Shown here piece after piece: positions 1-64,000 of a stretch of DNA of 64,000 nucleotides. Under the pieces are notes generated by a model. The model was not told the origin of the DNA. It worked only from the letters and a program-made list of their open reading frames with translations, and made no database searches. A program made the position numbers and the translations under genes. Every line of letters starts with the position of its first letter. The stretch's first letter is position 1. Location: contig NZ_CP104900.1 of NCBI RefSeq assembly GCF_025449215.1, positions 3,534,001 through 3,598,000 on the forward strand. The letters run 5' to 3'. The stretch comes from Shewanella seohaensis. GTDB lineage: Bacteria > Pseudomonadota > Gammaproteobacteria > Enterobacterales > Shewanellaceae.

Positions 1-1959
1 TCCTATTTAGAGACGCCGCAATCCGTCACCTCTGTTACCAGCCAAATGATGCATGACCAACAACTCAACAGCGTCATCGAAGCCATGACCAGCGTAGCAG
101 GCATCAATGCTCGGCCGATGGACAACGACAGATACAGCATCAGCTCGCGCGGAATTGCGGTCACCAGCATTCTTTACGATGGCGTGCCCACCACCTATGA
201 CACCCGTTTTAACTACGGCGATAACCTAATCGATACCGCCATCTACGAGCGCGTGGAAATTGTCCGTGGCGCCACAGGGTTAATGACGGGTGCAGGTAAT
301 CCTTCGGCCGCGATTAACCTTATTCGTAAACGCCCGACGCAAGAATTTATGGGCAGTACCTCAGTGAGTGTCGGCTCATGGAACAATCTGCGCGGTATGG
401 TCGATTTATCCAGCGGCTTAAATGAAAGTGGCAGCATTCGTGGCCGGGTTGTCGCCGCCTATCAGGATAAAGAATCCTTCCAAGACAGATACGAGCAGCA
501 ACGCACCACCCTCTATGGCATTGTTGAAACCGATATTACCGACAGCACACTGCTGACCTTAGGCGTGGATTATCAAGACACCACGCCCGAAGCCACTATG
601 TCCGGCGGGCTGCCGCTGTTCCACAGTGATGGCAGTCGTACAAATTACGATCGCGCCACTTCCACCGCTCCCGATTGGGCCTCGGCGCATACCCAAGGGC
701 TTAATACCTTCGCCAGTCTTGAACATCGTTTTGATAACGGTTGGGAGCTGAAAGGCTCCTACAGCTATGGCGATAACTCGCTGAAATATAATGTGCTGTG
801 GGCTACAGGTTACCCTGACCCCGTGACTAATCTTGGTGCCACCGCAGGCTCAATCGCCTATGTCGATGGAAGTCGTACCCAACATAACCTCGACTTACGG
901 GCGCAGGGAATGTTTGCCCTGTTTGGCCAAGAACATCAGCTTACCTTTGGCTGGACGGGTCAGCGCCAAGAGTTTGCCAACCCTTACTATTATCCTACGG
1001 CCGCCGTGCCGCCCTTGGGAGATTTTCGCGATCCCAACTTCCAGTATCCAAAACCTCAGTGGAAAGAGACTCACACCACGGGCTCCTTCGGCGAAACCGA
1101 GCAAAGCGCCGCCTATGTGGCCACACAGCTCAATCTGACCGATGCCTTGGCATTGCTCGCGGGGCTGCGCCTTAACCAGTGGCAAACCGACCAAGATAAC
1201 TTTGGCAGCATGTATGATTTTAAGGTCGACAATGAGCTCACCACCTATTTTGGCCTGACCTACTCGCTCGGTGAGCAATACTCGCTTTACGCCAGTTATA
1301 CGGATATTTTTGCGCCGCAAACCTTGCAGCGCATCGATGCCAGCTACATCGACCCCGTCAAAGGCAAAAACTACGAGGCGGGTATTAAGGCCAGCTTGAT
1401 GGATGAAAGCTTAGATATGTCGTTGTCGGTATTTGAAATTCGCCAAGACAATGTTGGTGAACGCACCGGAGATGTACTGCCAGGCACTACTATCCCAGTG
1501 TATCGAGAGGTTAACGGCACTAAGACCCAAGGCTTTGAGTTTGAATCCACAGGCAAAATCACCGATGACTGGAATATCTACTTCGGCTACACCCAATTCA
1601 GTACCGATGATCCTAAGGGCAATCGCATCAACACCTCATCACCTCGCCAGCAGCTAAAACTCTTTACCACTTATACCTTCAGCGGCGATTGGAACAAGTT
1701 GCAGCTTGGCGCTGGGGTTAATTGGCAAAGCCGAGTCTATCAAACCGTGAACTCACCCTTAGGCAGAGTCGAGGTAGAGCAAGGCTCCTATGCATTGGCC
1801 AGCCTAATGGCAAGTTATGCCTTTACCGAGCAGCTAAAGCTAAGCGCCAATGTGCACAACGCCTTGGATAAAACCTACTACAGCCAAGTGGGGCAATTTA
1901 GTCAGTACCAATATGGTACCCCGCGCAGCGTGAGCGTGAATTTGGATTATCGCTTCTAA
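1..1959 (+). CDS. TonB-dependent siderophore receptor (5'-truncated by window edge)
   Basis: Outer-membrane beta-barrel receptor that imports ferric siderophore using TonB energy. The reading frame is open from base 1, so the signal peptide, TonB box and start codon lie outside the window. The visible 652 residues begin in the plug domain (PQSVTSVT..., then VEIVRGATGLMTGAGNPSAAIN, the typical plug motif) and continue through the barrel to a C-terminal strand ending in YRF, as expected for Bam-assembled barrels. The FhuE/FpvA-like subgroup is suggested by the plug motif. It is followed 91 bases later by a FhuF-type ferric reductase, so the pair likely takes up and releases iron from a hydroxamate siderophore. 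In S. oneidensis a receptor-reductase pair of this kind sits beside the putrebactin biosynthesis genes (recalled, not checked here). Confidence 0.9.
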   Translation, partial: SYLETPQSVTSVTSQMMHDQQLNSVIEAMTSVAGINARPMDNDRYSISSRGIAVTSILYDGVPTTYDTRFNYGDNLIDTAIYERVEIVRGATGLMTGAGNPSAAINLIRKRPTQEFMGSTSVSVGSWNNLRGMVDLSSGLNESGSIRGRVVAAYQDKESFQDRYEQQRTTLYGIVETDITDSTLLTLGVDYQDTTPEATMSGGLPLFHSDGSRTNYDRATSTAPDWASAHTQGLNTFASLEHRFDNGWELKGSYSYGDNSLKYNVLWATGYPDPVTNLGATAGSIAYVDGSRTQHNLDLRAQGMFALFGQEHQLTFGWTGQRQEFANPYYYPTAAVPPLGDFRDPNFQYPKPQWKETHTTGSFGETEQSAAYVATQLNLTDALALLAGLRLNQWQTDQDNFGSMYDFKVDNELTTYFGLTYSLGEQYSLYASYTDIFAPQTLQRIDASYIDPVKGKNYEAGIKASLMDESLDMSLSVFEIRQDNVGERTGDVLPGTTIPVYREVNGTKTQGFEFESTGKITDDWNIYFGYTQFSTDDPKGNRINTSSPRQQLKLFTTYTFSGDWNKLQLGAGVNWQSRVYQTVNSPLGRVEVEQGSYALASLMASYAFTEQLKLSANVHNALDKTYYSQVGQFSQYQYGTPRSVSVNLDYRF

Positions 1960-2050
1960 CAGGCTGTCGTTAACTAGCTGTTCATCAATGAAAACTGCGG
2001 TGAGTCTAGAGTTCACCGCAGTTTAATCAATTCAAGCCTAAGGAGTGATT

Positions 2051-3091
2051 ATGGCGCGCCAAAGGGAAACGGTACCGACCTTAGCCAAGCTTTCCAGAGG
2101 GACCCAACCTGATCATACCAAGCACTGCCATAGCAAATGCTCGCAAAGTTTAAACACTGTGGTCGGCGCGCAAACAACAACCAAGCTAACAGCGCTAAGC
2201 CCTGCGGATTTAACTCAAGTCGCCAAAACGTTTAATCAACGACTGGCGCTGCGCGCCCCATTTTATGCCCAGCACTTTGTGGCAACCACCAAACCCCAAG
2301 GACTCAGTATTGATACTTGGAGTCAGCCAGCCGTTTATCAGCAGCTTTTACTGGATTTTGCCAAGGCCTATCCACCCTTGGGAAAAACTACATCTTCCAT
2401 CCAGTCAGAAAATATTCCCGAGCAGTTATTGCTCAGCCATAGCCATAATTCCAAAGCCCTGCACTCGCTCTGGGGACAGTGGTATTTCGGTTTGTTAGTG
2501 CCGCCCATGTTGGAATGGATCATTAGCGCGCCGCAGTCGCTCGTGAGCACCATTGAGCAGATTGAGCAGATTGATATAGCGCCTAAGCATTTTTATCTTC
2601 GGCCCCATGATTCGGGCAGAGTCGCAGGTTTTGAGTTTCAATTAACTCCCACTCCTCGGGATAACGTCGCCATAGTTAAAGCCGGCATAGTTAAATCCAC
2701 TGTCTTAACGCCACCCCGCGAGCGACGACTTATCCAGTGGATTCAAAGCCATCTAATCCCGAGCGTTGAGCGATTAACCGGTTTAAGCCCAACCCCCGCA
2801 AAGTTGTATTGGAGCCATTTAGGCTACCTTATTCACTGGTATTTGGGCGAAATGGCATTGCCAGATATTGAGTTTGAACAGCTTAAGGCGCTGCTATTTA
2901 ACACAATATCCTTTGACGATGGCGAAGATAATCCACTCTACAACAGCATTAATCTGCTGCCCGCCTCAGCAACTCACTCAGACAATATTCGCCGCGTGTG
3001 CTGCTTAAGGTATCAACTTGCCAACAGTCATCGCTGCGTAGATTGCCCGTTAGCCACGCGCGCCCAAGCCAAACATGCCGCACAAGCTTAG
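2051..3091 (+). CDS. FhuF-type ferric-siderophore reductase
   Basis: Cytoplasmic 2Fe-2S protein that probably reduces imported ferric siderophore to release Fe(II). The diagnostic feature is the C-terminal cysteine cluster RRVCCLRY...HRCVDCPL (residues about 316-336), the CC-x10-C-x2-C arrangement of FhuF. The central part (HSLWGQWYFGLLVPPMLEWII, and later LYWSHLGYLIHWYLGEM) matches the FhuF-like domain. The N-terminal 60 residues include a His/Cys-containing stretch and look poorly conserved. The ATG at 2051 is chosen because AGGAG lies at 2041-2045; a GTG at 2045 would overlap that ribosome-binding site. It sits directly downstream of the receptor, probably in one transcript. Function is by family and neighbourhood; electron donor unknown. 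Confidence 0.85.
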   Translation: MARQRETVPTLAKLSRGTQPDHTKHCHSKCSQSLNTVVGAQTTTKLTALSPADLTQVAKTFNQRLALRAPFYAQHFVATTKPQGLSIDTWSQPAVYQQLLLDFAKAYPPLGKTTSSIQSENIPEQLLLSHSHNSKALHSLWGQWYFGLLVPPMLEWIISAPQSLVSTIEQIEQIDIAPKHFYLRPHDSGRVAGFEFQLTPTPRDNVAIVKAGIVKSTVLTPPRERRLIQWIQSHLIPSVERLTGLSPTPAKLYWSHLGYLIHWYLGEMALPDIEFEQLKALLFNTISFDDGEDNPLYNSINLLPASATHSDNIRRVCCLRYQLANSHRCVDCPLATRAQAKHAAQA

Positions 3092-3251
3092 CCTTATCGG
3101 TCACGGCCCACTTAGTCGTAAGAGCAACATGGATTGCAACAGCCCTTCACACCGCTTTCATGCAACAGTTAGCAATCGGTCACCTTTCACGGCTTTTTCC
3201 CTCTAGCCCCCGTGCTACACTCAAGCCCACGTCTTCTTAACACGATTATTT

Positions 3252-3797
3252 ATGAAACAACTGCTTGATTTTCTGCCCCTCATTATCTTTTTTGCCGTCT
3301 ATAAATTTTTCGATATTTATATCGCCAGTGGCGCCTTAATCGCAGCCACTGCACTGCAATTAGTCGTGACCTATGCGCTGTACAAAAAATTGGAGAAGAT
3401 GCACCTAATTACCTTCGCTATGGTGACAGTGTTTGGCACCCTCACCTTAGTGTTCCATGACGATGCCTTTATCAAGTGGAAAGTCACTATTATTTATGCT
3501 TTATTTGCCCTAGCCCTTGGCGTGAGCCAGCTACTCAACAAGTCGATTTTAAAGTCCATGTTGGGTAAAGAGATGAAGGTGGCCGATAAGATTTGGGCAC
3601 ACGTAACTTGGTACTGGGTAAGCTTTTTTACCATCTGTGGCCTAGTCAATATCTATGTCGCCTTTAGACTGCCGTTAGAAACTTGGGTGAACTTTAAAGT
3701 GTTTGGCCTCACCGCCTTAACCCTGATTAATACCGTTATCACCGTCTTTTACCTTTATAAACATCTTCCCGAAGATCAACGCAAGGAACTCAAATAA
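3252..3797 (+). CDS. yciB: YciB family inner-membrane protein (septation/envelope protein A)
   Basis: Polytopic inner-membrane protein of the YciB/IspZ family (181 residues), with about five hydrophobic segments from the N-terminus ([20 protein letters not shown]) to the end. The family is linked to envelope integrity and interacts with divisome and elongasome proteins in E. coli; the molecular activity is not known. The signature [13 protein letters not shown] and the later [14 protein letters not shown] fit the family well. The stop codon TAA shares its last base with the ATG of the yciI gene (TAATG), implying translational coupling, and yciI is likewise coupled to xthA, so the three form an operon. 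No strong Shine-Dalgarno is visible before the ATG. Confidence 0.93.
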
Positions 3798-4096
3798 TGT
3801 GGTATATGATTTCAGCTCAAGATGTTGAGAACAGCTTAGAAAAACGTTTAGCGGCGCGTCCTGCGCATTTAGCTCGCTTACAGGAACTGGCCGATGAAGG
3901 TCGTTTGCTGGTTGCGGGTCCACACCCTGCTATCGATAGCGAAAACCCTGGCGATGCGGGTTTTAGCGGCTCATTAGTGGTGGCGGATTTCGATTCGTTA
4001 GCCACGGCTCAAGCCTGGGCAGATGCCGATCCTTACTTCGCTGCGGGCGTATATCAAAGCGTTGTGGTAAAACCCTTCAAACGAGTTCTCCCTTAA
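3797..4096 (+). CDS. yciI: YciI family protein
   Basis: Small ferredoxin-like alpha/beta barrel protein (99 residues) of the YciI/YCII family, cytoplasmic. Family features seen: [20 protein letters not shown] at the N-terminus, the catalytic-type His in VAGPHP and the following Asp in [22 protein letters not shown], then DPYFAAGVY near the C-terminus. Some relatives are dehydrochlorinases or hydrolases, but for YciI itself the reaction is not established. It overlaps yciB upstream and xthA downstream by one base each (TAATG junctions), indicating co-translation of the three genes. Confidence 0.9.
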
Positions 4097-4908
4097 TGAA
4101 AATCGTTTCTTTCAATATCAATGGATTGCGTTCTCGCCTGCATCAATTGCAAGCGTTAATCGACAGCCATCAGCCCGATATTATCGGCCTGCAAGAAACC
4201 AAAGTGCACGATGAAGCCTTCCCGCTCGCCGAAGTCGAGGCCATGGGCTATCACGTGCATTACCACGGTGGCAAGGCACACTATGGCGTAGCCATGCTCT
4301 CCAAAGTCGCCCCAATTAAGGTGCAAAAGGGCTTTGCAACCGATGAAGAAGATGCGCAGCGCCGCATGATTATCGGCACCTTTGCTCAGGCAAATGGCCG
4401 TCCGTTAACTGTGTTGAATGGTTATTTCCCTCAGGGCGAAAGCATTGATCATCCGACAAAGTATCCTGCTAAGCGTAAGTTTTATCAGGACTTAATGGCA
4501 CATTTGCACGCTAATCATAGCAACGATGAAGATATCGCCATCATTGGGGACATCAATATTTCGCCCATCGATTTGGATATCGGCATCGGTGAAGTCAACC
4601 GCAAACGTTGGCTAAAAACCGGAAAATGCAGCTTCCAACCCGAAGAGCGTGAATGGCTGAAAACCCTGCAAGATTGGGGATTGGTGGACACCTTCCGTCA
4701 ACTCCACCCCGACCGCAGCGAGCGTTATTCATGGTTCGATTACCGCAGCAAAGGCTTCGATGATAACCGCGGCCTACGCATCGATGTGATCTTAGCCACG
4801 CCGTCACTGGCCGCACGTTTAGTCGAATCCGACGTCGATTACGATTTGCGAGGCATCGATAAACCCTCAGATCACGCGCCAATTTGGAGCACCTTTAAAG
4901 AAGCCTAA
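4096..4908 (+). CDS. xthA: Exodeoxyribonuclease III
   Basis: Class II AP endonuclease and 3'-to-5' exonuclease of base-excision repair. The 270-residue protein has the full exonuclease III motif set: [14 protein letters not shown] (Asn of the metal site), IIGLQETKV (catalytic Glu), NGYFPQGES, the [15 protein letters not shown] block (Asp/Asn), [23 protein letters not shown] and the terminal SDHAPIW (catalytic Asp-His pair). Length matches E. coli XthA. The ATG overlaps the yciI stop by one base. A strong intrinsic terminator follows at 4936-4963. Confidence 0.96.
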
Positions 4909-4935
4909 CTCGCTTGGGTTAATTCTTTAATTGAT

Positions 4936-4963
4936 AAAAACATCGGCTTAGGCCGATGTTTTT
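4936..4963 (+). terminator. Intrinsic terminator after xthA
   Basis: A 12-base inverted repeat (AAAAACATCGGC / GCCGATGTTTTT) with a TTAG loop, the right arm ending in a T run, 28 bases after the xthA stop. Confidence 0.85.
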
Positions 4964-4969
4964 GTTTGA

Positions 4970-5396
4970 GAGTGAGTACGTTAAGTGCAGACTTTATAGG
5001 CGAGCCATGGTATTCACTCGACGACACGGTGAATAGACACCTAGGGGTTCTAAGCTTATGAACGAGAGCCATGGTCATTCTCATGCGTCCCTGCATTGCA
5101 CGACATTCAGGCGTCCTACCTATCAGATGGCGAAATGGCCGTTAAACACCGATGTTGTTCAAGTCCATGCTTGGATGCAGGGCCGCCCCGTCAGATGTAA
5201 TGGATTCACGAATGCCGTGATGGCATGGATGCCAAAGAGCGGCCATGGGGCGGACGGTCGTCTCGCTAATCGCCACGGTTCACCTGTTTAGCATCGACGA
5301 AGTCTGTTTGCTTTAAAGAAATACGTAGCGTGCTTTGGGACATTTTCGAGTTAAAGCTTTAACTCTAATCCGTGGAGTTCGGTTTAAAATATCTTT
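4970..5396. other. Intergenic stretch with a possible repeat element; no convincing gene
   Basis: Between the xthA terminator and the first attC-like hairpin there is no convincing gene. A 77-codon frame at 5058-5291 has no ribosome-binding site and a Trp/His/Arg-rich composition unlike a protein. The stretch around 5160-5260 contains related sequences such as GGATGCAGGGCCGCCCC and, further on, GGATGCC...CGGCCATGGGGCGG, an imperfect inverted arrangement that resembles a dispersed repeat. Confidence 0.4.
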
Positions 5397-5397
5397 G

Positions 5398-5445
5398 GGC
5401 TAACGCCGCATTGCAGCGGGTTGTCCGCTGCAATGCCTTGTTATG
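5398..5445 (-). repeat. attC-like recombination site following the nuclease gene
   Basis: Read on the minus strand, the TAA stop of the nuclease gene is followed at once by CATAACAAGGC, then a perfect 12-base stem (5408-5419 with 5425-5436, five-base loop), then GGCGTTAG. The outer TAAC...GTTA pair (5401-5404 with 5440-5443) plus an inner perfect stem is the layout of integron attC sites of the short TAACAAGGC...GCGTTA type. The core triplets deviate from the RYYYAAC/GTTRRRY consensus at one or two positions. No extrahelical bases can be assigned with confidence. Confidence 0.6.
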
Positions 5446-6480
5446 TTACTCACTCCACTCTGGTGTCATAGCTCTTAGGGCCTCATTAACCCCAAAGCAT
5501 TCATATATTGGGTAACTAGCCTTAAGGTTAGTAATATTAAAGTAGGCGTAAAGCCGGAACTCATGCTCTCGTTTTATATATATTCCATACCTCAAGCCAT
5601 CTGTCACTATCAATCTACGGCAATTATCTTTTCCTTTCGCGTAGGATTGAGCTTGTGAAAATGCAGTTAAACAGGAGTTTCCTTTCTTTTTTGCTTCCAC
5701 AACTACACTTAAGTTGGAGTCTTTTCTTGGAAGACTCTTAAATAAGGCCACATCTACTTTATTCCACTCAATGGCCATTTTTTGAGGCGTCCAACCCAAC
5801 GCTCTAAGTAATGGAACTGCCAAATAGGAAACTGTTTCAAACTCCGAGGGGTTGTCATATTTGTTATACCATTTAGCAATCCTCACCAATTCATCGATTT
5901 CTTTATTTAAATTATCGATCGAATTACTAGAAACCCCATTATCGAATAGAAACTCTGAAACAGCTTCAAAGTCAACAGTGTTATCTTCAGATCTCGGCAA
6001 TTCGATTAGTGGTGGAGTATTGTCGAAATCAAGCGCCAATGATTCAATCCAATCAGTGACAATCGGCGAATCAAGTTTTTGTGTTGTATCGCCTTGCTTA
6101 AGAGTATAAGTATCAAAGTTTTTAGGTGACTTAAGTCCTTTCCATAACCAACTCACTCTACGAACATGCTGTAAATCCCAGCCGTCTACATCACCAAATA
6201 AATCAAGCCATTCATAATCACCTACGACAACACCTACACCAAGTATTGTTGAAGTTCCTAAACGGAGAACAACAATGTCTCCATCTTTAATCTCTTGCGA
6301 AAATCGCTTAAGGTCGGTCACTTTCTTAGAGGACCAATCATCGTTTCTTAACGTCTTAGCACAGCCTGGCCATGAACCAGCGTAACCAGGACCATTTAGT
6401 ATGACGTCCCACTTGAGACATATCGCAGCATAATTTCTATCTGTATCACCAACAGCTTGTTGCCAATAGCTTCTATTCAA
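5446..6480 (-). CDS. Putative nuclease with HsdR_N-like PD-(D/E)xK domain, cassette-borne
   Basis: 344 residues. The C-terminal half resembles the stand-alone type I restriction HsdR N-terminal nuclease fold: SEFETVSYLAVPLLRALGW (motif Glu), KVDVALF (Asp) and SVVVEAKK (the E-x-K of PD-(D/E)xK) at about residues 215-275. The N-terminal 110 residues (YWQQAVGDTDRNYAAICL..., DGDIVVLRLGTSTILGVGVV) look like a PUA/EVE-type fold, which in known restriction factors reads modified bases; that assignment is weaker. There is no helicase or methylase, so it is not a full type I system. The start is a TTG with GGAG upstream. The attC-like hairpin begins at the stop codon, suggesting a mobile cassette. Plausible role: modification-dependent restriction or other anti-phage defence. 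Function unproven. Confidence 0.7.
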   Translation of the reverse strand: MNRSYWQQAVGDTDRNYAAICLKWDVILNGPGYAGSWPGCAKTLRNDDWSSKKVTDLKRFSQEIKDGDIVVLRLGTSTILGVGVVVGDYEWLDLFGDVDGWDLQHVRRVSWLWKGLKSPKNFDTYTLKQGDTTQKLDSPIVTDWIESLALDFDNTPPLIELPRSEDNTVDFEAVSEFLFDNGVSSNSIDNLNKEIDELVRIAKWYNKYDNPSEFETVSYLAVPLLRALGWTPQKMAIEWNKVDVALFKSLPRKDSNLSVVVEAKKKGNSCLTAFSQAQSYAKGKDNCRRLIVTDGLRYGIYIKREHEFRLYAYFNITNLKASYPIYECFGVNEALRAMTPEWSE

Positions 6481-6506
6481 AAGTTAATCTCCATGCTACT
6501 TGAAAA

Positions 6507-6615
6507 CATAACGCCGCAAACAGCGGCGAGCGATAGCGAGTCCGGCGGCGATAGCGAGTCCGGCGGCGATAGCGAGTCCGGCGGCGATAGCCGCGCACTG
6601 CTTTGCCTTGTTAAC
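6507..6615 (-). repeat. Second attC-like site, enlarged by an internal tandem repeat
   Basis: On the minus strand the stop codon of the DMP19-like gene lies inside the site (TTAACAAGGC), followed by AAAGCAGTGCGCGGC..., and the site ends in CGCCGCTGTTTGCGGCGTTATG. Outer TAAC...GTTA ends (6509-6512 with 6610-6613) and the TAACAAGGC/GCGTTA boxes match the site at 5398-5445. The variable terminal structure between the arms is expanded by three 18-base tandem copies. Placement of a stop codon inside the site is typical of gene cassettes. Confidence 0.6.
6532..6591. repeat. 18-bp tandem repeat inside the attC-like site
   Basis: Three identical copies of GATAGCGAGTCCGGCGGC (6532-6549, 6550-6567, 6568-6585) followed by a partial GATAGC. 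It creates a spurious Ser-Glu-Ser-Gly-Gly-Asp frame on the plus strand that should not be called a gene. Confidence 0.95.
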
Positions 6616-6934
6616 CTTCATGGCTCGATACCAGTGAAGCTAAATCATCTTCATATGCCAAAAACGCCTCATCAAAATCCTCGAAGGAATCTGAATCAGG
6701 GGAAATAACCTCCAATAACTCTTGCCTTGCATCACGATCTTTCGGAGGCATGCCGCCTGGAAATTTAGATGCTGCTCGTCTGACGATATCAGCAGTGTAA
6801 ACAGCTCCTATTTTTACAAGAGCATGGATCGTATCTTCTGTGTGATCACCTGCCGAGTTATAAAAGAATTGATCAAAGCCTCCATTATTTATTTCAGCCT
6901 CAAGCTCATCTATGAGTTCTTTAATCGTTGGCAC
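6611..6934 (-). CDS. DMP19/DUF4375-like DNA-mimic family protein, cassette-borne
   Basis: Small acidic protein, 107 residues. The block ELEAEINNGGFDQFFYNSAGDHTEDTIHALVKIGA followed by A..FPGG.PPKDRDARQELL matches the DMP19-like (DUF4375) domain, whose Neisseria founder is an acidic DNA mimic that sequesters a DNA-binding repressor. The C-terminus here is strongly acidic (SPDSDSFEDFDEAFLAYEDD). The start is a GTG preceded by AAGGAG at good spacing. The stop codon lies within an attC-like site, and the next gene in the same direction is a nuclease followed by another such site. A DNA mimic beside a nuclease could act as an anti-restriction or control partner; that is only inference. Confidence 0.75.
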   Translation of the reverse strand: MPTIKELIDELEAEINNGGFDQFFYNSAGDHTEDTIHALVKIGAVYTADIVRRAASKFPGGMPPKDRDARQELLEVISPDSDSFEDFDEAFLAYEDDLASLVSSHEG

Positions 6935-7654
6935 AAATACTCCTTGGAGGTTAACATTTTATTCATGCGCATGCGCATTTACCTCGTTGGACCAGTGAAA
7001 ACGCGCACAGTTAACTATCTGTATGTAAAGAACTTATCAACATTCTGCCGCTTTTCATATAAGTAATCCATCTGGAAAAACGCGCATGTGCGTTTTCTAA
7101 ATCTATTAACTAAAAGCCAGCTACCATAGTCATTTGATTTTATAGTGTTTTATTTGCTACAGATGGAATTAATGCGCACTGATATTGTCTTAAAATCACA
7201 CCAAAGTATCTAAATTTAAATATGACTGTATAGCCATACATTATTAGCCACTTCGCGGTAAGGCCAAACATAGGTAACTAGATGAGAATTTGTATGGCAA
7301 CAAGAGTAGGTATTTTCGATTGAGATAACGAGCCGAAACACACTTTGGGGCAATACCTTTTTAGCTGAAAGAGCTGTAAAAGGGTTAGTTAAGGTTGGCA
7401 TTGTTGCACCAGTGCCCCTCTAAAATAGGGACATTTTAGTAATAAAAAGAGAGCGTGGTATTGGGGGTATAGTGACAATTACTGCTAAGCAACTCAGTTA
7501 TCTGCTTTGAGGTATTTCGAAAATGAAATGGCGGAAATCTACGATTTCCGCCATTTTCAGATGATACGCTAATGCTTTGTATGAGACTCAGTATCGGGTG
7601 TTATTGCTCAACTACCCACACTGAAAACTGGCAATGCCCACATTGAAGGTAAGA
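6935..7654. other. Intergenic region upstream of the cassette pair; no convincing gene
   Basis: About 720 bases, AT-rich. It holds several short palindromic motifs (GCATGCGCATGC near 6967, AAAACGCGCATGTGCGTTTT near 7078) and the chemoreceptor terminator. A 61-codon minus-strand frame at 7216-7401 has no ribosome-binding site or recognisable family. No integrase gene or attI could be identified here. Confidence 0.5.
7526..7556 (-). terminator. Hairpin downstream of the chemoreceptor gene
   Basis: Perfect 14-base arms (AAATGGCGGAAATC / GATTTCCGCCATTT) around TAC, about 100 bases after the stop codon of the minus-strand chemoreceptor. The T tail is short, so termination is likely but not certain. 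Confidence 0.65.
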
Positions 7655-9109
7655 TTAGCTAGTGCGGTACTGTTTAAGGATCCCTTCGAGTTCAACCGAG
7701 GCATGTTGCAAATCATGCGCTAGGGTGACACTGCGCTGCGCCGTTTGTTTAATGGTATCGGATTGATGGCGGATCTCATTGAGTTGGCCAGCAATATCGC
7801 GAGCGGCCACGCTCTGCTCTTCCGCCGATGCAGCAATCTGGCTGCTCATATCGAATACGGCATTAACCGATTGCGCCATCCCCTCGACATCGTCGCCCAC
7901 GGCAATAATGGCGCTGCGGCCTTCATCGGCGCGGTCCACAATCTCGGTGGTGATATTGGAGAGCTGACGAGTGCCCGATTGCAATCCTTCGATCATCGCT
8001 TGGATCTCAACAGTCGCTTGTTGAGTCCGTCCCGCTAAGGTACGCACTTCATCGGCAACCACCGCAAAACCGCGGCCTTGCTCACCCGCACGGGCTGCTT
8101 CGATGGCCGCATTCAGCGCCAGCAAATTGGTCTGCTCGGAAATACTGTTGATGGTAGTCACCACGGCATCGATACCCGCCGCATCCTTAGATAACTGTTC
8201 TACCGATGAAAATGCTGCGCCAATCTTGGTTGAGAGTTGCCCAATACTGTCGACCGTATGGCTAATACGTCCTTGGCTGGCACTCATTTGGCTGGCGTTA
8301 TCTTTGGTCTGGAGCGAGGTATTACTGGCATTGACCGACACTTCTTCAATCGCCGAGGTCATCTGCGCCATGGCAACGGCAACCGAGTCTAAAAATTGAT
8401 GCTGGGCACCAATTAACTCGCCACTGCTTTTGGCCTGCTGATTAAACTCATCGGCGGCGAGGGAGAGCGTCTGAGCATTGCTGCGAATAGCACTCACCAT
8501 TTCACTCATGTTATCGGCGCAGCGGTCAATTTCGCGGGCGATTAAACTGAAGTCATCGGTGCCGAAAAAGTTTAATCTAAAACTTAAGTCGCCATCGGCT
8601 AAGCGTTTGATGGCCATGTACATATCCCACAGGCCACCGCCGAGGGAGGTTGAAATCCAGTAGCTGAGTTGGAATAAGGGTAATAAACCGATTAACGCGA
8701 GCCAAAACATTAAGTTGGCATCGCTGCGCCCCTCGCTTTCCCATTGAGCAACATTTTGCGACAGCTCGAGTGCGCCGCTGGATCCCACGCTGGCACTGGC
8801 GGTCACATTTTCTCTTTGGCGCTGAGCGTCAGTTTGGCGACTGACAACACTTAAACCATTGTCACGGGCAAACTGTGACAACGTATCCCCTGTCAACTGC
8901 TGTGCATTCGCGACTTGAGCAAAGGCATCGACCGTCGCCTGCACCCGAGCTAAAGAGGCGGCTTCGAGGTTGCGGTGGGCATGTTGGTAATTGACGAGTG
9001 CAACGGCGGCGGTGATCAGCGCCACCATAGAGCAGACAACCCAAAACTTTCCGTTGAGACTGAATTTGATCAATATGGCATCAATGGTGCGAAACTGGAT
9101 TTGTTTCAT
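7655..9109 (-). CDS. Methyl-accepting chemotaxis protein
   Basis: Transmembrane chemoreceptor of 484 residues. A transmembrane segment near residues 22-42 ([17 protein letters not shown]) is followed by a short periplasmic domain of about 85 residues, a second segment near 133-153 ([20 protein letters not shown]), a HAMP-like linker ([16 protein letters not shown]) and the cytoplasmic signalling domain. Its hairpin tip reads [43 protein letters not shown], split across the usual conserved block that binds CheA/CheW. The small periplasmic domain is not a known large sensor fold, so the ligand cannot be predicted. GGAAATATCAAG lies before the ATG. It appears monocistronic. Confidence 0.93.
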
Positions 9110-9223
9110 CTTGATATTTCCTAAGACCTAAAGGCTATCGGGTACTAAATCAGCATTATAGCTCATATATTCCATCACTTTTTTACCGCACAGGCATCAT
9201 CTGCACATTAAAAAATGATGAAT

Positions 9224-9715
9224 TTAATCGGCACTGGCGATTTCAGAACCTGTTGATGCTGACCATTTTTGGCGAAGGGTGACTAACTGCGCCGTCAACA
9301 AACTCATGCAAAAACCTAACAGGGCGCCCAACACTAAGGATGGCACAATATTGGCGACATCCCCTGCCATGGCAAAGGTAATACAACAGCCAATAAAGGC
9401 GCCGGGAATAAAACTTAATTTTTGATAACTGGCCTGTAGGCACATTGCCGAGGTCGCGATACCCGTAAACAGATAACCCGCCACAGGCGATACGAAGAAA
9501 CTGCTACCGCTGATAATGAGCCAAGCCCAAAACACACCGGAGAGATTGGTACACCACGCCATCATCACGCCTTGAAAACCGGCCTTAGGCTGAGCAAAGA
9601 AGGTGCTACAACCTAAAAAGCCAATCCAAGTAACGAGATGAAAGGCATCTGCGATACCACACCAGACAGCGGCTAATAGCCCCGCCGAAATAGCGACTTG
9701 CCAACGATTTTCCAT
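9224..9715 (-). CDS. DUF1097 family inner-membrane protein
   Basis: 163 residues with about five hydrophobic segments, matching the DUF1097 (YcdZ-like) family: WCGIADAFHLVTWIGFLGCSTFFAQPKAGFQGVMMAW...GVFWAWLII. The function of the family is unknown. It lies between the chemoreceptor and the molybdenum hydroxylase operon, on the same strand as both but with gaps on each side, so it is probably its own unit. Confidence 0.8.
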   Translation of the reverse strand: MENRWQVAISAGLLAAVWCGIADAFHLVTWIGFLGCSTFFAQPKAGFQGVMMAWCTNLSGVFWAWLIISGSSFFVSPVAGYLFTGIATSAMCLQASYQKLSFIPGAFIGCCITFAMAGDVANIVPSLVLGALLGFCMSLLTAQLVTLRQKWSASTGSEIASAD

Positions 9716-10085
9716 GATGACCCCTTTGTATTGTTTTCACGGAAGTTAATACTCAAATGCGCTTAAGGTGCGGCTGTATTATGGTGTTATAGCGCCCTTC
9801 ACTTCCGTGTCGATCAATTTTTAGTAGGGATCTGCAATCGAAAACAGACTCACAGGCCGACTAGGAACCGATTCAAATGAATGTGTACGCGAGTCCGCAT
9901 ACCTTAGGTCACTTGAGTAAACATATTGGTTAAATTACCTCTATTCTGGTAACAAAAACCTGATCTATTGCTAATTTTCGGCATTAATGCCCGTAAATTT
10001 GCTAACAAGCAATTTATTTGTGGTAAAAAAACGAAAAAAGCGCTTATTAGGCGCTTTTTTGCTCACTCAGGAATGGTTTACAGCA
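9716..10085. other. Intergenic region, no gene seen
   Basis: 370 bases between DUF1097 and the end of the Mo-hydroxylase operon. The part before 9850 presumably holds the DUF1097 promoter; the part from 10034 holds the operon terminator. Nothing else could be recognised. Confidence 0.5.
10034..10060 (-). terminator. Terminator of the Mo-hydroxylase operon
   Basis: AAAAAAGCGC / GCGCTTTTTT arms around TTATTAG. The symmetrical A/T tails allow function on either strand; it lies just after the minus-strand operon. Confidence 0.8.
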
Positions 10086-12331
10086 TCACACCTTTAACTG
10101 TTTATTAACTGGCAGATCGCGGATCCTAAGGCCTGTTGCGGCAAATATCGCATTGGTCAGGCTTGGTGCCACCGGCGGCACGCCGGGCTCACCCACACCC
10201 GCAGGCGGTGCATCCGAGTCGATAATGATGATCTCCATCTCTGGCACTTGGGGTAAACGTAGCAAGGGATAATCATGGAAGTTAGACTGCATCACCTTCC
10301 CCTCTTGGTAACTGATCTCCCCATTAGCGCCAAGCTTAAACCAAATACTATCGCGCCTTCGGTCTGCGCTTTCACCCTGTCGGGGTTAACCACAGTGCCC
10401 GCATCAATCGCAGCAATGGCATTCAGCACCTTAAGCTGTTTGTCCTCGCCGACTTCTACCCGCATCGCCACCGCCACCACACTCACAAAGCTGCGGTGCA
10501 CGGCAAAGCCCCAACCTTGATTCTTACCCGCTTTAGGCGCCTTGACTTGGGCTTGTTCAACTGCCTCAATCACCTTGAGGTAACGGCCGACATCGACGGG
10601 ATGACGGTTTAAGTCTTCACCATAGTTGCCATATTTAAAGCCTTGGTTCTCAAAGGCCTCTCGCCTTGCTTGGCCCAGTAAGCTGCGCCACATATCGGGG
10701 CAAGATAACTTGGCTTTATGGGCCATTTCATCGACAAAACTGCCCACGCCAAACCCGTGTTGAATGTTACATACCGAGCGCATCCAACCGATACGATTGT
10801 GAGCGCTGGCTTTAACGGCCTCGTAGCGTAAATTTGCGAGGGCAAAGGGCACATCGACAAAGCCTAAGTCCAGCTCTCCACCGGATGGATACTCAACGCC
10901 CTCGGCAAAGGTGGAGCTGATCGACGGGAAGCCCGTACGCGCGAGCAGCGCCGTTGGTTTGTTATTGGCATCGAGCAAGGCCTGATAACACTGGGCACTG
11001 ATGGCGTGATAATAACCGTTTTGGATTTCATCCTCACGGCTCCAACTCACCTTCACTGGCCGTTTAAATTGCTTGGAGAGTAGCGCCGCCTCCACACTGA
11101 AATCTGGTTTGGACTTGCGCCCAAAGCCGCCGCCCAGTAACGTCACATTCACTTTCACCGCATCCTCGGCGATACCTAAGGCTGCGGCCACATTTTGCTG
11201 GGTACTCTGCGGTGTTTGTGTCGATGCCCAAATTTCACAGCCCTTCTCGGTCACATTGGCGGTTGCCACAGGCGGCTCGATGGAGGAATGGATAAGGTAA
11301 GGCACGGTATAAATCGCCTTAAGGGTATCGTCCTTCGGCCAGGCTTTGACCTCATCACCAACTTGACGTACCACCTTGCCAGGGGCTTGTACCTTGTCCA
11401 CCAGCTCTTGCAGGTAGGTTTTAGAATCGTGGCTGCTGTTGGCAGACTCAGTCCAGCTCACTTGCAAGGCTTTACGCCCCTGCAGCGCGCTCCAAGTATT
11501 TGTCGCCACCACAGCTACGCCGCCTAGGGCTTGAAAAGCGGGAGCGCCCTTGGACGTTGGCAAACGGTACACATCGACCACACCAGCTACTTTGCGCGCC
11601 GCACTATCGTCAAGACTTGCGACATCGCTCCCCAATACGGGTGGGCGCATAATGCTGGCATAAAGCATGTTATCCACTTGAATATCATAGCCATAGACAG
11701 CCTTACCCGTGAGCATGGCCTGCATATCGACTATCTGACGCGATGCACCAATTTGCTTGAAATCCTTAACCGCCTTTAACCGCAGCGAATCGGCTGCGGG
11801 CAGTGGTAATCCCGCCGCATCGAGGGCTAATTCGCCAAAGCGCGCAGCACGGCCAGATTTAGCATGCAGCACTTGATGATCTTTAGCCTGCACTTCACTC
11901 ACGGGGACTTTCCAGCGAGCTGCTGCGGCTTGTTCAAGCATGGTTCGAGCCATCGCGCCCATCTCACGCATGCGATCATAGTTTTCGCGGATACTGCGGC
12001 TACCATCGGTATTTTGGCTGGCGTAACGTTTATCTGCGAGTCCTTGAATAGGCACAATTTTATCCCAATCAGCCTCCAGTTCTTCGGCCAAGATTTGTAA
12101 AATCCCCGTGCGGATCCCCTGGCCCATTTCGGAGCGGTGGCAGGTCAAATAAACCTTGTCATCCTCACCGATGGCGATAAACAGATTGAGCCGCGCCTGC
12201 TGATCCTGCGCCAATGCCATTGGACTCCAACTGAGACCACTTGCCCCGAGTGCGAGGCCGCCCCCGACGGCGCCGAAGAGTTTTAACACATCGCGGCGAC
12301 TGATATTTTCAACTGCGGTGAATGTACTCAT
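10086..12331 (-). pseudogene. Molybdopterin-binding hydroxylase large subunit (IorB-like), frameshifted
   Basis: Large Mo subunit of a xanthine-oxidase-family enzyme resembling isoquinoline 1-oxidoreductase beta. The N-terminus has a twin-arginine signal (SRRDVLKLFG, then GGGLALGA), so it is periplasmic. Motifs seen: HRSEMGQGIRTGILQILAEEL, TVPYLIHSSIEPPVATA, LLGGGFGRKSKPDF, and the tail QSNFHDYPLLR..PEMEI...GVGEPGVPPVAPSLTNAIFAATG. The frame breaks at the C4 run 10319-10322: one more G on the coding strand restores GEISYQEGKVMQSNFHDY. Start ATG 12331 is chosen over an upstream ATG because AGGAGG lies eight bases before it; it begins one base after the 2Fe-2S gene. A sequencing indel is the likeliest cause. 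Natural substrate unknown (aldehyde or N-heterocycle). Confidence 0.88.
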
Positions 12332-12332
12332 C

Positions 12333-12830
12333 TTAGCCCTCCTGTTTGGCATAGCTTTGCAGCGCCGCTTTTATCCGAGGATAGGTACCGCAGCGACACA
12401 AATTACCCGACATGGCAGCATCGATTTGCTCCGCCGATGGTTTTGGATGCTGAGTGACTAAAGCCGCTGCCGACATTAATTGCCCCGCCTGACAATAACC
12501 ACACTGAGGTACATTATGTTCGGCCCAAGCATTTTTAAGCTTTTGATTATCCAGCCCTTCAATCGTGGTCAGTTGTTTGCCCTGCGCCTGGGATACGCTG
12601 GTTAAACAGGCGCGCACTGGCTGACCATCTAAATGCACGGTACAGGCGCCGCAGAGTCCGGCACCGCAGCCATATTTAGTGCCCGTTAAGCCTAAAATAT
12701 CCCGTAACGCCCAGAGGATGGGCATATTGGGATCCGCATTTAAGGTAAAAGATCTGCCATTAATGGTCAGGTTTTGGGAAGGCATCGCAAGACTCTGGTC
12801 CTTTGCCGCCTCCGAGGATGGTATTGCCAT
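12333..12830 (-). CDS. 2Fe-2S subunit of the Mo-hydroxylase (IorA-like)
   Basis: Small electron-transfer subunit, 165 residues, carrying two [2Fe-2S] clusters. The plant-ferredoxin-type cluster is [21 protein letters not shown] (residues about 55-75) and the helical cluster CGYCQAGQL...[12 protein letters not shown] (about 111-152). It passes electrons from the Mo subunit encoded immediately downstream to an outside acceptor; no cytochrome subunit is in the operon. AAGGAG lies seven bases before the ATG. It has no obvious signal and is probably co-exported with the Tat-tagged large subunit. Confidence 0.93.
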
Positions 12831-12833
12831 AAC

Positions 12834-13520
12834 TCACTCCTTAAGTGCCAACCACGACGCAAGATCGGCTTTAGTATCAATATCAATCGCGGCATGCGGT
12901 AAGGGTACAGCCACTAACTCACCCACATTTGCCAGTTGTTTTAAGATGGATTTGGCGCCGCGATCGCCGGTCAAATCCGTTAATAAATCGAGTATTGAGG
13001 CATTAAAAATAGCAGGAGCGCCTAATTCATCCAGCTTACCTGCTTCGTGATGATAAAGCGCGGCCACAGATTGCTGACTCGTTTGCCAAGTCTCAATCAA
13101 CTGCCGATAGTCTTCAAATGTCAGCGCGACCTGATCCGCTAAGGTGAGTAACATGCCATCAAACTGCTGTGCTTTTGCAAAGTCCGCCGCAGCGCGCAGC
13201 GACGATGACAAACCCGTCTGCCAGTCGGCATTATGCAGTAGCGAGAATTGATTCGCCCTAAAAGCCTCAAGTTGGGGACGAAGTTCGTGGGCATGGGCAC
13301 CGAGCACCACCAGCATCGAAGCGCTGACTTAATTGGATGCTCCCATTGCCAATGGCGCCGAGGTGAAGCGAACCAAACGCTCGATATGGCGTTGTAAGAT
13401 GCTTTTCCCACAATTTTCACTCGAGGGCGTTGATAATGGCTGCGCCAGTTTAATCCCCTGAAATCGCCGGCTCTCCCCTGCAGCCAGCACGGCAATTAAC
13501 AAGCGTTGGCGGCTCAGCAT
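12834..13520 (-). pseudogene. Molybdenum cofactor nucleotidyltransferase (MocA/MobA-like), interrupted by an in-frame stop
   Basis: NTP transferase that probably loads CMP or GMP onto molybdopterin for the neighbouring hydroxylase. The N-terminus has the nucleotide-binding signature IAVLAAGESRRFQGIKL; later come LVVLGAHAHEL, LLTLADQVAL (metal-binding Asp) and KLDELGAPAIF. The two halves are in the same frame, separated only by a TAA at 13329-13331 (residues GASN-stop-VSASM). A CAA-to-TAA change would explain it. The ATG at 13520 overlaps the xdhC-like stop as TAATG, so translation is coupled. Unlike the other broken genes in this window this is a nonsense codon rather than an indel, so it may be a real mutation. 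Confidence 0.8.
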
Positions 13521-14542
13521 TAGGGCATGATCCCATCGAGAATCGAACATGGCGCGCCGTGTAGCACCCCATGGCATTGGGCCAAGATACTCAAGGCAAT
13601 AGCGCTCGGTAACTCGCCACCGAGCGCAAGCCCCGCAGGCGCCGAGAAAAAGCCACTAAACGAATCGGTACTGAGTTCGGCCATTTCCAGCACTTTATCC
13701 CGCCGATGGGCAGGCCCCAAGAGCGCAACATATTTAAGCTCAAAGGGTTGAATGGCTTTGAGCGCCGCTGCATCTAAGTTCAGGTTATGGTGCATGACCA
13801 CTGCACAATCTAAGGATGCAACAAGGGTGCTCGCCTCATTAGCACTTTGCTTGACGATATGGGCATGGGGAAAGTCGGCACTTCTCGCGTAGGCGGTGCG
13901 CGTATCAAATACGCTCACCTGCCAGCCTAAACTATGGGCAATCGCCGCCACGGGTTTAGCATCAATGCCCCCACCAAAAATCCCTAAATGAAATCGCGGT
14001 CTGAGCGGGATGATAAGCGCCTCCCCGTCGGACTGACTGAGTATGCCCGCCTTAGGAAAATCCGCCGTAGGAAAAGGGGCACTCTTTGCCGGATAAAACT
14101 GCGCGGCGTAACTGCGAGCATCACTGCCCGCGGGAGCGAGAGGTAACTGATAGTAGCCCGACTGCCCCTTACGAAAGGCTTGCACTATGTCCACTAGTCC
14201 AAGATCATGATTTTCTTTAAGCAAAGGGATCAACATGATATCGACTTTACCGCCGCAACCGAGGCGGTAGCTGGCATCGGATTCATCGGTCGCATCGTAG
14301 GTGACACAAGCAATCTGCTGCGATTGCATGGCTTGCTGCGCATGACGGCGAAGATCCGCCTCTAAACAGCCACCACTTAATATCCCCGCGCCTTGGCCAA
14401 ACTCGTGGAATAACATCATGGCACCGGGCTTTCGGTAGGACGAGCCTTGGATATGGGTAATCACCGCCAGCACCCACGCATCATCGGCTAAAGGCAACCA
14501 ATGCTCTAACAAGTCTTCGATTTGCTGAACCATGCACAACAC
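13520..14542 (-). CDS. XdhC/CoxI family molybdenum-hydroxylase maturation protein
   Basis: Maturation factor that binds molybdenum cofactor and assists sulfuration and insertion into xanthine-oxidase-family enzymes. 340 residues. XdhC domain: WVLAVITHIQGSSYRKPGAMM, GILSGGCLEADL, TYDATDESDASYRLGCGGKVDIML. The C-terminal Rossmann-like XdhC_C domain follows (HLGIFGGGIDAKPVAAIAHSLGWQVSVFD, YVALLGPAHRRDKV, FSAPAGLALGGELPSAIALSILAQ). It is the first gene of the operon xdhC-like / mocA-like / 2Fe-2S / Mo subunit, which fits its role. Confidence 0.9.
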   Translation of the reverse strand: MLCMVQQIEDLLEHWLPLADDAWVLAVITHIQGSSYRKPGAMMLFHEFGQGAGILSGGCLEADLRRHAQQAMQSQQIACVTYDATDESDASYRLGCGGKVDIMLIPLLKENHDLGLVDIVQAFRKGQSGYYQLPLAPAGSDARSYAAQFYPAKSAPFPTADFPKAGILSQSDGEALIIPLRPRFHLGIFGGGIDAKPVAAIAHSLGWQVSVFDTRTAYARSADFPHAHIVKQSANEASTLVASLDCAVVMHHNLNLDAAALKAIQPFELKYVALLGPAHRRDKVLEMAELSTDSFSGFFSAPAGLALGGELPSAIALSILAQCHGVLHGAPCSILDGIMP

Positions 14543-14664
14543 TCCATGCTTGCATCTGCGGCTAGATAAGTGAAGCCAATAAATAACATTCGACTTAACA
14601 AGTTAACAAAGCTGAACTCGCATTCATAGAGGAAATGATGAACAAAATATTGCGGTGAGGGATA

Positions 14665-14935
14665 CTAGGACGTGTTGACGTTTCGAGATTAAATTTTGTT
14701 CGCTCTGGCAAGTTCGTGATCGCGAAACGAGGAGTGAGGTGTAGTTATTCTACTCAAATAACGAGTGACATAGAGCAAGAGCTTGCCAGAGGAACCCTTC
14801 GGGCAGCGTTTGGTTGGAGTTTCTGCTGCGTTATCGCCCGTTTATGTAGAATAACTACACTGCACGGGCTTTGCCTTGCATAAAAACCAGCCAAATAGCT
14901 GCAAAAATAACTATGAAACGTCAACACGCCCTAAG
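14665..14935. mobile_element. MITE-like element, about 270 bp, with 20-bp terminal inverted repeats
   Basis: Ends carry TAGGACGTGTTGACGTTTC on the left and the complement of TAGGGCGTGTTGACGTTTC on the right. The interior has inverted GTAGTTATTCTAC / GTAGAATAACTAC motifs but no coding capacity. This is the structure of a non-autonomous miniature element. No clear target duplication was identified. It lies between the xdhC-like and metallo-hydrolase genes. Confidence 0.75.
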
Positions 14936-15011
14936 AGTTCGCGGCGAACGATAATGAGCTAACCCATGACTCGCGACGCATTTACACACGTCGCGATGAA
15001 GTATGGTCGGT

Positions 15012-15656
15012 TTACAACAGTAACTGATCGGCCACAAAGGGGTTATGTTCGCGCTCTTCCCCGAAGGTCGACATAGGTCCGTGGCCGGGAATAAATTCTA
15101 CATCCGCCCCTAAAGGCCAAAGTTTGGTGGTGATGGAGTGGATTAAATCCTGATGATTCGATTGCGGGAAATCCGTGCGACCAATTGAGCTTCTAAACAG
15201 AATATCGCCGACCCAGGCCAGATGAGCGTCGGCGGAATAAAATGCCACGTGGCCCGGAGTATGCCCGGGGCAATGCAACACGCTTAAACTTTGCTCACCC
15301 ACGGTAACTACATCGCCATCCTGCAAATATTGCTCGGGCTCAAAGGCTTCGCAGTGGGGAAACCCAAAGTTTTGGCTCTGTTTTGGCAGGTTATCAATCC
15401 AAAACTTATCCGCTACATGGGGGCCAATAATAGGTACATTCGTTTGCTGCGCCAACAGTTTAGCACCGCCCACATGGTCGATATGGCCGTGGGTCAGCAG
15501 AACTTTTTCAAGGGTCAGTCCCAACTTGTCCACTTCGCCTAAAATACGGTCGACATTCCCTCCCGGATCGACAACCGCGGCACGCTTCGTTTTTTCACAC
15601 CAGATCAAGCTGCAATTCTGCTGGAAAGGTGTCACAGGAATAATTTGATACTTCAT
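15012..15656 (-). CDS. Metallo-beta-lactamase fold hydrolase (GloB/YcbL-like)
   Basis: 214-residue hydrolase with the binuclear metal site: LLTHGHIDHVGG (HxHxDH), LHCPGHTPGH, VGDILFRSSIGRTDFP (bridging Asp) and FIPGHGPMS. The spacing and the GRTDFP motif point to the YcbL-like glyoxalase II branch. It probably hydrolyses a thioester such as S-lactoylglutathione, but this branch also contains persulfide dioxygenase relatives. Cytoplasmic, single gene. Confidence 0.88.
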   Translation of the reverse strand: MKYQIIPVTPFQQNCSLIWCEKTKRAAVVDPGGNVDRILGEVDKLGLTLEKVLLTHGHIDHVGGAKLLAQQTNVPIIGPHVADKFWIDNLPKQSQNFGFPHCEAFEPEQYLQDGDVVTVGEQSLSVLHCPGHTPGHVAFYSADAHLAWVGDILFRSSIGRTDFPQSNHQDLIHSITTKLWPLGADVEFIPGHGPMSTFGEEREHNPFVADQLLL

Positions 15657-15835
15657 AGCTTCAATCTCGTGTTATCCATAGCCGATAGATTACGCTAAGA
15701 GGCTTATCATGGCTCAAATTTTTACAATAAAAATTGATCTTAACCAAAGGCTAACCAAATAATCCCAACTTGCGACAACAGGGCTTTTGTATACAATCTG
15801 CCCTAAACAACAAGCCCTACTCTTAAGGTTAATTG

Positions 15836-17124
15836 ATGAAACCCGATATGATGCTCGCCGGTGTCCTCGCCAAAAAACACTCATTCAACCTGCCACTCAA
15901 TTATCAACAGCCGATTGGTGAACAGATCAGCGTGTTCGCGCGGGAACTCTGCGCCATTGAAAATAAAGATAAAAAACTGCCATATATCGTCTTTTTCAGG
16001 GAGGTCCCGGCTTTGCCGCCATGCGCCCCGCTAATAATAGCGGTTGGATCCGCCGCGCACTCAAAGAGTTTAGAGTATTATTGCTCGACCAACGGGGCAC
16101 TGGGCTTTCTAGCCCGATAAATTACCAAAGCCTCGGTCACTTAACGCCTGAACAACAGGTCGAATATTTAAGCCATTTTAGGGCCGACAATATCGTCCGC
16201 GATGCCGAATCAATTCGCGCCCAGCTCTGCCCCGCCGACAAGTGGGCGATTCTAGGTCAAAGTTTTGGTGGTTTCTGCGTGCTGCATTATTTAAGCGCCG
16301 CCCCTCAGGGTGTGAGTGAAGCTTATATCACTGGCGGCATTCCTTCCCTCACACGCAGCAGTGATGAAGTCTATCAGGCCACCTATCAGCGCGTACTCGC
16401 TAAAAATAAGGACTTCTTCCAGCGCTTCCACGATGCGCAGCATCTAGTGACACGCCTCGCCAAACATATACTCGAGCACCCAGTGCATTTAGCCACGGGC
16501 GAGCGCCTCACGGTTGAAATGCTGCAACTGCTCGGCATTAACTTGGGCATGGAGCAAGGCCCTGAGTCGGTTTACTATTTGCTTGAACAGGCGCTGGTGC
16601 ACTCGCCCCAAGGTGATTATGTCAATCCGCTGTTTTTAAATCATTTCTGTCAATTGCTCGACTATAACACCAACCCGATTTTCGCCCTGTTACACGAAGC
16701 CATCTACTGCCAACACAGTGCGTCACAGTGGTCTGCCCATAGGGTGCGTGAACAGTATCCGGCCTTTAACTATCAAGTCGGTAAGCCTTTCCTGTTTACT
16801 GGCGAGATGATTTACCCTTGGATGTTTGAGCAATTTAGCCATTTAGCCCCACTCCAAGCCGCGGCCAATCTCCTTGCCCATAAAATGGACTGGCCGGCGT
16901 TATACAATCTCGAGCAACTCAGCCAAAACCGCGTCCCAGTTGCGGCCGCGATTTACAGCGAAGATATGTATGTCGAGATGGACTACAGCCTCGAAACTGC
17001 CAAACAGGTAGCTCACCTAAAGTATTGGTTAACCTCGGAATATGAGCACAATGGCATTCGAATGGATGGCGAGCGGATCTTAGATAAACTCATCAGTCTC
17101 AACCGCGGTGACAGCTTAAGATAA
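15836..17124 (+). pseudogene. Proline iminopeptidase-like alpha/beta hydrolase, frameshifted
   Basis: Serine hydrolase of the S33 prolyl aminopeptidase family. Motifs: LPYIVFFQGGPGFAAMRP (oxyanion GGPG, restored), LLLDQRGTGLSS, GQSFGGFCVLHYLS (nucleophile Ser in GxSxGG) and, near the C-terminus, YSEDMYVEMDYS and EYEHNGIRMDG supplying the acid and His. The frame breaks at the T5 run 15992-15996; a sixth T restores FFQGGPGF. The ATG at 15836 has AAGG about 9 bases upstream. Full length would be about 430 residues, in the usual range. Likely an indel in the sequence rather than decay, since all catalytic motifs survive. Confidence 0.85.
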
Positions 17125-17227
17125 ATGTTAATTTTAAGGGTTAATTAAGTAAAAGCTGTCATTGTGTGCTGGCTCCTCATCCATATGAGTGATTTTGGCT
17201 ACAACATTCAACGACCAATTTTCCGTA

Positions 17228-17259
17228 AGAGTAATCCGTATTGGCTTACTCTTTTTTTT
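17228..17259 (+). terminator. Terminator after the S33 hydrolase gene
   Basis: AGAGTAA / TTACTCT arms followed by a run of eight T on the plus strand, about 100 bases after the hydrolase stop. Confidence 0.75.
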
Positions 17260-17263
17260 ACCT

Positions 17264-17294
17264 AAAAAAATGCACTCAACCGGGTTGAGTGCAT
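17264..17294 (-). terminator. Terminator of the tetraheme/lyase/flavoprotein operon
   Basis: On the minus strand ATGCACTCAACC pairs with GGTTGAGTGCAT and is followed by seven T. It lies about 50 bases after the tetraheme cytochrome stop. Confidence 0.85.
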
Positions 17295-17344
17295 GACAAA
17301 AATAGTCAAAAAAGCAGGGGAGCGAGTTTCTAACCGAGATGAAA

Positions 17345-17728
17345 TTAACGTTTCATCTGAGGATAAGTAAATTCATGGCATTGATTGCAATAGACTTTAC
17401 TTTCTTTGTGTTCCTGATGGCAGTAAGTACAAGGCAAATCTGTACCATAGTGCAGACTGTCATGGGGATTTGGCTCAACCGAATGGCCCGCATCCGCTAG
17501 GCGCTCAGTCAGCTTAGCCACCTCCTCGGGTGAACCGTGGCAGCTACTGCAAGTCGCTGCATCGGGAACGATTTTACGTTTTGCATCACCGTGGCATGCC
17601 GCGCAATCGACTTTACCATCGGCTCCTGTCATCACCTCTTTATGGTAGTCCTTGATATTCAATGCATTAGCGGCCATTGGCGTTGCCAGCATGACACCGA
17701 GTAATAGAATAAATACGGGTTTTAACAT
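17345..17728 (-). CDS. Periplasmic small tetraheme cytochrome c (electron donor subunit)
   Basis: 127 residues with a Sec signal peptide (VFILLLGVMLATPMAANA) and four CxxCH heme sites: CAACH, CSSCH, CTYCH, CNQCH. It resembles the heme domain of the Shewanella flavocytochrome c3 fumarate reductase, here encoded apart from the flavin subunit. The same split arrangement is known for the Geobacter methacrylate reductase. It is the last gene of an operon with a HAL-family lyase and a Tat-exported flavoprotein, so it probably carries electrons from the quinol-linked pool (CymA in Shewanella) to that flavoprotein. All four heme motifs are intact. Confidence 0.93.
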   Translation of the reverse strand: MLKPVFILLLGVMLATPMAANALNIKDYHKEVMTGADGKVDCAACHGDAKRKIVPDAATCSSCHGSPEEVAKLTERLADAGHSVEPNPHDSLHYGTDLPCTYCHQEHKESKVYCNQCHEFTYPQMKR

Positions 17729-17769
17729 CAGAGTCTTCCTAGGCGGGGCATAGTGCCCCGCATCGTAGA

Positions 17770-19407
17770 TTAATAGTTTGCAATAAAGTCAGTTGACGCT
17801 TGGATATCGGGTGTAAACGGACGGTCCTTGGCAACAAAAGGCACTTTTTCACGGTAGGCCTTGTACATGGCTTGTGTTGCCTTACCCAGTTGTAGTTCAG
17901 GGTGAGCTTGCTTACGTAAATCAATCGCTTGAGTTGAGTGCAGCAGTTCTAAACCGTAGATGACTTGGGTGTTATCCACGATTTGGATCAGGTTATCCGA
18001 CGCCAACTTAAGATTCGTGAAGGTATCTTCAATCCCACCGGCGATAGAAATCCCATCGAAGGATACTGGCGTGGCTAACTGCTTGTTACGCACTTGCATA
18101 TCCACAAAGGCCTTTTGAATCGCACCGAAGGCATGGCCTTGGTTTTCTGGCGCACTCAGGAAACGCGTCAGCTTAGTAAAGTGATCATCGGACAGATGAA
18201 TAGTGCGCATCACACTGTTATGGGACACGTGGGTCAGGGCCACACTCAGGTTTTGCACTGCGAGTGCCACAGGTAGCGGCTCAAAGTTAGTGGTAGGGAA
18301 CACACCGCCCTGCCCTTCAACCAAATATTTAGCCACTTGTGGGAACTCGGCATATTGGTTCGACGCGCCCACAATCACGGCTGGGTTATCGTCCGAATGG
18401 TTGATTTGGATATTGATCACTTCATCTAATGAAGCTAGGGCCTGCTCGGCGCCTGCAAAGGTGTAAGCCGTAGTTCTAAAGCTTAACGGATCCTGTAATG
18501 GACGCTCATCGTTTAGCTGCCATAAATAGCTACCATCGAGCTGCTTGAGAATGTCACTGGTGGCCGATTTAATGTAAGGGAACGGACGGATGTCGTTGGT
18601 TTGCGGCAAGAATGGCGCCACGTTACCGTTTAATCCCTCAAGGCTTAAGCCAAAGACAGTGGGCGATACGGACAACAATTGCTTCGCTTCACGGTAACCT
18701 TGCATGGCATACGCGACGGCAAAGGCATTGTTAGACAGAATCGATAGCGCATCTTTCCCCATAGGTGCCAATGGGGTGATCCCCGCATCGGCCATCGCCT
18801 CTTTACTGCTCACACGCTGACCTTTGTAGAACACTTCCCATTCACCAATCATGGCTAAACCGACATGGGATGACAGCAGAATATCCGCCTCACCGACTGT
18901 GCCTTTAGCTGGGATCACAGGGGTCAGCCCCTGATTTAAATAGGCTTCATAAAGCTCGGCAACCACAGGTTGCACACCGGTTTGTCCGGCTAACATGGTA
19001 TTTAACCGCACGGCTAAGGCTAGACGAGTGAGTCGAATCGGCGCAGCTTCACCGACACCGGCACTGTGGGCACGCAGAGTGCTGAGGTTAAAGCTTCGAG
19101 AGGCATCGAGCACCGCATCACTCAGCTTACCGTTGGCATCGAACAGCTTGTGGTCTTTATTTAGCCCAACCCCCACGGTTAAGCCATACACAGGTTTGCC
19201 CAGACGCGCCGCTTCCATCAGTAGCGCGTTTGCTTTCACGAGTTGGGTCTTGGCCTGCGGCGCAATCTTCACTTTAGCGCCATCGGCAATCGCCCAGGCT
19301 TGGTCTTGGGTTAAATGTTTACCGTCGAGCACTACTTGCTCCATCGCGAACGCACTGCCTGAAAGTAGACTCAAGGTGAGTGAGGCCATCAACATGGATT
19401 TATTCAT
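17770..19407 (-). CDS. Exported HAL/PAL-superfamily lyase lacking the MIO triad
   Basis: 545 residues with a clear Sec signal (MNKSMLMASLTLSLLSGSAFA), so it acts in the periplasm, unusual for a family that is normally cytoplasmic. The fold signature of histidine/aromatic ammonia-lyases is present: VYGLTVGVG near residue 74, GTVG at 169-172, LQDPLSFRTT, SDDNPAV, TTNFEP and GIEDTF. However, the Ala-Ser-Gly that cyclises to the MIO electrophile is replaced by Glu-Ala-Asp (173-175), so classical ammonia elimination is not expected. The known MIO-less relative is ergothionase, which eliminates trimethylamine from ergothioneine. The start is set at 19407 because GGAG lies seven bases upstream and it begins the signal peptide. 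Many databases would name it histidine ammonia-lyase; I doubt that. Confidence 0.88.
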   Translation of the reverse strand: MNKSMLMASLTLSLLSGSAFAMEQVVLDGKHLTQDQAWAIADGAKVKIAPQAKTQLVKANALLMEAARLGKPVYGLTVGVGLNKDHKLFDANGKLSDAVLDASRSFNLSTLRAHSAGVGEAAPIRLTRLALAVRLNTMLAGQTGVQPVVAELYEAYLNQGLTPVIPAKGTVGEADILLSSHVGLAMIGEWEVFYKGQRVSSKEAMADAGITPLAPMGKDALSILSNNAFAVAYAMQGYREAKQLLSVSPTVFGLSLEGLNGNVAPFLPQTNDIRPFPYIKSATSDILKQLDGSYLWQLNDERPLQDPLSFRTTAYTFAGAEQALASLDEVINIQINHSDDNPAVIVGASNQYAEFPQVAKYLVEGQGGVFPTTNFEPLPVALAVQNLSVALTHVSHNSVMRTIHLSDDHFTKLTRFLSAPENQGHAFGAIQKAFVDMQVRNKQLATPVSFDGISIAGGIEDTFTNLKLASDNLIQIVDNTQVIYGLELLHSTQAIDLRKQAHPELQLGKATQAMYKAYREKVPFVAKDRPFTPDIQASTDFIANY

Positions 19408-19442
19408 TATCATCTCCAACATTTTGTTATATTTAATAAAAT

Positions 19443-20995
19443 CTAAGCTTGCTTGAGCGTCACAGCGTTCGCTGCGGCGCAGTTACGGCCGGCATTACGC
19501 CCAGTGACTACCCCTTCGGCCACGGCACAGGCTCCTAAGCGGCTGGCACCATGGATACCGCCCGTGGCTTCGCCTGCGGCATATAACCCGGGGATGGCTT
19601 TATTGCTGACCAAATGCAGCACTTCGGATTGGGTATTCACCTTCACGCCACCCATGCAGTAATGCACCTTCGGCCACATGCGCACCGCATACCAAGGCCC
19701 TTTGTCCAGCACTATTGCCTCCTGCATGGGGCGGTCGAACTCTTTATCAACGCCCGTCTTCACGGCTTCATTCCAACGCGCGACCTGCGCCTTTAATGCC
19801 TTGGCGGGCATGCCGTAAATAGCGGCTAGTTCGTCTAAGGTCTCAGCCTTGCTGATGACCTTGTATTTCAGGCCCCAATCTAAAGTCTGTGCCTTGCTGG
19901 CACCGGCGGCATTAGTAAAACCAATGGGATAGACAGGCTGCCCCTGCTCATCCCGTCTGGTCATTATGGCGTCGGCGCGCGCCTTGCGGTCGGCCAATTC
20001 GTTGAAGAAACGCTCGCCGGTACGCACATCCACAACAATTCCGTGGGGATAGGTGGCGATAGTGTTGAACTGAGAGGCGGTGCCGAAGCCCTTCTCATCC
20101 GGTGATGCCCAGGGGCCGAGCTGGATCTGGTCCAGATGAATAGGGTTAGCGCCGATAAGCATCATCTGCTTGAGGGCCTCAGAGGTGGCACCTGCATGGT
20201 TGGTTGAATCTAAATCACTATTTAACTCAGGTAATTGCATCATGCGGTATTCAATATCACGACCAAAACCACCGGTCGCCATAATCACGCCACGGCGCGC
20301 GCCGATACGACGTATTTTACCCGTGCGCTCTTTGGGAAAATAAAAACCTTCGCGAACTTCGACACCGATCACCCGTCCGGCCTCATCTTGTACAAAGCCT
20401 TCGAGCTTGGTCTGATTTTTCATGATGACGCCCTTATCCCGGGCGGCTTTAATTAGGGGACGAATAATGCCAGCGCCTGAACTTTCAACCGTTTGCAACA
20501 CTCGTTGTACCGAGTGGCCGCCAAAGTGTTGCACAAAAGGCTTCCAGTTCACGCCGTAATCAATCAACCATTGGCAGGATTCTGCAGTGCCGTTACACAC
20601 CAGTTTAAGCATTTCCACATCGTTCATGCCGCGACCTGCCCGCAGCATGTCAGCCACCATGGCATCGACCGAGTCTTTAATCCCGGCTTGTTTCTGTAGC
20701 GCAGAACCAGCTACCGCCATGGCGCCGCCATTGATGGTAGAGTTACCACCAAACACGGGCATCTTATCGATAACCATCACGCTCACGCCGGCTTCTCTGG
20801 CCTGCAACGCCGCAGACATGCCAGCAAAACCGCTGCCAACCACGAGCACATCTACGATTTCATCGAAGTTGATAGGCGCAGAGTCACAGCTGGCAGTAGT
20901 GGGCAGTGCAATACTCGCCCCGAGTCCCGCGGCCATGACCATGCCCCCTTTAATAACTGGCGGCGCCCCGAATTAATACCTTGGGTTTTACTCAT
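19443..20995 (-). pseudogene. Tat-exported FAD-dependent acrylate/fumarate-reductase family flavoprotein, frameshifted at its signal peptide
   Basis: Flavoprotein subunit related to fumarate, urocanate and methacrylate reductases. FAD site DVLVVGSGFAGMSAALQAREAG...IDKMPVFGGNSTINGG; active-site region FFNELADRKARAD (Arg proton donor), VHYCMGGV (His) and GGIHGASRLGACAVAEG (substrate Arg). It has neither a heme domain nor an FMN-binding domain; electrons come from the separate tetraheme cytochrome. The true N-terminus is a twin-arginine signal beginning at ATG 20995 (GRRQLLKG) with AAGGAAA before it. The frame is lost at the C5 run 20944-20948; one extra G restores LLKGGMVMAAGLGAS. A downstream ATG at 20942 gives a protein without the signal. 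Substrate probably an acrylate side-chain product of the neighbouring lyase. Confidence 0.88.
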
Positions 20996-21038
20996 GCTGA
21001 TTTCCTTCAATAATCATTGGAACTTGTCAGCGTGAAAG

Positions 21039-21054
21039 TGCAGATGCTGTGCCA
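21039..21054 (-). promoter_or_regulatory. Sigma-54 (-24/-12) promoter of the flavoprotein-lyase-cytochrome operon
   Basis: On the minus strand TGGCACAGCATCTGCA matches TGGCACRNNNNTTGCW with one mismatch and exact GG-N10-GC spacing. It lies 44 bases before the flavoprotein ATG. A sigma-54 activator gene is divergent and adjacent. Confidence 0.8.
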
Positions 21055-21103
21055 AGCACCTAAAAAGAGGTATTTATGTGGGGAACTTTGATTGCAGGCA
21101 CAA

Positions 21104-21146
21104 AATCACGAAATATAAAGATCTACAATCACGATACTTAGTGATT
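21104..21146. promoter_or_regulatory. Probable upstream activator binding sites (two)
   Basis: AATCACGATACTTAGTGATT at 21127-21146 is an imperfect palindrome, and AATCACGAAATATAAAGATC at 21104-21123 keeps one half-site. Both resemble the perfect palindrome at 24088-24117 in front of the porin. Located 50-110 bases upstream of the sigma-54 promoter and just before the regulator start, they suit an enhancer-binding protein that may also autoregulate. Confidence 0.65.
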
Positions 21147-21160
21147 AACTTGAAATATCA

Positions 21161-22687
21161 ATGGAAAAACACTTCTATTACGAATCAACGCTAAGACTCT
21201 GTAGCAGTCTGCAACTCGAAAAATCTTTGCACAGTTACTTCGGGTTTATTCGGGATGAATTGCCTATAGATGGGCTATTTGTGAATATTTTTCGCAAACA
21301 ATTTAATGATATACAGTTTATCGCCCATGTTGATGATTCCCATTGCTGCACCTTGGATAAACGCATCCAAATTCCTCTGAAGATGGCGCAATTGCTAGAG
21401 GATCCCGAGCGGCCAAAGGTGCGAATTGTTAATGACATAGAGCATGATCCTGTCACCTCTTTAGTCGCGCCTCAGGTCATTAAGGATATTCGTTCGGTAA
21501 TTATTTTGCGGATGTCGATTGAGAATACCCACCTTGGGATAGTCGGCTTTTATGCCAAAACGACTGGAGTGTTTAGGCCCCGTCATGCTGACTTGATTGC
21601 CCCACATATGCAAAACCTCGCGCTCATCACGGCGCTGAATTTAAGGGATCGCAACTTACTCAAAGAGAACGAAGCGCTCTCTAAACAAAACGTCAGTCTA
21701 CGCCGCACCTTAGATGTTCAAAATGGCGTGGTTGGCGCTAATTCTGGCTTGAAACAGGTGATGCAGCAGGTGCAATCCATCGCCAAGATTAACACCACAG
21801 TGTTAATGCTTGGGGAAACTGGCTGCGGCAAGGAGGTTATCGCCAACGCCATTCACGAACTGTCGGAGCGCTCGGGTAAGCCTTTTATCAAGGTAAACTG
21901 TGGCGCTATTCCAGATACTTTGATTGACTCCGAGCTCTTTGGTTATGAAAAAGGTGCGTTTACTGGCGCTGATTCGCGCAAAATTGGCTACTTCGAGCAG
22001 GCCAACGGCGGCACCATTTTCTTAGATGAAATTGGGGAATTACCGCTTTCGGCCCAAGTTCGACTACTTAGAGTACTGCAAAATAGTTGTATCACCCGCG
22101 TTGGCGGCCACGATGCGGTGCAGCTCGATATTCGTATAGTGGCCGCAACCCACAGAAACCTTCAAGCCATGGTACACAGAGAAGAGTTTCGCGAAGATCT
22201 CTGGTATCGGCTGGCGATTTTCCCCATCGAGATCCCATCACTCAGACAAAGACGCACGGACATTCCTCTGTTAGTGCAACATTTTGTCGAGCAGTTGAGT
22301 GCCAAGTTCAATTTGCCACAGCTACCAAGAATCGCCCCAGAACAACTGAATATTCTCAACCAATATGATTGGCCAGGGAATGTGCGCGAACTCATTAATG
22401 TGCTCGAGCGCGCTATCATTCAGCACCCTGCGGGTCCGCTGGATTTTAGTTTTCTGGCGCCCAAAAGCCTCGAAGCCGTTAAAACCCCGTCCAATCAAAC
22501 CGTGATTATCGATCCAAGTCATGCCAGCGATAAGCTGGTGCCACTGGAGGTGATGACCAAAAAATACATCAGCCATGCCTTAAGGATCACGGGCGGTAAA
22601 CTCTATGGCCCAGGCGGCGCGGCCGAATTGCTGGATATCAATGCCAATACCCTGCGCAGTAAAATGAAGAAGTTAGGGATTGTGTAA
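21161..22687 (+). CDS. Sigma-54-dependent transcriptional activator (GAF/AAA+/HTH)
   Basis: Enhancer-binding protein, 508 residues. The N-terminal 170 residues look like a GAF-type sensory domain. The AAA+ domain (about 195-415) has Walker A GETGCGKE, the sigma-54 contact loop GAFTGA, Walker B IFLDEIGEL, and arginine-finger region REEFREDLWYRL. A C-terminal Fis-type helix-turn-helix follows (GGAAELLDINANTLRSKMKKLGI). No response-regulator receiver is present, so activity is likely set by a small ligand or by-product of the pathway. It is divergent from the flavoprotein operon and convergent with the porin gene. Nearby -24/-12 promoters and shared palindromes strongly suggest these two units are its targets. 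Confidence 0.93.
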   Translation: MEKHFYYESTLRLCSSLQLEKSLHSYFGFIRDELPIDGLFVNIFRKQFNDIQFIAHVDDSHCCTLDKRIQIPLKMAQLLEDPERPKVRIVNDIEHDPVTSLVAPQVIKDIRSVIILRMSIENTHLGIVGFYAKTTGVFRPRHADLIAPHMQNLALITALNLRDRNLLKENEALSKQNVSLRRTLDVQNGVVGANSGLKQVMQQVQSIAKINTTVLMLGETGCGKEVIANAIHELSERSGKPFIKVNCGAIPDTLIDSELFGYEKGAFTGADSRKIGYFEQANGGTIFLDEIGELPLSAQVRLLRVLQNSCITRVGGHDAVQLDIRIVAATHRNLQAMVHREEFREDLWYRLAIFPIEIPSLRQRRTDIPLLVQHFVEQLSAKFNLPQLPRIAPEQLNILNQYDWPGNVRELINVLERAIIQHPAGPLDFSFLAPKSLEAVKTPSNQTVIIDPSHASDKLVPLEVMTKKYISHALRITGGKLYGPGGAAELLDINANTLRSKMKKLGIV

Positions 22688-22717
22688 TGCATTGATAAGA
22701 AATGGATAGTCATGAAA

Positions 22718-22739
22718 AAGGCCACAATACTGTGGCCTT
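22718..22739. terminator. Bidirectional terminator between regulator and porin
   Basis: AAGGCCACA / TGTGGCCTT arms around ATAC between the convergent regulator and porin genes. Confidence 0.7.
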
Positions 22740-22776
22740 TGATGAATGCACTTTTTAGCGCACTCTCTCGTCAGAC

Positions 22777-23946
22777 TTAGAAGAAATAACGAATACCAAC
22801 GGCATAGTTATTATCTTGCAGATCTTCGTAGGCTTTATCGTCCATATCGCTGAAATCGATTTTGGCTTCGGCATACATGATGGTGTCGCGGCTATAGCGA
22901 TAATGCAGGCCTAGCACGGCAAACTGACGCGTCCATTTGCCTTGGATAGCGGTGTTTTCATCGGTGTCCAAATCCTGATAAGTCAGCAATAGGCTAGGTA
23001 CGAATCCGTTATCATAGTGGTAAGCGACAATAAATTCGGCGCCAGTTGAGTCGTAAAGCTCCCCACCTACCAACTCGTTTTGCTCACTCTTATGGGCGTT
23101 AAAACCCACATACAGGCCGTCGGCATCACGACCTGGCGCATATTGATAGAAGCTGCCGTATTGGGCACCGATACCGATGATTTGGTTGGTATTATCGACT
23201 TCTTTGCCCGCAAGATTGCCAGTGAAGTCACCACGGTTAAAGCCCGCTAACACCTTAAATTTATCGGTGAAATAGTAAGTCGCACTCGCGCCATAGCTAG
23301 GGTCGAAGCTCAGCTCCGAACCATCGTTTAAGGCGTTACCTAAATTATCATAGAGCGCCACATCACTATTTTGCTTAGAAGCGTATTGCACCGCGATATG
23401 CAGATTACCAAAGGTATTGCGGTATTGTAGCGCCGCATCGGCACGACCCGCTCCGGTGAGGCCGCCATCACCGAAGGTATAAGCACCAACAGACCAACCC
23501 GTAAAGGCATTCAGCACGTCAGTGGTGTAAGCAACATCGTAATAAGCCCCCCACTGCTTACCAAAGGTGAGCGAGCCCCATTTGTCGTGCGACATGCCGA
23601 CATAACCTAAACGGTTAAAGAGGAAATCTGAGGTTTTTGAAGCCGATAACTGGCCACCACCTTGGCCTTCGGTATAGATAAGGCCATCGTCACTGGTGAC
23701 CATGTTAATGCCCCATTCTGTATGGGCAAAAGAGCGCCAGCCGTTTTTCTCTTGGCGGTCGAAACGGAATCCTACGCGGGAAAAGTTATCAATTACCGAA
23801 GTTTCGTGGCCATCATTTAACGCCGCAAAGCCTAGCCAGCCCATCATATTGACGCTATTGGTTTGATCGTTATACAGCTCAACCGCCTGAGTGGTACCAG
23901 TCAATAGTACCGCGGGGATCATCACTGCAAGCAATTTCTTTTTCAT
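22777..23946 (-). CDS. Outer-membrane porin of the module
   Basis: 389-residue beta-barrel porin with a Sec signal (MKKKLLAVMIPAVLLTGTTQA) and a C-terminal Phe (NNYAVGIRYFF) for Bam recognition. The sequence alternates aromatic and Gly residues (GFRFDRQEKNGWRSFAHTEWGIN, LGYVGMSHDKWGSLTFGKQWGAYYD), typical of gram-negative trimeric porins. The start at 23946 has AAGGTG upstream; a longer frame runs to 24039 but would include the promoter. A sigma-54 promoter and a perfect palindrome lie upstream, so it is likely co-regulated with the lyase operon and may admit the substrate. Confidence 0.9.
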   Translation of the reverse strand: MKKKLLAVMIPAVLLTGTTQAVELYNDQTNSVNMMGWLGFAALNDGHETSVIDNFSRVGFRFDRQEKNGWRSFAHTEWGINMVTSDDGLIYTEGQGGGQLSASKTSDFLFNRLGYVGMSHDKWGSLTFGKQWGAYYDVAYTTDVLNAFTGWSVGAYTFGDGGLTGAGRADAALQYRNTFGNLHIAVQYASKQNSDVALYDNLGNALNDGSELSFDPSYGASATYYFTDKFKVLAGFNRGDFTGNLAGKEVDNTNQIIGIGAQYGSFYQYAPGRDADGLYVGFNAHKSEQNELVGGELYDSTGAEFIVAYHYDNGFVPSLLLTYQDLDTDENTAIQGKWTRQFAVLGLHYRYSRDTIMYAEAKIDFSDMDDKAYEDLQDNNYAVGIRYFF

Positions 23947-24027
23947 ATCATCTACACCTTTTAATTCAGCTAAACCATATATAATCATATGATTTAATTG
24001 GCTTATTATATTCTCCAGCCAACACAC

Positions 24028-24043
24028 AGCAGTTTGCATGCCA
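24028..24043 (-). promoter_or_regulatory. Sigma-54 promoter of the porin gene
   Basis: TGGCATGCAAACTGCT on the minus strand keeps the invariant GG-N10-GC with two consensus mismatches. It lies 82 bases upstream of the porin ATG. Confidence 0.65.
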
Positions 24044-24087
24044 CGGCGCAGAAAATCTGAATTTCAGGGTGTTTTTTAGAAGTAGAT

Positions 24088-24117
24088 CCGCCAATCACGA
24101 AATATCGTGATTGGCGG
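24088..24117. promoter_or_regulatory. Perfect 13-bp-arm palindrome upstream of the porin
   Basis: CCGCCAATCACGA pairs with TCGTGATTGGCGG across AATA. The inner AATCACGAAATATCGTGATT matches the sites upstream of the regulator. It sits about 45 bases upstream of the -24 box, a plausible enhancer position. A rho-independent terminator is less likely because there is no T tail. Confidence 0.7.
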
Positions 24118-24195
24118 CAATTAAATATCGCGGAATATATTAAATATCGTTACTAGATCGCGAGCATTAGCGACAGTTTGATTACATTTGTGTCA

Positions 24196-26316
24196 TCAAG
24201 CTTGAGCAGGCGCTCTGCTAGCTCGCCGTCTAGCCGTAGTGGGCGTAGCGGATGTCGAGGCCGTCGATTTAGCCGAGGTAGTTTTAGCGGCTGAGCTTCT
24301 CGCTGTGGCGTTTTTAGTGCCGGATTTTTTCCATCCAGCGCCTTTACCTCCAGCTTTTCGATAGCCGCGCTTTTTCGTTGCTGCACGCTTAAAGCCCTGC
24401 CCTTTTAAGCCATTGAGGGCTGAGGGTAATTGAGCGCCCGCATTTTCGATTAAGTTATTTAGCGTCCCCAGCAGAGGCTGCATAAAGCCTTGATATGAGA
24501 TTTCTTTATGGCAGATGCCGTTTAGACTTGCCTCCCACAGCGCCGTCATATCGGGTGTCGTGGCGCTAAGGGGTAAGCTATTGATCAAGCCCTTGCCCAC
24601 CTCAGTTGCCACAATCGACTTGCCCTGACGCTGAATAAAGCCCCGTTTAAACAGCAGTTCAATAATGCCTGCGCGAGTCGCTTCTGTGCCTAAGCCATCG
24701 GTTTCCTTTAAAATTTTGCGGATCTCTGGGTCAGTCACATAACGGTTAATCCCCGTCATCGCACTCAGCAAGGTCGCATCGGTAAAGGCTTTGGGAGGTT
24801 GAGTTTGCTTCTCGACCAATTCACCTTGGTGACAATGAAGAACTTGTCCTAAGGTAAGAGGAGGTAACTGACCAAGATATTCCCCTTCCTCTGCGTCCTT
24901 GTCGCCTTGCGCAAAACTCGCAGCGGATGATGCGTCCTTTCGTTCGCTCTCTTCTCTGGCAAACAGTTGTTTCCAACCGAGAGACTTATCCTGTTTTGCC
25001 TTGGTTTTAAAAAGGCCACCTTCGATCGTCACCTCGACCACGGTTTCACTGTAGCAATAGGCGGGGTAAAACTGCGCCAAATACTGTCGAGCAATATGCA
25101 GATAAAGCTGCCTTTCCCGCTGGCTTAAACCTGCTAGATTGGGCTGTTTTTCCGTTGGAATAATGGCGTGGTGAGCATCGACTTTTTTATCATCCCACGC
25201 CTTAGACTTCAGCCGAGGATTGGGCACCTCAGCGTGTGCGACTAACTCGGGCGCACCGCCCGTAATGGCCGCTAATACCCCGCTTGCAAGCCCATGCTGC
25301 TCGGTGGGCAAATAACGACTGTCTGAGCGTGGATAAGTGATTAGTTTATGGCGCTCGTATAAGCTCTGGCAGGTATCGAGTACGTCCTTCGCGCTCATCC
25401 CAAAGCGCTTGGCGGCATCGATTTGCAGCGCCGATAGACTGTAGGGTAAAGGCGGATTCTGCTGCTTATCCTTAGTGCTTAACTGGGTCACTTTGGCGGG
25501 TTTATCGGTGATCCGGCGCACTACATTTTGCGCTAAGCCCTTAGCAAGCACGCGCCCTTCCTCATCCATATAGGGCAAGCAGGCTTCACTGGGTTGCCAC
25601 TTCGCCGTGAAAGCCTGCTCTTTGTCGGTCACTAAGTGAGCCAGAACCTCATAAAAAGGCTTAGATTGGAAATTCGCGATTTCCTCATCGCGGCGCACGA
25701 TAAGCCCAAGCAGCGGAGTCTGTACTCGACCGACCGATAGTACGCCCTGATAGCCAACCTTTTTCCCTTGAATAGTGTAGGCCCGCGTCATATTCATGCC
25801 ATAGAGCCAATCGGCGCGGCTTCTTGCAAGCGCCGAGGTCGACAAAGGAATAAACTCACGATTACTGCGAAGTTGCGACAAGGCACGTTTCACCGCCTGC
25901 GGGTTTAAGTCGCTGATAAGGAGTCGCTGCGTTTGCTGTAATTTATCGCCCGTCACGCCCAAATAGGCGATCACTTCATCAACCAATAACTGCCCTTCCC
26001 TGTCGGGATCGCCCGCATTCACTAGCGTATCGGCCTGCTTCACCAGTTTTTTAAGTACTGTGAGTTGGCTGCGGGTCGCGGCCTTAGGTTTAAGCTGCCA
26101 CTTCTCAGGCACTATGGGTAAATGCTCAAACTTCCACGATTTAAACTCGGGATTATAGGCATCGGGCTCAGCCTGTTCGAGCAAGTGCCCCACACACCAA
26201 GACACACAGTTACCTTGGGCGTCTTCAACAAACCCTTCACCTTTTTTGTGGGGTTTAGGCAGCACATCGGCGATTGCACGCCCAAGGCTTGGTTTTTCGG
26301 CAATATAGAGGATCAT
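24196..26316 (-). CDS. topB: DNA topoisomerase III
   Basis: Type IA topoisomerase that decatenates and relaxes DNA through a covalent 5'-phosphotyrosine. 706 residues. Toprim domain at the start (MILYIAEKPSLGRAIADVL; later VNAGDPDREGQLLVDEV with the DxD metal site). The catalytic Tyr lies in HKLITYPRSDSRYLP; GVLSVGRVQTPLLGLIVRRDEEI is the gate domain. The last 60 residues are Lys/Arg/Ser/Thr/Ala-rich (KKRGYRKAGGKGAGWKK...), a basic DNA-binding tail longer than in E. coli TopB. Start ATG at 26316 begins the Toprim domain. Confidence 0.96.
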   Translation of the reverse strand: MILYIAEKPSLGRAIADVLPKPHKKGEGFVEDAQGNCVSWCVGHLLEQAEPDAYNPEFKSWKFEHLPIVPEKWQLKPKAATRSQLTVLKKLVKQADTLVNAGDPDREGQLLVDEVIAYLGVTGDKLQQTQRLLISDLNPQAVKRALSQLRSNREFIPLSTSALARSRADWLYGMNMTRAYTIQGKKVGYQGVLSVGRVQTPLLGLIVRRDEEIANFQSKPFYEVLAHLVTDKEQAFTAKWQPSEACLPYMDEEGRVLAKGLAQNVVRRITDKPAKVTQLSTKDKQQNPPLPYSLSALQIDAAKRFGMSAKDVLDTCQSLYERHKLITYPRSDSRYLPTEQHGLASGVLAAITGGAPELVAHAEVPNPRLKSKAWDDKKVDAHHAIIPTEKQPNLAGLSQRERQLYLHIARQYLAQFYPAYCYSETVVEVTIEGGLFKTKAKQDKSLGWKQLFAREESERKDASSAASFAQGDKDAEEGEYLGQLPPLTLGQVLHCHQGELVEKQTQPPKAFTDATLLSAMTGINRYVTDPEIRKILKETDGLGTEATRAGIIELLFKRGFIQRQGKSIVATEVGKGLINSLPLSATTPDMTALWEASLNGICHKEISYQGFMQPLLGTLNNLIENAGAQLPSALNGLKGQGFKRAATKKRGYRKAGGKGAGWKKSGTKNATARSSAAKTTSAKSTASTSATPTTARRRASRAPAQA

Positions 26317-26451
26317 ATCTACATTAAATACTGGATATAATTACAGTGTAATTTAGCCCAAAGCGGACAAGAGTGCAAACCGCCGTTTTACCTCAAGGGC
26401 CGATTTAACTCGCTTTGCGGTAACGAAACAATAAAGCTGTGTAAATTTAGT

Positions 26452-26466
26452 TGAGAACAATTCTCA
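26452..26466. promoter_or_regulatory. Fur box
   Basis: TGAGAACAATTCTCA fits the TGANAATNATTNTCA 7-1-7 iron box with a single mismatch and lies 48 bases before the small membrane protein gene. Confidence 0.75.
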
Positions 26467-26514
26467 TCTAAACCTAAAATCCCTTGCATCCGTTACGAGG
26501 AATCGAGAAAACAA

Positions 26515-26802
26515 ATGAATACACTGACCTTGCCAGGCCCTTCAATCCCCGTCTTTAAGCCAGCACTCACCTTAAGATTCAATCAATTGGTGATCTTCCA
26601 CAGCCTGTTATTATTGGCGTTAAGTCTGCTTTGTGAAATGGGGCTAAAAAGGCTTGGGCTTGAGACGCCTCTCCTTTCTTGGGGAGTTATTCTGTATTTT
26701 CCCGTGGCCGTGAGCCTGTCTTTGCTATTAAAACATAGCGTTAGCCGCCGCAGTCTGGCATGGCTATTCGGACTATGGATGCTGCTATGGCTGGTGATGT
26801 AA
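26515..26802 (+). CDS. Small membrane protein of unknown function, probably Fur-regulated
   Basis: 95 residues with hydrophobic stretches at about 27-46 (LVIFHSLLLLALSLLCEMGL), 54-72 (LLSWGVILYFPVAVSLSLLL) and 80-95 (SLAWLFGLWMLLWLVM), so probably a small three-segment inner-membrane protein. No family recognised. GAGGAATCGAG upstream of the ATG may serve as ribosome-binding site. A good Fur box precedes it, so expression under iron limitation is expected. A link with the siderophore genes at the start of the window is possible but they are 24 kb apart. Confidence 0.7.
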   Translation: MNTLTLPGPSIPVFKPALTLRFNQLVIFHSLLLLALSLLCEMGLKRLGLETPLLSWGVILYFPVAVSLSLLLKHSVSRRSLAWLFGLWMLLWLVM

Positions 26803-27164
26803 GCACCGGTTTAAGCCTTGTAGGGATACCCACACTTATATCTGTTTAGGTCAAATAAAGAGTTCTAACTCCACGCACCTTGTCTCACCTTTCTCCTACA
26901 TCCCGACTGTCAAACGCAGCTCGAAACCTAGCGAATTAACGCACCGCTAAATCCCCTATCAGTAATGCCACCAAATAAAGAACGTTAAATTATCAATTAT
27001 TTAACAACTTTAGCTATGAAGCGGCTTAAAAAGTCGTTATGTTGAAGCTCTTGGACGCCCCCACGCGTCTTAACCTTAGGCCAAATTGGCCGTTTAGTAC
27101 CCAAACTTACAAGCAAATATCTTAAAAACTCTGCAAAAACAACAGAATATTGGAGTTGAATTAT
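26803..27164. other. Intergenic region upstream of the symporter
   Basis: 362 bases with no gene. AT-rich from 26990, presumably the symporter promoter and leader. No riboswitch or terminator could be recognised. Confidence 0.45.
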
Positions 27165-28648
27165 ATGAATGAGATTGTTAATGCGGTCAACAATATCGTT
27201 TGGAGCCCTGCGCTCGTTTATCTTTGCCTCGGTGTAGGACTCTTTTTCTCCCTGCGCTCACGTTTCTTACAGTTACGCCATTTACCCGAAATGATCCGTT
27301 TAATGTTTGATGGTAAGAGCACTGATGCCGGTGTGTCTTCCTTCCAAGCCTTAGCCATGACCTTAGCGGGTCGTGTGGGAACCGGTAACATTGCCGGTGT
27401 CGCCACTGCGATTACCTTTGGCGGTCCAGGTGCATTGTTTTGGATGTGGATGGTGGCGTTTCTTGGCGCCAGCTCCGCATTCGTCGAATCCACCTTAGGC
27501 CAAGTCTACAAAGAAAAAATCAACGGTGAGTACCGCGGCGGCCCCGCCTTTTACATTGAAAAAGGCTTAGGCATGAAGTGGTACGCTTGGACATTTGCTA
27601 TTGCGACCATTTTTGCCTGCGGGATTTTACTGCCAGGCGTGCAAGCCAACTCGATTGGTTCGAGCCTAAAAACCGCCTTCGATATCGACCCTAACGTCAC
27701 CGCCGCTATCCTCGCTATGCTGTTAGGTTTTATTATCTTTGGTGGCGTGAAACGTATTGCCCACTTCGCCAGTACCGTAGTGCCCTTTATGGCACTGGGT
27801 TATATCATCGTCGCCTGCGTGATTATTGCCCTTAATATTGGTCAGCTGCCCGATATTATTATGTTGATCCTAAAAAGCGCCTTCGGACTCGATGCGGGCT
27901 TTGGTGCGATTTTAGGTCTTGCGATTATGTGGGGGTAAAACGCGGTATTTACTCCAACGAAGCGGGTCAAGGTACTGGGCCACACGCCTCCTCGGCCGCA
28001 GCGGTAAGTCACCCTGCAAAACAAGGTTTAGTGCAAGCATTCTCTGTGTACATTGACACTCTTTTTGTGTGCTCTGCCACTGGTTTTATGTTGCTCATCA
28101 CTGGACTTTACAATGTGCAAGGGCCTGAAGGTGTCGCACTCTACACTGGCATTGCCGGCGTTGCAGCGGGCCCTGGTTATGTACAAACCGCGATGGAAAG
28201 CATGATGCCAGGCTTTGGTAATATGTTCGTCGCCGTCGCGTTGTTCTTCTTCGCCTTCACCACCATTGTGGCCTACTACTATATTGCCGAGACCAACATC
28301 GCCTATATCAACCGTAAGGTAAATCGTCCTTGGCTGACCGTAGTACTGAAAGTGGTGCTGATGGCGTCAACTGTCTACGGCACAGTGAAAACTGCCGATT
28401 TGGCATGGGGCATGGGTGATATTGGCGTAGGTTTAATGGCTTGGTTAAACATTATCGCCATTATTCTGCTGCAACGTATAGCCTTTACTTGCCTTAAGGA
28501 TTATGAGTCGCAACAAAAACAAGGGGTTGAGCCGTTATTCGATCCTGAAAAGCTCGGTATTCCCCATGCAGACTATTGGGTTGAGCGCAAAAATGCGCAG
28601 GATGAACTAGCGCAGAGTCAATCCAGCGAAACTCCCAAAATTTCCTAA
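27165..28648 (+). pseudogene. AGCS family sodium:alanine/glycine symporter, frameshifted
   Basis: Inner-membrane Na+-coupled amino-acid carrier of the AGCS family with about 10-11 transmembrane helices. Family motifs: GVGLFFSLRSRFLQLRHLPEM near the start, GRVGTGNIAGVATAI, then GGPGALFWMWMVAFLGASSAFVE, and after the break GVKRGIYSNEAGQGTGPHASSAA, the family signature. The frame is lost at the G5 run 27931-27935 (WG-stop); a sixth G joins IMWG to VKRGIYSNEAG exactly. GGAG nine bases before the ATG at 27165 supports that start. Both halves are well conserved, so an assembly indel is most likely. Confidence 0.9.
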
Positions 28649-28665
28649 GGATTGAAACCCCTAAC

Positions 28666-28696
28666 AAAAATGCCAGTGATTAATCACTGGCATTTT
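28666..28696. terminator. Bidirectional terminator between the symporter and purF
   Basis: AAAAATGCCAGTGAT pairs with ATCACTGGCATTTTT, almost without a loop, between convergent genes. Confidence 0.85.
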
Positions 28697-28758
28697 TGTA
28701 GTGCTTTAAGATGTGCCCGCTTACCGCCAAGCACACTTTCCATCTTAAGAATTTCGTC

Positions 28759-30273
28759 TTATGGATGGCAAACGTTGTGTAACTCTAAGTTAGTGCCAAT
28801 GTCTTTATTACGGTCGGCTTTGGCATCGTCGTTACGTAACTGAGTTAAGTGGTCGAGGTAAGATTGGTCAACATCGTTAGTGATGTAGTGACCGTCGAAC
28901 ACTGAGGTTTCGAAACGTTTGATCTCTGGGTTTTCCATTCTCACCGCTTCAACCAGATCCGGCAGATTTTGGAAGATAATGCCATCGGCGCCGATCAGCT
29001 TAGCAATTTCATCGGCATCACGACCGTGGGCAATCAGCTCATTCGAGGTTGGCATATCGATACCGTAAACGTTCGGGAAACGGATTTCTGGTGCCGCCGA
29101 GGCAAAGTATACTTTCTTCGCACCCGCTTCACGCGCCATCTCGATGATTTGCTCTGAGGTGGTACCACGCACGATAGAGTCATCCACTAACAAGACGTTC
29201 TTACCTTTAAACTCAGTGTTGATGGCATTGAGTTTACGGCGTACCGATTTTTTACGCTCCTGTTGACCAGGCATAATAAAGGTACGGCCGATATAACGGT
29301 TCTTCACAAAACCTTGGCGGTAAGGTAAGTCCATGCAACGGGCGATTTCTAATGCGATATCACATGAAGTTTCAGGAATAGGGATCACCACGTCGATATC
29401 ATGGTCGTACCATTCTTTTTTGATCTTTTCACCGAGCTTGGCACCCATGTTTACGCGGCTGGCATAAACAGAGACGTTGTCGATAGTCGAATCAGGACGC
29501 GCAAAATACACGAATTCGAAGATACAAGGTGAGTAGCTTGGCTCTTTCGCGCATTGACGAGTGTAAAGCTGGCCATCTAAAGAGATATAAATCGCTTCGC
29601 CTGGCGCCACATCGCGCATCACTTCAAAACCCACGGCATCGAGCGCCACGCTCTCAGAGGCCACCATGTACTCAGTACCGGTTGGGGTTTCGTGCTTACC
29701 TAATACCAGTGGACGAATACCGAAAGGATCGCGGAAGGCCACCAGACCTTGGCCGATAATCATGGCCACTACCGCATAGGCGCCACGGGCTTGCTCGTGC
29801 ACCTTGGCAACAGTGTCGAACACCTCATCGGCGGTCAGCATCAAGCTGGTAGTTTTTTGCAGCTCATCAGCCAGCAGGTTTAATAATACTTCTGAGTCGG
29901 ATGTGGTGTTCACATGGCGACGTTTTTTGATCAGGCCTTCAGCTAATTCAACCGTGTTGGTTAAGTTACCGTTATGGGCTAATGAAATCCCAAATGGCGA
30001 GTTAACATAGAAAGGCTGCGCTTCTGACGCGCTGGAACTGCCTGCAGTAGGATAACGTACGTGGCCAATACCCGCATTGCCCTGTAGGCGCTGCATGTGT
30101 TTGACTTCAAATACATCTTTGACCAGACCATTGGCTTTACGTAGTCTGAAAGCACCACGATCAACGGTCACAATACCTGCCGCATCCTGACCTCTGTGCT
30201 GAAGCACGGTCAGTGCGTCATAAATGGTCTGATTAACCGATGATTGGCCAACTATTCCGACGATACCACACAT
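28759..30273 (-). CDS. purF: Amidophosphoribosyltransferase
   Basis: First committed enzyme of purine synthesis: PRPP + glutamine to 5-phosphoribosylamine. 504 residues, like E. coli PurF. N-terminal glutaminase with Cys2 nucleophile (MCGIVGIVG) and the [11 protein letters not shown] block; the C-terminal phosphoribosyltransferase domain has the PRPP loop [18 protein letters not shown]. Positioned after cvpA in the conserved folC-dedD-cvpA-purF order. The terminator at 28666-28696 ends the unit. Confidence 0.97.
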
Positions 30274-30452
30274 GGGTAAGCTTCCTCATTGTAAGATGTT
30301 CTATGCCCTTTCATGTTGAAATATAAGTAAAAGACGAAGTAAATCCCCAGCCATACGGCTTAAGTGTTTCATCTCAGTGTTGAGTCCGTACCTTAGGTTT
30401 CAGGCTCAACCCTACTTATCCTCCATCACTTAGGATAAATTTATTGTCTTTT

Positions 30453-30940
30453 TTATAGTTTGGGTACAAAGCTGGAGGTGTTTTCCAAATAGTGAAAGAA
30501 CCATTGGATCACAACGCCAAATTCGGGCACTAGTACAGAGTCCTTCCACCATTGGGTGTTGGGTGAGCCTGTAAAAGCATCCATAAAAAACAGTAGCGCG
30601 CTGACGATCAGCGCCCCCTAATGGCACCGAAACACAGACCTAAGAGTCTGTCAGTGCCAGATAATCCGGTTTTAACCACTAATTGCCCAATGATGTAATT
30701 GATGAGGGCGCCGAGTATTAAGGTGGTGATAAAAAGAATAGCAATGGAGACCCCATTGCGTAGCACCTCATCGTTCATTTGCGTGAGATAAACGGCGAGG
30801 TCTTGGTAAAATTGGCTGGCAACAAAGAAAGCCGCGAACCATACCACTAACGACATGGCTTCTTTGGCAAATCCGCGGATCAGACTGATAAGAGTCGATA
30901 ACCCGATAACGAAGATGATAGCGTAATCAATCCAAACCAT
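30453..30940 (-). pseudogene. cvpA: Colicin V production protein CvpA, frameshifted
   Basis: Inner-membrane protein with four predicted helices. The first 108 residues (MVWIDYAIIFVIGLSTLISLIRGFAKEAMSLVVW, ..., TGLSGTDRLLGLCFGAIRG) match CvpA closely. The frame then ends early at the C5 run 30614-30618. One more G continues as GALIVSALLFFMDAF and later WFFHYLENTSSFVPKL to a stop at 30453, giving the expected 160-odd residues. CvpA is required for colicin V export in E. coli and for envelope stress resistance in several Gammaproteobacteria. It precedes purF on the same strand. Confidence 0.88.
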
Positions 30941-31050
30941 TGAGATGGCTTTCCAGCATAGGCTTTAAGACGGCGCGATTCTACCAGAGACTGAAACGAT
31001 TCTCACCCCTAGAGAGGTAAATAAATTATTTCAGCCTCTGCCGAATAGCA

Positions 31051-31875
31051 TTAAGATTCCAAGGGATTAAAAGGCACAATTCGGCCTTTCAAACGGGTTA
31101 GGCTTTCAATTTCTTCCTGCATTTTCTTGAGCTTAGCTTCGGAAACATCGGGCCCCACAAACACTTTCGTCAATACGCCATCCTTAGGCGTGTCTGGAAT
31201 TGTGTACGCCTTGTAACCACTTTTACGTAACTGCGCCACCAGCGCTTTTACGTTGGCGGCATTGCTAAATGCGCCTAGTTGCAGGGTAAGTCCAGGTTTT
31301 AATGAATCGCGGCTCACCACTTTGATGCCATCGTCTTTGGCAGGTTTTGCAGATTCTGTTTTCGCGGTTTCGGCTTTAGGTTTGTCCGCTTTCGCCACGA
31401 CGGTTGGCTTGGTTTCAGGCTTTTTGGTCTCAGTTTTAGTTGCAGGTGGCTTTGGCGTCTCTTTCTTCGGCTCGGCCTTAGCAGTCTCGGTTTTCACCGG
31501 CTCTTTCACTTCAGGCTTATTTTCCGCTTTTGCCGTCTGTGGCTTGGCTTGCTCCTTCACCGCTTCCGATTTAGGTTCGACTTTTGCCGCAGGCGTGTCT
31601 TTGACGTCAGTATTGACCGCCTGCGCTAACGCCGCCTCATCATTCGGAGAGGCCTCTTCGGGTAAGGCACCTTCGCCATCCACATCCTGAGTGGACAACA
31701 CCTCAAACATATCATCGGCGTTTTGCTGCGCTATCGCGGCAGGACGCAGGGGAATTTCGGCAAATTGTTCCTCTTGGCGGTCCTTCTTGCCATCTAAAAT
31801 ATCCGGCAGAAAAATCACCCCGAGGGCGACCAGCACCACAGTGCCGACTAATCGATTATGAAACTGGCTAGACAA
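31051..31875 (-). CDS. dedD: SPOR-domain division protein DedD
   Basis: Bitopic inner-membrane protein that binds denuded septal peptidoglycan. Residues 1-30 (SSQFHNRLVGTVVLVALGVIFLPDILDG) contain the single transmembrane segment, then a long Lys/Pro/Ala/Glu/Thr-rich linker, and a C-terminal SPOR domain (about 200-275: LTLQLGAFSNAANVKALVAQLRKSGYKAY...TKVFVGPDVSEAKL). The N-terminus aligns with E. coli DedD only from the TTG at 31875, which has AGGA upstream and overlaps the end of folC by 8 bases; an ATG at 31938 would add 21 unrelated residues. Confidence 0.88.
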   Translation of the reverse strand: MSSQFHNRLVGTVVLVALGVIFLPDILDGKKDRQEEQFAEIPLRPAAIAQQNADDMFEVLSTQDVDGEGALPEEASPNDEAALAQAVNTDVKDTPAAKVEPKSEAVKEQAKPQTAKAENKPEVKEPVKTETAKAEPKKETPKPPATKTETKKPETKPTVVAKADKPKAETAKTESAKPAKDDGIKVVSRDSLKPGLTLQLGAFSNAANVKALVAQLRKSGYKAYTIPDTPKDGVLTKVFVGPDVSEAKLKKMQEEIESLTRLKGRIVPFNPLES

Positions 31876-33165
31876 AACGGTTATCCTGCTTAAAGAGAGA
31901 CTTAAAACCTGCCACAGTGTAAAAGGAGCCAAACACAATTACCACATCATCGGGCTGAATTTGCGCTTTTAATGCCGTCCATGCCGAGGCGATATCGTCA
32001 AACTCATGGGCCTTAGTGTCTTGCGCTAAGGTTTGGCGCAGCAGGCTTGCATTGGCGCCGCGCTCCCCTGTAAACTCACTAAGTACCAAGTATCGATTAA
32101 GGGCGAAACCACAGGCAATACGCCTGCAATGTCCTTATCCTTTAGCATGCCGCACAGGGCAAACACTCGCTTCCCCGTCACCATAGGCGTGAGCTGTTTG
32201 ACTAAAAAGCGCGCCGCATGGGGGTTGTGCGCCACATCGAGTAAAATCAGCGGCTGCTCGTTAACTTGCTCTAAACGCCCGGTTAAGCGCGCGCTGCTGA
32301 TGCCTTTGGCAATGATATCGGCAGCAATATGCGGCCAGCCATGTTCAACAATCGCAATCACAGTCGCGGCGTTGGGTAATGGCAGTGTCGGCAAACTCAG
32401 CTGCTTGAGGGTGAATACTTGGCCTTGGTAATCCCACGTCTGGCCATCTTGCTGGTAACTAAACTCCTCACCCACACGATAGATCTTGGCGCCAACATCT
32501 TGGGCGACATCATTGACCGTATGGGGTAAGTTTGGCTCGCCGACAATGGCAGGTTTTCCTTGGCGAAAAATCCCCGCCTTTTCGCGGCCAACCAGCTCAC
32601 GGGTATTACCCAAATACGCCTCATGGTCTAAATCAACCGAGGTCACGACGCTGATATCAGCATCAATCATGTTAGTGGCATCTAAACGGCCGCCAAGACC
32701 GACTTCTAAGATCACCACATCCAGCTTGGCCGCTTTAAATAGGATTAAGCCCGCCAAGGTGGCATATTCGAAAAAGGTCAGCGAAATCTCGCCACGTGCC
32801 GCTTCAATCTGTTCAAAAGCCGCTACAAAGGCGTCATCGCTAGCGTCCTGACCGTTGATGCGCACCCTTTCATTGTATTTGAGCATATGGGGCGAGCTGT
32901 AGACGCCCACCGTCAACCCTGATAAACGCAGGATGTTCTCTAGCATGGCGCAGGTCGTGCCTTTACCATTGGTGCCAGCAACAGTGACAATTTGACTTGG
33001 CCCTAAATCCAATACATTAAGGCGCTCGGCAACCTTAGAAACCCGAGTTAATCCCATGTCGATTTCGGTTGGGTGAATCGATAATAAATAATCTAGCCAT
33101 TGTGCCAATGGCGCATTCACACTCGGCACAGTTAAGGCTGTCTGTTCAGTCGGGGCTGTGGTCAT
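31868..33165 (-). pseudogene. folC: Bifunctional folylpolyglutamate/dihydrofolate synthase FolC, frameshifted
   Basis: Adds glutamates to folates and, in bacteria, makes dihydrofolate from dihydropteroate. ATP loop VTVAGTNGKGTTCAMLENIL, VYSSPHMLKYNERV, TFFEYATLAGLILF, VILEVGLGGRLDATN, LLDVAHNPHAARFL all present. The frame breaks between 32065 and 32090: DTWYL is followed in another frame by SEFTGERGANASLLRQTLAQ and so on to the stop at 31868, with GSFYTVAGF near the end. One base is missing, not at a clear homopolymer. As folC is normally needed for growth, a sequence error is more likely than loss. In E. coli accD lies between truA and folC; it is not there in this window. Confidence 0.88.
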
Positions 33166-33217
33166 CTGTTCTTTCCTTCCTTCGATACGCGCTTCACTTA
33201 CATCGGCAAAGCGGCGA

Positions 33218-34003
33218 TTAATCCAGCATAAACAATGGCCCTAAAGCCAACTTAGGCAGTTGATACTGCTCGGGATATGTCACATCGACTAAATAGAGCC
33301 CATTGGGTTTGGCGGTGGCCGCCGCTTGATTGCGATCTTTAAGCGCCAGCAAATCCGCCATCCAAGTCAGTGGTTGGTTGCCTAGGCCGATTTCCAACAG
33401 GGAGCCAACAATGTTTCGCACCATATGGTGCAAGAAGGCATTAGCAGAAATATCGACAATCACATACATGCCCTGACGGGTCACTCTAACGCTGTGCACA
33501 TTGCGAAATGGGGTTTTCGATTGGCATTGAATCGCGCGAAAACTGGTAAAGTCCTGCTCACCGAGCAGCGCCTGCGCCGCAACATGCATTTTATCGGCGT
33601 CGATATCACCGTGGTAATGGCTCACGCCGTGACGTAGGATCCCGGGGCGAAAATTATGATTGTAAATCACATAGCGATAACGTCTGGCCGTGGCTGAAAA
33701 GCGGGCATGGAAACTGTCATCCACCTCTTTTGCCCAACGAACGGCGATATTATCGGGCAAATTGGCATTCACCCCTAAGGTCCACGCGCCTTCGTTACGT
33801 ATGGCATTCGTCTCGAAATGCACCACCTGCCCCGTTGCATGAACGCCGGCATCGGTTCGTCCCGCACAGAACAAGCTGATGGGTTCGTTGGCCACCTTAG
33901 ATAAGGCTTGTTCTAATTGCCCTTGTACTGAATCGACTTCGGCCTGACGCTGCCAACCGAAATAACCACTGCCGTCATATTCAATACCTAATGCAATCCG
34001 CAT
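33218..34003 (-). CDS. truA: tRNA pseudouridine(38-40) synthase
   Basis: Modifies U38-U40 in the anticodon stem of tRNAs. 261 residues from the chosen start. Motifs: [17 protein letters not shown], the catalytic Asp in [31 protein letters not shown], and [18 protein letters not shown]. The ATG at 34003 is preferred to one at 34009 because TGAGG then has proper spacing. It is followed by folC-dedD-cvpA-purF on the same strand. Confidence 0.95.
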
Positions 34004-34055
34004 CCACACATCCTCACAGTTAATTTAGCGGCGCATTTTATCACAGCAGCCCACA

Positions 34056-34081
34056 AAAAAAACGGCGCTCTGCGCGCCGTT
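34056..34081 (-). terminator. Terminator after fimV
   Basis: On the minus strand ACGGCGC / GCGCCGT arms followed by a run of eight T, between fimV and truA. Confidence 0.8.
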
Positions 34082-34106
34082 AGTGTGAAATCAAGCCCCT
34101 TAGGGA

Positions 34107-37100
34107 TTAGCCCATCTCTTTAAGTAAACGAGCCGCTTCTTCTTGCTGACGCTCGTTACCGTCGATTTGGACTTCCCGTAGCAATGCTTTGGCACTGTCG
34201 CTATCATCGATTTCGATATAGGCACGGGCTAAATCGAGCTTGGCATTGACTGAGTTTTCCTCATCGTCCACGTCGATCATGGCGGCATCGCCAATCAGGG
34301 CACCGACATCGCTCATCTCCACATCCATTTCAGGATAGAGATCTGTCTCTGTGTTGTCCTGCTCGGCATCGTTAAGCAGTTTTTCGATATCGATATAACC
34401 ATGCTCGTTTTGGAAGTTAGTTAAATCATGTTCTGGAACAAACTTCTTCGACTTGCGAGATTCCTGCGCATCGAGGGCCGCTAGGGCCTCGTCGACGGTA
34501 AGCGTATGCTCATCATCGAGGGCAAAGCTGTCCTCAGGGGTTAATATCTCTTCCTCTTCGAGCTCGGTATTGGTGCTAAAGGCGGCAAGTACGCTGTCAT
34601 CGCTTAAATCGACATCATCTGTATCGTCTTTTAAATCAAACTCGTGGCCTAAATCCAGCTCATCGTCGAGGTTAAACTCAGTGCTCGAAGCTGTATTTTT
34701 GGCATCAACCTCTGGCTGAGTATCTGGCGCAAACTCTAGCGGTTTACGCGACGAGCCCTGCACTGGTACCGGATCTAAAGGCAAATCGGTTTCAGGTTTG
34801 ACCGGCGTTTTCGCCTCAGGCGTAGGCGTAAAATTCAGTTCGGTATCCCAATCGAGAACATGGGGATCTTTAGTCTTATTTGCCTTTAAGTCATTGAAGA
34901 AAGATGACTCTTTTTCCTTCGCACTCGCGGCGGCCGCCACAGCAGATGCGGCGACAGCGGCACCAAGAGCAGGTGCGATATCGTCAGTATATTCATCAAA
35001 GCCTGTAAACTTAGGTTCTGTGGCATCGTCATCGGCACTGTTATCCGTACTGTCTTGGTTATCCGCAATCTCTTCACTCAGTTCGAAGGTATCGTCCGTG
35101 CCATCAATGGCATGGGCGGCACCAATGCCCTTGAGTAAATCTTCTTCCTCGTCTTTTTCTTCTGGCTCGACATGGGTGGTTTCTAAGTCGAAGTTAAAGT
35201 CGTCGGCATCCGCCTCGGCTTGTTCAGGCACATCGAACTCGGCTAAGAGTGAATCGAGGTCGTCCTCTGCCGTTGACAAATCTTCAGGTAATGCGGCTTC
35301 GAGTTCGGCGGCAATGTCATCGCGCTCAAGGGTGGCTTCAACTTGAGCCGTATCGTCGACAACAGCCTCTTCGACGAGCGCTTCTTGCGTGTTAAAGCCT
35401 GCCAATAACTGGTCGAGATCTTCATCGCTCGTTGGCAAGTTTGGAGCGAGTTCATCATCCAACTCAGCGGCAATGGCCGCAGCGACTTCAGGATCGGGCT
35501 GCGCAGGAGCATCTAGGTCCGCGAGTAGCGCATCTATATCGTCGGATTCGCTTACGCCCATGTCAGTTAAGTCGGCATCAAGCTCGGCGGCAATTTCATC
35601 GCTTAAATCGGGTTCGGGTGCGGCGGGTTTATCAAAATCTGCCAGTAAAGCATCAATATCATCGGTTTGCGCGACACCCAACTCGGCTAAGTCATCGTCC
35701 AATTCGGCGGCAATTTCATCACCGAGATCATCAGCAGTTTCTGCTGGCACCTTGTCATAATCGGTCAATAAGGCATCGAGATCCTCATCCGCCGCTTCGA
35801 CAGGTTTGTTAGCCTCTGGCTGATTAAAGCCTGCGAGTAACGCATCGATATCGTCGTCGGCAGGCACAGCATCGTTTTCAAGCTCAGTGTCCAGCTCTGT
35901 GGCTAAGTCAGCGCCTAGCCCAGATTCTAGCTCGGCGGCAATCGCGGCGGCTAAATCTTCATCCTCTGGATCTGGCGCAGTTTCAGCAGGTAAATCGAAA
36001 CCGGCTAATTCGTCGAGTTCGTCAAGCCCTTCAGCTGTAGCTTGAGCCTCCTGCGGGGTATCTTCTTCATCAGAGCCTAATCCGGCCAGCAATGCATCGA
36101 GGTCTTCTTCCTCAATAATATTGCCAGATGCGGCTTTTTCTTCGGCAAAGGCTTCGGCTTCCTCTTGGTCACCCATGGCCTCTGCCCAGAGATCGTCCAG
36201 AGACTGGCCTTCATCCTCTTCAAATTGAGGTTCAGGCTCAGTGCTGACACCTGGGTCAATAAACATTTCTGATGCCATGTCCATTTGTTCATGGCTATCG
36301 GTCATTTCCTGCTCGGGTTGCAGGTCAACACTGCCAACATCGAGTAAGCTGTCGATCGAATCAGCATGGTCAGTATCTAGATGCACCGCCATGTCGCTGA
36401 GATCGTCATCATCCATCGCCAGCACAGACGCACTCGCCACGCCAGCCGCACCCGCGGCCATCATCGCCGCCTGCTGCGCTTCTAACTCGCGGCGCTCTTT
36501 ATTGCGTTTACGGCGTAATAGCCAGAAAACGAGCACCAGTAGCAATAATGCGGGGATCACCGCTGCCGCAACGAGGAGCAGCGGATTACTCATCAGGTTA
36601 CGCCACAGATCATCGGGCTCTGCGGGCATGGCAGGCTCGTCTGTCGTCGCGGTCCCTGGCGTTTGTGCGGCCTCAACCTCGGCTTTAAGTGCAAGGTTTT
36701 GCTTCTTACTGGCCTGTAGGGTTTCTTCTAATACCGCAATCTGTTGATTTAATTCTTCAACCTTGGCTTTGAGTGTCTCAACATCGGTATTCCTCACCGC
36801 GAGTTGATCTTGCGCTCTGGCTAACTCATCGGTCAGGGATAAATTCTTGCTCTCCGCAGCTTCGAGGCGTGCATTGATATCCGAGCTCACCATCTTAGGC
36901 GCGGTTGGCGTCGCAGCCACTTCGGTATTGGTCACTTTCGCCGCTTCGGGCTTCACCTCGGCCTTAGGTGGCGTCTCCACCTTAGGTTTAGGCTGTGCAA
37001 CTGTCTGAGTCGGTGCAGCGGGCTTAGTCGCAGGTTTGGTTTCAGCCTTAGGCGTAGCTTTAACACCAGAACGAGCCTGCTTATCGCTGCGCTCGGCGCG

Positions 37101-37478
37101 GGCAATGGCCAGACTATTGGGAATAGCCAGCATTACTTCTTTCGAAGGGATCAGCAAAATCATGCCACGTTCGAGACTGTTATAACTGTCGGAGTTAAAC
37201 GCATGGGGGTTAGCATCAAATACTGCGGCCATCACCTGATAAACGCTGACACTGGCATCGGGACGGACTTTTTGCGCAATGCTCCAGAAAGTGTCCTTAG
37301 AGGTCGTTGGTCCATATTGATGATTGACCTGACGGATCTGTCCGTCTGGCCCCATGATTTTTAAAGGTTTTATTTTGGGAGTATCAGCAGCTATCGCAGG
37401 ATCAATAAAAGAGGTCGTGGAAGAAACAGCTAAAACGGTGGCCATCAGGCCCACAAGATACGAAGTGCGAAATTTCAT
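34107..37478 (-). CDS. fimV: FimV/HubP family polar hub protein
   Basis: 1123-residue bitopic membrane protein. A signal peptide (residues 1-32), LysM-like FimV N-terminal domain (about 35-115, YGPTTSKDTFWSIAQKVRPD...LIPS), Pro/Ala/Lys linker, coiled coil (about 205-270), one transmembrane segment (PLLLVAAAVIPALLLLVLVFWLL, near 300), then a very acidic cytoplasmic region and a C-terminal FimV/TPR-like helix pair (KLDLARAYIEIDDSDSAKALLREV). The family anchors chromosome-partition, chemotaxis and pilus proteins at the cell pole (HubP in Vibrio and Shewanella). The acidic part contains seven spaced copies of a D-[DL]-[IL]-D-x-LL motif. Length and repeats vary widely among relatives. Confidence 0.93.
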   Translation of the reverse strand: MKFRTSYLVGLMATVLAVSSTTSFIDPAIAADTPKIKPLKIMGPDGQIRQVNHQYGPTTSKDTFWSIAQKVRPDASVSVYQVMAAVFDANPHAFNSDSYNSLERGMILLIPSKEVMLAIPNSLAIARAERSDKQARSGVKATPKAETKPATKPAAPTQTVAQPKPKVETPPKAEVKPEAAKVTNTEVAATPTAPKMVSSDINARLEAAESKNLSLTDELARAQDQLAVRNTDVETLKAKVEELNQQIAVLEETLQASKKQNLALKAEVEAAQTPGTATTDEPAMPAEPDDLWRNLMSNPLLLVAAAVIPALLLLVLVFWLLRRKRNKERRELEAQQAAMMAAGAAGVASASVLAMDDDDLSDMAVHLDTDHADSIDSLLDVGSVDLQPEQEMTDSHEQMDMASEMFIDPGVSTEPEPQFEEDEGQSLDDLWAEAMGDQEEAEAFAEEKAASGNIIEEEDLDALLAGLGSDEEDTPQEAQATAEGLDELDELAGFDLPAETAPDPEDEDLAAAIAAELESGLGADLATELDTELENDAVPADDDIDALLAGFNQPEANKPVEAADEDLDALLTDYDKVPAETADDLGDEIAAELDDDLAELGVAQTDDIDALLADFDKPAAPEPDLSDEIAAELDADLTDMGVSESDDIDALLADLDAPAQPDPEVAAAIAAELDDELAPNLPTSDEDLDQLLAGFNTQEALVEEAVVDDTAQVEATLERDDIAAELEAALPEDLSTAEDDLDSLLAEFDVPEQAEADADDFNFDLETTHVEPEEKDEEEDLLKGIGAAHAIDGTDDTFELSEEIADNQDSTDNSADDDATEPKFTGFDEYTDDIAPALGAAVAASAVAAAASAKEKESSFFNDLKANKTKDPHVLDWDTELNFTPTPEAKTPVKPETDLPLDPVPVQGSSRKPLEFAPDTQPEVDAKNTASSTEFNLDDELDLGHEFDLKDDTDDVDLSDDSVLAAFSTNTELEEEEILTPEDSFALDDEHTLTVDEALAALDAQESRKSKKFVPEHDLTNFQNEHGYIDIEKLLNDAEQDNTETDLYPEMDVEMSDVGALIGDAAMIDVDDEENSVNAKLDLARAYIEIDDSDSAKALLREVQIDGNERQQEEAARLLKEMG

Positions 37479-37602
37479 CAATCCTTCCCTTTGAAGCGCT
37501 ATTTAAGTTATCTCGCTGATAACAGGCTTTAGGCAATTGTATTTATTGAGATTACTATAAACTAGAAATCCCAGCCCTGCTACTGTTCACAATTGTAAAA
37601 CA

Positions 37603-37629
37603 AAAAAGCCTGCTGGCAGCAGGCTTTTT
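37603..37629 (-). terminator. Terminator between asd and fimV
   Basis: AAAAAGCCTGC / GCAGGCTTTTT around TGGCA, downstream of asd on its strand. Confidence 0.85.
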
Positions 37630-37656
37630 CACTGGGCATCAATCGCCACTTAAGAG

Positions 37657-38673
37657 TTAGTAATAATCTCTCACTAAAATCTCGGCAATTTGCACACTGT
37701 TTAAGGCTGCGCCTTTACGAATATTGTCCGACACCACCCAAAGGTTAATACCGTGAGAATGGGAAATATCCTTACGTACACGACCCACATAAACAGGATC
37801 GGTACCCGCTGCATGGGTTACAGCCGTTGGATATTCGTCATCGGATTCGAACAATACCACTCCTTCGGCATCGCGCAGTAAAGCTTTAATATCTTCTGCA
37901 TCGGCGACTTGACGCGTCTCGATATGTACGGCTTCAGAGTGACCATAGAAGACAGGCACACGCACGGCCGTTGCGTTAACGAGGATTTCGTCATCACCGA
38001 AAATCTTCTGGGTTTCCCAGACCATTTTCATTTCTTCTTTGGTGTAGCCGTTATCCATAAATTTATCGATTTGCGGCAATACGTTAAACGCGATTTGCTT
38101 TGGATAAACTTCAGCGTCAGCAGGCAGACCTTGCAGCAACTTAGTGCATTGTTTTGCCAGTTCTTCAATCGCCTTTTTACCTGTACCAGAGACAGACTGA
38201 TAGGTCGCAACGTTAATACGGCTGATACCGTAAGTATCGTAAATCGGTTTTAGTGCCACCAGCATTTGGATGGTCGAGCAGTTCGGGTTAGCGATGATGT
38301 TACGGTTGCGGAAATCGGCAATCGCATGGGGGTTAACCTCAGGTACAACCAATGGAATATCAATGTCGTTGCGGAAGTGAGAGGTGTTATCGATCACCAC
38401 ACAACCCGCTTCAGCGGCGATTGGCGCCCACTTGGCCGAGACATCGCCACCAGCAGAGAAGAAGCCTAACTGTGCTTGACTCCAATCGAAGGTTTCGACG
38501 TCCAAAATGGTAACTTGTTTGCCATGGAAGCTGACCGTTTCACCGGCGCTACGGCTACTGGCTAAAGGATATAAGTTCGCAACCGGGAAGTTACGCTCTT
38601 CGAGGATCTCAATCATAGTTTGACCCACTGCGCCCGATGCACCTAAAACGACAACATTAAATTCCTGCGACAT
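37657..38673 (-). CDS. asd: Aspartate-semialdehyde dehydrogenase
   Basis: NADPH-dependent reduction of aspartyl phosphate, branch enzyme for Lys/DAP, Met and Thr. 338 residues. NADP loop FNVVVLGASGAVGQTMIEIL; catalytic Cys in NPNCSTIQML; active-site His/Arg region GHSEAVHIET. This is the shorter type found beside pdxB in Gammaproteobacteria (in E. coli the neighbour is the paralogue usg), and active-site residues are intact here. The ATG at 38673 begins the Rossmann fold and lies two bases after the pdxB stop; a longer frame to 38715 adds residues from pdxB. Confidence 0.93.
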   Translation of the reverse strand: MSQEFNVVVLGASGAVGQTMIEILEERNFPVANLYPLASSRSAGETVSFHGKQVTILDVETFDWSQAQLGFFSAGGDVSAKWAPIAAEAGCVVIDNTSHFRNDIDIPLVVPEVNPHAIADFRNRNIIANPNCSTIQMLVALKPIYDTYGISRINVATYQSVSGTGKKAIEELAKQCTKLLQGLPADAEVYPKQIAFNVLPQIDKFMDNGYTKEEMKMVWETQKIFGDDEILVNATAVRVPVFYGHSEAVHIETRQVADAEDIKALLRDAEGVVLFESDDEYPTAVTHAAGTDPVYVGRVRKDISHSHGINLWVVSDNIRKGAALNSVQIAEILVRDYY

Positions 38674-38675
38674 AA

Positions 38676-39806
38676 TTACCGACCGACTCCTGAAAAACCT
38701 AAATTGGACAACCAATCTACCTCAGATTGGCCGTGATAAGCCAGCGCCAATGCACTAAATTCGCGTCTATGTTTGTGATTTTTTCTCATAGTGTCGAAGC
38801 CATTCGACCTTGCAAAGCCATTTCGGAATACGGCATCGTCATCACGCAGGTCGTAGACGAATCTTGCGAGCTGTAATAAGGCTTTTTCATCGGGAATTTG
38901 TTCGAGCTCGACCGCCTTAAAATGAAATGGTGGCAAGAGCTCGGATAAGCGCTTCGTGGCCGGAATGGCTAACAACTCACACAACTTTTGGTACAGCATA
39001 AAAGTGCCACGGGCCTTACCTTCTAAGCTGTAACCGGCGATATGCGGGGTCGCAAACTCAGCAAAAGGCACCAGCTCAGGCATGGGATTCGGCTCCCCTT
39101 CCCATACATCGAGCACCAATTTAAGGTCATCCCTTTGCTGCTTAACCTTAATTAAGGCTTGATTATCAATCACATCACCACGGCAACAGTTCACCAGCCA
39201 AGTATTTGGTTTAAGACTCATCAGGCGCGCTTCATCGAATAAATGCAGCGTCTTATGTTCGCCAGTGCGGGTGATGGGCACATGTAGGCTGATGATATCC
39301 GCTTCAAGTAATAGGGTTTCAAGGCTCACAAAATGACGGGGATCGCCCTCGGCCGCTTTGATGGGGTCATTGAGTAATACCTTAATGCCGTAGGCTTCGA
39401 GGCATTTGGCCGTCGCGCTACCAGTATTGCCCGCGCCGACAATCCCCACGACTTTGCCCTTGAGCGGCGAGTTAAACCGCGCCGCCAGTTCTAACATCGC
39501 AATAAAGGCAAACTCCCCGACTGCGGTCGCATTACAGCCGGGCGCATTCGAAAAGGGAATACCACGCACTGCAAGGTAGGCCAGATCCACATGGTCCGTC
39601 CCTATGGTGGCGCTGCCGACAAACTTAAGTTTTGGATTGGCATCTAACAATGCAGCATTGACTCGGGTGACCGAGCGCACCAGCAGCACATCGGCATCTT
39701 GCACCTGCTCGGGCGTTAGCGTGCGGCCATTGACTGGGATTATCTCGCCTAACGCCCCAAATAAGGGTTCGACATAGGGCATATTTTCATCGACAACAAT
39801 CTTCAT
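38676..39806 (-). CDS. pdxB: Erythronate-4-phosphate dehydrogenase
   Basis: Second step of DXP-independent pyridoxal phosphate synthesis. 376 residues, D-2-hydroxyacid dehydrogenase fold. N-terminus [20 protein letters not shown] loop [22 protein letters not shown], catalytic [10 protein letters not shown] and [15 protein letters not shown] (active-site His replaced in the pattern TPHIAGYS), and the PdxB-specific C-terminal dimerisation domain. Upstream of asd in one transcript. Confidence 0.95.
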
Positions 39807-39896
39807 GGGGACCTTTCTGATAAAAATGGGCTAGAGAGTGAGTAGCCAAGGATTCTAGCAAGACTCTGATCATAAACCCAATCCCTGAGTCTCATT

Positions 39897-40161
39897 ATAC
39901 CAATCGTATTAAATATCTGTTCATTCAGCGGGAGTTCAACACGCTTTAGACAAGGCGAAGGGTTGAAGGCATAGTGGTGCTCTGTCGAAAGCCTTAAACG
40001 CAGTATAAAGCGCGTTGAACCCCGCCCTTCGGGAGCCACACTGGCATCCCACTCCCGCGTTACATTGACTTAAAAGGGAATAACCATTTCTGCATCAATG
40101 CGCCTTGGATTGAAATGCCAGTGAGGCTCTGAACTGATTAGATATTTAATGTGATTGGTAT
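39897..40161. mobile_element. MITE-like element, 265 bp, with 22-bp terminal inverted repeats
   Basis: Left end ATACCAATCGTATTAAATATCT and right end the complement of ATACCAATCACATTAAATATCT, differing at two positions. The inside holds a second inverted pair around GCGTGTTGAACTCCCGC / GCGCGTTGAACCCCGC and no credible gene. Different from the element at 14665-14935. A 78-codon frame across it is not a gene. Confidence 0.8.
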
Positions 40162-40179
40162 TTCTGAATTTCAGCCAGT

Positions 40180-40795
40180 AAAGAATCCGCCTTCTTAGAA
40201 GGCGGCTTTGATTTGCCCCTGGAAGGGGCTATTTCCTTACACCTACTTCATCTGTTGCGACAATTGAGCATCATGCTCTAGATCTTGCTTATCTTGATGG
40301 CGAACATAGCGTCTTATGATTTCCTCATTTACGCCTACCGTATCAACAAAATAACCCCTCTCCCAAAAGCTATTTCCCCATAACTTCTTGCGAACATGAG
40401 GGAATTTGTTAAAAAGCCTTATTGCGCTCCTACCCTTCAATATCCCCATTAATGTGGATACTGACAACTTTGGGGGAATTATCACGACTAGATGCACATG
40501 ATCTATCTGGACATTTAATTCTAAGACCTCACAACTTTTCATATTGCATAGAATATAAATCGACCTGTAGAGCTCTTTACCAAGGTTACCTTTTAGAATT
40601 TTGAATCTGTACTTAGGCGTCCAAACGATATGATATTTACAACGCCAGTAAACATGTGATGAACTTCTGTAATCGCCCATGTTTCTCGTTTCCTCTTACT
40701 TGTGGTGAATAAGAAGGTCTCTTTTAACATGGGCGTTATTCAGGCTATAGCTTTAAGGGACAATCACCACCGCCAGAGGCGGTGGTTTTGGGATG
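40180..40795 (-). mobile_element. IS200-like insertion sequence
   Basis: A single Y1 transposase gene flanked by hairpins characteristic of IS200/IS605 ends: CCACCGCC-AGA-GGCGGTGG at 40767-40785 (transposase 5' side) and CCGCCTTC-TTA-GAAGGCGG at 40187-40205 (3' side). No tnpB is present. Exact ends cannot be fixed because this family makes no target duplication. It abuts the MITE at 39897-40161. Confidence 0.7.
40243..40680 (-). CDS. tnpA: IS200/IS605 family transposase TnpA
   Basis: 145-residue Y1 single-strand transposase that cuts and joins hairpin ends. HUH motif in LNVQIDHVHLVVIIPP (His-x-His), catalytic Tyr in EEIIRRYVRHQDKQD, N-terminal HVYWRCKYHIVWTPKYRFKIL as in IS200. Full length and without breaks, so possibly active. 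Confidence 0.93.
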   Translation of the reverse strand: MGDYRSSSHVYWRCKYHIVWTPKYRFKILKGNLGKELYRSIYILCNMKSCEVLELNVQIDHVHLVVIIPPKLSVSTLMGILKGRSAIRLFNKFPHVRKKLWGNSFWERGYFVDTVGVNEEIIRRYVRHQDKQDLEHDAQLSQQMK

Positions 40796-40800
40796 ACAAT

Positions 40801-40828
40801 AAAAAAGGAAGCCTAAGCTTCCTTTTTT
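40801..40828 (-). terminator. Terminator after fabB
   Basis: AAAAAAGGAAGC / GCTTCCTTTTTT around CTAA, just downstream of fabB on the minus strand. Confidence 0.85.
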
Positions 40829-40843
40829 AACGAAAATAATGGC

Positions 40844-42055
40844 TTACTTATATTTACGCATCACTAATGTTGCGTTAGTGCCACCAAAACCAAAGCTGTT
40901 GCTCATCACAGTGTTTAGCTCTGCATCGCGGTATTCACGCACGATTGGCATGTCTTTCGCGGCTTCATCTAAGTTATCGATGTTGATGCTTGGAGCAATA
41001 AAGCTGTTTTCCATCATGATCAAGCTGTAGATGGCTTCGTGTACACCCGCCGCGCCTAAGGCATGGCCAGTCATAGACTTAGTCGATGCAACTGGTGGGC
41101 ACTTGTCTTTAAAGACTTCACGCAGAGCTTCTAACTCACGCACGTCACCAACTGGGGTAGAAGTACCGTGAGTGTTGATGTAATCGATTGGCGTATCAAC
41201 ATCGGCAAGCGCCATTTGCATACAACGCACCGCACCTTCGCCCGATGGTGCAACCATGTCATAGCCGTCTGAAGACGCGCCATAACCAATGACTTCGGCA
41301 TAGATCTTAGCGCCGCGAGCAAGTGCATGCTCTAACTCTTCAACGATTAAGATACCGCCACCACCAGAGATAACGAAACCATCACGGTCCGCATCATAGG
41401 TACGAGAAGCTTTTTCTGGAGTCTCGTTGTATTTAGTCGACAGGGCGCCCATGGCATCGAAGCCCATAGTCAGGGTCCAATCCACCTCTTCCGCACCACC
41501 GGCGAAGACCATGTCTTGCTTACCCATTTGAATAAGTTCAACCGCGTGGCCAATACAGTGGGCACTGGTAGCACAAGCAGAGCTGATAGAATAGTTCATG
41601 CCCTTAATTTTGAATGGCGTCGCCAAACAGGCACTGGCTGTGCTCGACATGATACGAGGCACAATATAAGGACCAACGCGCTTAACGCCTTTTTCACGCA
41701 GAATATCCGCCGCTTGAACTTGGTTAGAAGACGAAGCGCCGCCTGTGCCCACAATCAAACCTACACGAGGATTTGAATACTGCTCTTCAGTTAACTGAGC
41801 ATCCTTAATGGCTTCTTGCATTGCAATGTAAGCATATGCAGCAGCATCACCCATAAAGCGCAGTGCTTTACGGTCAATCAGTTCAGAAGGATCTAACTTG
41901 ATATTGCCCCAAACATGGCTACGAAGTTGCATTTCTTCAAACTGATCTGAATGTGTAATACCACTGCGACCCGCTTTAAGTGACTCGGTGACTTCTTGCT
42001 TGTTATTACCGATACTTGAAACAACACCCATTCCGGTGATCACGACTCTTTTCAT
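40844..42055 (-). CDS. fabB: 3-oxoacyl-[acyl-carrier-protein] synthase I
   Basis: Chain-elongating condensing enzyme of fatty acid synthesis, needed for unsaturated fatty acids. 403 residues from [10 protein letters not shown]. Catalytic Cys in [12 protein letters not shown], His in [12 protein letters not shown] and His in [13 protein letters not shown]-terminal [14 protein letters not shown]. The frame extends to 42106, but the family starts at the ATG at 42055; no good Shine-Dalgarno is visible for any start, so this is uncertain by up to 17 codons. Confidence 0.94.
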
Positions 42056-42193
42056 TTTATTGCTATCCATTGTGTACATGTCAGTACCAACTTTTTGCTG
42101 CGCCAATAGTATCTGTTTTACTGCATTTAAGTGGTCAGCTTTCCATAAAGGCGGGTAAAATAATGCCTAATATGAGACTGAGAGTATATTTCT

Positions 42194-44287
42194 TTGACTG
42201 CTAAGCCCCAAAAATCTTGCCAATTTAAGCGTGATTACCCGCAATTGATCAACCTTTATCCCCCATGCGCGTTGACTACTGCACAGTCTCTGGACAATTT
42301 AACTCGCCTTCGACTCTCCCGCTTAACGACGTCATCAGTTGAACTCGGTCAGGAACTGTGCGTCATGGGGCAATGGGGATTGGGCGATGGACTCGAGCTG
42401 CTCTCTCTACTACAACACTGGCAAACGCAGACTCAAAGCAACACACGGCTGTTAGTCAAAGTGTTTGAGCCCAATCCCATTAACGATTACGAACTTAAAT
42501 TACTTTGGGATCAATCGCAAAGCTTAATTTCCACGCCTCATTTACAACCCATTGCCAATGCCTTACTTAAGGCAAAACCTGCGCGCATTATAGGGTGCCA
42601 GAGATTAATTTTTGATGACGGCCGCATCACGGTCGATTTGCATTTTGGCGACCTACACACTGCACTCAGTCAACTGCCCCACAGCGCTGCTCATCCCATT
42701 CAGCAATGGCTGGTTTTACCGCATTTGGCGGCGCAGTTTAATGGCAAGCAAGTCTGGCAAATGGCTCGTTTGAGTACCGATGATGCCCTGCTGATTGGGG
42801 TCAATTTGGCTGAAACCGTGCAACAGCTTGCCCACAGCAGTGGCTTTAGCACACTTAACGTCAGCCAAGATGCCTTGAATGGTGATGCAAGTGATGCGCT
42901 GCCAAGCCATATTATCACCGATGAGATTTTACTCCATGAGCGCAAACTGCTGCGCCAGCAAGCCGATACCGCGCAGGCATTTACCCCAAAACCTGCAGCG
43001 CTCGCCACAAAAGAGCACCCTGTTGCCATCGTCGGTGGCGGACTGGCATCAGCGAACCTAATGCTATCCCTTGCCGAACGAGGCCAAAGTAGCACATTGT
43101 TTTGTAAGGATAATGAGTTAGGTCAAGGCGCATCCGGCAATCGCCAAGGGGCGATTTACCCCTTACTCACGCCCGAAAATGATGAGCTGAGTCGTTTTTT
43201 CCAACAGGCATTTTTGTTCAGCCGCCGCCGTATCGAGGCGCTGAGCCATGCGTCGATGATGGAGACAGACGCCGCTCCTGCTGTTACCGCGATTTCCCAT
43301 GACTTTTGTGGGGTACTGCAAACGGGTCATGATGAGCGCAGCCAACAACGGTTGAATAAAATCATCCAGAGTCAGGACTGGCCAGCGGAAATCGCCTACG
43401 CCGTGGATGCGAATGAAGCCAACGAGATTGCTCAAATAGGGATTGATAAGGCTGGATTTTTTTATCCCCTCGGGGGCTGGGTATGCCCATTTGAATACGC
43501 CAAAGCCGCGGTAGATAAGGCCTCGCAGCTTGCCAATGTGCAGTGCCATTTCAATACCGAGATCACCGAAATTGAGTGTGATGCAAAGGCTTGGTATCTC
43601 CACAATCAAGGCCAACGTTTTGGACCATTCCGCCAACTCGTGCTCGCCAATGGCGCGCAGCTCACCCAATTTTCGGCCAGTGAGCGGTTACAGATAAGTC
43701 CGTTTCGCGGCCAAGTGAGCCACGTCCCCGCCCAATTTAAGCTGAGCCAATTGGCGACAGTGTTATGCGCCAACGGTTACCTCACGCCAAGTCATCAAGG
43801 CTTGCATTGCCTCGGCGCCAGTTATGTCAAAGCGGCGGAGCACTTCGATTTTTGCCCGCAGGAGCAACGGGAAAACCTCGGAAAAATGCAAGAAAGCTAC
43901 CCCAACCAAGCCTGGGTTGACGATATCGACATCAGCGGCAATAGCGCCCGTGTCGGCGTGCGGATGGTGACGCGGGATCATTTCCCCATGATGGGCTGTG
44001 CGCCCGATGTGGCTGAAATATTGGCGCGCTATGAACAGCATCAACTCAATCAGCTGCAGGCCGAACAAAGCAAGCATTATTGGCAAACGACCCCAGCTCC
44101 GATCCTCGATGGCCTTTATATCCTGGGTGGCTTAGGGTCGCGGGGATTAAGCTCTGGCCCCTTGGCAGCCGAATGTTTAGCGGCACAATTAACCGGTGAG
44201 CCGCTGCCACTGGATTGGCCAACCTTAAATAAACTCAACCCCAATCGGATGTGGCTACGCAAATTACTAAAGGGTAAAGCACTTTAG
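42194..44287 (+). CDS. mnmC: tRNA mnm5s2U biosynthesis protein MnmC, with degenerate methyltransferase half
   Basis: Acts in making mnm5s2U34 in tRNA. 697 residues from a TTG start. The C-terminal FAD oxidoreductase domain is complete: HPVAIVGGGLASANLML, ELGQGASGNRQGAIYPLL, and PILDGLYILGGLGSRGLSSGPLAAECLA. The N-terminal methyltransferase half is not: the usual SAM-binding block reads VMGQWGLGDGLELLSLL, and the catalytic DGF-PAKNP motif is absent, the equivalent stretch being QQWLVLPHLAAQFNGKQVW. So the oxidoreductase step is likely but the methyl transfer doubtful. Adjacent and divergent to fabB. Confidence 0.9.
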   Translation: MTAKPQKSCQFKRDYPQLINLYPPCALTTAQSLDNLTRLRLSRLTTSSVELGQELCVMGQWGLGDGLELLSLLQHWQTQTQSNTRLLVKVFEPNPINDYELKLLWDQSQSLISTPHLQPIANALLKAKPARIIGCQRLIFDDGRITVDLHFGDLHTALSQLPHSAAHPIQQWLVLPHLAAQFNGKQVWQMARLSTDDALLIGVNLAETVQQLAHSSGFSTLNVSQDALNGDASDALPSHIITDEILLHERKLLRQQADTAQAFTPKPAALATKEHPVAIVGGGLASANLMLSLAERGQSSTLFCKDNELGQGASGNRQGAIYPLLTPENDELSRFFQQAFLFSRRRIEALSHASMMETDAAPAVTAISHDFCGVLQTGHDERSQQRLNKIIQSQDWPAEIAYAVDANEANEIAQIGIDKAGFFYPLGGWVCPFEYAKAAVDKASQLANVQCHFNTEITEIECDAKAWYLHNQGQRFGPFRQLVLANGAQLTQFSASERLQISPFRGQVSHVPAQFKLSQLATVLCANGYLTPSHQGLHCLGASYVKAAEHFDFCPQEQRENLGKMQESYPNQAWVDDIDISGNSARVGVRMVTRDHFPMMGCAPDVAEILARYEQHQLNQLQAEQSKHYWQTTPAPILDGLYILGGLGSRGLSSGPLAAECLAAQLTGEPLPLDWPTLNKLNPNRMWLRKLLKGKAL

Positions 44288-44405
44288 TAAAGAACGCTTT
44301 AATAAAGAGCGGCTTGAGTGAATACTGGTTAATCAAAACAAAGGCTTATCATTGATATGTTAATCAGGCTTTTATCTTAATCCCCCAATGATTGGCACCC
44401 AAAAC

Positions 44406-44437
44406 AAAAAGGATTAAGCAGTGCTTAATCCTTTTTG
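44406..44437. terminator. Bidirectional terminator between mnmC and the RNA methyltransferase
   Basis: AAAAAGGATTAAGCA / TGCTTAATCCTTTTT between convergent genes. Confidence 0.85.
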
Positions 44438-44465
44438 TATTTCGAATGGGCATTGATCGTTAACC

Positions 44466-45074
44466 CTAGAGCGAAGAACCCTGCTTAGTGGTTTTTACTC
44501 GGGTGCGATTATTGTTGTCGCGGCTTTGACGGATCAAGGCATCACCGTCAAACTCGGTTTGAGCTGATAGCTGCTCGCGATGGGCTTTCGCCAATCTATC
44601 GTAAAGCAGTACGTTCACCGAAGCCGCCAGATTCATGCACCCAACAGTTGGCACATACACTACTTCATCGGCTCTATCGATAATCTCTTGGCCAATGGTG
44701 CCATCCTCTGGGCCAAACACATAAAAGGCTTTCTCGGGATGCACAAACTCAGGTAAGGGTGTCGCCCCTAGGACTAAATCCACGCACACCAGCTTAGTGT
44801 CAGAGGGGAGCGCATCGAGTAAGGAGGCCACCCCAGTTAACGGAATGCGCTCGGCGGCGCTCTGCGTATCGGCGTTATATTGCTGCGGCCCACGGGCAGC
44901 ATACTCATAGCGTTTGCCCGTGTAGAACACCGCATCGACACCATAACAACCCGAAGCGCGCATAATGCCGCCTACGTTCGTCGGAGTTTTCGGATTGACT
45001 AGACCGATATAAACCGCTTGCTGCGCCTCAGGTTTTGCCATGGACTCTACCGAAGTCGTCGTGGATGAACTCAT
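44466..45074 (-). CDS. SpoU/TrmH family RNA methyltransferase
   Basis: SPOUT-fold 2'-O-methyltransferase, 202 residues. Motif 1 GLVNPKTPTNVGGIMRASGCYGVDAVFYTG (Asn and Arg of the SpoU motif), motif 2 YVFGPEDGTIG, motif 3 YVPTVGCMNLAASVNVLLYDRL, which form the knotted SAM site. No extra RNA-binding domain, so the target RNA is unclear. It is coupled with yfcL (start three bases after its stop). Confidence 0.88.
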   Translation of the reverse strand: MSSSTTTSVESMAKPEAQQAVYIGLVNPKTPTNVGGIMRASGCYGVDAVFYTGKRYEYAARGPQQYNADTQSAAERIPLTGVASLLDALPSDTKLVCVDLVLGATPLPEFVHPEKAFYVFGPEDGTIGQEIIDRADEVVYVPTVGCMNLAASVNVLLYDRLAKAHREQLSAQTEFDGDALIRQSRDNNNRTRVKTTKQGSSL

Positions 45075-45077
45075 CAA

Positions 45078-45359
45078 TTACGCCGCTAAATGACTAACAA
45101 TCTTGCCATGTAATTGTGTCCACGCCGCTTCCACTAATGCAAAATCGGCATCATTTAATTCTTGGCGCGCGAGGGCTAAACAGTCGGTCATTTTTTCGAG
45201 CAAGGCTGCTAGCGTGCTCTCGCCTTGGTCTTCGAGTTGCGATAACACCACCGCCACATGGCCTTGCAGATAGCCACAGGCAAATAAGGCGTCGTCATCA
45301 CCATGACTCACTACAGACTCAATCCACTGTTCTAGTGCTTCTTCATACTGCTCTAACAT
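45078..45359 (-). CDS. yfcL: YfcL family protein
   Basis: 93-residue acidic helical protein of the YfcL family (MLEQYEEALEQWIESVVSHGDDDALFACGYLQGHVAVVLSQLE). Function unknown. Members of the family commonly lie near mnmC and aroC in enteric and marine Gammaproteobacteria, as here. Confidence 0.88.
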   Translation of the reverse strand: MLEQYEEALEQWIESVVSHGDDDALFACGYLQGHVAVVLSQLEDQGESTLAALLEKMTDCLALARQELNDADFALVEAAWTQLHGKIVSHLAA

Positions 45360-45414
45360 CGGGTCAAACTCTCCAATAACGTATTTCGCCCAAATGGCCG
45401 CTGGCCCCTCGGTG

Positions 45415-46556
45415 CTATAAATCTGAATAGTCGGGGTTGGCCACCTGATACATTACATAATCATGGTAACCCGTCGTCACTTTGTAATAGCCACAAAGCT
45501 CACGATCTAATTGAGGGTCGCCACTATCCACAATTAAGGGGCGTCCTTCAAGTGCTTTTAGCTTAGTTTTTGTGGCGAGGATAATAATATTGTCCTTACC
45601 GAGGCGGCGGATCAGCTCTGGCGACAACTGCTGGTTGCCACGACCGAGAATATGCCCCTGCCCGCCAATCAAGGTAATAATAAGTTTTGCCGGCTTGTCT
45701 TGGGTAAAGTCGAGTAACTGCTTGGCGGTTAAATCACTCGCCACTAAGGCTTTATCTTGGATAAGATCAACCCCCAACAGGGTGTTATCGAGGCCAAGCT
45801 CTTCCATTACAAAGGCGACCGTGCTGCCCGAGCCCATAATGTACAGCTCGTCTTCCATCTGCTGGATAACATCGGCGGCAATGTCGGCGAGCACGAGCTC
45901 ATCAACTTCTTTTCCGCCCATCTTCACCGCTTGCACATAACGCGGTTCTGCAGGCACTAATAGCTCACCAAACCGTTTGGCGCGCACCGTGCCTTGGCGA
46001 AAGGCCACTTCATCAATATCCATCACATCGGCGCTCATCAGGCTGACTAACTCACCCTCGAGCAGCATTTTCACCACCATGCCCGCAGCATGGGGTGTGA
46101 TACCGTAAACGCCCGAATGGATTTTTACCCCAGCAGGAACACCAAGCACGGGTAATTTATCGTCGATAACGGCTTGTTCAAACACGCTATACACATCGCG
46201 CGCGGTGCCATCGCCCCCGCAAACAGTAATAAATCTAACGGTTCATCAAGCAAGGTACGCACAACGGCTTGGGTGTCAACGGCTTGAGTTTTATCCGGAG
46301 TTTGATACACCACACGGGTATTAAAACCTAAGGCGTTGGCGGCATCCTCCCCCATCACACCTGAGGCGGTAATGATTTCGATATCATTGGCAAAAGGGGC
46401 AATCACTTCTAAGGCTTGCATCATACGCTTTATCGCCTTGGGCTCGGCACCTAAGGCGAGTGCCTGCTCGGCCACGCCATCGCTGCCTTTAAGACCCACA
46501 CTACCACCTAAACCCGCCAGTGGATTGATGACTAAGCCTAAACGAAACCGGATCAC
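45415..46556 (-). pseudogene. ATP-NAD kinase family protein (AcoX-like), frameshifted
   Basis: NAD-kinase-superfamily protein of about 380 residues; the family is distinct from housekeeping NadK and its substrate is uncertain. N-terminus IRFRLGLVINPLAGLGGSVGLKGSDG. The key GGDGT motif is split by the indel: with one extra G at the C5 run 46214-46218, FAGAMAPRAMCIA becomes FAGGDGTARDVYSVFE. After it come VLGVPAGVKIHSGVYG, GSGSTVAFVMEELG and LIITLIGGQGHILGRGNQQLSPELI. GTG start with GAGG upstream. All catalytic blocks survive, so sequence error is likely. Confidence 0.85.
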
Positions 46557-46621
46557 CTTAACCTCTCTTGTTAATTATTTTAGTTTTTACAATGAGTTAT
46601 TTTTCACAATAAAATATAAGC

Positions 46622-47790
46622 TTATGAAGCAACCGCTCGCGCCCTATCCTTAGGGATCAAAAATACCGCTAACATGGCAGCAAAGGCACAGGTCGCCGCA
46701 AATACCCAAGACCATACAGCACCGCTACCATCACCCCAGATATAACCGCAAATCCACGTTCCGAGTGCGCCGCCAACCCCAAAGCTTAAGCTGGCATACA
46801 AGGCTTGTCCTTGACTGCGATGACTGGCATCAAAATGACGGTGCACAAACTGAATCGAGGCCGCATGGGTCAAACCGAAGGTGAACGCATGTAGCACTTG
46901 GCTTAAGCCCAGCAATAACATGCTCTCAACGCCAAAGGCGACCAGCAACCAGCGCACGGCGGTCATAGCGATACTGACGACAAGCAAGGTATTGACGCCA
47001 TAACGTCCAAGCAAGCGAGGCGCAAACATAAACATCACGATTTCGGCCATTGCCCCGAGGGCGACAAAAATCCCCGCGGCCGCTTCGGTGTATCCCGCCT
47101 GCTTAAGATAGAGCACAAAGAAACCGTAAAAAGGCCCAGCGCTCATCTGTAATAACATCGCCGACACCATGAACCACAGAATGGGCTTAGTCCAGTTGAG
47201 CGGCTGCCGCTCCTGCCCTTGAGGGCGGACGGCACGATTCGCAGGCAACGGCAAAGCGCTGACCAGCATCCCAGTAAACAAGGCTAAACCAATATAAGGC
47301 AACACCTCAGTACCCCATTGGCCGATGGCAAAACCGGCACCGACCACCAAGCAGATATAGCCAATGCTGCCAAAGCTGCGGATTTGCCCATAGCGGCTGG
47401 CATTTTCACCTAAGGTTTCGAGGGTGATCACCTCAAGCTGTGCCAAAATCGCGTTCCAAAAGAAGGTATACAGCGCAAGGCTCAGCGCCATATACACAAA
47501 GCCACCGTGGTAGAAGAAACTCAAATACGCCAGCATCGCGGCGCCAGCGCCCATCTTCACCAATTCGGAGCGCATGCCAGTGCGATCGGCCACCTTAGCC
47601 CACACATTGGGTGCCACGATACGGGTCGCCATTAAAATCGCCAGCAAAAAACCGATTTCTTGAGGGTTAAATCCACGGTTTTCGAAGAAGACCCCAAGAT
47701 AAGGGATCATAGTGCCGAGAATTGAAAAGAAGAAAAATAACAGGCACATAGCCAGCGTAACTGCTGGCTTGTGCTAGAGATTGTTGGCAT
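46622..47790 (-). pseudogene. MFS transporter (HcaT-like MFS_1 family), frameshifted near its N-terminus
   Basis: Twelve-helix inner-membrane transporter of the 3-phenylpropionate/nucleoside-like MFS branch. The main frame starts oddly at MCLLFFFFSILGTMIPYLGVFF. Another frame just upstream reads from ATG 47790 MPTISSTSQQLRWLCACYF and would join if the A5 run 47733-47737 held six bases (CACYFFFFSILGTM). That gives 390 residues, a normal length. Central features: GFNPQEIGFLLAILMATRIVAPNVWAKVADR and RYGQIRSFGSIGYI. Substrate unknown; being near aroC does not define it. Confidence 0.78.
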
Positions 47791-47859
47791 TAACGCATTC
47801 CATTTATTACACAGCCGCTATGCATCTTTATTCCATGCAGACTGTCTCATTCATCGCAC

Positions 47860-48954
47860 CTATCTCATGCCGAGAATCGGTGTATGACTGCGAACATCCT
47901 GATTTTGAGCTCTGTGTCTTAACAGATGATCCATCAACACAATCGCCAGCATAGCTTCGGCGATCGGTACCGCGCGGATCCCGACACAGGGATCGTGACG
48001 ACCTTTAGTCACCACTTCCGCCATTTCCCCTTGGGCCGTCATGCTTTGGCCCGGCACACTGATACTCGAGGTCGGTTTTAATGCAATATGGGCGACAATG
48101 GGTTGGCCCGATGAAATGCCGCCAAGTATGCCACCGGCATGATTTGATTCAAAACCCAGTGGCGACATTAAATCGCGCCCTTCCGAGCCCTTTTGAGTCA
48201 CAACGCCAAAGCCATCGCCAATTTCAACGCCTTTTACCGCGTTTATACCCATTAAGGCATGGGCGATGTCGGCATCTAGCCTATCGAACACGGGTTCGCC
48301 CAGTCCAACGGGAACGCCAGTCGCTACCACAGAGATTTTGGCCCCTATCGAATCACCGGATTTTTTCAGCTCACGCATATACTCATCTAGCGCCTCGAGC
48401 TTACTCGCATCGGGGAAGAAAAAGGCATTCTGCTCGATTTGACTAAAATCGAGGGTCTCGGCACTAATCGGCCCAAGTTGAGACATATAGCCTTGGATAT
48501 TAATGCCATGCACTTGTTTTAAATACTTTTTCGCCACAGCACCCGCAGCGACCCGCATAGCGGTTTCGCGGGCCGATGAGCGGCCACCGCCACGGTAATC
48601 ACGCAGGCCATACTTTTGCTGATAGGTGTAATCGGCGTGTCCTGGACGGAATAAATCTTTGATATTGGAGTAATCTTGGCTGCGCTGATCGGTGTTTTCG
48701 ATCAGAAGTCCAATGGAGGTGCCTGTGGTTTTGCCTTCAAACACACCGGATAAGATCCGTACTTCATCAGGCTCACGGCGCGCGGTGGTATAACGGGATG
48801 TGCCAGGACGACGGCGGTCTAAATCATGCTGCAGATCGGCTTCGGTGAGTTCGAGCCCTGGTGGGCAACCATCAATAATACAACCGAGCGCCACACCGTG
48901 ACTTTCACCAAAGGTAGTCACCACAAAATTTTGACCAATACTGTTTCCAGACAT
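47860..48954 (-). CDS. aroC: Chorismate synthase
   Basis: Last shikimate-pathway step, EPSP to chorismate, FMN-dependent. 364 residues. [82 protein letters not shown] and the late [17 protein letters not shown] and [17 protein letters not shown] are all family signatures. AAGGTG precedes the ATG. Confidence 0.97.
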
Positions 48955-49081
48955 CCGCTTTTTACACCTTAAATGATTTGCTTATCGCTCCGCGCCCAGC
49001 AATGGCTGGACAATTCTTTTCCCGCTGCAAGCCTAACTGGCAGCGGGAAAAGACTCAACCTAATTTATGTGCTTATTGTGA

Positions 49082-50026
49082 TTATTGCGCGTCGCGATAA
49101 ATAGCAAAAAGCGATTGATGTTCGACCAGTTGATCGCGAGTCAGCACAAACACACCGTCACCGCCGTGTTCAAAACTAACCCAAGTAAAAGGCACTTCAG
49201 GGAATTGCTCCATCAGATGCACCATAGAGTTACCCACCTCAACCACTAAAATCCCTGTTGGTGTCAGGTACTGGGCTGCATTCGCTAAAATACGTTTGGT
49301 TAAATCGAGGCCGTCACGACCCGAAGCTAAACCAATCGCAGGCTCATGGTGGTATTCATCTGGCATATCGCCGATATCTTCTTCATCCACATAGGGCGGA
49401 TTAGAGACAATCAAATCATATTGTGGACCTTCAGGAATGGCTGAAAACAGATCCGATTGCATCGGGAAAACTCTGTCCATCACCCCTAAGGTTTCAACGT
49501 TGATTTGCGCCACATCGAGGGCATCTTCACTGATATCCAGCGCATCAACCTCGGCCTCATCAAATTCGTAGGCACAGGCAATCGCGATACAACCACTGCC
49601 AGTACATAAATCTAAAATACGATTAACGGGTTTGCCGTATAACCAGGGAGCAAAGCGATTGGCAATCATCTCTGCGATAGGTGAACGTGGTACCAATACG
49701 CGCTCATCCACATAGAACTCAAGCCCTGCAAAGCGCGCTTTATTGGTTAAATAAGGCACTGGCAAACGTTCACGTACGCGGCGAATGATCAGCTCGACGA
49801 TTTTGTGTTTTTCGCTGCTGGTTAAGTTACTTAAAATCACCTGTTGGCCGATTTCTTCGGGCAAGTGCAGCGCATGAAACACTAAGGCGATGGCCTCATC
49901 CCACGCGTTATCTGTCCCGTGGCCATAGTACACATTGGCATCATTAAAGCGGCTCACCGCCCAACGCAACATGTCACCAATGGTGCGTAACTCTGTCACA
50001 GCTTCATCTACAAAGATCTTATCCAA
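49082..50026 (-). CDS. prmB: 50S ribosomal protein L3 glutamine methyltransferase
   Basis: N5-methylates a Gln in ribosomal protein L3. 314 residues. SAM-binding [16 protein letters not shown] and the Gln-binding NPPY motif ([15 protein letters not shown]), plus [22 protein letters not shown] typical of PrmB. Start set at TTG 50026 ([19 protein letters not shown]), which has GGGAG at the right distance; the frame extends to another TTG at 50053. Confidence 0.93.
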
Positions 50027-50106
50027 AACGCTCTCCCGCTTGTTTGTTCGCAAACATTGTAACTGAACTCTATTCAGAAACCATAGGATTCAATAGAATA
50101 CCCACC

Positions 50107-50637
50107 ATGAATAAAGACGATGATAAAGAAGGCATGGCGATGTTTTCGGCGCTGATCGAGGGGATAAAACCTATCGCCCAAGATAAGCGGCATTTTCGCA
50201 CGCCCCTAAAAACCAAACAGGAAATTGAACTGAAAGAGCAGCAACTGCATGCTAACAGTTATTTCTCAGATACTTATCAACCTCTGCTGCCCGTTCAGGG
50301 GCCAATGCGTTGGCTCGATGAGGGGGTCGATAGTCTCGAGCTTAAACGCTTAAGACGCGGCGATTACCAACCGGATTTATTGCTGGACTTACACGGTTAC
50401 CGCCAATCCGAGGCTAAACTCGAACTCGCGGCGCTCATTCAAGCTTGCGTAAAACAGCAAAGCCAATGTTGTTGTGTGATGCACGGTTACGGCACTGGCA
50501 TACTAAAACAGCAGGTGCCTATGTGGTTGGTGCAACATCCGATGGTAAAAGCGTTTCATCAGGCCCCTAAAGAATGGGGTGGCGATGCGGCGCTGCTGGT
50601 ACTTATCGATATTGGCGATCAACCACATCGACGTTAA
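50107..50637 (+). CDS. smrB: Smr-domain endonuclease SmrB
   Basis: Smr-domain nuclease that cleaves mRNA at collided ribosomes in E. coli. 176 residues from the ATG at 50107. The C-terminal Smr domain shows PDLLLDLHGYRQSEAKLELAALIQACV and MHGYGTGILKQQVPMWLVQHPMVKAF, with the conserved DxH and HGxG. The N-terminal segment carries the ribosome-binding hook region. Divergent from prmB, as in related genomes. Confidence 0.93.
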   Translation: MNKDDDKEGMAMFSALIEGIKPIAQDKRHFRTPLKTKQEIELKEQQLHANSYFSDTYQPLLPVQGPMRWLDEGVDSLELKRLRRGDYQPDLLLDLHGYRQSEAKLELAALIQACVKQQSQCCCVMHGYGTGILKQQVPMWLVQHPMVKAFHQAPKEWGGDAALLVLIDIGDQPHRR

Positions 50638-50658
50638 CGGACGTATTTATCCTCTAAA

Positions 50659-50690
50659 AACAAAGGGCCCACTAATGTGAGCCCTTTGTT
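50659..50690. terminator. Bidirectional terminator between smrB and sixA
   Basis: AACAAAGGGC / GCCCTTTGTT arms around a 12-base loop, flanked by A and T runs, between convergent genes. Confidence 0.75.
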
Positions 50691-50702
50691 TTATCGAATG
50701 AA

Positions 50703-51173
50703 TTAACTAATGCTGTGGGGCGCATGTTGCCAAACAATGCTGGCCTGCTCGGCATGTTTATCTATCAGAGTAATTCCTGAGGTGGCAAACAAGGGCGGCT
50801 CAACACCCGCGACTAGCTCGCTAACCAAATAGCCTAAGAGCGGCATATGGGAAATCACCAGCACTTTATCGGCCTTATACAATTCGGCATAGGCAACAAT
50901 TAAAGCGGCCACATTAGCGGGATCGCCTGACGGCACTAAATCATCCACGACCAGCCATTTGCGAGGCTCGGGGAAATGTTGACTCAATTCCTGCCAGGTT
51001 TGCTGCGCACGTAAATAAGGGCTGACCAAAACAAGATCAAAATCGCTGACACTTCGGGCTAACCAGTTACTCATTAAGACAGTATGGTGTCTTCCTAAAT
51101 CGGTAAGCGTTCTGTCCCTATCCGACTGAGCATTAAATCCAGCGTCACCATGTCGCATCAAAAATAGCTGCAT
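50703..51173 (-). CDS. sixA: Phosphohistidine phosphatase SixA
   Basis: Histidine-phosphatase-superfamily enzyme of 156 residues acting on phosphohistidine (ArcB HPt or PTS NPr in E. coli). RHG motif in MQLFLMRHGDAGF, ..., LVLVSPYLRAQQTWQEL, and second catalytic His in VLVISHMPLLGYLVSEL. The ATG at 51173 starts the fold; a longer frame adds six residues. Confidence 0.92.
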   Translation of the reverse strand: MQLFLMRHGDAGFNAQSDRDRTLTDLGRHHTVLMSNWLARSVSDFDLVLVSPYLRAQQTWQELSQHFPEPRKWLVVDDLVPSGDPANVAALIVAYAELYKADKVLVISHMPLLGYLVSELVAGVEPPLFATSGITLIDKHAEQASIVWQHAPHSIS

Positions 51174-51342
51174 ACTTCTCTCGCTACCCACACTTGTTTT
51201 TGTTTTATCCCAATTGTAGCCCTAAAATGGATTTCAACAAACCTTGTAAGGGTTAATCTTTAGTCGATAAACACAAGAGATATTTGCCAAAAACCATTAA
51301 GACTATCAATATATAACAAGCCATCGTTACCGGAGTGTCTCT

Positions 51343-54130
51343 TTGCAAGCCTCTCAGTCTATTTACAAAAGTCCAAACGATCATCGTCAGTACCGTTATC
51401 TCGTGTTAGATAATGCCCTGCGGGTATTATTGGTCGAAGATTTGGACGCCAGCCAAGCCGCCGCTTCCATGGCGGTGGCCGTAGGACATTTTGATGATCC
51501 TGTGGATAGACCCGGTATGGCACATTTTTTAGAGCACATGCTCTTTTTAGGCACTGAAAAATTCCCTGACTCCGGTGAGTATCATGCCTTTATCAATCAG
51601 CACGGTGGCAGTAATAATGCGTGGACCGGCACAGAGCACACCAATTTCTTTTTTACCATCAACGCCGACGTATTTGCCGACTCCCTAGACAGATTTAGCC
51701 AATTCTTTATCGCCCCCAAGTTTGACCTCGACCTGGTCGATAGGGAGCGCCAAGCGATTGAATCTGAATTTAGTTTAAAGCTGAAGGACGATATCCGCCG
51801 CACCTATCAAGTGCTTAAAGAAACCGTCAATCAACAGCATCCGTTTTCGAAATTTTCTGTCGGCAATTTAGTCACCCTTGGCGGAGAGCAGGCGCAGGTC
51901 AGAAGCGAGCTATTGGCGTTTTATCAAAGCCATTACAGTGCCAATTTAATGACGCTCTGTTTAGTCGCCCCGATGCCGTTAGATGAGCTTCAGGCGCTTG
52001 CGGCCCAATATTTCAGTGCGGTCCGCAACTTAAACTTAGTCAAACAGTATCCTGATGTGCCGCTGTTTTCAGAAAATGAACTGCTTAAGCAAATCAATAT
52101 TGTCCCCTTAAAGGAACAAAAGCGTTTAAGTATCAGTTTTAACTTCCCTGGCATCGACCACTACTACAAACGTAAGCCGCTGACTTACATTAGCCATATC
52201 CTCGGCAATGAGAGTAAGGGTAGCCTGCTGTCGTATCTTAAAGAACAGGGGTTAGTGAATAATCTCTCCGCGGGCGGCGGAGTCAATGGCTATAACTTCA
52301 AGGACTACAGCATAGGTCTGCAACTGACCGACAAAGGCGTGGCCAATATTGACGATATTGTGTGCAGCTGCTTTGAGTATATCGAGCTGATAAAAAACCA
52401 AGGCCTTGAGGATTGGCGCTATTTAGAACGAGCCAATCTGCTCAAGATGGCATTTCGCTATCAGGAGCAGGTGAAATCCCTCGATTTAGCCAGCCACTTA
52501 AGCATCAACATGCACCACTACGAAGTGGAAGACTTAGTCTTTGGTGACTATCGCATGGATGGCTTAGATATTAACGAAACCCTTGAGCTATTGAACTTAA
52601 TGACGCCGCAAAATATGCGCTTACAACTCATAGCACAGTCCGTTAAGACCGACCGTAAAGCCAATTGGTACCATACACCGTATCAAGTCTTACCGATAAA
52701 ACCCGAATCCCTTGCCCGTTGGCAAGTGACACAAATTCGCCCTGAGTTGCAATTGCCCGCAGCCAATCCCTTTATCGTGGCCGACTCCATCGCTCGCCCC
52801 GATAAAAGTGAAGTCGCCGTGCCTGTGATTGTTGCAGAATCAACGGGATACCGGATTTGGCATAAAAAAGACGATGAGTTTAATGTCCCGAAAGGCCATA
52901 TGTATCTATCCCTCGATTCGGAGCAGGCGAGTAAAACCCCAAAACATGCTGCCCTCACCCGCTTATACGTTGAGATGCTGCTCGATTACTTGACTGAGCC
53001 CACTTACCAAGCGGAAGTCGCTGGACTTAGTTATAACATTTACCCTCATCAGGGGGATCACACTGCATCTATCTGGCTTTACGGGTAATCAAGAAACGCT
53101 GTTAGCCCTGCTGATCCAAAAGGCGAGAGAACGTAATTTTACCGAAGAACGGTTTGCGTTAATTAAATCTCAGCTGCTGCGTAGCTGGCAAAACCTAGCG
53201 CAAGCCAAACCGATTTCACAGCTATTTACGAGCCTGACGGCAACACTGCAAAAACGCAGTTACGAGCCAGCTCGAATGGCGCAGATGCTGGAAAATATCA
53301 CCTTAAATGATCTGCATAACCATGTACGCGCCTTTTACGAGAAGATTTACCTCGAAGGGCTGATTTACGGCGATTGGCTTGTATCAGAGGCGCAAGCCTT
53401 AGGAAAACGACTGGAACATATCTTGTCCCTAGTCTCTAGCCCAAGCGCAGAGTCGACCCGCGAATTAATCAACTTAACCGGGCAAGGCACTCTCCTTCGG
53501 GAATTGGCGATAGACCATCAAGACAGTGCGATTATTGTTTATTATCAATCAGCTATAGCAACACCTGAAAAAATGGCGCTGTTTAGCTTGCTCAACCACA
53601 CTATGTCTTCGACCTTCTTCCATGAGTTACGTACCGAAAAACAATTGGGCTACATGGTCGGCACAGGCTATCTGCCACTCAATCGCCATCCGGGACTCAT
53701 TTTCTATATTCAATCCCCGACAACGGGACCGCTGCATTTATTAGAGGCTATCGATGAATTTATCGCGGACTTTAATTATGCCGTCATGCAAATTACCAAT
53801 GAAGAATGGGAAAGCACCAAACAGGGACTCATCAATCAAGTGATGGAGCACGATGCTAACCTAAAAACCCGTGGCCAGCGTTATTGGGTGAGCGTAGGCA
53901 ATCGTGATTATCAGTTTAATCAGCGTGAATTAGTGGTCGCAGAAATCAACAAACTCACTCGCCCCGATCTTATTAAGTTTATGATGCGAAAAATGCGCAC
54001 TAAGCATAGCGATAGACTGGTGCTTTTTAGCACTGGTTCTGCCCATGCGGCGCAGTCAGCGCTCAAATCAGAGAATATGATTACCGATCTTAAACTCTTT
54101 AAACAAAACACTGAAAAGTTCAATTTTTAG
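51343..54130 (+). pseudogene. M16 insulinase/pitrilysin family zinc protease, frameshifted
   Basis: Large inverzincin of about 930 residues. Zn site HFLEHMLFLGTEKFPDSGEYHAFINQHGGSNNAWT (HxxEH) and the distal Glu in DRERQAIESEF; later the substrate-binding STFFHELRTEKQLGYMVGTGY. The frame breaks at the G5 run 53052-53056: after YNIYPHQ the other frame gives ITLHLSGFTGNQETLLALLIQKARERNFTEERF. Either one extra or two missing bases fit. No export signal is evident with the TTG start at 51343, which has CCGGAG before it, so it may act in the cytoplasm, unlike periplasmic E. coli pitrilysin. Confidence 0.88.
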
Positions 54131-54381
54131 GCTGTAATCTTAAATCAGATCATGAATTGAAAATTTGAACTAAACAAACAAAAGCACTGTGTTACGGGTT
54201 TTACCTAGTCGTATCTCTTGTCTTTGTATAAAAATTTGATGCAAAACGCGGCCAATCCTCTTGGTAGATGAAAAAGGATGCAAAATCCAACGCCATCTAT
54301 CTGCAATCAAAAGGATTTTTTACATTCTCACTTTTGACAAAAGCAAGTATTTCTGGAAAAGTGATGTAACACAATTGTTTC

Positions 54382-57300
54382 ATGGCATCCTCGGACAATA
54401 CTAAGAACAACACTATGCCAAAAGCACTATTACAAATAATCCTACTTAGTTGCTTATTTTTAAGCACGTTGATTTCATCTTTCTCTGCTTCAGCATTTTC
54501 GAGTGAACCCTCTCCCATAGTGGTTTTACAGTCACAGTCATTTGGTGTCGAACAAGGTCTTTCACAAGGTACTGTAACTTCAATAGTACAAGATAACGAT
54601 GGCTATCTCTGGATAGGTACGCTTAACGGACTTAACCGGTTTGATGGAAGAAATTTCAAACATTTTTATGCAAATGGAACAAACTCGGGGTTGCCAAGTT
54701 CATTTATTAGAAGTTTACAATTAGATAAGAATGGTGATCTTTACGTTGGTACTGATAATGGCTTAGCAATATATGATAAAAGTAAAGACTCCTTCATAAA
54801 ATACGGCCCTCCACTTGAAAACAAACCTATTTGGAGCATAAATTTATCAATAAATAGCATCATTATTGGCACTGACAACTCAATAATAGAAATAACTGAA
54901 AAAAATAACTTTAATACATTAGCACCAAAAGGAGTAGGAGAAATAAAGAAGTCCATAAAAATAGGTGATACTTACTTATTTAAGGACTACTCAGGAAAAC
55001 TGTATGAATTAAAGAACGGGAACTTAGTTCTCATTAAAGAAAATATTATAGATATTGAACAAAAAGATACCAACACGCTCATACTATCTTCAAAGAATGG
55101 TCTTTTTGAATACGATGGTAACCTTGTAAAAAAAATAGATGACCGTGCATTTTCACAATTAGCCAAAAACAATGAGCTTATATATGGAATTTCCGAAAAC
55201 AGTATCGTTAACATTCTTACAAGAAAAATAATAGGGTCAATATCTGAATACTCTCAAGACAAAGCAACTTACTTTTATGTGAATAAAAATTACTTTTCGA
55301 TCGGTAGTGTTGACCAAGGATTTTCAATTATAAAAAGTCAAAGTAACTTAGTGAAACACACTACACTCGCTAACAACAGCACTTGGCATATAACTAAAAA
55401 CAAAAGCGGCTTCCTTGTATCATCAGATTCAGAATATATCTCTCTTTTCAACAATAACTTTCAAAAAACAGTTGATTTCAACACTCATACAAAGGGATAC
55501 AAATATGCGGTAATGAACGAAGGAAAACTTTTTTACGGAACTAGCTCTGGCTTATTCGCTTTAGAAAACGAATCAGCGACTATGCTGAGTCAAGAAACTA
55601 TTTCATCATTATCTAGTAATGATGATGGCTCAATCTTATCTGCTGGGACTCCAGATGGGAAAGTATTAATAATTAAAGATTCTAGTATAATAAATACCTT
55701 TGACACAAAAGAGGGGAGCCGATTTTCGATATTGAAATAATATCTGAAAACCTGTTTTACGTGGCAAGTCAAGGTGGTTTAAGAAAATATGAGAATGGAA
55801 ACGAAACTCTTATCAGTGAACAATTAACTTACAGCATTGAAAAAGATAATAACAATATATTATTTGGAACTTCGACGGCCTTAATGCGTTATAACACATT
55901 AACGGGTGCAACAGAAAAAATATTATCTAACAATAAAGAAATATATTCAATTGTTAGTAACACAGACTTCATTACGGTATCGTCGTTAGGCGAAGTTATT
56001 GTTTACAATAAGAAAAACCACGCTTCATATACATTAAATACATCAAATGGAAGTCAATATGAATATAACTCTCCTAGCGCTATAAGAGTTAACGAATTTG
56101 TTCTACTGGCAGGAATAGATGGGGTAAGTATTGTTTCTCCAGAAGAAGTTAATGAATACATAAAAAACCAAAAAGTCAGCAAAACTGAGATAACTAACTT
56201 TTCGGTCTTCAATATTGTACAAGAAAAAAATGGCAAATACTTAAGCCAACCAATTGATGTTACTAATGAAATAAAACTAAAATATTCTGAATATCCATTC
56301 TCTTTCGATTTCATATCTCCAATGTCAGATGAATTTGCTACAAGCTATTACTATAGAATGCAAGGGCTTTCTGATACTTGGATTTATTCTAATGGAACTA
56401 ACTCTGCCACTTACACGAACTTATCACCAGGGAAATACATTTTTCAAGTTTATGCTATTAATAAACTTTCAGGAGATAAATCCCCTGAAAAAGAAGTGAA
56501 TATTATAATAACTCCACCTTGGTGGTCATCAACTCAAGCCAAAGTATTTTATTTCATTATTTTAATGCTTTTCTCCCTCTTTATCTTCAAAGCAATCCTA
56601 CGTAAACGAGAAATCCAACGCCAAATTGCATTAAGCGAAGAACGACTAAAGCTTTCTTTATGGGGAAGTGGCGATGAAATGTGGGACTGGGATATTGAGA
56701 CCGGCAATATTTTCCGTTCGAATATTTGGGGGCATTGGAATTTCCGAGGGATGGTCACCGTTCTGGCAACACTGATGAAGAAAGTAATATTCATCCCATG
56801 GATCAAGAACGTGTAAGAGAAGCGCTTAACAAACACTTCTACGGTGAAACAGATCATTTTGAAGCAGCATATAGAGTTAAAGGCAAAGATGATAGTTGGA
56901 TCTGGATCCTAGACCGAGCGAAAATCGTAGAAAGAGACGATAAAGACAATGCGCTACGGATGACGGGTACAATTAAAAACATCAGCCAGTTCAAACAAAA
57001 GGAAGAACAATTAAAACTGTTCGAAAAAGCCATTGAAAATATTTCCGAAGGTATGTTTATTCTCGACAGTGAATATCGATTTGTTGAGGTGAACGAAGCG
57101 TGCTGTAGAATTTCTCAGCGTAATCGAACTGATTTTATTGGTAATCTGCTTACCTTCGATTTGTATCCGGAGTCCTTTACTAATCAAATTCGTACCATGT
57201 TAAAACAACAAGGTCGTTGGGCCAGCGAAGTTGAAGCTAGCCGTGGTGACAAGAGCCATTTCCATATGGAACTCACAATTGACGCCATTTACGATGAATT

Positions 57301-58681
57301 AGGTGAGTTATCGCATTACGTTGGAGTATTTTCTGATATATCAAGACGTAAACAGCAAGAAGAAGAGCTTCGTAAACTCACCAACAATGACCTATTAACG
57401 GGTCTGCCTAATCGATCAAACTTGCAAGTCACGTTAGGGAACTTAGTTAATAAAGAAATTACCCATGCCTTAATGGTACTCGACCTCGACAATTTTAAGC
57501 GTATCAATGACTCATTAGGCCATCAAATTGGTGATCAGTTACTCAAACTCGTGTCCGTCAGAATTAAGTCTGTTGTACCTAAAAACACCAGCATCTATCG
57601 CCTCGGTGGCGATGAGTTTGCGATTGTACTCGATAAAACATCTGACATTAGCGCCTGTGCTGCGATTGCAGGACGTGTCATTGAAGCCTTTAAAACCATG
57701 TTTGAAATCGGCCATGAGCAGCTGGTTTTGGGCGTGAGTATTGGTATTGTTTTCTACCCTGAAGATGAACAGAGTGAGCAAGCACTACTGAGAAAAGCGG
57801 ATATTGCCATGTATCATGCTAAATCTGCCGGCGGTAATTGTTACCAATTCTACTCAGAATCCCTTAACCAACATGCGATTAAACAATTAGAAATTGAAAA
57901 CCTAATTCGTGAAGGATTAAAAGAAGATTTATTTGAGGTGTATTATCAACCCAAAGTCGATCTTAAAAGTGGTCACGTCGCGGGAATGGAGGCCTTAGTC
58001 CGTTTAAATCATCCCACCCGGGGACTGGTCCCACCAAATGATTTTATTCCCCTTGCAGAAGAAAATGGTCTCATTATCGAAATCGGTGAAATTGTGCTTA
58101 GGAAAGCCTGTTTTGCTGCGCAGAAATGGCGTGAACAAGGGCTCTTTAAAGGAAGAGTCGCCGTCAATTTATCATCGCGTCAGTTTGCCCTACCTGATCT
58201 ACAGCAAAGAATAGAATCTATTTTGCGCTTGACACAATTACCAGCCTCCCACTTGGAACTTGAAATCACCGAGGGGACCGTTATCAAGCAGCCAGAGATG
58301 GCCATAACCGTTATGCAGCAATTAGCGAAGATGGGGGTTAGTCTAGCGTTAGATGACTTCGGTACGGGTTATTCCTCACTGTCTTACTTAAAACGGTTCC
58401 CAATTCATACGCTAAAAATCGATAAAGCCTTTGTCGATGATATAGATAAATCAGACCGAGATTTGAAGATGGTCGATTCGATCATTACCATCGCTCACAA
58501 TATGGGTCTGTCGGTTGTCGGTGAAGGTGTTGAGCAAGCCGCGCAGCTAAATATCCTACGAGCCCTTAATTGCGAAGAAATACAAGGTTATATCTTTAGC
58601 AAAGCGATAAATGAAACCGAATTTACTCAGTTGCTGCAAGATGATCGGAGTAAATTCATGCCCCACCACAACATTATCTGA
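54382..58681 (+). pseudogene. Propeller/Y_Y_Y/PAS/GGDEF/EAL membrane sensor, two frameshifts
   Basis: Cyclic-di-GMP enzyme of about 1430 residues when repaired. Signal anchor (about 14-38), two-component-regulator propeller repeats beginning LSQGTVTSIVQDNDGYLWIGTLNGLNRFDG, a Y_Y_Y domain (YYRMQGLSDTWIYSNGTN...VYAINKLSGDKSPE), transmembrane segment (VFYFIILMLFSLFIFKAIL), two PAS domains, GGDEF (YRLGGDEFAIVL) and EAL (GMEALVRLNHP, AVNLSSRQF, ELEITEG, LALDDFGTGYSSL, LKIDKAFVDD), the last with complete catalytic residues. Frame breaks: near 55713-55720 (one base lost) and at the G5 run 56728-56732 (IWG then GALEFPRDG). The first half is much more AT-rich than the rest. Sensor input probably extracytoplasmic. 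Confidence 0.85.
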
Positions 58682-58717
58682 TCATTACATTATCTCTCAA
58701 CCGGTAGTTTGAAACAT

Positions 58718-58733
58718 TGGCACAACATCTGCA
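58718..58733 (+). promoter_or_regulatory. Sigma-54 promoter of the repeat-protein gene
   Basis: TGGCACAACATCTGCA matches the -24/-12 consensus with one mismatch and exact GG-N10-GC spacing, 55 bases before the start codon. It differs from the lyase operon promoter at a single base. Confidence 0.78.
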
Positions 58734-58787
58734 TTGAGGTGTTCAGTGTCAAAAAATAAAACATTATCAACTACCCTGAGAGATAAA

Positions 58788-59375
58788 ATGATGAAAGGAA
58801 TTCTAACTGCTGCAGCATTACTGTCTACTATCGGCTTTGTAACAACCACATCAGCCATTGAAACAACTGTAGAGAATAGCCTCTCTCAAACTGTTGTATC
58901 ATCTGAAGCAACTAAAGAAGTTAATCAAGAAGTTGCTGGCCATCCATATGTGAAATTCAAACCTCTTGAAGTCGCTGGCCATCCATATGTGAAGTTCAAA
59001 CCTCTTGAAGTCGCTGGCCATCCATATGTGAAGTTCAAGCCACTGGAAGTCGCTGGCCATCCATATGTGAAGTTCAAGCCACTGGAAGTCGCTGGCCATC
59101 CATATGTGAAATTCAAGCCATTAGAAGTCGCTGGCCATCCATATGTAAAATTCAAGCCATTAGAAGTCGCTGGCCATCCATATGTGAAATTCAAGCCATT
59201 AGAAGTCGCTGGCCATCCATATGTGAAATTCAAGCCATTAGAAGTCGCTGGCCATCCATATGTGAAATTCAAGCCATTAGAAGTCGCTGGCCATCCATAT
59301 GTGAAATTCAAGCCATTAGAAGTCGCTGGCCATCCATATGTGAAATTTGCTAATTCCAATACAGAAATCGCGTAA
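58788..59375 (+). CDS. Exported protein built of a 13-residue tandem repeat (unknown function)
   Basis: 195 residues. A Sec signal (MKGILTAAALLSTIGFVTTTSA) leads to a linker of about 25 residues (IETTVENSLSQTVVSSEATK...) and then eleven copies of VAGHPYVKF, ten of them complete EVAGHPYVKFKPL units; the last ends in ANSNTEIA. No family recognised. GAGAG sits before ATG 58788; a second ATG at 58791 is equally possible, and the frame extends to 58734 without support. Transcription should start from the sigma-54 promoter. The repeats may form a regular secreted fibre or metal-binding surface (one His and one Tyr per unit), or be a polypeptide cut into many identical peptides. No dedicated protease or modifying enzyme is nearby. 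Genuine expression is supported by signal, promoter and ribosome-binding site. Confidence 0.8.
   Translation: MMKGILTAAALLSTIGFVTTTSAIETTVENSLSQTVVSSEATKEVNQEVAGHPYVKFKPLEVAGHPYVKFKPLEVAGHPYVKFKPLEVAGHPYVKFKPLEVAGHPYVKFKPLEVAGHPYVKFKPLEVAGHPYVKFKPLEVAGHPYVKFKPLEVAGHPYVKFKPLEVAGHPYVKFKPLEVAGHPYVKFANSNTEIA
58932..59348 (+). repeat. 39-bp in-frame tandem repeat, 10 full copies plus a partial
   Basis: Copies begin at 58932, 58971, 59010 and every 39 bases to 59322. Silent differences are ordered: the first two copies end in CCTCTT, the next two in CCACTG, and copies 5-10 in CCATTA and are nearly identical, indicating stepwise duplication with recent expansion at the 3' side while the protein unit is kept unchanged. 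Confidence 0.97.
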
Positions 59376-59402
59376 TTAATCTTTAAATTGAGGTAATAAA
59401 AT

Positions 59403-59519
59403 ATGATTAACTCACTCAAAAAAGCACTTGGTTTCGCAAAGCCTGTTCGTAAAAAAGTGAAATTACCAGAAGGCTTAAACCACCTTGAAGTAATCCCTGC
59501 AAAGGGTTGGTGGAATTAA
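59403..59519 (+). CDS. 38-residue basic peptide of unknown function
   Basis: A short frame 27 bases after the repeat-protein stop, with GAGG at good distance from its ATG. It starts MINSLKKALGFAKPVRKKVK, lysine/arginine-rich and amphipathic, and ends LNHLEVIPAKGWWN. It has no signal peptide. The LEV and alternating pattern recall the upstream repeat only weakly. It is probably transcribed with the repeat gene from the sigma-54 promoter and ends before the terminator at 59593. It could be a modified or bioactive peptide; no homologue recognised. Confidence 0.6.
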   Translation: MINSLKKALGFAKPVRKKVKLPEGLNHLEVIPAKGWWN

Positions 59520-59592
59520 TTCCACCTTAAGCGAAAATATGCTGTTTACATAGCCTAGCGCCATTTTGCTAGCGCTCGGCCTAGGCCAATAG

Positions 59593-59616
59593 AAAAGGAG
59601 CTTAATGCTCCTTTTT
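59593..59616. terminator. Terminator after the repeat-protein unit
   Basis: AAAAGGAGC / GCTCCTTTTT around TTAAT. Symmetric tails allow use from both sides. Confidence 0.75.
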
Positions 59617-59647
59617 CATTTGCCACATTTAAGAAAAACCATATACA

Positions 59648-59908
59648 TTAAGCGGTTAGTCTAACGTCAGAAGTCTGGCGTATTCTGCTTAACGCAATAC
59701 GTTTATGGGAAGAAAAGAGTGGAAACGCTAAGGGACCCAGTATAAATCCCATTACAGCCCAGTAGCTTACCGATAGTCCTGCTCTAAAAGCCGCAACACC
59801 AAAACACCAGGAACAACTCACAGACAAGGCGACAACGATATAAAACATGAATCCCACAGCAACCTCTTTATCGGCTAAGTCATGATAGTGCAAGTCAAAA
59901 AACAGCAT
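59648..59908 (-). CDS. Small hypothetical membrane protein
   Basis: 86 residues from ATG 59908 (a TTG at 59935 is also open). Two hydrophobic segments, about 18-38 (VGFMFYIVVALSVSCSWCFGV) and 47-63 (VSYWAVMGFILGPLAFPLF), then a basic tail. No family recognised and no good ribosome-binding site, so it may be spurious. Confidence 0.4.
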   Translation of the reverse strand: MLFFDLHYHDLADKEVAVGFMFYIVVALSVSCSWCFGVAAFRAGLSVSYWAVMGFILGPLAFPLFSSHKRIALSRIRQTSDVRLTA

Positions 59909-60068
59909 TTCACTATGTCTATAGACTCTAAGCAAGACTACTTATCTGCACTAATCAACATCTACATACACGGCGTCACGGCACAACTGCCGTAAATAGG
60001 CACGCCATAATACAAGATCCCCTGACAAATGTGAACATTTTTTAGGCAAAAATTAGCCTGGAGGCAAT

Positions 60069-60098
60069 AAAAAAGCGGCATCGAATTGCCGCTTTTTT
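60069..60098 (-). terminator. Terminator of the fadIJ operon
   Basis: AAAAAAGCGGCA / TGCCGCTTTTTT around TCGAAT, 20 bases after the fadJ stop. Confidence 0.85.
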
Positions 60099-60119
60099 AA
60101 CCGATACCTATTTATGTAC

Positions 60120-62253
60120 CTAGAAGAAACGAGTCTTTTCTGCCGCCATCGCCTTAAGACGTGGACATGGCTCAAATCGGTCGCCGTATTGAGCCTGATA
60201 ACGTTCCAGTATGCTCACTAAATTATCGGCCCCTAGAGTATCGATATAGTGGAATGGGCCACCCAAGAATGGTGGGAAACCAATACCGAAGATAGCGCCA
60301 ATATCACCATCGCGCGGTGAAGCAATAATGCTATCATCTAAACAACGTACCGCTTCATTGAGCATTTGCACGACACAACGTTCCGCTACCGCGCTCATTT
60401 CTTTATCGATACCCGGTTTGATACCTAATACGCCATATACACTTTCATCTACGGCTTTCTTCTTGCTCGACGCTTTATTGCCAGCAGCATATTGATAGAA
60501 ACCTTTGCCATTTTTACGGCCTTTTCTATCATCGCTCAGTAACTTATCGAAGGCAGCAGGCGCTTTAAAGCGCTCACCCAGTTCTTTTTCAAGGATTGGA
60601 GCGATTTTAGCACCCACATCGATCCCTACTTCATCGAGCAGAGTGATAGGGCCAACGGGGAAGCCGAATTTCACTAAGGCTTTGTCTAAGTGCTCAATAC
60701 TCTGCCCTTCCAGCAGTAATTGCGCAGCTTCGTTCATGTAAAGCGCAAGAATACGGTTAACATAAAAACCGGCGCCGTCTTGTACCACGATTGGCGTTTT
60801 ACCCTGTTTGCGAGCAAAGGCCACTGTGGTGGCAATCGTCTCTGGAGACGTTTTCGCATGGGCAATGACCTCCACCAGCGGCATTTTTTCTACGGGTGAG
60901 AAATAATGTAAGCCAATCACATTTTCAGGACGGCTAGCCGCTTGTGCAATTTGACCTATGGGTAAAGATGAGGTGTTAGATGCAAAAATCGTGTGCTCAC
61001 CACATTCACGCTCAATATCTTTAACCATCTGATGTTTAAGCGCTAAATCCTCAAATACGGCTTCTACAACAATATCAGCGTCCTTAACGCCTTTATATTC
61101 GGTCGTCGTAGTCATCAGTGCCATTAAATTGTCGCGAACGGCTGGCGTCATATGACGACGTTTAACGCCTTTATCCAATAACTTATAGGCGTAAGAAAGC
61201 GCATTGCTTAAGCCCTTTTCGTTAATGTCTTTTACCCTTGCTGGAATTTTAGCCTTAGTCGTCGTGACCGAAGCAATACCACCGCCCATCAAACCGCCAC
61301 CTAAGATCACGGCTTTTTTGACTTTACGTGGTGTCGCCCCTTTGGCGCCAGTTTCTTTCTTCATCTCTGTGGTGGCAAAAAATACTGCGCAGCGCCTCTG
61401 ATTCTTTCGACACCACCAGCTCAGCAAAATGGCTGGCTTCCACCTCAAGCCCTTTTTGCATTCCCTTAGCCATACCTTGGCGCACGCAATCAATAATTTT
61501 TGCCGGCGCAGGATAGTTGCCTTGGGTTTTCTTAGCGACTTGCTTGGCGGCTTGATCAAAAATAATGTTACGACCGAATCCTGTGCCTTCGAGTAATTGA
61601 TTGACCAGCGATTTTTTAACTGGTTTCGCCGTGCGCTTACCCGCGAGCGCCATCTCCACCGCGGTTTGCAGTAGAATCGTCTGTGGTACTACGTCGTTGA
61701 CTAAGCCCATCTTTAACGCTTGTTTCGGACGAATTTGTTTACCCGTCAACATCATATCCAGTGCAGTAGTGATCCCCACTAAACGAGGTAAACGCTGAGT
61801 ACCGCCGCCACCGGGTAATAAACCGAGTTGCACTTCGGGTACGCCAAGCATGGTCTTGCCATCATCACTACACACACGTTGATGACAGGCGAGCGCGAGC
61901 TCTAAACCGCCCCCTAAACAGGCGCCATGTATCGCGGCAACCACAGGGATATTCAAGGCTTCTAACTCGTTAAACACCACATGCCCTTGCTGGGATAAGG
62001 CTTTCGCATCGCCCGCCGTTTGGCAAGCATCGAGCATAGAGATATCCGCCCCAGCGACGAAGGAGTCTTTTTTACCCGAAATCAGCACTAGGCCACGGAT
62101 ACTGCTATCGCGTTTAATCTCAGACAGAATCTCACTGATCTCAGGGCCAAATTCTGCCTTGAGGGTATTCATGGTTTCGCCGGGTACGTCCATCGTTAGA
62201 ATGGCGATACCGTCTTCACGGCGGGTTAAATTAAATGTCTTTTCCATCGCCAT
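60120..62253 (-). pseudogene. fadJ: Fatty-acid oxidation complex alpha subunit FadJ, frameshifted
   Basis: Multifunctional enoyl-CoA hydratase / 3-hydroxyacyl-CoA dehydrogenase, about 710 residues. Hydratase part: FVAGADISML, HGACLGGGLELALACHQRVCSD, GVPEVQLGLLPGGGGTQRLPRLVG. Dehydrogenase part: [64 protein letters not shown]. The halves join at [14 protein letters not shown], as in E. coli FadJ, if the A6 run 61377-61382 lost two bases (or gained one). Its ATG overlaps the fadI stop (TAATG). All active-site blocks survive, so this is probably a sequence error. Confidence 0.92.
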
Positions 62254-63563
62254 TACTCCACTTCCACAATCATTGCAGCCCCTAAACCACCCGCAGCACA
62301 GGCCGTTGCCAGACCCGTTCCGCCGCCACGACGCTTAAGCTCACGGCAAACCTGAGTGATTAAACGTGTTCCTGTGGCCGCAAATGGATGACCGTAAGCT
62401 AAAGAACCACCAAGCACGTTAAATTTGCTCATATCGATTTCACCAATAGCACGATTACGCCCTAATTTTTCTTCGGCAAATTTCTTTGAGGCAAACATCT
62501 GCATGTTGGCTAAGGTTTGTGCCGCAAAAGCTTCATGCATTTCGATAAGAGTTAAATCTTCTAATTCCATGCCGGCGCGCTTTAATGCCAATGGCGTTGC
62601 ATAGGATGGCCCCATCAGCATGTCTTGCCAGACATCAATCGCGGTAAATGCGTAGCTCTTAATGTAACCAATAGGTTGATAACCCAAGGCCTTAGCACGG
62701 CCTTCACTCATCAAAATGATCGCCGAGGCACCATCGGTTAGCGGCGTACTGTTAGCGGCTGTCACGCTGCCATGCTTTTTATCGAAAGCGGGACGCAGTT
62801 TAGCGTAAGAGCTTAAATCGGAGTTTTCACGAATGTTATTATCGCGCTCGATAAACTGTTTGTAAGGGGGAACATGGGCCACCATCACTTCGTCACGTAG
62901 GTGACCTGAAGCCCAAGTTTCACTCGCCAGCGTGTGGGAACGGTGCGCCAATGCATCTTGGTCGGCGCGGCTGATATTATAGGTCTTGGCCATTTGCTCT
63001 GCGGTTTGTCCCATGGACAATCCCGTAGAATACTCGGCAACGGCAGGCGGCACAGGCAGTAAATCTTTAATGCCTAAACGGCGGAAAATTTGTAACTTTT
63101 GGCCAAAGCTGCGAGCTTTGTTTAGATCAACTAAGGCATGGGCAAGTTTTTTAGATACCCCAATAGGCAATACCGATGAGGAGTCGGCGCCGCCGGCAAT
63201 ACCAATCTCGATATTGCCGGTCATGATTGACTCGGCCACATTCACCGCAGATTGGAAACTGGTCGCACAAGCACGGGTCACGCTGTAGGCATCGGTTGAC
63301 ACATCCATGCCGGTTCCTAACACGATTTCACGGGCAATGTTCGGTGCCGCAGGCATTTGTACCACCTGACCATAGACCAGTTGCTCAATCAACTTAGGGT
63401 CTAGTTCGCTACGGGCCAGCAGCTCGTTAACCACCATTTTGCCCATATCGAGCGCCGACACACCGTGGAATGCGGTCGCCTGTTTCGCAAATGGCGTTCT
63501 TAAGCCCGCCACAATGGCGATACGCTCACCCTTTGCGTTAGTTACCTGTTGTCTATCACTCAT
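62253..63563 (-). CDS. fadI: 3-ketoacyl-CoA thiolase FadI
   Basis: Beta subunit of the second (anaerobic-type) fatty-acid oxidation complex; cleaves 3-ketoacyl-CoA. 436 residues, typical of FadI. Nucleophile Cys in [49 protein letters not shown] and the final [14 protein letters not shown] with the second Cys. GAGGGTGAC upstream of the ATG. Operon with fadJ. Confidence 0.96.
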
Positions 63564-63658
63564 TTGTCACCCTCTTTATGTGCGCTATCGCTGAGAGATT
63601 TCAGGCGGCGCTATCGATTTCCATGTTTGCCCTGCTGTTTGGCACCAAAAAGCCTAAT

Positions 63659-63675
63659 AACAGGTCTGACCATTA
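63659..63675. promoter_or_regulatory. Probable FadR operator upstream of fadIJ
   Basis: TAATGGTCAGACCTGTT on the minus strand fits the TGGTCNGACC core of FadR sites, about 100 bases upstream of the fadI start. Suggests repression relieved by long-chain acyl-CoA. Confidence 0.6.
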
Positions 63676-63835
63676 AAGTGTGATCTGATTCTAACTTCTT
63701 GTCAGCAAGTTTTAAACACTTGTTTGTTTTTTTAACACTAGCCAAACCCTTAGGGAATTCTTTACCATATTCGTTGTCTATAGCCCACACACGTATTTTC
63801 AATCGATATTTTCAACCTAAAAAACGAGTAGCATC

Positions 63836-64000
63836 ATGCCTTTGAGTCGCTTCCACGCATTACGCACTTACCTAAATAAGGTTGTTTTAGGGCAGCCAGT
63901 TTTGACCGAAAACCTGCTCATTGCCCTCATTGCCAATGGCCATTTATTAGTAGAAGGTCCACCAGGTCTTGCTAAAACCCGTGCGGTTAAAGCCCTCTGC
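63836..64000 (+). CDS. MoxR family AAA+ ATPase (3'-truncated by window edge)
   Basis: The first 55 residues are visible: MPLSRFHALRTYLNKVVLGQ, NLLIALIANGHLLVEGPPGLAKTRAVKALC. The Walker A GPPGLAKT and the VVLGQ...LLIALIANGHLLVEG pattern are diagnostic of MoxR-type AAA+ ATPases, chaperones usually acting with VWA-domain partners encoded downstream. The downstream genes are outside the window. Confidence 0.85.
   Translation, partial: MPLSRFHALRTYLNKVVLGQPVLTENLLIALIANGHLLVEGPPGLAKTRAVKALC

Follow-up and report, generated by a model that had tools for sequence, protein, structure and literature searches.

A probable periplasmic ergothioneine-respiration module in Shewanella seohaensis

What does a lyase of the histidine ammonia-lyase (HAL) fold do beside a reductase-type flavoprotein, a tetraheme cytochrome c, a porin and a sigma-54 activator? 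The earlier note on this DNA had read the five genes as one module, in which an exported lyase makes an electron acceptor that the flavoprotein respires. Within the window (the whole 64,000-nucleotide stretch of S. seohaensis contig NZ_CP104900.1 that was analysed), reading of the open reading frames and profile matches confirmed every gene at 17345..24117, where that note had placed them, and the block is a real, dedicated module. Its features are listed here, with S. oneidensis counterparts assigned by gene order.

17345..17728, minus strand: tetraheme periplasmic cytochrome c, 127 aa, four CxxCH, PF14537; counterpart of SO3056
17770..19422, minus strand: exported MIO-less HAL-fold lyase, ergothionase-type, 550 aa; counterpart of SO3057
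19443..20942, minus strand: FAD flavoprotein of the fumarate/urocanate-reductase family (TIGR01813), main frame; counterpart of SO3058
20943..20995, minus strand: twin-arginine signal stretch of the flavoprotein, ATG at 20995, in another frame than the rest of the gene in this assembly
21039..21054, minus strand: sigma-54-like -24/-12 promoter of the flavoprotein-lyase-cytochrome operon, TGGCACAGCATCTGCA
21127..21146, no strand: palindrome AATCACTAAGTATCGTGATT, the proposed site of activator binding and first of two exact genome copies
21161..22687, plus strand: divergent sigma-54-dependent activator, 508 aa, from profile matches
22777..24039, minus strand: outer-membrane porin, likely start codon at 23946
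24028..24043, minus strand: sigma-54-like promoter of the porin, TGGCATGCAAACTGCT
24093..24112, no strand: palindrome AATCACGATATTTCGTGATT upstream of the porin, second exact genome copy

Sec-type signal sequences, read by eye, stand at the start of the lyase and of the cytochrome, in line with the export of the lyase claimed before. A region with the S. oneidensis-matching gene order (L089) encodes a lyase 96% identical to that of the window, and SO3056 is described as a tetraheme cytochrome c (PMC3769277).

The lyase belongs to the aromatic-lyase family (PF00221), and source records label it a histidine or aromatic ammonia-lyase. Its best PDB match is the T. denticola ergothionase 6s7j (297.3 bits, against 158.5 bits for histidine ammonia-lyase 1gkj), which has a HAL-type fold without MIO and shares a GVGxNKD segment with the window lyase. 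In the alignment, the ASG triad (MIO) occurs in none of 83 scorable non-HAL rows, a set that counts the window lyase twice and includes T. denticola, versus 3/3 HAL-family rows; the host genome has two further HAL-family genes, both with ASG (L002, L003). The histidine of the HAL imidazole pocket is retained in 85 of the 86 rows having a residue there. The tree sets the lyases and the T. denticola ergothionase apart from the HAL-family rows with support of 100/100, under a long-branch warning for the T. denticola row. Work on the T. denticola enzyme reportedly found four essential catalytic residues. By its PDB sequence match and the tree, the window lyase is closer to a characterised ergothionase than to HAL, PAL or TAL, and it should release trimethylamine, leaving thiourocanate in the periplasm. 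HutH is ruled out by the missing triad and by a score far under the cutoff of the hutH model (246.6 bits versus 539.15). The fold named in the earlier note thus stands, but the ammonia-lyase identity gives way to a MIO-less ergothionase type. That note knew of no assigned substrate, but the S. oneidensis counterpart SO3057 already has an 'ergothioneine histidase' activity assigned to it (Baran 2013, via PMC4197876).

The flavoprotein matches TIGR01813 at 484.1 bits (cutoff 285.45), and its nearest solved relative by sequence is the urocanate reductase UrdA (6t85). The classification also draws on family alignments led by a full-length relative (L004). The catalytic Arg411, His520 and Arg560 of UrdA have counterparts in the flavoprotein, and Ala, Gly and Gln occupy the positions of UrdA Glu177, Tyr373 and Asp388, the last weakly aligned. 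Profile search found no FMN-binding domain (PF04205) in the window main frame or in the full-length relative. The missing FMN domain, the missing fused hemes and the different pocket speak against both a plain UrdA and a plain FccA, and we reject these two identities. The flavoprotein further differs from UrdA in its separate tetraheme partner and in its Tat signal, UrdA having a Sec signal (PMC4427408). These residues indicate that the flavoprotein has a substrate pocket of its own. Reductases with two kinds of pocket accompany this lyase family, so pocket residues by themselves do not identify the substrate; thiourocanate reductase is our proposal for the enzyme. In the literature searched, mostly outside subscription journals, we found no assignment of thiourocanate reductase or ergothioneine respiration in Shewanella.

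We then consider inheritance. Among 146 genomes of the host family, 52 carry both lyase and flavoprotein, one the flavoprotein only, none the lyase only and 93 neither. All 52 pairs lie on the same contig and strand, with gaps of 27-2406 bp (median 52). In a genome-context search of the kind that the earlier note had proposed, the pairing holds in every lyase-bearing genome of the family, and the grouping is far beyond chance (52/52 genomes, counted without kinship correction). Across the order as a whole, the module is uncommon: at E 1e-80 the lyase appears in 8 of 394 genomes drawn from it, seven of the eight in the host family. Among 78 related lyases, a reductase lies within 1.5 kb in 57 cases (53 without the FMN domain, of the Tat type, and four UrdA-type). 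The other 21 have no reductase at that distance, so the lyase can serve other ends.

The regulatory sites are likewise held in common. Sigma-54-like promoters precede both the operon and the porin; a site of at least 9 of 11 stands upstream of the flavoprotein in 29/30 Shewanella loci (L022 lacks it) and of 19/21 related porin genes. Together with the activator gene, these promoters point to the sigma-54 control read earlier. The palindrome, picked after inspecting the two sites, has only two exact copies in the 4.75 Mb genome, both inside the module, one at the operon and one at the porin. With up to one mismatch allowed, it shows no enrichment in the genome (22 sites versus 36 for the control). 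We propose it as the binding site of the activator.

The block was called complete in the earlier note, a description that does not hold: no quinol oxidoreductase is found within it, and it is therefore incomplete in itself. Elsewhere the host genome has three NapC/NirT-family matches, and some modules of other lineages carry a quinol-side cytochrome of their own. Co-inheritance, the reductase near 57/78 lyases, the common regulatory sites and these quinol-side cytochromes make elimination followed by respiration the best fit, and we consider it probable that the whole block is a periplasmic ergothioneine-respiration module. Ergothioneine would come in via the porin, and the exported ergothionase-type lyase would take off trimethylamine to give thiourocanate, whose side-chain double bond the Tat-exported flavoprotein would reduce. 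Electrons would reach the flavoprotein from the tetraheme cytochrome, which in turn probably draws on a CymA-type quinol dehydrogenase whose gene lies outside the block. The divergent activator would bind the palindromes and switch on operon and porin when its signal is present. The supposition that periplasmic elimination feeds a periplasmic reductase is thereby supported, with a reductase step that we infer, and the likely precursor of the acceptor can be named as ergothioneine. Bacteroides xylanisolvens reportedly grows and makes ATP with thiourocanate (Zhou 2025, via PMC13405746), and the Shewanella route may likewise sustain growth. A strain lacking SO3056 still reached more than 75% of wild-type growth with O2 and with each of six anaerobic acceptors (PMC3769277), which fits a protein that works for some other acceptor. 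In a study on why tat mutants grow poorly in air, loss of SO3058 lowered the growth rate moderately (PMC3623810), a drop that ergothioneine respiration leaves unexplained.

The reading of the flavoprotein as Tat-exported needs one qualification. The twin-arginine segment is there, but the assembly gives it no continuous frame: the segment (ATG 20995) and the remaining 499 codons lie in different frames, off by one. The module might thus be broken in this strain, with a real frame break that keeps the flavoprotein in the cytoplasm. We think this unlikely. Over about 18 kb, the window lacks single bases near 10323, 15997, 17314, 20946 and 26510 where all three compared relatives have them, a pattern that suggests assembly indels, and the remainder of the flavoprotein gene is an open frame. 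The five deficits fall both within and between genes. In the relatives' flavoproteins, the twin-arginine start is in frame wherever the retrieved stretch extends that far. The break in the Tat signal is probably a sequencing indel.

Other substrates have to be weighed as well. A classical histidine ammonia-lyase relocated to the periplasm, turning histidine into urocanate, would agree with the PF00221 membership and the database labels; the missing MIO triad, the hutH score and the two ASG-bearing HAL-family genes elsewhere in the genome make it very improbable. Alternatively, the lyase might act on a different N-trimethylated imidazole amino acid, with hercynine as the foremost candidate, and produce urocanate, the flavoprotein being a second type of urocanate reductase. 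Lyases 42-52% identical do adjoin UrdA-type reductases that keep Glu177, Tyr373, Asp388 and Phe391 (eight rows; FMN-binding domain checked in three reductases), and the four matches in the host genome at E 1e-20 include no UrdA, the best being FccA-like. Yet the window flavoprotein departs from UrdA at the first three of these positions (weakly aligned at Asp388), urocanate reduction in S. oneidensis has an enzyme of its own, SO_4620 (PMC4427408), and the activity assigned to SO3057 is on ergothioneine (PMC4197876), so that we hold a hercynine substrate to be improbable. We also rate as quite unlikely a division of roles in which the lyase scavenges nitrogen or clears ergothioneine and the flavoprotein acts on some unrelated acceptor, for example methacrylate, acrylate or fumarate. 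Related lyases in Burkholderia, rhizobia and elsewhere lack a reductase within the retrieved stretch, and the split design is that of methacrylate reductase (PMC4427408); against this stand the strict pairing in 52/52 genomes and the fact that lyases of this family occur with reductases of two kinds.

How does an ergothioneine-respiration module compare with known systems? Beside the T. denticola ergothionase, the window lyase stands out by its gene-order coupling to a reductase and may also stand out by its signal sequence. The Burkholderia HME13 ergothionase is listed among the closest systems by description, not sequence. Ergothioneine itself is a mushroom antioxidant. In Geobacter sulfurreducens AM-1, one operon encodes the flavoprotein and the separate tetraheme cytochrome c of the methacrylate reductase Mrd/Mcc, reported as a redox system of two proteins (PMC4427408), and this split design, invoked in the earlier note, recurs in the window genes. 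The analogy drawn by its authors is to DddY DMSP lyases beside cytochrome genes, not to ergothionase. In gut cross-feeding, Clostridium symbiosum turns ergothioneine into thiourocanate, on which Bacteroides xylanisolvens then grows anaerobically (Zhou 2025, via PMC13405746); the steps are split over two species there, whereas the window block would carry out the two of them by itself, in the periplasm.

Modules of a similar kind are present in Ferrimonas, Enterobacterales, Sutterellaceae and a Campylobacter MAG, with whole modules in Sutterella, Parasutterella, Hafnia and Citrobacter, all of them genera known from the gut. Proteins named E. coli (P0061, P0088) and E. marmotae (P0046) also fall in the family. 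When 20,395 E. coli records were searched by megablast with the lyase gene of locus L051, none matched; L051 belongs to another clade, so this null says nothing about P0061. A P0088 protein search of the plasmid collection matched 358 records, all below 60% identity. A recent article found ergothionase in few genera only, adding that it could have missed divergent homologues (PMC13405746). We tentatively suggest that MIO-less trimethylamine lyases and periplasmic reductases form portable eliminate-and-respire modules for betaine-type imidazole amino acids in marine Shewanella and Ferrimonas, in Enterobacterales, gut Sutterellaceae and Campylobacter. The form with the Tat flavoprotein would respire ergothioneine within one cell, adding a quinol-side cytochrome where needed; paralogous lyases beside UrdA-type reductases would make urocanate from hercynine or a betaine like it, feeding imidazole propionate formation in the gut.

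On the reading proposed here, three Shewanella genes that mostly go by the names 'histidase', 'flavocytochrome c flavin subunit' and 'tetraheme cytochrome c' would gain a defined function, and ergothioneine becomes a candidate substrate for respiration in an organism amenable to genetics. Related modules lie in gut genera; in the gut, both the loss of ergothioneine and the formation of trimethylamine are being debated.

All five genes that the earlier note had placed in one block (lyase, flavoprotein, tetraheme cytochrome, porin and sigma-54 activator) were found at 17345-24039, in a host genome consisting of one 4.75 Mb contig, of which the window covers bases 3534001-3598000 and whose nearest named relatives mark it as a Shewanella.

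Genes of the block and -24/-12-like elements, in window coordinates.
17345-17728, minus strand, tetraheme cytochrome c
17770-19422, minus strand, lyase
19443-20942, minus strand, flavoprotein, main frame
21039-21054, -24/-12-like element TGGCACAGCATCTGCA, upstream of the flavoprotein
21161-22687, plus strand, sigma-54 activator, divergent
22777-24039, minus strand, porin
24028-24043, -24/-12-like element TGGCATGCAAACTGCT, upstream of the porin

The lyase belongs with ergothionase rather than with histidine ammonia-lyase (HAL). Its top match among solved structures was ergothionase 6s7j (297.3 bits, against 158.5 for the best HAL), and identity over aligned columns was 192/487 with ergothionase and 137/500 with L002, the HAL-family protein of its own genome. 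We aligned 87 rows, including three HAL-family rows, the T. denticola ergothionase and the window's lyase twice; one row is a fragment without the MIO-site part. At the MIO-forming Ala-Ser-Gly site, the lyase family has a segment one residue shorter, mostly Glu-Ala-Asp. The ASG motif is absent from all 83 scorable non-HAL rows and present in all three HAL-family rows. The NKD of GVGxNKD, common to the T. denticola enzyme and the lyases, occurs in every non-HAL row but the fragment (83 of 84). A histidine that lines the imidazole pocket in HAL is conserved in 85 of the 86 rows with a residue at that site. In trees for which the program issued a long-branch warning, the T. denticola enzyme grouped with the lyase family, apart from the HAL-family rows, with 100/100 support.

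An MR-1-like genome (G101) carries the block at L089 in the order cytochrome-lyase-flavoprotein, with a lyase 96% identical to the window's. Baran et al. (2013) reportedly also gave in-vitro assays of SO3057, its S. oneidensis counterpart. The activity they assigned to SO3057 was ergothioneine histidase, in the account excerpted from a review (PMC4197876). The MR-1 literature names SO3057 a histidase family protein; excerpts describe SO3056 as a tetraheme cytochrome c (PMC3769277) and SO3058 as a flavocytochrome c flavin subunit among listed Tat substrates (PMC3623810). The gene order SO3056-SO3057-SO3058 is the same as at L089. As a side observation, the family also includes MIO-less lyases recorded under Escherichia names, P0061 and P0088 (E. 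coli) and P0046 (E. marmotae), which read Ala-Ala-Asp where the others mostly have Glu-Ala-Asp. They are candidates for the E. coli ergothionase reported in 1962, for which no gene was identified according to a passage of PMC13405746.

The flavoprotein is a member of the flavocytochrome c family (TIGR01813, 484.1 bits against a cutoff of 285.45). Urocanate reductase (UrdA) is its closest solved relative, and a profile led by the relative from L004 agrees. Counterparts of UrdA Arg411, His520 and Arg560 are present; at Glu177, Tyr373 and Asp388, the residues by which UrdA holds or selects urocanate (PMC7921117, in excerpt), the flavoprotein has Ala, Gly and Gln, the Gln adjoining an insertion and being weakly aligned. 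The motif IQLGPW[AS]SPDE[KR]GFG is nearly invariant across lyase-linked Tat flavoproteins from Shewanella to Sutterella.

The earlier note had called the flavoprotein Tat-exported; the twin-arginine segment is indeed present, from 20995, and in the window it lies in a different frame from the remainder. Since single bases are missing near 10323, 15997, 17314, 20946 and 26510 relative to three close relatives (L110, L112, L004), we take the break to be an assembly error rather than biology. The Tat start is in frame in relatives. A prolyl-iminopeptidase-like gene (15833-17124) and an AGCS-transporter-like one (27150-28648, assigned by eye) are each split over two frames, which, like the split Tat segment, indicates assembly indels.

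Lyase and flavoprotein are inherited together. The lyase matched at E 1e-100 in 54 of 146 genomes of the family (Shewanellaceae): 52 hold it at no less than 62% identity, and G117 and G118 have only a distant lyase (40-42%). When the L004 flavoprotein was searched for in an equal number of genomes, with ten candidates scored per genome, 103 genomes had a match at E 1e-120, of which 53 reached at least 68% identity and the next at most 48%. These 53 include all 52 lyase genomes, in each of which the two genes share a contig and a strand and lie 27 to 2406 bp apart (median 52); 93 genomes have neither gene at these levels, kinship being ignored in the counts. G002 alone has the flavoprotein without the lyase: at L125 (5644-10025) it groups with a tetraheme cytochrome, a small predicted exported protein and a sigma-54 activator, an arrangement that would make sense if free thiourocanate, too, could serve as a substrate. 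Outside the family the lyase is uncommon: of 394 genomes sampled from the order, 8 carry it at E 1e-80, and seven of those belong to the family. In the eighth, G318, a transporter-like gene adjoins a 45% identical lyase, and no reductase was found in the stretch read.

With one genome scanned per species, 157 lyase relatives were confirmed, of which we kept the 80 nearest to the query, giving 78 loci. Of these 78 lyases, 53 lie no more than 1.5 kb from a Tat-type reductase, which lacks the FMN domain, and 51 of the 53 also have a four-heme cytochrome no farther than 2.5 kb away; at L043 and L046 a long 5' extension of the open frame precedes the twin arginines, and at L074 the flavoprotein is in two pieces. 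Four have a UrdA-type reductase and 21 neither type, the latter mostly in Burkholderia, rhizobia, actinobacteria and Enterococcus and including L038, where a flavoprotein lies 2.4 kb off, beyond a second lyase. Fifteen more stretches from family genomes comprise L089 and fourteen with more distant lyases, most of which adjoin a reductase: the Tat type with a tetraheme cytochrome at L090, L094-L098 and L101, the UrdA type at L092, L093, L102 and L103. At L091 and L099 a UrdA-type gene lies 4-5 kb from the lyase, and L100, apparently the same locus as L063, has no reductase. The L090 module (7768-11428, also in G101) is a second set of lyase (~37% identical), tetraheme cytochrome and Tat flavoprotein, by position presumably SO3299-SO3301 (tags inferred).

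Electron-transfer partners vary as well. In Enterobacterales, lyase and flavoprotein are followed by four-heme and seven-heme cytochromes (the latter at L042, L043, L048-L051, L053 and L054), and the seven-heme protein of L051, the only one scanned, is fused to a cytochrome b561 domain. A Campylobacter MAG (L074) has a porin gene inside the block, then four-heme and NapC/NirT cytochromes; in Parasutterella (L045) a porin comes after the lyase. Three NapC/NirT-family matches occur in the window's genome, all of them outside the block. In our reading, the b561 and NapC proteins are where electrons from quinol come in, a function that Shewanella provides from elsewhere. The strongest sign of a coupling between elimination and reduction is that a single lyase family pairs with reductases of two kinds, with electron-transfer modules of two kinds; an exchange of flavin and cytochrome modules between such reductases is described in general terms (PMC8238504, in excerpt).

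UrdA-type reductases stand beside lyase relatives in Sutterellaceae (L057, L058, L059, L064) and in the Shewanella family (L092, L093, L102, L103). Glu177, Tyr373, Asp388 and Phe391 are kept in these eight partners and in those of L091 and L099, and FMN- and FAD-binding domains were confirmed for L058, L091 and L092. Such pairs possibly perform hercynine-to-urocanate respiration. Several side observations concern the lyase loci themselves. L036, titled Marinobacter nauticus, closely resembles Ferrimonas balearica L035 and is probably misnamed or mixed; the Shewanella marina lyase (L068, 8001-9655) lies in two overlapping frames; Sinorhizobium plasmids carry related lyases; and lyases of rhizobia and Burkholderia (L067, L069, L070, L071, L073, L077-L081) have signal-like starts and no nearby reductase.

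The -24/-12-like elements before flavoprotein and porin are in keeping with the sigma-54 control proposed earlier. Sites matching at least 9 of 11 positions occur within 250 bases upstream in 29 of 30 Shewanella flavoprotein loci and 19 of 21 porin genes; in each case no more than 5 of 100 shuffles reached this. Across the whole window, the consensus with one mismatch gave 7 matches against 3.3 expected. A palindrome, AATCAC-N8-GTGATT, has only two exact copies in the genome, upstream of the operon (21127-21146) and of the porin (24093-24112), where composition-free arithmetic expects about 0.3, for a pattern chosen after both sites were seen. Allowing up to one mismatch, there is no genome-wide excess (22 against 36 for the control). 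It lies at 0-1 mismatch upstream of 10/30 Shewanella flavoprotein genes and 0/9 from Ferrimonas and kin, and exactly upstream of 4/21 porin genes, a patchy conservation that implies fast drift or partly chance. Elsewhere in the window, a sigma-54-like TGGCACAACATCTGCA (58718-58733), nearly identical to the flavoprotein promoter, lies directly upstream of an ORF at 58734.

The module probably works as follows, the lyase step drawing on published work on the counterpart and all others on comparisons. The substrate would enter via the porin, the lyase would eliminate trimethylamine in the periplasm, and the flavoprotein would reduce thiourocanate with electrons that quinol delivers by way of a CymA-type protein and the tetraheme cytochrome; the activator would sense substrate or product and control the module. 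Intact growth of an SO3056 deletion on DMSO, fumarate, TMAO, nitrate, ferric citrate, MnO2 and oxygen (PMC3769277, in excerpt) fits this mechanism, as does the reported support of anaerobic growth of a gut Bacteroides by thiourocanate (Zhou 2025, as cited in an excerpt of PMC13405746). Two observations do not fit: 21 of 78 lyases are without a linked reductase, and an SO3058 deletion had a moderately lower growth rate in work on tat mutants and their aerobic growth defect (PMC3623810, in excerpt).

We found no published assignment of thiourocanate reduction or ergothioneine respiration in Shewanella in a search of mostly open-access literature. Ergothionase and respiratory acrylate-type reductases are already known in kind; as far as we have seen, what is new is that a single periplasmic module couples the two, along with the regulon and the spread of that module and the specific substrate predicted for the flavoprotein.
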